Part shown: positions 1-34,428 of the stretch, piece after piece | Numbering within the stretch: position 1 is the first letter of the stretch | Layout of the letters: the number at the start of each line of letters is the position of its first letter | Source of the DNA: a virus | IMG/VR virus record: IMGVR_UViG_3300035698_027846 | Span: 1 to 34,428 of that record | Length of the DNA stretch: 34,428 bases | Direction: 5' to 3' (one strand) | Translations under genes and position numbers: made by a program | Notes under the pieces: model-generated | What the model was told of the DNA's origin: nothing | Databases searched by the model: none | The model's input: the letters and a program-made list of their open reading frames with translations, nothing else

Positions 1-6430: not shown

Positions 6431-7616
6431 AAGTCGGGCAAATTTTTATTTCCTTCTTAAAAACCTCTTGTTGTTTTCTTGTTTCATTTATTTGTTTTTT
6501 TATTGGCGAACTCATTTTTTTGTTAATTTTCATTGAATTTAATACATTTTCTGTGTTATTGATCTTTGTTTCAATTTTTTCTTTACTTTCAATTCTTGTG
6601 AGTATCTGTTTGAGACGTTTTTGAGCTTGATTGATATATTTGTATCTCTTTCTGTTGCAATCGTTCAAAACAGAGCTTGAAACAGTTTGATTTATACTGT
6701 CAGCTCTAGATTTTATATCCTGTTTGTTTTTTATTAGAGAAGAAATTTCAAACAAACAAGATTCAATAGTTTCGGTATCTAAAGTAACATGTTTTTTGTT
6801 TTCTTCTACCTTTGTTATTGTTTCTTGAATATCATTGATATATAGTTTCTGAACTTTGTTTTTTGAGATATATTTAAATATATCTTCAAGATCTTTACCT
6901 GCCCTTTTAACATTTTTCAACCAAGATAAATCTTCATCTATGGATGATATATTGAGTAAAATATCATCTGTTTTTTTGTACTTCTCATTTATTTCTTCAA
7001 TTTCTTCTTCCATTTTTTCAGTCAAACAAAGTTCTCTTTCTGCTTGATCTACCCATGAGAGTTCTTCTATTTTCTCCTTGGTTTCTTTTATAGAACTTTT
7101 ATTTATTTTTATTTTAGTTTCAATATTTGTCACTTCTGATTTTGCAATTGTCAGAGCTTTATCCATCACTCCTAGTCCAGCAACCTGATTGAATTCTTTT
7201 GCAACTTTTCCTGGAGATTTATCAAGTAGGAAAAATTGCTCTATCTGCTTCTGGATATTAATTGGTTTTATTTTAGAAATCTTTTGTACTTGTTCAGGAG
7301 ATACTAACTTTTTTAACGCTTTTAATGGATTTTTGTGATCATTATTTATTATATATTGATTATGTGTTTTATTTTTTTCTCTTCCAATAGTTCCATCAGT
7401 TGTTCCAACATTTACAACACATAATTCTTTTGGTTTTTTAAATGTTGAAACAAAAGGATCTCCAGCAGGTTTATTGTTGAAATTCCAATCTAGAGCTTTC
7501 ATAATACTGCTTTTGCCATGACCTGTAGTTCCAGTAATAACATTTACCCCTGGAACAAAATCCAAACGTGTATCTTTATGCCCTTCAAAATTTTTCAACT
7601 CTATATAATTAATCAT
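6414..7616 (-). CDS. SbcC/Rad50-like ATPase, N-terminal half ending at the zinc hook
   Basis: Four hundred residues beginning with the N-terminal lobe of a Rad50-type ATPase: YIELKNFEGHKDTRLDF, then Walker A GTTGHGKSS (29-37), a Q-loop region, and a long coiled coil from about 160 to 385. It ends abruptly seven residues after the start of a CxxC zinc hook (Cys393-Pro-Thr-Cys396). In ordinary SbcC/Rad50 the hook sits mid-protein, followed by the returning coil and the second ATPase lobe. Here those lie in separate genes downstream (5060-5311 and 4468-5079). Two such proteins could still dimerise through the hook. It is translated from an ATG overlapping the stop of the small upstream gene. Confidence 0.9.
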   Translation of the reverse strand: MINYIELKNFEGHKDTRLDFVPGVNVITGTTGHGKSSIMKALDWNFNNKPAGDPFVSTFKKPKELCVVNVGTTDGTIGREKNKTHNQYIINNDHKNPLKALKKLVSPEQVQKISKIKPINIQKQIEQFFLLDKSPGKVAKEFNQVAGLGVMDKALTIAKSEVTNIETKIKINKSSIKETKEKIEELSWVDQAERELCLTEKMEEEIEEINEKYKKTDDILLNISSIDEDLSWLKNVKRAGKDLEDIFKYISKNKVQKLYINDIQETITKVEENKKHVTLDTETIESCLFEISSLIKNKQDIKSRADSINQTVSSSVLNDCNRKRYKYINQAQKRLKQILTRIESKEKIETKINNTENVLNSMKINKKMSSPIKKQINETRKQQEVFKKEIKICPTCGQKF

Positions 7617-7794
7617 CAGATTCTAACCATTCTGTCATAGCTTGTTTAATTTCTTTTTGAGCAATATGTCTAATTCTTTTTAATTCTTTTTTATAATCTT
7701 TATTATCTATTTCTTTTTCAATTGTTGTTGAAATAAGAATAGGTTCAAAATTATTTTCTTGAACAGTTTTTTGAACTGTAGTTTTAATAATCAT
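7609..7794 (-). CDS. Hypothetical small protein upstream of the SbcC half
   Basis: Sixty-one residues preceded by AAGGAGATAAT and ATG. The N-terminal half is strand-like (IIKTTVQKTV), the C-terminal half helical and charged, ending TEWLESDD. It overlaps the next gene's start by 8 bases, so translation is coupled to the SbcC N-terminal half. No family recognised. Confidence 0.6.
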   Translation of the reverse strand: MIIKTTVQKTVQENNFEPILISTTIEKEIDNKDYKKELKRIRHIAQKEIKQAMTEWLESDD

Positions 7795-7803
7795 ATTATC
7801 TCC

Positions 7804-8106
7804 TTATAACATAAATCCAGAATGTATTAGCTTTTCTGCTGATTTAATGTCAATCAATTCTTTATTGTTTTTCCATTTTCCAAAATATTTCTTTCCAATT
7901 TCTGTTTCACAATCTTTTTTATAATCTGGATTGTTACAAAAAGCTTCACTTATCACAAGAGAAACTTTTTCTCCTTCTTTATCTTCAGAAAGGTTTACAA
8001 AAACATTATTAGCTTTTTTAAAATAAGAGTATTCATCATTTGTCATTTCTAATATTGTTTTAAAAGTCTCTTCTGGAAAAACTTCATAAATAACTAAAAC
8101 TTTCAT
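7804..8106 (-). CDS. Hypothetical phage protein
   Basis: A 100-residue acidic protein that begins MKVLVIYEVFPEET. It continues with segments typical of a small alpha/beta protein seen in phage early regions (FVNLSEDKEGEKVSLVISEA, then KKYFGKWKNN). Preceded by AAAAGGAACAATATG. Function unknown; the name of a family escapes me. Confidence 0.7.
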   Translation of the reverse strand: MKVLVIYEVFPEETFKTILEMTNDEYSYFKKANNVFVNLSEDKEGEKVSLVISEAFCNNPDYKKDCETEIGKKYFGKWKNNKELIDIKSAEKLIHSGFML

Positions 8107-8116
8107 ATTGTTCCTT

Positions 8117-8296
8117 TTATTCTATTTTTTGTAAGATTTCCCAGAATTTTGCTCTTTTTTCTTTATCATAAATATTTTCATGTTCAATATGTTGCCCAAA
8201 CAATGGATTTTGCATTACATCTCTTAGCCATTTTGCTTCTTCTAGTGAAATAATTAACCTTATTTTTAGATCAAGTATTTTTTCAATTTTTGCCAT
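8117..8296 (-). CDS. Small phage protein (59 residues), LEEAKWLRDVMQNP type
   Basis: ATG at 8296, TAA at 8117, fills the otherwise empty stretch 8107-8308. The protein has the pattern ISLEEAKWLRDVMQNPL followed by DKEKRAKFWEIL. I recall this as a frequent small helical phage protein of unknown function. A good AAAAGGAAAAGAAT precedes the start. Confidence 0.75.
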   Translation of the reverse strand: MAKIEKILDLKIRLIISLEEAKWLRDVMQNPLFGQHIEHENIYDKEKRAKFWEILQKIE

Positions 8297-8308
8297 ATTC
8301 TTTTCCTT

Positions 8309-9424
8309 TTAAAATTTGCTTTTTCTATGAGGTTGAACTGCCTTCTCAATTTCTATCCATTCTTTTTCTACGATAGCTTGAAGTTCTTCTTCGAGATTAT
8401 TATTTTCAATAAAACTAATTATATCAGTTCTGTTTGTTTTCTCTCGATCATATTTTACACTAAAAATATTAATTTCTTCTTCTGTTATACTTTTTTCAGG
8501 TCCAAAATACCAACTTAACATACTTGGAATGTCATCAAAACCGTAATTAAATAAAATATTAAACTCAGCTTTATTATAAGGTATAGACACCTTACTTCTT
8601 CTGACATCAACTTCTACTCTTGTTCCGTACGGTTTTTCTTTCCCTCTAAATGTTTTTTTCATTTTCTTTACTATTCTAAGCCAAGCAACTTGATGCGTAT
8701 AGTAGTTGAGTGCATCTCCACCTCTTCTCGTTAATTTTGGGCCATATGTAACTCCTATATTTGGTCTAGCTTGTGATATAATCATAAGCGTTGCATCTTT
8801 TCCTTTCATAACAGTACAAATATTAGGAAAAAATTGTTGAGTTCCATATTTTTGCTTTTCTAGATTAAATCCTGACTTTTCTTTTTTGTTACTTTTTGCA
8901 GCTTTGATAAATTCTTCAAGATTCTCTTCTGACTTCAAACTATCCCATGAATCAATAATATAAAATAAACTATCTCCTTTTTTCAAATTAATTACTAAGT
9001 TGGCAAAATCTCTTCCAGTTTCCTCTACAGTTGGAATACTTTTCCAAACTACCTCATCAACAAAATCTTGACCATACATATCCGCTACAGGAAAATCCAT
9101 AACGGTTTCTGTATTATTATAAACTACAGTTGATTTTTTAACTTTTGGGAAATTGACAGACTCGTTGTTTTTCATTTTGGAATTGAATATAAAACCTGCT
9201 TCAAGAGCAGCTAATGATTTCCCTGCACTACCTTTAGCAACTATATTAACAATTCTTCCTCTTGCCCAACCACCAGATTTACCTTTTCCAGACAGAGCTA
9301 GATTTAACATTGTGCTCCCAGAATCTATGAATTCAACCGGCACTTCTTTTTTTTTGTCTTTCTTAATTGTTTTTTTTATATCTTCAATAAGATCTTTATT
9401 CTTGCTTCTTGTTATTTTTTTCAA
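8309..9424 (-). CDS. RecA-like recombinase (UvsX/RecA family)
   Basis: A strand-exchange ATPase of 371 residues. Walker A is AKGSAGKS (63-70), with Ala in place of the first Gly. Downstream are an acidic catalytic region, a Walker B-type strand (SLFYIIDSWDSL), an L2-like loop around TQQFFPNICTVMKG, and a LMIISQARPNIGVTYGP segment ending in an Arg-rich RRGGDALNYYTHQVAWLR stretch typical of phage RecA proteins. The C-terminal 60 residues are acidic or helical. It would coat ssDNA made by the SbcCD-like nuclease and cooperate with the SSB two genes upstream. Confidence 0.93.
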   Translation of the reverse strand: MKKITRSKNKDLIEDIKKTIKKDKKKEVPVEFIDSGSTMLNLALSGKGKSGGWARGRIVNIVAKGSAGKSLAALEAGFIFNSKMKNNESVNFPKVKKSTVVYNNTETVMDFPVADMYGQDFVDEVVWKSIPTVEETGRDFANLVINLKKGDSLFYIIDSWDSLKSEENLEEFIKAAKSNKKEKSGFNLEKQKYGTQQFFPNICTVMKGKDATLMIISQARPNIGVTYGPKLTRRGGDALNYYTHQVAWLRIVKKMKKTFRGKEKPYGTRVEVDVRRSKVSIPYNKAEFNILFNYGFDDIPSMLSWYFGPEKSITEEEINIFSVKYDREKTNRTDIISFIENNNLEEELQAIVEKEWIEIEKAVQPHRKSKF

Positions 9425-9440
9425 ATTTTTGCTTTCCTTG

Positions 9441-9692
9441 TTAATTAACTAATATTGTCATTTTTAGAAAGTGTCGTCTGAAAGCTGAAGAGTGAACAGA
9501 CCCATTCATATATGAAATAAGATTAATAAAATTTTCCTTATTGATTTTTATCCACTTTGTTACTTTTCCATTATTCCCAAAAAATCTCATTATAACTGCT
9601 TCTTCTTGAAATCTAATTTCAATATCATCTTTAAGAATATTTTCTTCACGTATCAATTCTTTTCTTATGTTTTCAATACGGGTCGGATACAT
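9441..9692 (-). CDS. Hypothetical small protein
   Basis: Eighty-three residues with alternating charged helices and a strand pattern (IRFQEEAVIMRFFGNN). Ribosome binding site AAAAGGAAC 6-8 bases before the ATG. The perfect palindrome at 9707-9739 lies directly upstream of this ribosome binding site. No family recognised. Between SSB and RecA, so possibly an accessory recombination factor (inference from position only). Confidence 0.6.
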   Translation of the reverse strand: MYPTRIENIRKELIREENILKDDIEIRFQEEAVIMRFFGNNGKVTKWIKINKENFINLISYMNGSVHSSAFRRHFLKMTILVN

Positions 9693-9706
9693 ATTGTGTG
9701 TTCCTT

Positions 9707-9739
9707 TTACCCATAGGATTAAATTAATCCTATGGGTAA
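9707..9739. repeat. Perfect 16-bp palindrome between SSB and the next gene
   Basis: Arms 9707-9722 and 9724-9739 are perfect inverted repeats with a single central base; in RNA about 14 pairs would close a 5-base loop. It begins eight bases after the SSB stop and ends just before the ribosome binding site of the 9441-9692 gene. There is no T-run on the minus strand, so it is not a standard terminator. mRNA 3'-end protection of the abundant SSB message, RNase cutting, or an operator are possible. Confidence 0.7.
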
Positions 9740-9746
9740 TTATTAC

Positions 9747-10814
9747 TTAGTCTTGATTTTCAATCCAGTCTTCTACAAGAAACCTTAAGTCCTCATCGTC
9801 ATAGTCCTTTAATTTATCACCTATATCATCATCTAAAGGAATTTTATTTTTCTTAATGAATTTTTTTAAATCTTTTGTTTCCATTTCATCAATATCACTA
9901 AAAGGGGTCTCATTAGTCTTCTCTTCAGTTTTTTCATTGGAATTGTCGTCACCTTTTGAGCTATCATCAGATTCTTGAACTGCTTTTCTTCTACTTTCAC
10001 TTTTACTCAAAAAAGGTCTATCATTATCTTTATTATCATTATTATCATCTTTGTCATCTTCTACAAGTGGTTTATCATAAAGAGTTTCCCACATTTCTTT
10101 GTAAGTTGGTTCGTAGATTAACTCATCTAAAGTATGTGCGCTTTCAAGGAACTCTTCTACGTCATAATCCCTATCGACAAATCTATGTCCAGAATATTCA
10201 GGGTACATATTATCATCTACCTTTTTCTCACCAACTCTAAAACCTACAGTCTTTCCCTCATCAGTTTCAAGAGCAAACTGAATATATGCATCAGCTTCTT
10301 TCATTCCTGGGCGTACAGGGTTCTGCATAATAGGTTCAAGGAACTTGCCCATGTAAAAATTGGCTATATTAAGAATCTGAACCCCTTTTTCAACCTCCTT
10401 TTCACTATCCATGCAAACCACATTGTAAAGTTCTCTCTTCTGTGGAATGTATTTTTTCCAAACTTCGTAATCTTCACCCTTATCTTTAAGTCTCTTTCTT
10501 TCTTCGCACATAGGGCATCTTTTATCACCCAATCCATTTGATTTAAGGCAAACATAAGAAAGATTCTCTACACCAACTTGATTATGAACAAATACAGTAT
10601 ACATATAAGTTCCGTCTTCCTGGGCTTCTTTAGAATCATTTTTTCCACCATAGTATGGAATTATATCCATAAAATGATCACCTTTGTTAGGATTCCATTT
10701 CTTAAATTTTGCATCTGGTCTGAAAATTCCAGACCCCCCTGAAGCTTCTTTCATTTGTTTTTCTTGACGTTTCTTTAGTCCTTTGGAAAACTTACTTTTT
10801 GATTTTTTGGCCAT
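9747..10814 (-). CDS. gp32-like single-stranded DNA-binding protein
   Basis: A 355-residue SSB with the layout of T4 gp32: a basic Lys-rich N-terminal tail (1-22), an OB core holding a zinc site (His77, Cys89, Cys100, Cys103, spacing HX11CX10CX2C, close to the gp32 zinc site), and a long acidic C-terminus with Asp-rich low-complexity sequence (about 255-355) ending DWIENQD. The acidic tail is the usual docking arm for other replication proteins. It should be highly expressed, and a strong hairpin follows it. Assignment rests on the zinc pattern, architecture and place beside recA. Confidence 0.88.
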   Translation of the reverse strand: MAKKSKSKFSKGLKKRQEKQMKEASGGSGIFRPDAKFKKWNPNKGDHFMDIIPYYGGKNDSKEAQEDGTYMYTVFVHNQVGVENLSYVCLKSNGLGDKRCPMCEERKRLKDKGEDYEVWKKYIPQKRELYNVVCMDSEKEVEKGVQILNIANFYMGKFLEPIMQNPVRPGMKEADAYIQFALETDEGKTVGFRVGEKKVDDNMYPEYSGHRFVDRDYDVEEFLESAHTLDELIYEPTYKEMWETLYDKPLVEDDKDDNNDNKDNDRPFLSKSESRRKAVQESDDSSKGDDNSNEKTEEKTNETPFSDIDEMETKDLKKFIKKNKIPLDDDIGDKLKDYDDEDLRFLVEDWIENQD

Positions 10815-10828
10815 TATTTGTCCTTTGT

Positions 10829-10984
10829 TTAGTTTTTTTGAATACTTCTTTGAATATAGTCATTATAGAATTGTGATCTTGTTTTAAAGAAAGAGTAAAA
10901 AATTACTCTGAATATTACATAAAGAAAGAATATTAAAATAATTCCAATTCCAATATAATATCCAATCTCTATTAATGTGTTCAT
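10829..10984 (-). CDS. Small single-pass membrane protein (51 residues)
   Basis: ATG at 10984 overlaps the stop of the upstream gene (ATGA), TAA at 10829. It fills the space before the SSB gene. Residues 8-33 form a hydrophobic membrane segment (YYIGIGIILIFFLYVIF), followed by a polar, basic cytoplasmic tail. No family recognised. Translational coupling and lack of any other frame in this interval support it being real. Confidence 0.6.
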   Translation of the reverse strand: MNTLIEIGYYIGIGIILIFFLYVIFRVIFYSFFKTRSQFYNDYIQRSIQKN

Positions 10985-11547
10985 TTACTTTCCTTCAGGT
11001 TTTTCTTCTTCAGTCCGGTTACTGCTGATTTCCTTTTTTTATCTGCTTTTGTTTTTATCTTGTTTTTGTTCTCCTTTTCAATTTTAGGTTCAGAATAAAA
11101 TCCACCAATTAATAATTTCACTTCATTTTCTAAAGATGACTTTCTGTGAATACATGCATTAACGGCTGCAAATAAAATCTCCATTTCCTCTACACTATCA
11201 ATATGCTCCTTTATTTTCTTTTGTAATTTACTTCCCAACTTTTCATTTAGTTTTTTAAAATCCTCAGAAGCTGCTATAATAGAACTTATTGCTGTTTCAG
11301 TATGTTTCTTTGCTCCAAACTTTTCAGGATTTGATCTTATTTCCTGATCCATGGAAGCTTTTACAAAATCTAATTCAGCTTTAATTTCTGTTTTTAGCAG
11401 TTTTACTTGCTCGTCTTTACGTTTTGAATTTGCAACACTTATTGCATAAGGTTTTGCATATTCATAATACAAATTTGGTTGTTGCTTCAATTCCTCATGA
11501 AGCATGTAAATATTTATATCAATTTTTTCCTCAAACGATAAATCCAT
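10981..11547 (-). CDS. Helical phage protein of the SSB operon
   Basis: A 188-residue protein, mostly charged helix: MDLSFEEKIDINIYMLHEE at the start, YYEYAKPYAIS, a long Lys/Glu coil, then CIHRKSSLENEVKLLIGGFYS before a very basic tail of Lys, Asn and Ser. I recall this N-terminal and core pattern as a conserved phage protein encoded next to SSB or recombination genes. A UvsY-like mediator role has been in my mind for such neighbours but is not demonstrated. It is the first gene after promoter 11591-11617, with an AAAAGGAGAAAT ribosome binding site. Confidence 0.7.
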   Translation of the reverse strand: MDLSFEEKIDINIYMLHEELKQQPNLYYEYAKPYAISVANSKRKDEQVKLLKTEIKAELDFVKASMDQEIRSNPEKFGAKKHTETAISSIIAASEDFKKLNEKLGSKLQKKIKEHIDSVEEMEILFAAVNACIHRKSSLENEVKLLIGGFYSEPKIEKENKNKIKTKADKKRKSAVTGLKKKNLKESK

Positions 11548-11590
11548 ATTTCTCCTTTTGTTTATAATTTTATTAATCTTTCTTACCTTT

Positions 11591-11617
11591 ATTATACCAT
11601 AAAATCTGAAATTTCTT
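11591..11617 (-). promoter_or_regulatory. Promoter with phage-type box, copy 1
   Basis: Read on the minus strand: AAGAAATTTC, 11 bases, then TATAAT, with TGG directly before TATAAT (extended -10) and AAAGGTAAG after it. It lies in the gap 11548-11642 between rnh and the 10981-11547 gene. The expected start is near 11584, giving a leader of about 37 bases. Two other copies with the same spacing exist at 24364-24390 and 33156-33182. The AAGAAATTT box is not a consensus -35 and may be bound by a phage activator. Confidence 0.75.
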
Positions 11618-11642
11618 GGTTTTATTTTCTGTTAAATTTCTG

Positions 11643-12119
11643 TTAAATGAATTTTTTATTCTTGATTTTTCTGTTAATAATTACTTTGTTTTTCCCAAAT
11701 GTAGCAAGTTTGTCAGCTTTTTCATTTCCATAAATTCCTGCATGTCCTTTAACATGAAACATGGTTAAACGACTGAAATTTTGTATAACACCTCTGATAT
11801 CTTTTATTAATTCTAAATTCTTAGTGGGATTCCAATTTTTATTAATCAAAACACCTAAACTGTATTTAGAATCAGAGTATAATCTTATTGGAAAATCAAT
11901 GTATCCTTGATTTAAAAGTTTAGTTAATCCTATTTCTATTGCTTTTAATTCAGCAAAATTATTAGTTCCAAAACCAACGAACTCTGATATTTCTTGTTGA
12001 TACTCTGGATAGATAATATAAACACCTGCTCCGGCGTTTCCTGGATTTCCTCCATCTATTCCTCCGTCAGTATATAGAAATATACAATCTACTTTCTTTT
12101 TTGAGAATTTAGATTTCAT
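11643..12119 (-). CDS. rnhA: Ribonuclease HI
   Basis: Degrades RNA in RNA-DNA hybrids, removing primers during phage replication. All catalytic elements are present: YTDGG with Asp18, GNPGNAGAG, Glu57 in NNFAELKAI, Asp83 in YSDSKYSL, and His126 with Asp136 in VKGHAGIYGNEKADKLA. The 158-residue length is normal for bacterial type 1 RNase H. A short basic N-terminal tail precedes the fold, and the C-terminus is a basic extension. Ends 25 bases before promoter 11591-11617 and starts three bases after the dUTPase-like gene. Confidence 0.95.
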   Translation of the reverse strand: MKSKFSKKKVDCIFLYTDGGIDGGNPGNAGAGVYIIYPEYQQEISEFVGFGTNNFAELKAIEIGLTKLLNQGYIDFPIRLYSDSKYSLGVLINKNWNPTKNLELIKDIRGVIQNFSRLTMFHVKGHAGIYGNEKADKLATFGKNKVIINRKIKNKKFI

Positions 12120-12122
12120 TTT

Positions 12123-12548
12123 TCACCTAATTTGAAATTTACCTTCTTGAATACTTAAATATTTAATATCTTCATATGATTCCATGTATCTACTAAGATT
12201 TACTCCGACTGTTATTAATTGTGCAATCACGTCTTCTTTATTTATTTGAACAGTTGTAGTTCCAAAATTTCTTAAAATAATTCTTATTTCTTCTGTATCT
12301 CCATAATTTATAATTCCCGAATTTGATACCTCTACATTTTTTTCCATTGCAAAAAACTTATTTGATTTTATTATTCCTACGTAACTTTTAGGAATACTTA
12401 TATGCAAACCTGTAAAAATCACACATCTATTCATAGCAAAAATATCTATATCATAAGGACATAAAATATTTAAATCAGCACTATCATCAAATATCTTTAT
12501 TAGATTATTTCCTTTCAAAAACTCTACATCATTTATCATTTTCATCAT
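12123..12548 (-). CDS. dUTPase-fold protein with altered active site
   Basis: A 141-residue protein of the trimeric dUTPase/dCTP deaminase fold. Motif 1 is SADLN (23-27), then a TGLHISIP strand, a motif 2 equivalent around IIKSNKFF (59-66), motif 3 around SGIINYGDTEEIRI (77-90) and motif 4 KEDVIAQLI (104-112). In motif 3 the conserved GxIDxDYxG reads GIINYGDTE, so the catalytic Asp appears to be Asn81, and motif 2 has Lys for Arg. The Gly-rich motif 5 that closes over substrate is absent. It may be inactive, altered in specificity, or regulatory. The position in the nucleotide/replication block fits removal of dUTP if active. Confidence 0.8.
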   Translation of the reverse strand: MMKMINDVEFLKGNNLIKIFDDSADLNILCPYDIDIFAMNRCVIFTGLHISIPKSYVGIIKSNKFFAMEKNVEVSNSGIINYGDTEEIRIILRNFGTTTVQINKEDVIAQLITVGVNLSRYMESYEDIKYLSIQEGKFQIR

Positions 12549-12560
12549 GATTTTTCTCCT

Positions 12561-13805
12561 TTAAAAAGTTACTTCTTCTGGTATCTTGTCACCATGCTTA
12601 CAAATAAAAACAGGATGTTGTAACTTTCCTGTGCTAAATATAGATGCATATTCCAAAACTACAACACATGGAAAGTTCCAATTATTAGGATCTAAATTAG
12701 AATCTTTTAATCCCGACCCTACCGTTCCAATATGCACTATTTTTCTATCTTTCATTTTTCCAAATTTTAATGATCCTATTCTACCCTGTTTTTTCCCTTT
12801 TCCTTCTTCCCATCCATACGCTATAAAATCATCTTCAAATGGAATTTTAATTTTAAATGCAGCCTTTCTATTAGGTTTTCCATTCATCGTTACTTCAAGT
12901 TTTTCATCATCCATCCAAGCAACAAAACCTTCTATTCCTTTCTTTCTTGGTTGAAGATAATCTTTCATTTCATCAAAAGATTTAAAATTATATACTTCTG
13001 GTATTCTTAAATAGTCATCATTTCCTCTAAAATGTTCATGTGTTATTTTCCTTTGATCATTATGTGACATTGTTTTCCAAACAGGTTCCCCTCGAAAGTA
13101 TAACACTCCAAAAAACATACAATATACTGGATTTTTTTCTTGTAGTTTTAAACTTTTTGACTGATCTTTTTTTAGTTTCCCTTTTAAAGTATTAGTTTTA
13201 TGAATACTTGACATTGTTTTAAAAGACTCTAAATGATCACCACACCAAGGATTTGTTATAAATTCTGAAATAAAAATTGATTTATGTGGTAACATTTTTT
13301 GTTCAATCATTCTAACTAAATGTGGATATTTTCTTGTATGATCATCCATTCTTCTTGTATATATTTTAACTTCACCCGTATCTGTAATTAAAATATAATG
13401 ACACAGGCCGTTATATTTCTTTTCAATTGAACAATTTCCTTCTTTTAAAGCTCTGTCTATTTTTTTAATATTAGGTTTTGAGATTGGTTTTGAACAACAG
13501 AATGAAGTATCAATCCTACTCCAATCTATCTCTTTTTTAATATTTGTAGTTTCAGAAACAGAAGTTTTATATCCTTCTTTGGTTTTCTTTTCTAAAATTC
13601 TAACGTAATCTTCATGAGCAACTTCTTCAGGTGTTAATTCATTACTTTTTCCAATATTCAACCCTGAATAAGTATGACTTGTTTCTTGAGCTTTCCCATC
13701 TATTAACCCCCAAGTTCTTTTTAAAACCTTACCTTTGAGCTCAAAATCAATGAACTTAGTTTTCTTATTTGAATTTTCTTGAAATATTCTAGTCTTAATT
13801 TCCAT
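12561..13805 (-). CDS. ATP-dependent DNA ligase with N-terminal WGR-like domain
   Basis: A 414-residue polynucleotide ligase. The adenylated lysine is in motif I KKYNG (Lys130), an Asn variant of KxDG. Motif III ISEF (Glu181), the IIIa-like segment CMFFGVLYF, motif IV EGFVAW (292-297) and motif V AAFKIKI (315-321) follow in order, then an OB-type domain to about 405. The first 80 residues look like a WGR domain (DFELKGKVLKRTWGLIDGKAQ), a nucleic-acid-binding unit best known from PARPs and some bacterial ligases. It seals Okazaki fragments made by the phage replisome. The ribosome binding site AAAAGGAGAAATAA is strong. Confidence 0.9.
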   Translation of the reverse strand: MEIKTRIFQENSNKKTKFIDFELKGKVLKRTWGLIDGKAQETSHTYSGLNIGKSNELTPEEVAHEDYVRILEKKTKEGYKTSVSETTNIKKEIDWSRIDTSFCCSKPISKPNIKKIDRALKEGNCSIEKKYNGLCHYILITDTGEVKIYTRRMDDHTRKYPHLVRMIEQKMLPHKSIFISEFITNPWCGDHLESFKTMSSIHKTNTLKGKLKKDQSKSLKLQEKNPVYCMFFGVLYFRGEPVWKTMSHNDQRKITHEHFRGNDDYLRIPEVYNFKSFDEMKDYLQPRKKGIEGFVAWMDDEKLEVTMNGKPNRKAAFKIKIPFEDDFIAYGWEEGKGKKQGRIGSLKFGKMKDRKIVHIGTVGSGLKDSNLDPNNWNFPCVVVLEYASIFSTGKLQHPVFICKHGDKIPEEVTF

Positions 13806-13827
13806 TTATTTCTCCTTTTAAAAGACA

Positions 13828-14019
13828 TTATTCACAATCAATACATTTTACCCTTTTACCTTCATCTAAAAAACTACAATAGCTCCAGTCCGTACAAGGT
13901 GGGAAATTATTTTCTTTTACAACAGTATGAGGAATTCCATGAATACATCCTCTACATTTCTTTTCAACACTATTGCAAATTACTTTCCTATTTGTTTTAA
14001 AAAATTTATTCAAGTTCAT
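13828..14019 (-). CDS. Small cysteine-rich protein
   Basis: Sixty-three residues with seven cysteines: one near residue 15, CRGC (22-25), Cys42, Cys48, and CIDC near the end. The pattern suggests two structural metal sites or a [4Fe-4S] cluster. It lies between ligase and clamp loader with tight spacing. The same pattern (CxxC, then Cys-WSYC) occurs in small phage proteins of unknown role. Nothing more can be said. Confidence 0.65.
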   Translation of the reverse strand: MNLNKFFKTNRKVICNSVEKKCRGCIHGIPHTVVKENNFPPCTDWSYCSFLDEGKRVKCIDCE

Positions 14020-14030
14020 TTATTTCATCT

Positions 14031-14060
14031 TTCTCCCTTATTCTCCCTTATTCTCCTTTA
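14031..14060. repeat. Three 10-bp tandem repeats carrying Shine-Dalgarno cores
   Basis: The plus-strand unit TTCTCCCTTA occurs at 14031-14040 and 14041-14050, and TTCTCCTTTA at 14051-14060. On the minus strand each unit reads as a ribosome binding site (AAGGGAGAA). The last unit also encodes the end of the clamp loader, whose TAA stop is at 14048-14050. Gain or loss of a unit would shift the clamp loader's end and the spacing to the next ATG at 14019. Confidence 0.75.
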
Positions 14061-14995
14061 ATGATTGTATAACAAGCAAGTGTAAGACCAGCCTTACCTG
14101 AAGATACAAATGGTTCAGAGAAGGCTTCAATGATTTCTGCTGCGGATATTTTACCACTGTTTAACAATACTGTGTTAAAATATCCAAGAATTGCCCACCT
14201 GCATGACTCAGGATCATTTTTTATTGATTTTAGAATTTTTGCAATTTCCTTCCATGAAGATTTTTTCATTAATCCTTGACATAAACTCTTTATATTCTCA
14301 TCCTCTGCGCTGCCAGAATAGTTAGATATAATTTTTAACTGTTGTTTATCATTATCTACATTTAAAACCTTTTCCAATAATGATAAAATCTCTCTTGGAA
14401 TTCCATCTGCTTTTTTAGAAATTTCCTTTATAGTATCTTTAGAGATTTCTTTATCTTCTTTTTCAAGAATGCTTTTTATGAATTTTCTTGAAACAATAGG
14501 TGCCAATGGAGAAAATGTGAATTGAGAACATCTTGAAATAATAGGTGATATTAGTCTTTCAGGGTTAGTTGTGCAAAGAATGAAATATGTATTCTTTGGT
14601 GGTTCTTCTAAAATTTCCAATAAAGCATTTTGAAAAAACTTATTTGCCCCCTGAATTTCATTTAAAACAACTACATTTGATCCCATATCCCTTGGTAAAT
14701 ATTGACAGCCATCTATAATTTTTCTTGCATCATCAATTCCTCTAGCATCTGAAATATTTAATTCCATCAACCCTATGGATGATGCACCTAATTCTCTTGC
14801 CATAATTCTAGCACAAGTTGTTTTCCCACAACCTCTTGATCCTTGTAGAAGAAAAGTAGTTACTTTCTTTTCTTCTACAATCTTCTCTAATGAAGAAATT
14901 TCTTCAGTGTTTCCGAATATTTCACTGAACACTTGTGGACGAAATTTCTTTGCCATTGATAATTCTTGTGTTTTTATTTGTTTAGATTTTTTCAT
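14048..14995 (-). CDS. Clamp loader ATPase (T4 gp44-like / DnaX-like)
   Basis: An AAA+ ATPase of 315 residues that loads the sliding clamp. Walker A is GSRGCGKT (52-59). The Walker B equivalent is VVVLNEIQ (108-115), where the usual Asp is Asn112 and Glu113 is kept. Sensor 1 is CTTNPE, and the arginine-finger motif Ser154-Arg-Cys is intact. It is preceded by the RPQVFSEIFGN segment typical of RFC/DnaX-type loaders. A separate small subunit (gp62-like) was not recognised in the window. It overlaps the upstream gene by 14 bases and its message runs into the tandem repeat at 14031-14060. Confidence 0.93.
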   Translation of the reverse strand: MKKSKQIKTQELSMAKKFRPQVFSEIFGNTEEISSLEKIVEEKKVTTFLLQGSRGCGKTTCARIMARELGASSIGLMELNISDARGIDDARKIIDGCQYLPRDMGSNVVVLNEIQGANKFFQNALLEILEEPPKNTYFILCTTNPERLISPIISRCSQFTFSPLAPIVSRKFIKSILEKEDKEISKDTIKEISKKADGIPREILSLLEKVLNVDNDKQQLKIISNYSGSAEDENIKSLCQGLMKKSSWKEIAKILKSIKNDPESCRWAILGYFNTVLLNSGKISAAEIIEAFSEPFVSSGKAGLTLACYTIIKGE

Positions 14996-15359
14996 TAAAT
15001 TCCTTTTTATGTGTTTTTATTATTTCTTTTATTTTTCTTACCCCTTCTATAGACACGCATTTTCTATTCCATCCATCGTCAAAACACTTATTTATAAAAG
15101 AACAAATTCCATCTATTTCCTTTTCTTCTTTGAATTTTTGCTCATCTTCATACAAAACAGATGTTTCTGAATAATTAGAATTTTCTTTCCAGTCTTCAAT
15201 TAGATACTGTTTTTGCGAAAACCAATCTTCATTATCACAATAGAAATATTTTCTTCCAATTTTAGTAACTATAACTTTTGTTAAGGTTTGTTTTTTGTTT
15301 CGTGCTGAGTTTCCTACATTCAGAGAAAATAAAACTTCACCTACCTTTGGTTTTCTCAT
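14982..15359 (-). CDS. Phage protein, beta-barrel N-terminus
   Basis: A 125-residue protein beginning KPKVGEVLFSLNVGNSAR, followed by TLTKVIVTKIGRKYFYC. This is a pattern I recall in conserved phage proteins of unknown function, predicted to form a small SH3-like barrel. The C-terminal half is charged and helical. It shares its start codon region with the stop of the 15359-15586 gene (one-base overlap) and overlaps the clamp loader start. Confidence 0.75.
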   Translation of the reverse strand: MRKPKVGEVLFSLNVGNSARNKKQTLTKVIVTKIGRKYFYCDNEDWFSQKQYLIEDWKENSNYSETSVLYEDEQKFKEEKEIDGICSFINKCFDDGWNRKCVSIEGVRKIKEIIKTHKKEFNEKI

Positions 15360-15586
15360 TATTTCAATTCCTCTTGATCAAAATCTTTAATCATGTTTTT
15401 AAGAGAAATAAATACACCTTTCTTTCCAAGATTAGATATTACAGGAATTTCTCCCTTTTTATAAAGAGGAAAACTTATTAAAATAAAACCTGTTTTGTTT
15501 CCAATTTCTATATCTTTATTGAAATGTTCATTTAGATAATCATATAATTGTTCGTTTTGCTCGTTTTGTTCTATATCTGTTTTCAT
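15359..15586 (-). CDS. Hypothetical small protein
   Basis: Seventy-five residues with a polar N-terminus (repeated Glu-Gln-Asn) and a strand-rich core (TGFILISFPLYKKGEIPVISNLGKKG). Preceded by AGGAGATAAAATG. It ends at the start of the next gene. Function unknown. Confidence 0.6.
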   Translation of the reverse strand: MKTDIEQNEQNEQLYDYLNEHFNKDIEIGNKTGFILISFPLYKKGEIPVISNLGKKGVFISLKNMIKDFDQEELK

Positions 15587-15594
15587 TTTATCTC

Positions 15595-15802
15595 CTATTT
15601 AATAACTTCTAAAATATACGACATCATCCCTTCAACCCCACGATTATCAATATTAATATCAACCCAATGTCCAGGCTGATTTTTTAGTAGGATTATCTGG
15701 AAAGGGTTCAATAACTATAGCCTCTCTTATACATTCTTCTTGGTATACTACTTTTACAATCTGTCCTTTTAGTATTTCTATTCCATTTTTATCTATTACC
15801 AT
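15595..15802 (-). pseudogene. Small phage gene split by a one-base frameshift
   Basis: ATG at 15802 (ribosome binding site AAAAAGGAC) opens a frame that runs to TGA at 15659 with the text MVIDKNGIEILKGQIVKVV. After the A6 run (minus strand; plus 15680-15685) the next frame continues sensibly with PGHWVDINIDNRGVEGMM to TAG at 15595. Removing one A joins the two into a 68-residue protein whose ends match a small phage family I recall with a D-NGVE-I start and an EGM-SYILEV end. Mutation, slippage-based recoding or sequence error are all possible. Confidence 0.6.
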
Positions 15803-15852
15803 TCTTATGTCCTTTTTATTATATTATTAAAACATTACCTTTTAAAACGGAA

Positions 15853-15999
15853 TTAAAAAATGCCACAACGTCGAACTGTCTCAAGAAAAAGAAATTTACC
15901 ATCACCGTCCGGTGTAAAAGATACCAGCACTGGATGCCAAGCAAACCAAAGATGCCAAGCTTCTTTTTCTTTTCGTTTGTTTCGTCTATAAAAAAACAT
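15853..15999 (-). CDS. Small phage protein (48 residues), WHLWFAWHPV type
   Basis: ATG at 15999, TAA at 15853. The core WHLWFAWHPVLVSFTPDG and the ending FLETVRRCG form a pattern I recognise from very many small phage proteins of unknown function (W-H-x-WFAW-x-PV ... WLE-x-VERR). The ribosome binding site AAAGGAG is 14 bases upstream, slightly far. About 50 bases between this gene and the one below hold only a ribosome binding site and AT-rich spacer. Confidence 0.8.
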   Translation of the reverse strand: MFFYRRNKRKEKEAWHLWFAWHPVLVSFTPDGDGKFLFLETVRRCGIF

Positions 16000-16018
16000 T
16001 TATTATCAGTTTTCTCCT

Positions 16019-16252
16019 TTAAAATCCTTGGAATTTTAATTTTTCATTTAAAACTCTTGCTTCTCCAAAATGCCCAGGTAATTTATCTGCATTGTTTGGA
16101 AACTTCAATCTAAGAATACATCTTCTTCCTGTACTAAGACTCATTCTTTGAGCCTGATTCACATTTTCCCAAGCTCGTACAGGAGGTAAAATATATCCTG
16201 TTTTAACATATTTGTTTGCTTTTCTTAAACTACATACATGCCAAACAATCAT
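16019..16252 (-). CDS. Hypothetical small phage protein, WHV...ILPPVRAW type
   Basis: Seventy-seven residues with MIVWHVCSLRKANKYVKTG, then ILPPVRAWENVNQAQR, and LSTGRRCILRLKFP. This arrangement is found in conserved small phage proteins; the fold vaguely resembles the substrate-binding N-part of ADP-ribosyl- or phosphotransferase-like proteins, but no catalytic set is visible. It lies between the 48-residue protein and the polymerase. Confidence 0.7.
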   Translation of the reverse strand: MIVWHVCSLRKANKYVKTGYILPPVRAWENVNQAQRMSLSTGRRCILRLKFPNNADKLPGHFGEARVLNEKLKFQGF

Positions 16253-16269
16253 CTTTCTTCTTCCTCCTT

Positions 16270-19200
16270 TTAAAATGGAATTAATCCTTGTCTTATTTTA
16301 CTGAAAAAAGTTTTACATGTATCTTCAAACAGTTCTGCATTATGTGAATTATATAAAACACTACTTGGATGAATACAAAACATTACCCAGGCCCCTAATT
16401 TTTCAATCCAAATAAATTTACCAGACCTTCCCATAACACCTTTGTCAATATCTAAAAAAGCAAATAAACTAGTGTTTCCAAAAGCTAGAATAAAGTTTGG
16501 TTTAATTATTTTTATCTCATCTAATAAATTCACTAAACAAGTTTTTATTTCTTTTTTACTTGGTGTTTTTGTTTTTGACGGAAAACATTTACAAATATTA
16601 GATAAATAGAAATCATTTCTATTGAAATCGTAAATATTAACCTCTCTCCATAACACTTTTCCTGATTTTCCTATAAAATGCTGACATTCCTTGTCTTCTT
16701 CTTTTCCTGGGGCTTCACCAATAATCATCACGTTATATTTACCAGAAGATACAGGCACAGGTTGAGTGCATTGGTTTATCAAATCACAACCACTACATTC
16801 AGACATGTTGTTGAACTTAACATTACATGTTTGAACTAGACCGTAAGGTTTAAAGTTACAATTTAAAGCGTCTTCGTTTGAAACACATCTGTCTTTAATA
16901 AGGCTGTATAATTTTGGTTTTGTTATTTCTATTTGATCACTGATAGGAAAACTGAAATAACTTTGTGCTGCACTAGGAATTTTATCACTATAAGCTCCAA
17001 CAGCCTCTAGTATCTTTTTTGGATCATTCTCATCCTCCTGTGGTTCTAAATTAAAGAAACCTAATTGTCTTTGTTTTTTCATTTTTGCTGCTTTTATAGA
17101 TGCTTTTTCTCCAAATCCTTTTATTTCTAAGAATGGAGCATAAATTGTATTATCTTTTATTTTCCATTTCAAGGCATCTGATTTACCTATTTTTGGTAGT
17201 TTTATTTTTATATTCTTAGAGAATCCCCATTTAATAAGTTCTTCTTTTTTGTCCTCTTTTCCATATGTCATATTTGCACACAGAAACTCTAATGGATAAT
17301 TAACTTTTAACCAACCAGTTTGGTATCCAATATGAGCATAAGCAACACTATGAGCCAAGTTGAATAAATAACTTGCAGCATTTTCCAATACACCCCAAAA
17401 ACCCTCAGCCTCTTGTTTAGAGAATGTTTTTTGTTCAATGCAACCATTTACAAACATCTCTTTATATGGAAGCATCTCTGAAACATCTCTCTTTTTTCCA
17501 ATGATTTTTCTTATTTTGTCTGCAATAGTGAAAGGTAAGCCTGCCATTTTTGTTATTACGAACATTAAATCTTCCTGAAATATAGCTTGCCCGTATGAGT
17601 TTTTAGTTATCTCCTCATATATTGGATGTAATGGAAGCCATCTCTTGCCGTGTTTTCTTTCTATGTACTCCTTTGCCATTCCACTTTCAAGAGGCCCAGG
17701 TCTAACTAATGCAATAACATCAGCCATATGTTTGAATGATTCAATTCCCATATCTTTTACAAACTTAGTTATATGTGGAGTATTCATTTGGAATATCCCG
17801 GCTGTATTACCATTATTTACCATTTTAAAAACTCTTGGGTCATCAGTTTTTATATAGTTCATATCTGGAATATTATCATCAACTAAATCAGTACATTCTT
17901 TTATAATTGTTAATTGATTCAATCCTAACAAATCAAGTTTCAATAACCCTTGATCTTCAGCATTATATTTTTCCCAATTTACAACTATATGCCCTTTTCT
18001 CTTTGCAAGATTACATTGTCCGGAGGTTGTTAGATCGTATTTTGAAACAATTACAGCAGATGCATGTTGAGAGGCCCCTCTTATAGTTCCTTCTAATTTC
18101 AAAGCAATTTCAATGACTTCTGGATATTTCTTTTGAAATGAGACCCCTTCTAGTTTTTCTAAAACATCTTTTATCCTCTCTTTCTTTTTTATTGCCTTAG
18201 ATAAAATATCAGCTTCTTTTAAAGGAACATCAAAAACTCTTGAAACATCCCTTATAGCTCCTCTACTTTGCATCTTACTAAAAGTTGAAACACCGGAAAT
18301 ATTATTCTTTCCATATTTATTGATTAAATAATTTCTAACTTCTTCTCTTTTGTTATCAGCTATATCAATATCAATATCAGCCATATCACCACGATCTACA
18401 TTAAGAAATCTCTCAAAAATAAGCTTATGAGGAATTGGATCAATAGTGGTTATTTTAAGCAGATATGCAACTAAACTTCCTGAACTACTACCTCTTCCTG
18501 GCCCTACAGGAATATTGTTATCTCTACACCAATTAAGTAAATCATATACAATCAAGAAATAATCAGGTAGGTTTAATTTCTTAATTACATTATACTCCAT
18601 TTTAAATCTTTTATAATATTTTTTATTTTTTTTTATATCTTTTTCAAAAATCTCCTTATATCCAATTTCACATAATTTCTTTAAATTAAAATTGCTTGTT
18701 TTACCCTTGCAAACTTTTGGAGATGGTAATGATATGCTTTTCTTCTCAATCTTGAAGTCACAGCACATTTTTGCCACCAGAAGGGTATTCTTACAAGCTT
18801 GCTTAACCTTCAATAATGGAATATTATGATATTTCTGAAAATTGCTTATAACATAATCTACATCACACAAATATAGATCATCCATACTGAACTTCCATCT
18901 TTTAGAATCGTTCCATTTCTTTTTTGTTTGAATTGCAAGAACAACCTCTTGAGCTTTAGAATCTTCTTTGTTTACATAATGAGAATCGTGAGTAGCTACT
19001 AATTTCACTTTTGTTTCTTTATGTAGTTTCATGCAAAGATCATTAGTGTCTCTTTGTATATCAATATCATGACCCATAATTTCAAGGAATAAATTTTCTT
19101 TTATTTTCTTGTGCAATTTGTGAAAAAAATCTACCCCTCCAGGTAAATTTAAAAAAGAATTAGCACATGCAGTCATAATCACTAAACCATCACTATGCTC

Positions 19201-19566
19201 AAGAACACTTTCAAAACTCATTCTTGGCTTTCTGTAAAAACCTTCTAAATTTGCTCTGGTTAACAAACTACACAAATTCTTCCAGCCAGTTTCATTTTTT
19301 ACAAGAAAGGTGATGTGCCCAGATTTTCCTTTAGATTTTAGATCATTTATTATATATCCCTCACAACCTATAATTGATTTAATTCCTTCTTTTTTACAAG
19401 CTGTTTGAAAATCAATAACTCCGTCAATAGTTCCATGGTCAGTCAAAGCAATAAATTTATGGTCTAATTCTTTTGCTTTGATTGCCATATCAGCCGGTTT
19501 TGATAAACCATCTAAAAGGGAAAACATAGAATGGCTATGTAGATGAGCAAAAGGTATTTTTTTCAT
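16270..19566 (-). CDS. DNA polymerase III alpha fused to family-4 uracil-DNA glycosylase
   Basis: The replicative polymerase, 1098 residues. Order: PHP domain (HLHSHS at 8-13, TDHG at 42-45); C-family core with PGRGSSSGS (near 355), the paired catalytic acids in ADIDIDIAD (near 400) and KLDLLGL (third acid, near 545); a helix-hairpin-helix near 818. The normal OB and tau-binding C-terminus is replaced from about 915 by a UDG-4-like domain: CSGCDLINQC, GEAPGKEED (near 950), then NICKCFPSKTK, AFGNTS and CIHPSS (near 1068). The cysteines could hold a [4Fe-4S] cluster. This would tether uracil recognition to the fork. It starts at an ATGA overlap with the upstream gene. The glycosylase activity is inferred. 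Confidence 0.93.
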   Translation of the reverse strand: MKKIPFAHLHSHSMFSLLDGLSKPADMAIKAKELDHKFIALTDHGTIDGVIDFQTACKKEGIKSIIGCEGYIINDLKSKGKSGHITFLVKNETGWKNLCSLLTRANLEGFYRKPRMSFESVLEHSDGLVIMTACANSFLNLPGGVDFFHKLHKKIKENLFLEIMGHDIDIQRDTNDLCMKLHKETKVKLVATHDSHYVNKEDSKAQEVVLAIQTKKKWNDSKRWKFSMDDLYLCDVDYVISNFQKYHNIPLLKVKQACKNTLLVAKMCCDFKIEKKSISLPSPKVCKGKTSNFNLKKLCEIGYKEIFEKDIKKNKKYYKRFKMEYNVIKKLNLPDYFLIVYDLLNWCRDNNIPVGPGRGSSSGSLVAYLLKITTIDPIPHKLIFERFLNVDRGDMADIDIDIADNKREEVRNYLINKYGKNNISGVSTFSKMQSRGAIRDVSRVFDVPLKEADILSKAIKKKERIKDVLEKLEGVSFQKKYPEVIEIALKLEGTIRGASQHASAVIVSKYDLTTSGQCNLAKRKGHIVVNWEKYNAEDQGLLKLDLLGLNQLTIIKECTDLVDDNIPDMNYIKTDDPRVFKMVNNGNTAGIFQMNTPHITKFVKDMGIESFKHMADVIALVRPGPLESGMAKEYIERKHGKRWLPLHPIYEEITKNSYGQAIFQEDLMFVITKMAGLPFTIADKIRKIIGKKRDVSEMLPYKEMFVNGCIEQKTFSKQEAEGFWGVLENAASYLFNLAHSVAYAHIGYQTGWLKVNYPLEFLCANMTYGKEDKKEELIKWGFSKNIKIKLPKIGKSDALKWKIKDNTIYAPFLEIKGFGEKASIKAAKMKKQRQLGFFNLEPQEDENDPKKILEAVGAYSDKIPSAAQSYFSFPISDQIEITKPKLYSLIKDRCVSNEDALNCNFKPYGLVQTCNVKFNNMSECSGCDLINQCTQPVPVSSGKYNVMIIGEAPGKEEDKECQHFIGKSGKVLWREVNIYDFNRNDFYLSNICKCFPSKTKTPSKKEIKTCLVNLLDEIKIIKPNFILAFGNTSLFAFLDIDKGVMGRSGKFIWIEKLGAWVMFCIHPSSVLYNSHNAELFEDTCKTFFSKIRQGLIPF

Positions 19567-20042
19567 ATGTTTCCCTGAAGATGATTAGTTATTTTTCCAA
19601 TTTTTTGTCTACTTTTATGCAAATATCTAAAAGTACTAAGTATATATCCAACAACATCTTCATTTGTCTCAAAATTAGAAGTTTCTTTTATTTCTTTTAG
19701 AAAATCAAGATCATTTTGGTGCAAATATACTGAAAAACTTCTATATCCTCTCTCTCTCATTTTATCTCTATATTTCTCTAATCTTTTGTTAGCTTTTGTT
19801 CTATACTCTACACCTGATTGTAATGCTTTTTTCATTTTTTGTTTCCTTTTATATGTGTAACTTTCTATTATAGAACGCAAAACATTTTGACCCTCTAAAG
19901 CATGTTTTAGAAAATCTTCAAAAGTTCTAAATTTATCTTTAGGAAATCCTTGATATTTTCTACCCCAAAAAGCTAGTTCTTTATCTTCTAGAAACTTATC
20001 ATCATTGAGTTCAAATATATTAGGATTTCTAACTTTTCCCAC
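19563..20042 (-). CDS. Basic helical protein upstream of the polymerase
   Basis: A 159-residue protein, basic. The C-terminal third (RERGYRSFSVYLHQNDLDFL, then ETNEDVVGYILS) resembles a ribbon-helix-helix-like unit: a strand, then two helices. The middle is Lys/Arg-rich helix (KRKQKMKKALQSG). It overlaps the polymerase start (ATGA) and could be a DNA-binding regulator or accessory factor. No firm family. Confidence 0.65.
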   Translation of the reverse strand: MGKVRNPNIFELNDDKFLEDKELAFWGRKYQGFPKDKFRTFEDFLKHALEGQNVLRSIIESYTYKRKQKMKKALQSGVEYRTKANKRLEKYRDKMRERGYRSFSVYLHQNDLDFLKEIKETSNFETNEDVVGYILSTFRYLHKSRQKIGKITNHLQGNI

Positions 20043-20054
20043 TTTTTATTTCCT

Positions 20055-20385
20055 TTAAATTTTATATGTTTTAGTTCCATTCCAACTTTTTCTTAATCTA
20101 TCCAGTTCAATGTTAGATTCTTTTAAATTATCACCACTTTTTTTAATATGGCACATAATTCTTTCAAATGTTTCTTCAGTAACTGAATTTCCAATACACC
20201 AATTACTAAGACATCCTTTTTGATTTCCAAAATGAATATATGTATTTTCAAAACATGTATTTTCTTTTCCATTTTGAAAATACATGTCTGGTGTTTTTTG
20301 ATCTTGACAATCCTGTAAAATCAATAAGTTCAATCATTCTTTTTCCGCTTGACAATACTTTATACCCAACTTTTAGTGTTATCAT
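20055..20385 (-). pseudogene. Hypothetical phage gene with probable one-base frameshift near its start
   Basis: A strong ribosome binding site (AAAAAGGAAATAAAA) leads to ATG at 20385, opening MITLKVGYKVLSSGKRM. This frame soon diverges, while the next frame carries the long body: QDQKTPDMYFQNGKENTCFE, then an IHFGN and a WCIGNSVTEETFERIM segment, to TAA at 20055. Dropping one T from a T4 run (plus 20317-20320) joins both into about 109 residues. If translation began at the TTG at 20333 instead, it would lack a ribosome binding site. So the gene is either broken, recoded or affected by a sequence error. Confidence 0.6.
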
Positions 20386-20405
20386 TTTTATTTCCTTTTT
20401 TATTT

Positions 20406-20479
20406 TGGAAGCAGAATCTGGAATTGAACCAGAATTTTTAGAATCAAAATCTAAAGTCCTAACATTGGACGATTCTGCC
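20406..20479 (-). tRNA. tRNA-Gln (anticodon UUG)
   Basis: A full cloverleaf can be drawn on the minus strand. Acceptor GGCAGAA/UUCUGCU (first pair G-U), D-stem GUCC/GGAC with a short seven-base loop, anticodon stem UUAGA/UCUAA with loop UUUUGAU (anticodon UUG, reads CAA and CAG), a four-base variable region, T-stem UCUGG/CCAGA with loop UUCAAUU, then discriminator U73 and an encoded CCA. It sits between the sliding clamp and the small frameshifted gene. The short D-loop and U73 (bacterial tRNA-Gln usually has G73) are unusual. It would raise supply of a Gln codon favoured in this AT-rich genome. Confidence 0.9.
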
Positions 20480-20502
20480 TTTTGTTGATATTTAATTAAA
20501 GT

Positions 20503-21495
20503 TTATTGTATTTTATAAACCATAGTTGTAATTTGATTTCCGAAAAATACAACAAAAGAATCTTCATTGCAGAAATAATCGCTAATAGGAGCAACAGCTT
20601 TTAAATATTTTTGAGATAAAATAAAACTATCCATTTTTGTTTCAAATGGAACTGATTTCTTTATTTCTCCCTTTGCGTTATCAGATGCCAGTATCATCTC
20701 TCCTTTTCTAAATTTAAATGAGATACTATCAATACCCATATCTGAATCTATAAATATGCCGGACTCTTCTATAATACTTTTAAATTCTTCTGGAAGATCT
20801 ACTTTTTCATTCTCAATTTTATTAAACTGTTCAACTATTGCTTCTGACAGTTCAGTAGGTTCTATTTGTCTAACTCCAATTGTTGAATCTCCTGAACTAA
20901 AAAATGCCCAACCTTCGTTTACTGAATATTTTATAGGTGCAAACAATTTTAAAACTGGAAAGAATTCTACAGGAAACATCATGTCATCTATTTCTTCATC
21001 AAACTCAACTTTTGCTACCATTTGATTATTTGTAGTGAAAACATTATCTTTTTGCACAAAAAAACAATATCTCTCTGGATTTTTCTCATCTTTAGATGAT
21101 GCAAATTTAGCTTTTCCTAGAGCCTCTACAAAATCTATAGGAAGCTCTTTAAATTTCTTTGGAATTTCAGGAATGTTATCTTTTTCTATCTCTTCTGTAT
21201 ATGACAATCTTGCTTTTACTGATTTAGATGTTACAGACAGGAATTTCTTCCCTAGTTTTAATGTAAGATCATTTTCTTTGTTGTTATTAATTATTTTAAA
21301 TAATTCTGGAGCTACACCAAATTTTCTATCAGTTTGTGTATCTGTTTTATGAAACAAAAAGGAAATTTCGTTCATAGCTGCAATCCCATCTGGAAAAAAA
21401 CTGATATTACTAAAACTTGGAAACGGGCTGTTTTTCTTTGTTATCAATGCTGATACTTCTAAAATATGGTTAATATCTTCTTTCTTAAACTCCAT
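20503..21495 (-). CDS. Sliding clamp (DnaN/beta-clamp-like)
   Basis: The processivity factor of the polymerase. About 330 residues with three repeats of the clamp fold; the last repeat shows the typical SFILSQKYLKAVAPI and SFVVFFGN pattern. I choose the ATG at 21495 (MEFKKEDINHIL) because an ideal ribosome binding site, GGGAG, lies just upstream. The longer GTG start at 21510 would place that site inside the coding sequence. It follows a tiny coupled frame and is followed, seven bases past its stop, by the tRNA region. Clamp loader and polymerase in the same operon block support the role. Confidence 0.85.
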   Translation of the reverse strand: MEFKKEDINHILEVSALITKKNSPFPSFSNISFFPDGIAAMNEISFLFHKTDTQTDRKFGVAPELFKIINNNKENDLTLKLGKKFLSVTSKSVKARLSYTEEIEKDNIPEIPKKFKELPIDFVEALGKAKFASSKDEKNPERYCFFVQKDNVFTTNNQMVAKVEFDEEIDDMMFPVEFFPVLKLFAPIKYSVNEGWAFFSSGDSTIGVRQIEPTELSEAIVEQFNKIENEKVDLPEEFKSIIEESGIFIDSDMGIDSISFKFRKGEMILASDNAKGEIKKSVPFETKMDSFILSQKYLKAVAPISDYFCNEDSFVVFFGNQITTMVYKIQ

Positions 21496-21541
21496 AAAAT
21501 CGTCTCCCACTTAAATATTTACTTTCATATTTACCTGCCAT
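21485..21541 (-). CDS. Possible 18-residue coupled peptide
   Basis: ATG at 21541 touches the stop of the 21542-22201 gene (TAAATG) and the frame runs MAGKYESKYLSGRRFYGV to TAA at 21485, overlapping the clamp start. It fills an otherwise unused stretch and contains the clamp's ribosome binding site. It may be a coupling device rather than a functional peptide. Weak support. Confidence 0.25.
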   Translation of the reverse strand: MAGKYESKYLSGRRFYGV

Positions 21542-22201
21542 TTATTTTGTTTCTTTCAACATGTTTCTTTTTTTCAACAAAGCAATCATATCTTGAGCAT
21601 GTTTTAGTCTAACATTTGCATATCGTTCTGTTGTTTTTATACCTCTTTTCTTTAGAAGTGGCATAAGTGATTCAATACCTATATTCTGATCACTGATATA
21701 AATATCCATAACATTGGCAAACACAGACATAGTCGAGTAAATTGGCTTATCTTCTTCATCGAAACCTATTTCAAAAACTTCTTTTGATTTTCCTACCAAA
21801 ACTTCCTCTTCTTCTTCAGGTAGTTTTTCGTCTTGATGCCAAATTTCTACATCATTAAGATCTAAATCTCCTTCAAATTTTTCTTCTATTTCGTCTTGAA
21901 TAAGCATAGGTTCAGATTCTGTTATTTTTACAACTTCTTCAGATTCAATTGTTTCTTCATCTACATTTTCTTCATCATCTTCATCATCTTCATCTTTTGA
22001 TAATTTCTCGTAGAATTCAACAACATCATCAGGTACATTAGAACTTAATCCACTGTCTATAATTAGTTCCATTTCAAATAAAAATTTACTAATCAATTCA
22101 TCTTTTCCTCCAGAAAGTTTGATCCTGTTTTTTGTAATTTTTGCCTTGTTTAGAGATTTAACAACATTCTTTAGTTCAGTATAATCAAATTCAAATTCCA
22201 T
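21542..22201 (-). CDS. Acidic phage protein upstream of the clamp
   Basis: A 219-residue protein. The N-terminal 60 residues are helical, and residues about 68-140 are a very acidic, low-complexity stretch (runs of Asp and Glu). The C-terminal 70 residues form a helical domain with MSVFANVMDIYIS and an LLKKRGIKTTERYANVRL segment that looks like a winged-helix or CARD-like DNA-binding unit. Acidic linkers with a small DNA-binding end occur in phage regulators. Role unknown. Confidence 0.7.
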   Translation of the reverse strand: MEFEFDYTELKNVVKSLNKAKITKNRIKLSGGKDELISKFLFEMELIIDSGLSSNVPDDVVEFYEKLSKDEDDEDDEENVDEETIESEEVVKITESEPMLIQDEIEEKFEGDLDLNDVEIWHQDEKLPEEEEEVLVGKSKEVFEIGFDEEDKPIYSTMSVFANVMDIYISDQNIGIESLMPLLKKRGIKTTERYANVRLKHAQDMIALLKKRNMLKETK

Positions 22202-22235
22202 TATTTTTCCTTTTTTTTGTTTACTTTTGTTTTAT

Positions 22236-22760
22236 TTATTTGTTTTCTTTCCTGATTTCATTTGTTAGATGAAATTCTTTTATCTCATGAATATTGTTTA
22301 ATGCAATTTTAATCTCTCTTAATTTCTTATTAAAAAGCTTTGCATTAATTTGTGTTGAATGTCTTCCAGGCAAGACTTCACTAGGAGTTACTTTTCCAAC
22401 AGAGAACTCAAAAGTCTTATCTGATGAATCTAAATCCCAATATATTTCAATTTCTATTTGAATAAAATTTTTATCAGTTCTAAAATAAACGTCCGATCCA
22501 TTAGATCCTTCTCCAAGTTGCATTCTTCGATAAACTGGGAATTCTATCTTCTTTACTTCATTTTTTATATTAGCCATATATTTTGACCTTTCATACATTC
22601 CATTATTCTCATATGCAAATCTAGCGACAATAGGATTAACTCCCTTTTTTATAGCTTGTGAAATTCTATAGTCTTGATGAGCCGAACAAAATCCAATAAC
22701 TAAAAGTCCAACAACAATTATAATCATTGTTGTTTTTATATAAAATCCATTATCATCCAT
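22236..22760 (-). CDS. Membrane-anchored protein
   Basis: A 174-residue protein with one N-terminal membrane segment (about residues 10-27, TTMIIIVVGLLVIGFCSA). The segment ISQAIKKGVNPIVARFAYE is a pattern I recall in small phage inner-membrane proteins. A beta-rich domain follows (VYFRTDKNFIQIEIEIYWDL). It ends with a helical tail. Its ATG overlaps the stop of the methyltransferase (one base). Function unknown. Confidence 0.7.
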   Translation of the reverse strand: MDDNGFYIKTTMIIIVVGLLVIGFCSAHQDYRISQAIKKGVNPIVARFAYENNGMYERSKYMANIKNEVKKIEFPVYRRMQLGEGSNGSDVYFRTDKNFIQIEIEIYWDLDSSDKTFEFSVGKVTPSEVLPGRHSTQINAKLFNKKLREIKIALNNIHEIKEFHLTNEIRKENK

Positions 22761-23605
22761 TATAAATCCTTTATTATATACTTATTAAATAAAGTTCTAT
22801 TTCTTTTTAATCTGTTTTTTGAAATAATAATATCCTTTTTATTTAATTCTATTCCAATACTGTTTCTTCCAAGTTCTCCTGCTGCACAACTTGTAGTTCC
22901 ACTTCCAGAGAATGGATCAAATACAAGTTCTTGAACAAAAGAAAACATTTTTATTAACCTGTATGGAATTTCTTTAGGAAATGGAGCAGGGTGTAGTTTT
23001 TGTTTCTCTCCTGATATTCTCCAATGTCCTGTGAAATACTCCATCCATTCTTTTTTAGTTAAGATGGATTTTTCTTTAATTTCCTTACTAATTTCCTTAC
23101 TTATTCCAATTCCCTTTTTTGCTCCTTGTTTTTTAAAGATTAAAATGTATTCATAATCTAAATTTATCATTCCATTTCTAGGATAAGGGTATCCACCTAT
23201 TCCGCTACTATTTGAAATCTTTTGCCAAATAATACCTCCCATATAATCAAATCCTAAACCCATACATTGGGAGATTATTTTTGCCTGTATAGGTAAAACC
23301 CTATACCTGCCATAGGTTTTATTGTCAAGGTACTGGTCTCCAATATTAATACATAATCTACAACCATTATCAAGAATATTTAAGCATTCATTCCAAACAT
23401 TATATAGACTGCTTAAATATTCTTTAAAAGTTTCATTGGTTCCTATTTGATCCTTATGATTGTAATCCTTGATCCTGAAATAAGGAGGGGATGTAACTAT
23501 TAGTTGAACTTTATTTCTTATATAACTAGATACTTTTCTTGAATCTCCTTGGATAAAAGTATGAGTAGTAGTATTTGTCTTGCCTATTTGACCTATTTCA
23601 CTCAT
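22760..23605 (-). CDS. DNA methyltransferase, TSPPY type
   Basis: An amino-methyltransferase of 281 residues with permuted (beta-class) motif order: motif IV TSPPYF (38-43) early, motif I FDPFSGSGTT (229-238) late, then IGIELN as motif II. SPPY is common in N4-cytosine and some N6-adenine enzymes, so the target base cannot be read from sequence. Between the motifs is a target-recognition insert with YFTGHWRI. No restriction gene is next to it, so it is a solitary enzyme, likely protecting phage DNA or marking it. It overlaps the genes on both sides by a few bases. Confidence 0.92.
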   Translation of the reverse strand: MSEIGQIGKTNTTTHTFIQGDSRKVSSYIRNKVQLIVTSPPYFRIKDYNHKDQIGTNETFKEYLSSLYNVWNECLNILDNGCRLCINIGDQYLDNKTYGRYRVLPIQAKIISQCMGLGFDYMGGIIWQKISNSSGIGGYPYPRNGMINLDYEYILIFKKQGAKKGIGISKEISKEIKEKSILTKKEWMEYFTGHWRISGEKQKLHPAPFPKEIPYRLIKMFSFVQELVFDPFSGSGTTSCAAGELGRNSIGIELNKKDIIISKNRLKRNRTLFNKYIIKDL

Positions 23606-23913
23606 TCATTCTCCTCAATTTTTAACAAAACATCAGAGATAGAATCAATTTTTCCAATAACTTTTATAATATCTTCCATGAACTCTTTTTTCTTTTGTAT
23701 TATTTCTTTCATATCTATTACGGTTTCTTCTTCTAGTTCTTTTATTGTCAATGTAGAAAGAATTGCTTCAAACAATAGAGATAATTTTTTATAATATCTA
23801 GTTTTTATGAAATATTCTTCTCCTTTATGTTTTCCTTTTTTATATATTTCTTTTTCGTTCAGAATAAAATTAAAATTATCGTAGGATAAATAAAAATTCT
23901 TATAAAGATGCAT
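23602..23913 (-). CDS. Hypothetical helical protein
   Basis: A 103-residue charged protein with a helical C-terminal part (about 45-103, rich in Glu, Lys and Ile) and a Tyr-rich N-terminus. Its ATG overlaps the end of a nine-codon frame (MAYDIVSTK, TAATG) that follows an AAAGGAG; that short frame may act as a coupling leader. Overlaps the methyltransferase start (ATGA). No family. Confidence 0.6.
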   Translation of the reverse strand: MHLYKNFYLSYDNFNFILNEKEIYKKGKHKGEEYFIKTRYYKKLSLLFEAILSTLTIKELEEETVIDMKEIIQKKKEFMEDIIKVIGKIDSISDVLLKIEENE

Positions 23914-23960
23914 TATTTAGTACTTACAATATCGTAAGCCATCTCCTTTGATTTTATTTT

Positions 23961-24146
23961 TTATATTAGTTTATCAAACAACACAGATTCTTTTCTAAAT
24001 GATACTCCAAGCTTTCCTAGTTCATTTGAAATCTTTCTAGCTCGCTTGTTTGCAGATTTTTTATCTTTTACTTTTACACTCTCTGAAATAAAGCTGTTGC
24101 AAAGTTCAACCATTCGTTCAATTACATTTTCAAATTCATCTTTCAT
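23961..24146 (-). CDS. Small histone-H1-like (Hc1-type) protein
   Basis: Sixty-one residues from ATG 24146. I choose this start because AGAGGGATATT precedes it; a longer frame to 24212 lacks a ribosome binding site. The core KKSANKRARKISNELGKLG, with the Arg/Lys-helix register and FRKESV end, follows the pattern of short phage proteins annotated as histone H1-like Hc1 (NKAAGTRARKALQELKKL type). Such proteins are thought to bind or compact DNA, which is not proven here. It is the first gene after promoter 24364-24390, behind a long structured leader. Confidence 0.65.
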   Translation of the reverse strand: MKDEFENVIERMVELCNSFISESVKVKDKKSANKRARKISNELGKLGVSFRKESVLFDKLI

Positions 24147-24254
24147 AATATCCCTCTTGTTCGTTTGTTGTCCGTTTGTTGTGCTGTTTAAGCTTATTTT
24201 AAAAATTTCCAATACAATTGATCTCTTTCTTTTTAAAACCTCTTATTTGAGCCT

Positions 24255-24358
24255 TAAAAAGAGTGATAAGGGGCTGTTCTCTGCAATCGCATTATTTGGA
24301 CTTTTACCAAACCTTATGACAAGATTTTACTGCCGACTTATTTTTTATCCACTCTTTA
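24255..24358 (-). ncRNA. Candidate structured small RNA or leader RNA
   Basis: The predicted start of promoter 24364-24390 falls near 24357. From there the RNA begins with AAAGAGUGGAUAA, which pairs with UUAUCACUCUUU (24258-24269 with 24345-24357, 8+4 pairs, one bulged base), followed by U5. Inside are a UUUGG/CCAAA hairpin (24295-24311) and an alternative AUAAGG/CCUUAU pairing. There is no ORF. The 5'-to-3' closing stem plus a U-run fits a discrete RNA of about 100 bases. The same 3' stem could also pair with AAUAAGAGG just downstream, so a switching leader for the histone-like gene is an alternative. No known family recognised. Confidence 0.5.
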
Positions 24359-24363
24359 CCTTC

Positions 24364-24390
24364 ATTATATCACGTAATGTAAAATTTCTT
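24364..24390 (-). promoter_or_regulatory. Promoter with phage-type box, copy 2
   Basis: Minus strand: AAGAAATTTT, 11 bases, TATAAT preceded by TGA (extended -10) and followed by GAAGGTAAAG. The box, spacing and downstream sequence match the copies at 11591-11617 and 33156-33182. It lies directly after the stop of the 24395-24961 gene and would transcribe the leader 24147-24358 and then the histone-like and methyltransferase-side genes. Confidence 0.75.
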
Positions 24391-24394
24391 AATT

Positions 24395-24961
24395 TTAAAT
24401 TACGGTTTTAAAATTAATATCTGTTACTTTTTGATCTTTTTCTCCAGCAAAAAGATCTCTTTTAATTTCTATGTTTTCTATAAATGTTTTTGTTTCTACT
24501 TCAAAGATATTTATTTGACACCTTAAAGCTTGTTCTAATACATCTCTTTTAGCTAGTAATCCTGATATTGTAGGATTTGTTGTTCCACCATTCCTTTTGT
24601 CTTCATTTGCACATGTTGTTTTGTTATAATTTTCAATAAGTTTATTTAAAAACTCAACAAATTTCTCAACTTCTATTCTTTCATTTCCTATTTCTAGTGC
24701 ATTAAATCCATTTCCATTTATTCTAAGGATTCTAGTGCTATTGCTCCAATATCCATCTGTTTTAAATTTTTCCATTTTATTCTCCTTTTTATCTTTATTT
24801 TTATCTGTTGTTTTGTTAGAATTTTTAACAAGTTTATTTAAAAATCTAATAAATCTTCGTGACTTTTCTGTATTTGTTCCTATTTCAAATGCATTAAATC
24901 CATTTATTGTGAGTATTCTAGTATTATCACTCCAATATCCATCTGTTTTAAATTTTTCCAT
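24395..24961 (-). CDS. Hypothetical protein built from a fused tandem gene duplication
   Basis: From ATG 24961 (ribosome binding site AAGGAGAATAAA) the protein has two near-identical units of 62 codons, MEKFKTDGYWSDNTRILTIN... and MEKFKTDGYWSNSTRILRIN..., then a third part without repeat (NPTISGLLAKRDVLEQALR...). The second unit begins at 24775 with its own Met, and its linker codons (KDKKENK) still contain the complete ribosome binding site AAAAAGGAGAATAAA. This shows that the whole small gene, leader included, was duplicated in frame. Two proteins, full length and a C-terminal form from 24775, may be made. The frame is open to 25000 but no ribosome binding site supports that start. Function unknown. 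Confidence 0.75.
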   Translation of the reverse strand: MEKFKTDGYWSDNTRILTINGFNAFEIGTNTEKSRRFIRFLNKLVKNSNKTTDKNKDKKENKMEKFKTDGYWSNSTRILRINGNGFNALEIGNERIEVEKFVEFLNKLIENYNKTTCANEDKRNGGTTNPTISGLLAKRDVLEQALRCQINIFEVETKTFIENIEIKRDLFAGEKDQKVTDINFKTVI

Positions 24962-24971
24962 TTTATTCTCC

Positions 24972-25288
24972 TTATTTAAACTGTTCTTTGAATTTATCAT
25001 AACTCTCTAGACTTATTTCTATTTCTTTTCCATCAATTGTTATTATTTTAGTATCTTTAATAATCTTATATCCTTTAACAAAAAGACAATTTAGTTTTAT
25101 TTTTTGATTTTTCTTTAGTTTGATTACCTCAAAAATATCTCTTCTTATGACAACACAGTCTTCTTTAGTTTCAAAAATACAATTAAAACTAATCCACTTT
25201 CTTGTGATGAAAATATTCTATCTTTTTTATTTAAATTATATAAATCTCTACTTAATTCTTTCCCATTTTTAGTTACTGAAAAATTCAT
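24972..25288 (-). pseudogene. Cysteine-repeat protein paralogue A, frameshifted
   Basis: ATG at 25288 opens MNFSVTKNGKELSRDLYN and stops early. The next frame continues from about 25185 with CIFETKEDCVVIRRDIFEVI and ends with KGYKIIKDTKIITIDGKEIE...KEQFK at 24972. The start and end match the intact gene at 32253-32636 closely. Adding one base near TTTTAATTG (about 25180-25190) rejoins the frames. It has the fewest internal eight-residue Cys repeats of the three copies. Confidence 0.7.
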
Positions 25289-25301
25289 TTTGTTTTCCTT
25301 T

Positions 25302-26846
25302 TTAATTAAATTTATTGTTAGTTTTATTTGTTTTTTTATGATAGTAAATTTCTTCGCAATCTATCAACGGTGAAGCTAAATCTAAGCAACCAAGACACAT
25401 CATTTGCTTTATAGATGTTTTTTGATGTCTATGTAGAATATGGTTAATTCTAACAATTCCTTGGTCAATCTCCTCTACAGTACTATTTATAGCATACTTA
25501 GAATCTATATGAGCATTTTTTCTTTTGTCTTCAGAAATATCCCCTTTATCTTGAGTTTCTTTTCCAAACAACTGCCTACTCTGCTCTGCTGTTATAGTTA
25601 AAAAATGTTTCTCTTCTGATATTTGTTTTATTAATTTCCAAACCCAATCAATCCTACCTCTTTCAGAAAATTTAGCTTCTGAATTATCTAGAATATCAAC
25701 ATAATCCAATATTAAAAGTTCTGGTATAAATCCAATTGTATATTCTAATGAATTTATATATTTTTTAATATCTTCAGGGGTTGCTTTAAAATTAGGAAAT
25801 GATTTTGTAATCAATTCAGATCCTGGATATAAAGAATTGAATATATCCATTTTTTGTTTATTTATTTTATTTCTAACAGGATTTATATTTATTTGATCAA
25901 ACCAAACAGCAGGAACAAAACTATTAGTTCCTCGGCAAATAGTACATGGTTGATATTCTTGTTTACTTAACGGTAAAGGAAATTTCATAATATCTTCCCC
26001 TGCCATAATATGTATTCTATTTTGCTTAAAACTTTTATCACATTCTCCAGTTTGATTTAACATACAATCAAAAACAGGGTATGTTACAGGATTTATAATT
26101 CTATTAGCTCTACCTGTAAGTCTATTATAAATCCTTCCATGCGTTTGTTGTTCGTTCATTTCCAACGAAATAAATAAAACCTTTTTATTGTTCATCAATC
26201 CTCGAAACAACATTTCATTTAGAATAAAACTCTTTCCTCCTTTTTCAGGAGCTTGAAATGAAACTACCCAACCTTTTCTCATCTCACCAAGGAAGGTACT
26301 GAATTTGTCATTACATCTTAGAACAACATCTTCACCTCCATCCTCTTTGAATTCACCTATTTCTTTAAGTGGTTGAGAATATGAAATTATATCTGTAGAA
26401 ACTTTTTGAAAATTAGAAATATCACTTTCTATATCTGACAAATCACCTGTTCTTAATTTTCTAGAAATAGTTTTAGCAAAATTTACATTTTTCTTTTCTT
26501 CAAAAAACACTTCAGCTCTATCAAAAAGGCAATCTATATCTGTATCTTTTGATATAGAATACTCGTTTGAAAGTGATTGCAGATAAGAGGAAATGTTTTT
26601 TTCAACACTTTCTTCTATTTGATCTCTTTTTTCTTCAAATAGAAGTTCTATTTGTTTTCCTGGAGCTTTGGTGTATTGATTGAAATATTCAATACACCAA
26701 GTAGATAATATCTGAGAATATTCAGAAAACATATTCTCAGATATTAAAGGCACAACCTTAGATAAAAATTCTGTATTGACAACCATTCCAGTTATAATTC
26801 TTTTTTCAATACTAGAATCAATCTTCTCTCTTTTGATGTTTAACAT
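25302..26846 (-). CDS. DnaB-like replicative helicase with four-Cys insert
   Basis: A 514-residue RecA-fold (DnaB family) helicase that unwinds the phage fork. The N-terminal part (1-150) is helical; Walker A is APEKGGKS (199-206), followed by VLFISLEMN (H1a region), Walker B LLILDYVDIL (Asp381) and the H3/H4 region ITAEQSRQ, QDKGDISEDK and RINHILHRHQ. Between the catalytic motifs lies an insert with Cys261, Cys269, Cys301 and Cys304 (CMLNQTGEC and CTICRG), probably a zinc finger, not standard for bacterial DnaB. Two adjacent perfect inverted repeats lie inside codons for residues about 34-60. No primase domain is visible. Confidence 0.9.
   Translation of the reverse strand: MLNIKREKIDSSIEKRIITGMVVNTEFLSKVVPLISENMFSEYSQILSTWCIEYFNQYTKAPGKQIELLFEEKRDQIEESVEKNISSYLQSLSNEYSISKDTDIDCLFDRAEVFFEEKKNVNFAKTISRKLRTGDLSDIESDISNFQKVSTDIISYSQPLKEIGEFKEDGGEDVVLRCNDKFSTFLGEMRKGWVVSFQAPEKGGKSFILNEMLFRGLMNNKKVLFISLEMNEQQTHGRIYNRLTGRANRIINPVTYPVFDCMLNQTGECDKSFKQNRIHIMAGEDIMKFPLPLSKQEYQPCTICRGTNSFVPAVWFDQININPVRNKINKQKMDIFNSLYPGSELITKSFPNFKATPEDIKKYINSLEYTIGFIPELLILDYVDILDNSEAKFSERGRIDWVWKLIKQISEEKHFLTITAEQSRQLFGKETQDKGDISEDKRKNAHIDSKYAINSTVEEIDQGIVRINHILHRHQKTSIKQMMCLGCLDLASPLIDCEEIYYHKKTNKTNNKFN
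26668..26746. repeat. Two adjacent perfect inverted repeats inside the helicase gene
   Basis: First: arms 26668-26679 and 26689-26700 (12 bp), nine-base loop. Second: arms 26706-26721 and 26731-26746 (16 bp), also a nine-base loop. They are separated by five bases. Both lie in the N-terminal coding part of the helicase, so the RNA could fold into two hairpins in tandem near the 5' end of the message. Perfect arms of this length are not expected by chance even in AT-rich coding DNA. Confidence 0.75.
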
Positions 26847-27070
26847 TATTTGTCATCTTTTTTATTTGATTTTTCACAATTTTTTAGAATCCATATACAT
26901 ATACAAGCCACAGGAACACACAACAACAAACCACCTAATATTGAAGCGAAAATTGTTGCAGCAAAGCAAATAAACCCTATACCTGTAAGATTATGATTTG
27001 TTCCATAAATTAGCGGCCAAAAACCTATAAAACATCCTATTGTTATAGTTACAATAAGAACTTCTTGCAT
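26846..27070 (-). CDS. Small two-pass membrane protein
   Basis: Seventy-four residues with two hydrophobic segments (about 3-20, VLIVTITIGCFIGFW, and about 35-58, FAATIFASILGGLLLCVPVA), a short loop with Asn/Thr, and a basic tail. It ends one base into the helicase start. No family recognised; membrane location inferred from hydrophobicity. Confidence 0.6.
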   Translation of the reverse strand: MQEVLIVTITIGCFIGFWPLIYGTNHNLTGIGFICFAATIFASILGGLLLCVPVACICIWILKNCEKSNKKDDK

Positions 27071-27080
27071 TGTTCTTCTC

Positions 27081-28142
27081 CTATTTAAATGTTTCTTGAT
27101 TTAGTTTTTCCATGAACCACCTTCTTGAAACATCAGCAATTTTACTATTTATTTCTTTAGATGATATATTTTTATTATCTAAATATTCTTGTTCTTCTTT
27201 TCTTATATCTTTTAAAATATTTCTAATAAAATCACCTGTTTGTTTTATATCTCCTGTTCCACCATTTATTGTATCAAAAGTTTCCTGATACATTTGCTCT
27301 AATCTCCATTCGGGAAGAATATGAATAATAGTCTCTTTTATTTGTTTATTTTTTTCATCATCAACTATTTTCATTTTTTTTATTCTACTCTTACCTGCAT
27401 GTTTTTCTCCTTTCATTTTAAACATAAAAGTTCTGTTTTTATATTTAAAATGAAAGACAATTCCTTCTCCTATTCCAGATATATTAAAATATTTACCAAC
27501 TGGGCATTCTTTCTCTATCTCAAGTACCATATCTTTCATTTTGTTATAAACAAATTTTGGATCGTTAAAATCTATTTCTATATAATATTTTTTAAATTGA
27601 TTCATATCGTATATATTATAATTGTTACAATATATTCTATCCAAAAGCATAGGTATTATATTATTTTTTATCCAAATTGATTCTCCCGTTGGCGGTTTTA
27701 TTTTTATTCCAAAAATGTAAAAACTTTTTTCTTTTTTAGAAATAGCGACTCCATTTTGAATGCCTTTTCCAGCCCATTCTCCCATAAGGGTAACTATATT
27801 CTTTGAATTAATTTTGTGAAATAAAATTATATCAGATAATAGTTTCTCTAAAATATCTTTATTTTTATTTACAAATTCTGCAAATCCAGCATTGTCATTC
27901 TCTATAGTAATTAATTTCTTTTTTGACTCAATGTATAACTTACCTTCATATAATAATACTCCTGCAAAAGTTCCATGAAGTTTTACGGTTCCAACTACAT
28001 TTACAATAGGATATTCAGAACATTTATTGTAAATAGGTTCATCATTTTCATCCAAATGGGAAAAATCTGAAATTCTTCTAACTTCTTTTATAACACTATT
28101 GAACTGTGGAATTGATGGCATTTTATTTAAAATATTTTCCAT
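27081..28142 (-). CDS. Rnl2-like RNA ligase
   Basis: A 353-residue nucleotidyltransferase. The adenylation motif is VKLHGTFAG (Lys54), the KxHG form typical of T4 Rnl2-type RNA ligases. It is followed by the LYIESKKKLI motif Ia-like strand, LMGEWAGKGIQNG (Glu122, motif III region), YIFGIKI (IIIa), EGIVFHFK (motif IV, near 228) and FMFKMKGEKH (motif V). Such enzymes seal nicked or broken RNA, for example host tRNAs cut by anticodon nucleases. The C-terminal 90 residues are helical. No polynucleotide kinase was seen next to it, so which RNA ends it repairs is unknown. Confidence 0.9.
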   Translation of the reverse strand: MENILNKMPSIPQFNSVIKEVRRISDFSHLDENDEPIYNKCSEYPIVNVVGTVKLHGTFAGVLLYEGKLYIESKKKLITIENDNAGFAEFVNKNKDILEKLLSDIILFHKINSKNIVTLMGEWAGKGIQNGVAISKKEKSFYIFGIKIKPPTGESIWIKNNIIPMLLDRIYCNNYNIYDMNQFKKYYIEIDFNDPKFVYNKMKDMVLEIEKECPVGKYFNISGIGEGIVFHFKYKNRTFMFKMKGEKHAGKSRIKKMKIVDDEKNKQIKETIIHILPEWRLEQMYQETFDTINGGTGDIKQTGDFIRNILKDIRKEEQEYLDNKNISSKEINSKIADVSRRWFMEKLNQETFK

Positions 28143-28153
28143 TGTTCTTCCTT

Positions 28154-28642
28154 TTATTTACAAAGTTCATAGATTTTCATTCCAAGGCTTTTCCCAAGTT
28201 TCATGTATTTTTCTTTAGATAAATCAGGATCAGAATGGGTATATAGTGTATTCAACGATTGTGAAAGCATAACCCATTCTCTATAAAGTTCTTTGTTGTT
28301 TGAATTTTTTGTAGAAATTCTTATATCTTCAACTACCATCAAAACTGTATTGAAATAATCCAATCCAAGATCTACTTTTACTAGCATTTCTTGAATGTTT
28401 TTTATAATACTTTTGTATTTTTTATGATCACTTGATTTTAAAACAAGAACATCTCTCTGATATATAATATTTTTTATATTTTTAACCCTTTTGCGAACCC
28501 TGGATATACAATCTTTAGATTTCTTTGGCAATTTCTTATCATCAGCAAGAGTATTGTAAAGTCCAAAAGTTAAATCTAATCCTATTATTTGATTTTTTAC
28601 AACTTGGCTGAAAACTATAGGTGTCTTATTAGAATAATTCAT
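28154..28642 (-). CDS. Hypothetical helical protein
   Basis: A 162-residue basic helical protein with conserved-looking segments SQVVKNQIIGLDLTFGLYNT and EWVMLSQSLNTLYTHSDP. The first half is Lys/Arg-rich. Preceded by AAAAAAGGTAATAAAAATG and placed 11 bases before the RNA ligase gene, so the two are probably cotranscribed. No family. Confidence 0.65.
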   Translation of the reverse strand: MNYSNKTPIVFSQVVKNQIIGLDLTFGLYNTLADDKKLPKKSKDCISRVRKRVKNIKNIIYQRDVLVLKSSDHKKYKSIIKNIQEMLVKVDLGLDYFNTVLMVVEDIRISTKNSNNKELYREWVMLSQSLNTLYTHSDPDLSKEKYMKLGKSLGMKIYELCK

Positions 28643-28670
28643 TTTTATTACCTTTTTTTATTTAGTTGTT

Positions 28671-29130
28671 TTATTTGAATTGTTTTTTAAACTGATTGTA
28701 ACTCTCTATACTTATTTCTATTTCTTCATTATCAATTATTATTGTTTTTGTTTCTTTTATAATATCGTACCCTTTTACAGCTAGGCCTCTTGACTTTATT
28801 TTATTTTTTAATTCAGGAAGTATTTCTATATCAGTAATATCCTTTCTGATAACGACACAATTAGCCCCTACGGAAAATGTACAATCTTGATAAACACAAA
28901 AAACACAATCACTTCTTGTTTTAAATTCACAGTTAGTAAATGTATTAAAAACACAAAATGATCCAGCTTTAATTTTACAAAATGAACCAAGTCTAAAAGT
29001 ACCATTATTAATATTTGAAAAAATCTAAATCTAGACAATTTTCATTAGATGAAAAAACTTTAGTTTCTTTGTCCCAAGTGTAAAAATACTTTTCTAAAAT
29101 TTTTCCATTTCTAGTTACTGAATAATTCAT
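28671..29130 (-). pseudogene. Cysteine-repeat protein paralogue B, frameshifted
   Basis: ATG at 29130 opens MNYSVTRNGKILEKYFYTWD, then stops at TAA 29008. Removing one T from a T6 run (plus A6, 29018-29023) connects to a frame with six eight-residue repeats carrying Cys at one fixed place (for example GSFCVFNT, FTNCEFKT, YQDCTFSV, GANCVVIR) and the shared tail GYDIIKETKTIIIDNEEIE. The repeats suggest a small right-handed beta-helix. Paralogous to 24972-25288 and 32253-32636, with the most repeats of the three. Confidence 0.7.
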
Positions 29131-29147
29131 TTTTATCTCCTTTTTAT

Positions 29148-29387
29148 TTATACATTCCAATCTTCAGAATTTTCAAATCTTATACTTCTTTTTTTTTCTT
29201 TTCTTATTTCCCTTTCTGACATTGATATAAAAAAATCCCCTAATGACTCTCTTTTTTTAACTGCTAATGATTTAATGTCCCAATATAACTCTTCAGGAAT
29301 AACTATAGTTAATTGCTTCATTGGAATATTTTCTAAGTTTTTTCTTGGTCTTCCAACATGTCTCTTTTTCTCAGTTGTATTTATCAT
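29148..29387 (-). CDS. Small regulator: AT-hook plus ribbon-helix-helix
   Basis: Seventy-nine residues. HVGRPRKNLE near residue 10-19 is an AT-hook core (GRP). Residues about 24-63 (MKQLTIVIPEELYWDIKSLA, then RESLGDFFISMSEREI) follow the strand-helix-helix pattern of CopG/Arc-type DNA-binding proteins, which dimerise and bind short inverted operators. It is followed by a basic tail. The minor-groove hook would suit this AT-rich genome. It could regulate phage promoters, but no target was demonstrated. Confidence 0.75.
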   Translation of the reverse strand: MINTTEKKRHVGRPRKNLENIPMKQLTIVIPEELYWDIKSLAVKKRESLGDFFISMSEREIRKEKKRSIRFENSEDWNV

Positions 29388-29395
29388 AAATACCT

Positions 29396-29734
29396 CTATT
29401 TTAATTTACTTACATCAAATTCATCAAATGAGATTTTTACTCTACAAATCTGCATTTTACCATTCTGGAAATATTTAATCCAAATATCACCAGGGACTTC
29501 TCCCTCTCCTGATAGCTTAAAAACAAAATTATGATATCTTTCACTTAATTCTCTCATTTCTTCCTCATGATTGTACCAATTAACTCCATCTATAATATTT
29601 TCAACACCTAATATTTCCTCTCTGCAAATGCGAGAAAGCTCTATTTGTTCTACTGGAAACAAATTTTCAAAATTTTCACCAACAATTTCTAAATCATAAT
29701 TTACAATATATTCATTGTTATTTTTATTTTCCAT
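29396..29734 (-). CDS. Hypothetical acidic protein
   Basis: A 112-residue acidic protein (many Glu, Asp and Asn) with a strand-rich C-terminus (GDIWIKYFQNGKMQICRVKIS). Ribosome binding site AAAAGGAAGAATC. The perfect palindrome 29752-29790 lies immediately before this ribosome binding site. No family recognised. Confidence 0.6.
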   Translation of the reverse strand: MENKNNNEYIVNYDLEIVGENFENLFPVEQIELSRICREEILGVENIIDGVNWYNHEEEMRELSERYHNFVFKLSGEGEVPGDIWIKYFQNGKMQICRVKISFDEFDVSKLK

Positions 29735-29751
29735 GATTCTTCCTTTTGTTA

Positions 29752-29790
29752 AAGAGATAATACAAGAAAAATTTTCTTGTATTATCTCTT
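29752..29790. repeat. Perfect 19-bp palindrome between two genes
   Basis: Arms 29752-29770 and 29772-29790 are perfectly complementary around a single base. It starts after the stop of the 29802-30191 gene and ends just before the next ribosome binding site. On the minus strand it is followed by TAACAAAAGG, not by a T-run, so a classic terminator is unlikely. Its position relative to neighbours is the same as the palindrome at 9707-9739. Confidence 0.75.
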
Positions 29791-29801
29791 GGATTTGAAA
29801 A

Positions 29802-30191
29802 TTACAAATCTTTCAGCATTTCTTTTAGATCTTCTACACTTTTGTTTTTAAGGTTGTCTATTTCTTTATCAGCCAAAATTGCATATATTTTTCTTTCTTT
29901 ATCCTTTCTGATCATTTCTTTTTCATTTTTATCTTTTTCATTTAGTTTATATTTGACGATATGTTTTATTATTTCTAATTTTAGTTCAAGAATTTCATCA
30001 TGAAGATTTTCTTTTTCAACAATAAAACTTTCTTCCTCTGTACTTTTAAGTTCTTTATTTATTTTTCTTGCTAACCTATCAAGGCATATACTATTTCTAC
30101 TGATTAATGGAAAATCCCACAAATCTTCCGTTGAACAAAATCCTACATCAGTCTTAAAACATAACTTCAATCTACTTGCTTTTTCAAACAT
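29802..30191 (-). CDS. Conserved phage protein paired with the 675-residue protein
   Basis: A 129-residue helical protein starting MFEKASRLKLCFKTDVGFCS, then EDLWDFPLISRNSICLDRLAR. A long Glu/Lys coil follows that ends in a LADKEIDNLKNKSVEDL segment. I remember this as a common phage protein of unknown function found next to or near a large partner gene, as here (nine bases after the 675-residue gene). The coil suggests it is an assembly partner. Confidence 0.8.
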   Translation of the reverse strand: MFEKASRLKLCFKTDVGFCSTEDLWDFPLISRNSICLDRLARKINKELKSTEEESFIVEKENLHDEILELKLEIIKHIVKYKLNEKDKNEKEMIRKDKERKIYAILADKEIDNLKNKSVEDLKEMLKDL

Positions 30192-30200
30192 AATAACTCC

Positions 30201-32228
30201 TTAGAATTTAATTTTAATAACTCTGTTAAAACTTCCTGAAACTCTGCAATAAATGTGATTTCTTTTAGTACTAGAAAAACCAAGTCCACTTAATTGATTA
30301 TCGGTTTCCTGTGCTTTCATTTCATTACCTAAAACTTCAAATACTTTTCTATGTTCTCTTAAATCCTCCTTTAAGAATTCGTTAAAAAATCCTCTTGCTG
30401 ATTTGTCACTCTTACAGCCATTTATTATAAAGAAATAATGCTTATTTCCTGTTTTGTTACCATCCCAATAATTAGGCGAGTTCATAATCATTGATACATT
30501 ATGGAATTTCTGTGTTTGAATACCCCAATTTTCTTTGGACACTTTATTTGAAGGAATAGATTTGATTATTTTTAAATCACCTTCTTTTGAATATTTAAAA
30601 CTTGCTACAAAAACTTTTCCAACTACCTTCTTGTTGTAACTAAAACTATGAATTTTGTTATTATGTTCAATCTCTATATCAAAACCAATATCTTTATTTT
30701 CTCTTGGAGTATAGTTATCAACATATAAATTATAAACACCTTCTTGAATTTGTTTCTTACTTAACCATGAAATATTCTCAACTGCTGATCTTGATTCATT
30801 AGGGTCTACATTCATATCAACATCAAGAATTCCAGAAGAGTTTTGCCTTATTCCTGCTTTAGGAAAATGAATATGATTTCCATTAGGCTCATGTACATGA
30901 ATATCAAGATCATCAAAATTAAACCAAGAAAGAGAACATCTTAATATTCCTTCTACATTACCTCCAGCTTTCTTTACTCTATTTTTAATAGAATCAGTAA
31001 CATCTCCTTTATATCCCCATGAAAAATTATTATCCCATTTGAAAATATTTTTTGAGTCTTTATTTACAGGAGAAATTAAGCTCATTAAATTATTTTCATG
31101 AGAATTTTCAAATAGAATCTCTATACTGTTTGTTTTTGGCAAAATATTATTAATAAAAGTATCTACATTAACAGTATCTACTTTATTTAGATTTTTTATA
31201 TTTTCAGGTGCTTTTTCAACAAGATTGTCAAAGATATTTTCTACTTTTAACTCACCTTTATGATTTTTAAGATTACGATTTACAAAAAGAAGATTATTAA
31301 CAGTTATATCATTAATATTTGCATATCTCCTACTTAAAGAATCTTCAATATTCAATTCTATTACTTTTTCTCTGGCATTATTAATCATTTTTTTAGATAC
31401 AATTGCTGTTGGCCTTTTATAATTCAATGGAGCTACTTTAGACTCAAACTTCTTAACAGCTACATCTAGATCAACATCATCTGAAATATCAATCAATAAT
31501 GTCCCTATTGCTGTATTTCTTATATTTGATATTGGGCTTGATTCTTTAACAATATTCCAGCAAAAAATATCTTTATCATCACTTATAACAAAACTGTCAA
31601 AAAGATTTTTCATCCAAACAAAATCTTCAATAAGAGATTTATTTTCCTCTCCTCTGTATATAGATCCTTGTCCAATAAGTTCTCTGACAGTTTTGGCTGC
31701 TTCAAGTGATATTTCAGTCAATCCTCTTTTTAATGTACCCTTATTTGTTCTAAGAATTCCTTGGGTTGTTCCAATAGAATCCTTATTAGAAACAAATCTT
31801 TCTGGTATATCTAAATAAAAATGCTGGAACTTAACACTTTCATCTTTTATTCTTGCAAGATTAAAATCTGTTCCAACGCTATTTTCGTAATGCAGAAATG
31901 TATCTTTTATTTTTTTAGACTTTACAAGAGTCGATAAAGCATCTGATACAACTTGATAATGTCCACCTATTTGAATATCCCAAATTGAAACCAAGTCATT
32001 GTCGGAAATTGATACGATATTTCCACAAGTTCTGATAAATTGTTTGCAACATTGGCAATCATGTTCTCTACGTTCTCTAAATATCTCATTTGTGCCATCT
32101 GGAAAACTATCTAAATAAGTGTTCCATAAAAGATCCTTGTCTAGATCAACCAAAAATAATCCAGCTTCATTTTTAGACATCTGTTTAAACTGTTTCTGTA
32201 TCTTTGTTTTGAAATCACTGAAAACCAT
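30201..32228 (-). CDS. Large conserved phage protein with DUF2135-like C-terminal region
   Basis: A 675-residue protein. The N-terminal 60 residues carry LWNTYLDSFPDGTNEIF and then REHDCQCCKQFIRTCG, a His-Cys-Cys-Cys cluster of possible metal-binding type. The middle (about 90-400) is helical. Residues about 410-560 look like a DUF2135/YfaP-type beta-sandwich: LRCSLSWFNFDDLDIHVHEP, then GILDVDMNVDPNES and EGVYNLYVDNYT. The last 110 residues include HYFFIINGCKSDKSARGFFN and HRKVFEVLGNEM. I know similar proteins in phage early regions but no established function. It is cotranscribed with the 129-residue protein. The beta-sandwich could bind sugars or peptides; this is inference. Confidence 0.75.
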   Translation of the reverse strand: MVFSDFKTKIQKQFKQMSKNEAGLFLVDLDKDLLWNTYLDSFPDGTNEIFRERREHDCQCCKQFIRTCGNIVSISDNDLVSIWDIQIGGHYQVVSDALSTLVKSKKIKDTFLHYENSVGTDFNLARIKDESVKFQHFYLDIPERFVSNKDSIGTTQGILRTNKGTLKRGLTEISLEAAKTVRELIGQGSIYRGEENKSLIEDFVWMKNLFDSFVISDDKDIFCWNIVKESSPISNIRNTAIGTLLIDISDDVDLDVAVKKFESKVAPLNYKRPTAIVSKKMINNAREKVIELNIEDSLSRRYANINDITVNNLLFVNRNLKNHKGELKVENIFDNLVEKAPENIKNLNKVDTVNVDTFINNILPKTNSIEILFENSHENNLMSLISPVNKDSKNIFKWDNNFSWGYKGDVTDSIKNRVKKAGGNVEGILRCSLSWFNFDDLDIHVHEPNGNHIHFPKAGIRQNSSGILDVDMNVDPNESRSAVENISWLSKKQIQEGVYNLYVDNYTPRENKDIGFDIEIEHNNKIHSFSYNKKVVGKVFVASFKYSKEGDLKIIKSIPSNKVSKENWGIQTQKFHNVSMIMNSPNYWDGNKTGNKHYFFIINGCKSDKSARGFFNEFLKEDLREHRKVFEVLGNEMKAQETDNQLSGLGFSSTKRNHIYCRVSGSFNRVIKIKF

Positions 32229-32252
32229 TTTTATTCTCCTTTTTTTATTTCT

Positions 32253-32636
32253 TTATTTAAATTGTTCTTTGAGTTTATTGTAGCTCTCTAGACTTATTTC
32301 TATTTCTTTCCCGTCAATAATTATTGTTTTTGTGTCTTTTATGATTTTGTATCCTTTTTGCAAAAATCCATTAAATTTTATTTTCTCTCCTTCTTTAGGT
32401 AAAACTATTTCAAAAGTTCCTCTTCTAACTACAACACAATTTGATCCCGCTCTAAATGAACAACCGTTGCTAACTATAAGAGTGCAATAGTCACCTACAA
32501 CAAAATCAAAATTAGGTACATTTGCAAAATCTAATACCAATCCATTTTCTTTTGTAAAGAATGTTCTGTTTATTTCATCAAGAATGTACAAATCATAATC
32601 TAATTTTCTTCCATACCTAGTTACTGAAAAATTCAT
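32253..32636 (-). CDS. Cysteine-repeat protein paralogue C (intact)
   Basis: A 127-residue protein with the family ends intact: NFSVTRYGRKLDYDLYILDE at the start and QKGYKIIKDTKTIIIDGKEIE...KEQFK at the end. Between them are about three eight-residue repeats with a regularly placed Cys (VGDYCTLI, SNGCSFRA, GSNCVVVR), a probable short right-handed beta-helix. It is the only undamaged copy of three in this window. Strong ribosome binding sites precede all three. Function unknown. Confidence 0.75.
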   Translation of the reverse strand: MNFSVTRYGRKLDYDLYILDEINRTFFTKENGLVLDFANVPNFDFVVGDYCTLIVSNGCSFRAGSNCVVVRRGTFEIVLPKEGEKIKFNGFLQKGYKIIKDTKTIIIDGKEIEISLESYNKLKEQFK

Positions 32637-32648
32637 ATATTCTCTTTT

Positions 32649-32879
32649 TTATTTTTCATAATCATCCTTATTAGGTACTATTTCTATCCATTCTAAAATA
32701 CTTTCTGAGTTAGGATTTAAAAATGAATTATAAGTAAGTAAATCTATAGAAGTATTCCAAGTTTTTGAATCTAAATCATACCAAGCAACTACAAAAGATC
32801 CATTCCCATCAGATATCAAAACATCATTATTGTTTTTTGGTGGATTTGTTTTTGCATTATTCCATTTCCAGGCTTTCAT
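32649..32879 (-). CDS. DUF551-like small protein
   Basis: Seventy-six residues: KAWKWNNAKTNPPKNNNDVL, then ISDGNGSFVVAWYDL, and a Trp-Ile-Glu near the end. This is close to the DUF551 pattern (W-x-P-P, D-V-L, then a W-x-x-LP-type ending) common in phage. Function unknown. The ending here is WIEIVPN. Confidence 0.7.
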   Translation of the reverse strand: MKAWKWNNAKTNPPKNNNDVLISDGNGSFVVAWYDLDSKTWNTSIDLLTYNSFLNPNSESILEWIEIVPNKDDYEK

Positions 32880-32891
32880 TTTATTTCCTTT

Positions 32892-33083
32892 TTAAGATAT
32901 TTTCAAAAGAACAAACGCTTCCATATTGCCATTAAACTCAGTATATTCATCTAAATTAAATTTTAATTTACCTTCTTTTGAATTGATAAAACCAATTTCT
33001 TTAGAAAAATCTACCATTACTTTATAAAAGCAATTATTTATTTCAACAATCTCTTCATGTGTATTTACAGATCTGTAACTCAT
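32892..33083 (-). CDS. Hypothetical small acidic protein
   Basis: Sixty-three residues, beta-rich (KVMVDFSKEIGFINSKEG), acidic, with AAAAAAAGGAAATAAAA before its ATG. It is the first gene after promoter 33156-33182, about 65 bases downstream. No family recognised. Confidence 0.6.
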   Translation of the reverse strand: MSYRSVNTHEEIVEINNCFYKVMVDFSKEIGFINSKEGKLKFNLDEYTEFNGNMEAFVLLKIS

Positions 33084-33120
33084 TTTTATTTCCTTTTTTT
33101 AAATTGTTTTGTTTTTTTTC

Positions 33121-33156
33121 TTACTTTTCTTACTTTTCTTACTTTTATTACTTTTA
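33121..33156. repeat. Four 9-bp tandem repeats in a promoter leader
   Basis: The plus strand reads TTACTTTTC twice and TTACTTTTA twice from 33121 to 33156, ending at the -10 of promoter 33156-33182. On the RNA this gives repeated GAAAAGUAA/UAAAAGUAA. The unit matches the RAARGTAA downstream of all three promoters, suggesting local amplification of the start region. Confidence 0.8.
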
Positions 33157-33182
33157 TTATATCAGATATTTTAAAATTTCTT
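33156..33182 (-). promoter_or_regulatory. Promoter with phage-type box, copy 3
   Basis: Minus strand: AAGAAATTTT, 11 bases, TATAAT preceded by TGA and followed by AAAAGTAA. Identical layout to 11591-11617 and 24364-24390. It lies in a gap of about 265 bases (33084-33348) and drives the 32892-33083 gene and the operon beyond it. Just upstream in the same gap is the structured element 33228-33308; the rest of the gap is AT-rich and contains no ORF. Confidence 0.75.
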
Positions 33183-33227
33183 GTTTATTTTTTAATTTTT
33201 TACATTTTTAATTAATTTTTATTTAAA

Positions 33228-33308
33228 GGTATTTACAGCCTGTTTCAGATGATTTTATTTTATCAGTACAAATGTGCGATAAATCCTTAAAACAAGCTGT
33301 ATCGTACC
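33228..33308 (-). ncRNA. Candidate folded non-coding element, 81 nt
   Basis: Read on the minus strand, GGUA...UACC and UACAGCUUGUUU...GAAACAGGCUGUA form a long stem (4 pairs, small internal loop, then about 12 pairs). Inside is UUUAUC/GAUAAA closing a 13-base loop. The one irregular base pair is a C-A mismatch on the plus strand but G-U on the minus strand, which favours RNA from the minus strand. It begins 40 bases after the methyltransferase stop and ends 45 bases before promoter 33156-33182. Not a tRNA by any folding I tried. It may be an mRNA 3' structure or a small RNA. No T-run follows, so a simple terminator is less likely. Confidence 0.5.
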
Positions 33309-33348
33309 ATGAAGGCTCTTTAAATTGATATCAGTTAAAATTACAGAT

Positions 33349-34026
33349 TCATTCACCAAAACCATTGAACATTTCTGTTTGTTTTGGTGTTTTCAATCTC
33401 TTTTTAATTATCCGACAATATTTTTCTTCCCTTTCTATAACAATCCAATTTAAATTAAGTTTCTCACATACAAGAGCTGTAGTTCCACTTCCACCAAAAC
33501 AATCAAGAATAGTTTCTCCTGGTTTTGAATATTTACTTAATATGTTTTGAAATAATTTTACAGGTTTTTGAGTTACGTGAAATCTCTTTTCTTTATTTTC
33601 CATATCTTCTTGCAACATACCATTCCATCTAAAACTGAACATCCTAGTTGCTGACTTGAAACTTGTCCAAGCTAGTTCACAATCAGCAAATGGACTATTG
33701 CCATTTCTTTTATTCCAAACAATCCAACAAGGAGATAAGTATAAATTTTCAACAAAATAGTTTCCTCCAAATATTATCTGATTTTCAGAAGATTTTAGCA
33801 TTAATTTAAAAGTATTCTTGTTAGGGATTTTATTGTCCCAATTAGTTTTTCCAAAATCAGTATCCTTTCCTTTTGCTTTACCGCCAGATTTTATTTGTCC
33901 TTCTACTTTTATACCATATGGAGGATCTGTTAACAACAAATCAACTTTTGGCAATTCAGGTAGTATTTTCTCACAATCATCACAATACAATATTCCAAGC
34001 TTTGTTTTAAAATATGGTTTAATCAC
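33349..34026 (-). CDS. DNA N6-adenine-type methyltransferase, DPPY motif
   Basis: A 225-residue enzyme with motif IV TDPPYG (33-38) early and motif I FGGSGTT (177-183) late, followed by IVIEREEKYC; the permuted order is typical of small phage adenine methyltransferases. The region between includes KGKDTDFGKTNWD and NQIIFGGNYF. DPPY suggests N6-adenine methylation, unlike the TSPPY enzyme at 22760-23605. No cognate nuclease is near. Likely DNA protection or regulation by methylation. Confidence 0.93.
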   Translation of the reverse strand: MIKPYFKTKLGILYCDDCEKILPELPKVDLLLTDPPYGIKVEGQIKSGGKAKGKDTDFGKTNWDNKIPNKNTFKLMLKSSENQIIFGGNYFVENLYLSPCWIVWNKRNGNSPFADCELAWTSFKSATRMFSFRWNGMLQEDMENKEKRFHVTQKPVKLFQNILSKYSKPGETILDCFGGSGTTALVCEKLNLNWIVIEREEKYCRIIKKRLKTPKQTEMFNGFGE

Positions 34027-34047
34027 ATTTCTCCTTTTATATAAAAA

Positions 34048-34428
34048 TTAAAGACCTATTTGAAGAAGACCTTTCGATTGTTCAAGTTGATAATTAGTTT
34101 TAAAAAGTTTTGATATTTCTTTAATAGGTATATTAAGTTCATCACTTGCTTGAACTGAATCTTTTAACCATCCTTTCAACCTACCAAACTCAACATTTAA
34201 AGTTCTAATAAAATTCTGATTGAATTTGATATGAATATTTCCATTTTTAAAAGCTTTAACACTCATAAGAAGCTTGTTTCCTTTAGTACACATATAAAAC
34301 TCATGGTTCTTATTGCTTTTCCATTCTTTAGTAATCTGCCTTGAATTTTCAGATGGCAAAGTTTCAAATCTTAAATTGTTTGCAACTGTTAAAACATCAT
34401 CAAGAAACAGATGGGCTCTGTTATGTAA
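34048..34428 (-). CDS. DUF4942-like protein, C-terminal part (runs off the window)
   Basis: The frame is open to the edge; the TTG at 34359 is not the start, because the preceding residues HNRAHLFLDDVLTVANNLRF are in frame and fit the domain. The visible 126 residues show VKAFKNGNIHIKFNQNFIRT, followed by the RTLNVEFGRLKGWL segment. This is the C-terminal pattern of DUF4942, often attached to methyltransferase or helicase-like domains in phages and plasmids. The end is a helical tail. Any catalytic part would lie beyond position 34428. Confidence 0.75.
   Translation of the reverse strand, partial: LHNRAHLFLDDVLTVANNLRFETLPSENSRQITKEWKSNKNHEFYMCTKGNKLLMSVKAFKNGNIHIKFNQNFIRTLNVEFGRLKGWLKDSVQASDELNIPIKEISKLFKTNYQLEQSKGLLQIGL

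Follow-up and report, generated by a model that had tools for sequence, protein, structure and literature searches.

The 34,428-base virus record analysed here, itself a fragment and hereafter called the window, encodes a replicative DNA polymerase III alpha subunit that ends in what resembles a uracil-DNA glycosylase (UDG), and this raises the question of what such a domain does on a replicase. Our analysis indicates that it is probably an active family-4 UDG that takes the place of the OB and tau-binding domains of a phage DnaE. We give a probability of about 60% to the reading in which it would be tethered at the replication fork or clamp, removing uracil from freshly made DNA in phages that lack a working dUTPase. 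In a replicase that removes uracil itself, base excision and the fork would be coupled as directly as is possible, and the C-terminus of a long-annotated 'DNA polymerase III alpha' would gain an identity.

Domain architecture of the polymerase

An earlier sequence-only reading had described an open reading frame with PHP and C-family polymerase motifs, in which another domain stands in for the OB/tau-binding tail, and both points were confirmed by profile searches (Table 1). Read on the plus strand, the span of the gene contains many stops; the minus strand stays open for its whole length. Pfam delimits the DNA_pol3_alpha domain at residues 295-548 and the finger domain at residues 552-712, and the catalytic Asp residues of the core are present (397/399/401 and 545), so that the PHP domain, the Pol3 core with its three catalytic Asp and the fingers of a DnaE-type C-family polymerase are all found. 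The NCBIfam model TIGR00594 (polc) matches with 730 bits against a cut-off of 434 and its match ends at profile position 840 of 1022, and neither an OB domain nor a tau-binding CTD was detected in the fusion protein with Pfam and NCBIfam profiles, which sets it apart from DnaE1. From this early end and the absence of both domains it follows that the UDG tail replaces them. A helix-hairpin-helix (HhH) region is matched weakly (PF14579, E=0.16).

The resulting order, PHP-Pol3-(HhH)2-UDG without OB and CTD, is that of an extra DnaE reported from Yersinia pestis and Salmonella enterica strains, in which a PF03167 UDG replaces the OB domain and the CTD (Timinskas et al., 2013; PMC3919608); the architecture was therefore already known. 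An assembly chimera is excluded, because about 20 independent contigs carry the same arrangement.

Table 1. Position of the fusion gene, its domains and motifs, and other genes of the window relevant to its function.
Feature	Coordinates	Strand	Basis or remark
dnaE-UDG fusion gene, 1098 aa	16270..19566	minus	residue 1 at 19566; stop codon 16270-16272
PHP domain, residues 8-159	19090..19545	minus	Pfam PF02811 E=5e-34
C-family polymerase core and fingers, residues 295-712	17431..18684	minus	PF07733 E=8e-79, PF17657 E=9e-39
Linker hexapeptide QSYFSF, residues 868-873, between HhH region and UDG	16948..16965	minus	clamp-binding-like motif
Family-4 UDG domain, residues ~920-1090	16297..16809	minus	PF03167, NCBIfam UDG_fam4 E=2e-30, AF2, Foldseek
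C924-x2-C927, predicted Fe-S ligands 1 and 2	16786..16797	minus	alignment to Tth and Tma UDG
Motif A GEAPG, residues 950-954	16705..16719	minus	alignment to Tth UDGa
Motif 3 NICKC, residues 990-994 (uracil-reading N990, K993, predicted Fe-S ligand C994)	16585..16599	minus	alignment; roles PMC10776899
C1010, predicted Fe-S ligand 4	16537-16539	minus	alignment to Tth and Tma UDG
Motif B HPS, residues 1066-1068	16363..16371	minus	alignment to Tth UDGa
ThyX (dUMP -> dTMP)	2671..3315	minus	PF02511 E=9e-44
dCMP deaminase (makes dUMP)	3874..4311	minus	PF00383 E=3e-19; phrog_174 E=2e-48
dUTPase-like protein, altered active site	12123..12548	minus	PF00692 E=2e-12
Phage clamp loader, likely partner	14048..14995	minus	phrog_5846 E=7e-55
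Sliding clamp (polymerase processivity factor), likely partner	20503..21510	minus	phrog_947 E=4e-22

Fold and active site of the C-terminal domain

The Pfam UDG model (PF03167) matches residues 945-1081 with E=1.3e-25 and 90.6 bits against a cut-off of 24.3 bits. Family-4 UDG models of NCBIfam match residues 919-1083 (E ~1e-31 to 1e-30), under their own strict cut-offs; for TIGR00758, the score is 105.8 bits and the curated cut-off 125.3. On sequence grounds, the domain is best described as a divergent member of family 4 or a sister to it, and not as a typical representative. AlphaFold2 modelled residues 860-1098 with a pLDDT of 92.1 and a pTM of 0.88, and the best Foldseek match of this model is the Thermus family-4 UDG 1ui1 (E=2.4e-14, probability 1.00), the other top matches being 1ui0, 1l9g and Sulfolobus 4zby (E ~2e-14 to 4e-14). 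The solved structures nearest by sequence are the Thermotoga and Thermus family-4 UDGs.

The window retains every one of the nine functional residues (C924, C927, C994, C1010, E951, F964, N990, K993, H1066), F964 aligning with the stacking Phe. Among the equivalent residues of characterised enzymes, the Asn reads uracil, the Phe stacks, the Lys supports the Asn, and O2 is contacted by the Glu main chain and by the His (PMC10776899, PMC10359453). The assignment of GEAPGKEED, NICKC, HPS and the Cys cluster to a family-4 UDG, first made from the sequence alone, is thus upheld by Pfam, NCBIfam, AlphaFold2 and Foldseek alike: the tail models as this fold, and its Fe-S and catalytic residues are in place.

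The stand-alone family-4 UDGa enzymes of Thermus thermophilus (1ui0/1ui1) and Thermotoga (TM0511) share with the window the fold, the four Cys, GE(A/G)PG, N...K and HPS/A; the window's domain differs in being only ~30% identical to them and fused to a replicase. UdgX also has an Fe-S family-4-like fold and has motif B and the Asn in common with the window, but it carries GEQPG and the KRRIH R-loop, neither of which occurs in the window sequence, where motif A reads GEAPG. As the R-loop is absent, hydrolysis would be expected rather than covalent crosslinking (residue roles from PMC10359453, PMC10776899), and a UdgX-type crosslinker is ruled out.

Two kinds of UDG tail on phage DnaE

Relatives were collected by alignment scans of viral contigs and by tblastn of phage and plasmid records; a single-sequence scan of the viral contigs with the window's UDG tail had given no matches. 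Judging from these collections, it is common for a phage DnaE to end in a UDG tail, and these tails fall into two kinds. C-family examples had been thought few, an expectation that did not survive the survey of DnaE-UDG fusions: they were published in 2013 (PMC3919608), they number in the dozens, and isolated phages as well as 913 plasmid records carry them, mostly with a degenerate active site, so that the window's protein is no rare oddity. The intact-looking form is common to about 20 other phages, which suggests that some viruses may remove uracil at the replication fork.

The first kind, to which the window belongs, has all nine residues in 22 of the 30 tails in which the sites are complete. 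The second kind comprises 30 sequences that form one supported clade on DnaE-core trees (SH-aLRT 98-100). Its motif A Glu is changed to Asp in 29 of the 30, the uracil-reading Asn is A, S, T or G in every one, the His is replaced by N or S and Cys3 is gone throughout. Cys 1, 2 and 4 still align in 17/30 tails and the Lys alone is universal. Members include the Rhizobium phages RHEph10, RHph_Y2_11 and B1VFA and an SSU5-like Klebsiella phage, and with these tails as tblastn query we recovered the same tail from Pseudomonas phage nickie, Stenotrophomonas phages, Salmonella phage SSU5 and E. coli phages, and from the plasmid records counted above. The Yersinia and Salmonella proteins of the 2013 report are presumably of the SSU5 type. 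In their fold the degenerate tails are still UDGs: compared as profiles with bacterial family-4 UDG they reach a probability of 99.5 (E=9e-23), and a model built from an alignment without any intact sequence reaches pLDDT 88 and matches 4zby in Foldseek (E=3e-12).

The DnaE-UDG of Timinskas et al., the SSU5-type phage-plasmids and the RHEph10-type Rhizobium phages thus share PHP-Pol3-HhH-UDG with the window, consistent with one fusion origin, but the SSU5/RHEph10-type members examined no longer have the UDG residues for catalysis and uracil reading, nor the PHP ligands, both of which are kept in the window's clade. The extent of DnaE-UDG fusions and their split into intact and eroded clades are new here; a partial literature search returned no description of a clade with intact active sites, of catalysis being lost in its counterpart, or of PHP ligands lost along with it. 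Intact and eroded UDG tails on the same polymerase offer a natural comparison within one fusion family, and on the eroded side there are phages that can be cultured (SSU5, RHEph10, nickie) as well as enterobacterial phage-plasmids by the hundred.

Selection on the tail

Tails of the first kind carry the family-4 residue at 94% of the nine functional sites, compared with 30% when all columns are counted. When nine UDG columns were drawn at random 5000 times, at most 3/30 clade members matched at all nine, compared with the 22/30 seen at the real sites. This computation shows that the active site is selectively retained in the window's clade. For the second kind, the corresponding values are 26% and 25%, meaning that the active site has been released and the domain kept. 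The Nei-Gojobori omega of these degenerate tails (~0.08-0.37) is near that of the polymerase core, so they are under purifying selection and not decaying.

Such persistence without an active site is what would be expected of a structural, DNA-binding or partner-binding tail in the role of the OB domain, with any glycosylase activity incidental. Catalytic residues have been lost piecemeal in the window's own clade too: L016, its nearest DnaE relative (core 51% identical), lacks the catalytic His and the uracil-reading Asn, and altered active sites also occur in L025, L024 and L054. L025, which has lost the His, and L026 form a pair in the window's wider group with a relaxed tail (omega 0.56 against 0.23 for the core). 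Together with two lineages that have no tail (L022/L023 and L027), these cases indicate that a polymerase of this type does not depend on UDG catalysis. The same two lineages speak against a structural role, since they dropped the whole tail, and such a role leaves unexplained why conservation in the window's clade is so much higher at the nine sites than elsewhere in the domain. We therefore regard it as quite unlikely for the window.

PHP nuclease site

The window's PHP domain has metal-ligand residues at H8, H10, D43/H44, E69, H84 and C134, with D194 and H196 beyond the Pfam hit; the sequence thus holds the nine ligands of a PHP exonuclease of the Mtb DnaE1 type. The PHP domain of Mtb DnaE1 uses nine such residues for proofreading and is similar to endonuclease IV (PMC5636811), and PolX PHP domains have AP-endonuclease activity (PMC6616362). 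Nearly all PHP ligands are kept in the window and in its relatives with intact or partial sites, the first His and the TDHG Asp varying in some, and members of the first kind with an altered UDG keep them as well. In the second kind almost all are lost (26/26 sequences). The joint loss of UDG site and PHP ligands is a hint that the two may be coupled, and not proof, because it is a single event on the tree. By analogy, one polypeptide might both copy DNA and start its repair at the clamp, the UDG removing uracil and the PHP domain processing the AP site, a scheme that we consider doubtful.

Replication context and a putative clamp-binding linker

In addition to its own sliding clamp and clamp loader, the window encodes a DnaB-like helicase, UvsX/RecA, RNase H, ligase and an Mre11/Rad50 pair, and with these replication genes a tau-binding tail may be unneeded. 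The linker hexapeptide QSYFSF is a putative clamp-binding peptide: [YLFM]F-x-F is kept at its place in 12 of 14 alignable clade members, and the tail-less L027 terminates directly after HLFSF. Its position presumably corresponds roughly to that of the internal clamp motif in E. coli alpha. QLGFFNL (~residues 832-838) was dropped as a candidate clamp motif, the peptide conserved among relatives being [YLFM]F-x-F, further on.

A mechanism for the active glycosylase can be proposed from these elements. The phage's own clamp loader would make the tau-binding tail unnecessary, and QSYFSF would bind the phage clamp, so that the UDG would be held beside newly made duplex. There it would remove uracil arising from dUTP misincorporation or cytosine deamination, and the AP site would then pass to the host's repair enzymes or perhaps to the PHP nuclease. 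Uracil excision from a template that is single-stranded at the fork would be hazardous, which counts against an active glycosylase in this position.

In a second reading, the pocket would bind uracil in the single-stranded template ahead of the fork and stall the polymerase, with little or no excision. Stalling at template uracil has precedent (PMC8596578), and the read-ahead pocket of archaeal family-B polymerases is a case of a replicase responding to uracil, as the window's could; it is a small pocket without excision, whereas the window has a whole glycosylase domain with catalytic residues. The residues such a sensor would use (F964, N990, E951, H1066) are intact, and the fold persists in a clade without the catalytic site, so binding alone may be useful. 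Yet the catalytic His and the Fe-S residues need not be kept for sensing, the degenerate tails are unlikely sensors because they have also lost the uracil-reading Asn (30/30), and attachment beside the clamp motif would put the UDG nearer the duplex. We consider a sensor unlikely, and continue with the active glycosylase as the preferred reading.

Uracil-related genes

A fused and active UDG would serve phages without an intact dUTPase. The dUTPase-like protein of the window had been noted to have an altered active site and this proved correct: the catalytic Asp is changed to Asn, the stacking Tyr of motif 3 to Asp, and motif 5 is missing, so that it lacks the residues of a functional trimeric dUTPase. 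It is the sole trimeric dUTPase match on the ~30 contigs whose tails are intact or altered in part (~1.07 Mb), on which no intact trimeric enzyme was found, against an intact trimeric dUTPase on 6/11 contigs with degenerate tails (~1.05 Mb), a contrast that is suggestive only because the contigs are related and the genomes incomplete. A search for dimeric dUTPase gave nothing over the cut-off on either set. A second UDG was absent from 23 of the 24 contigs searched; one further match (G015) lies in another frame, of 1149 aa.

The proposed partnership with dCMP deaminase and ThyX was weakened, as each is present on only some fusion contigs; this patchy occurrence does not support regular coupling to either. 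In some relatives the dCMP deaminase adjoins a divergent thymidylate-synthase-like gene, as might be seen if the domain read or erased another pyrimidine, such as uracil with a hydroxymethyl or other modification, in a phage whose DNA is modified, and the solved structure of phage phiLo PolA, a polymerase bearing a UDG-like domain, includes a modified template (9qhs). The window's ThyX, however, looks ordinary, a PF00303 gene is absent, and the UDG pocket is lined by the residues seen in uracil-specific family-4 enzymes, which makes a modified base very improbable as the target.

Origin of the fusion and other polymerase-linked UDGs

Of the 133 UDG domains placed on a tree, all 50 DnaE-fused ones are set off by one branch (SH-aLRT 91), and bacterial, stand-alone viral and PolA-fused family-4 UDGs fall outside this group. 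On the DnaE-core tree, from whose test L197, L232, L233 and L252 were left out, one clade of all fused proteins with the two tail-less lineages nested in it is not rejected (p-AU 0.675; four changes), and the constrained tree has a likelihood above that of the free search. All DnaE-fused UDG domains are thus consistent with one origin, as far as these trees go. The simplest reading would be one fusion, followed by loss of catalysis and by loss of the whole tail in L022/L023 and in L027; we infer this history from unrooted, quickly made trees with modest support. In the four sequences left out, UDG and DnaE lie on separate ORFs and are not fused.

A UDG-superfamily domain is also found on the replicative family-A polymerases of SPO1-like and other phages (9qhs of phiLo; L196, L199, L208). 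These fusions involve a different polymerase family, carry the UDG at the N-terminus and not, as in the window, at the C-terminus, and occupy a separate part of the UDG tree. Among the N-terminal UDGs on long ORFs that we sampled, 11 of 24 have all nine functional residues.

DnaE polymerases with a degenerate UDG domain

In the DnaE clade that keeps the fold of the family-4 uracil-DNA glycosylase (UDG) but has lost its active site, nearly all PHP metal ligands are gone in every member examined (loci L007, L012 and L013, and the clade's contigs L031-L091), and the polymerase Asp residues are retained. Among these members, the residue patterns suggest polymerases carrying two dead accessory sites. 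The UDG tail also occurs in phages and plasmids known from tblastn matches alone, and the PHP-ligand result covers the examined members only. Separately, we observed intein-like inserts within the phage DnaE genes of loci L034, L002 and L003, positioned directly ahead of the FNKSH motif; the L034 ORF with its insert reaches 1801 aa.

Other UDG arrangements

Many viral ORFs of ~800-1100 aa (L196, L199, L208, L213, L226, L235 and others), probably PolA fusions, have a family-4 UDG at the N-terminus whose active site is intact. The motif-3 Lys is kept in only half (12/24) of the N-terminal domains sampled. DnaE and family-4 UDG are encoded as separate genes in Moorella phage MTATph1 (L010) and in phages L197, L232 and L252, which provide a natural unfused comparison for the DnaE-UDG fusion.

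Nucleotide metabolism

Three phages with DnaE-UDG (L256, L257, L258) encode a divergent thymidylate-synthase-like protein of 237-278 aa, adjoined by a dCMP deaminase gene; it is possibly a dUMP or dCMP hydroxymethylase. In the window, the dUTPase-like protein has Asn for the catalytic Asp and Asp for the uracil-stacking Tyr, and motif 5 is absent. Judging from these changes, dUTPase function has probably been lost. The PF18909 family, represented here by a diphosphohydrolase domain, is known as well from phages that have modified purines; in the window, we noticed no PurZ-like gene.

Other features of the window

The Rad50/SbcC-like ATPase (4468-7616, minus strand) is apparently divided among separate genes, with parts on both sides of an Mre11-like gene, and a comparable split set is present in L256. 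A single tRNA gene lies directly downstream of the clamp gene. The phrog_1735 protein shares 46-49% identity with versions from Ackermann-type phages of Serratia and Salmonella and from one phage each of Vibrio and Clostridioides.

Features of the window and of related phages
Feature	Location	Strand	Remarks
dATP/dGTP diphosphohydrolase N-terminal domain	3492-3887	-	PF18909, E=2e-11
Rad50/SbcC-like C-terminal ATPase part	4468-5079	-	
Short coiled coil of split Rad50/SbcC set	5060-5311	-	
Mre11-like gene	5304-6179	-	
Rad50/SbcC-like N-terminal part	6414-7616	-	C-terminal end CPTCGQKF
Trimeric dUTPase-like protein	12123-12548	-	altered active-site residues
tRNA-Gln	20406-20479	-	anticodon ttg
675-aa protein	30201-32228	-	phrog_1735, E=1e-258
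Thymidylate-synthase-like protein	L256:3368-4081	-	SPC and RSWDL..GFPENMGG motifs
Thymidylate-synthase-like protein	L257:2760-3530	-	SPC and RSWDL..GFPENMGG motifs
Thymidylate-synthase-like protein	L258:1821-2654	+	SPC and RSWDL..GFPENMGG motifs
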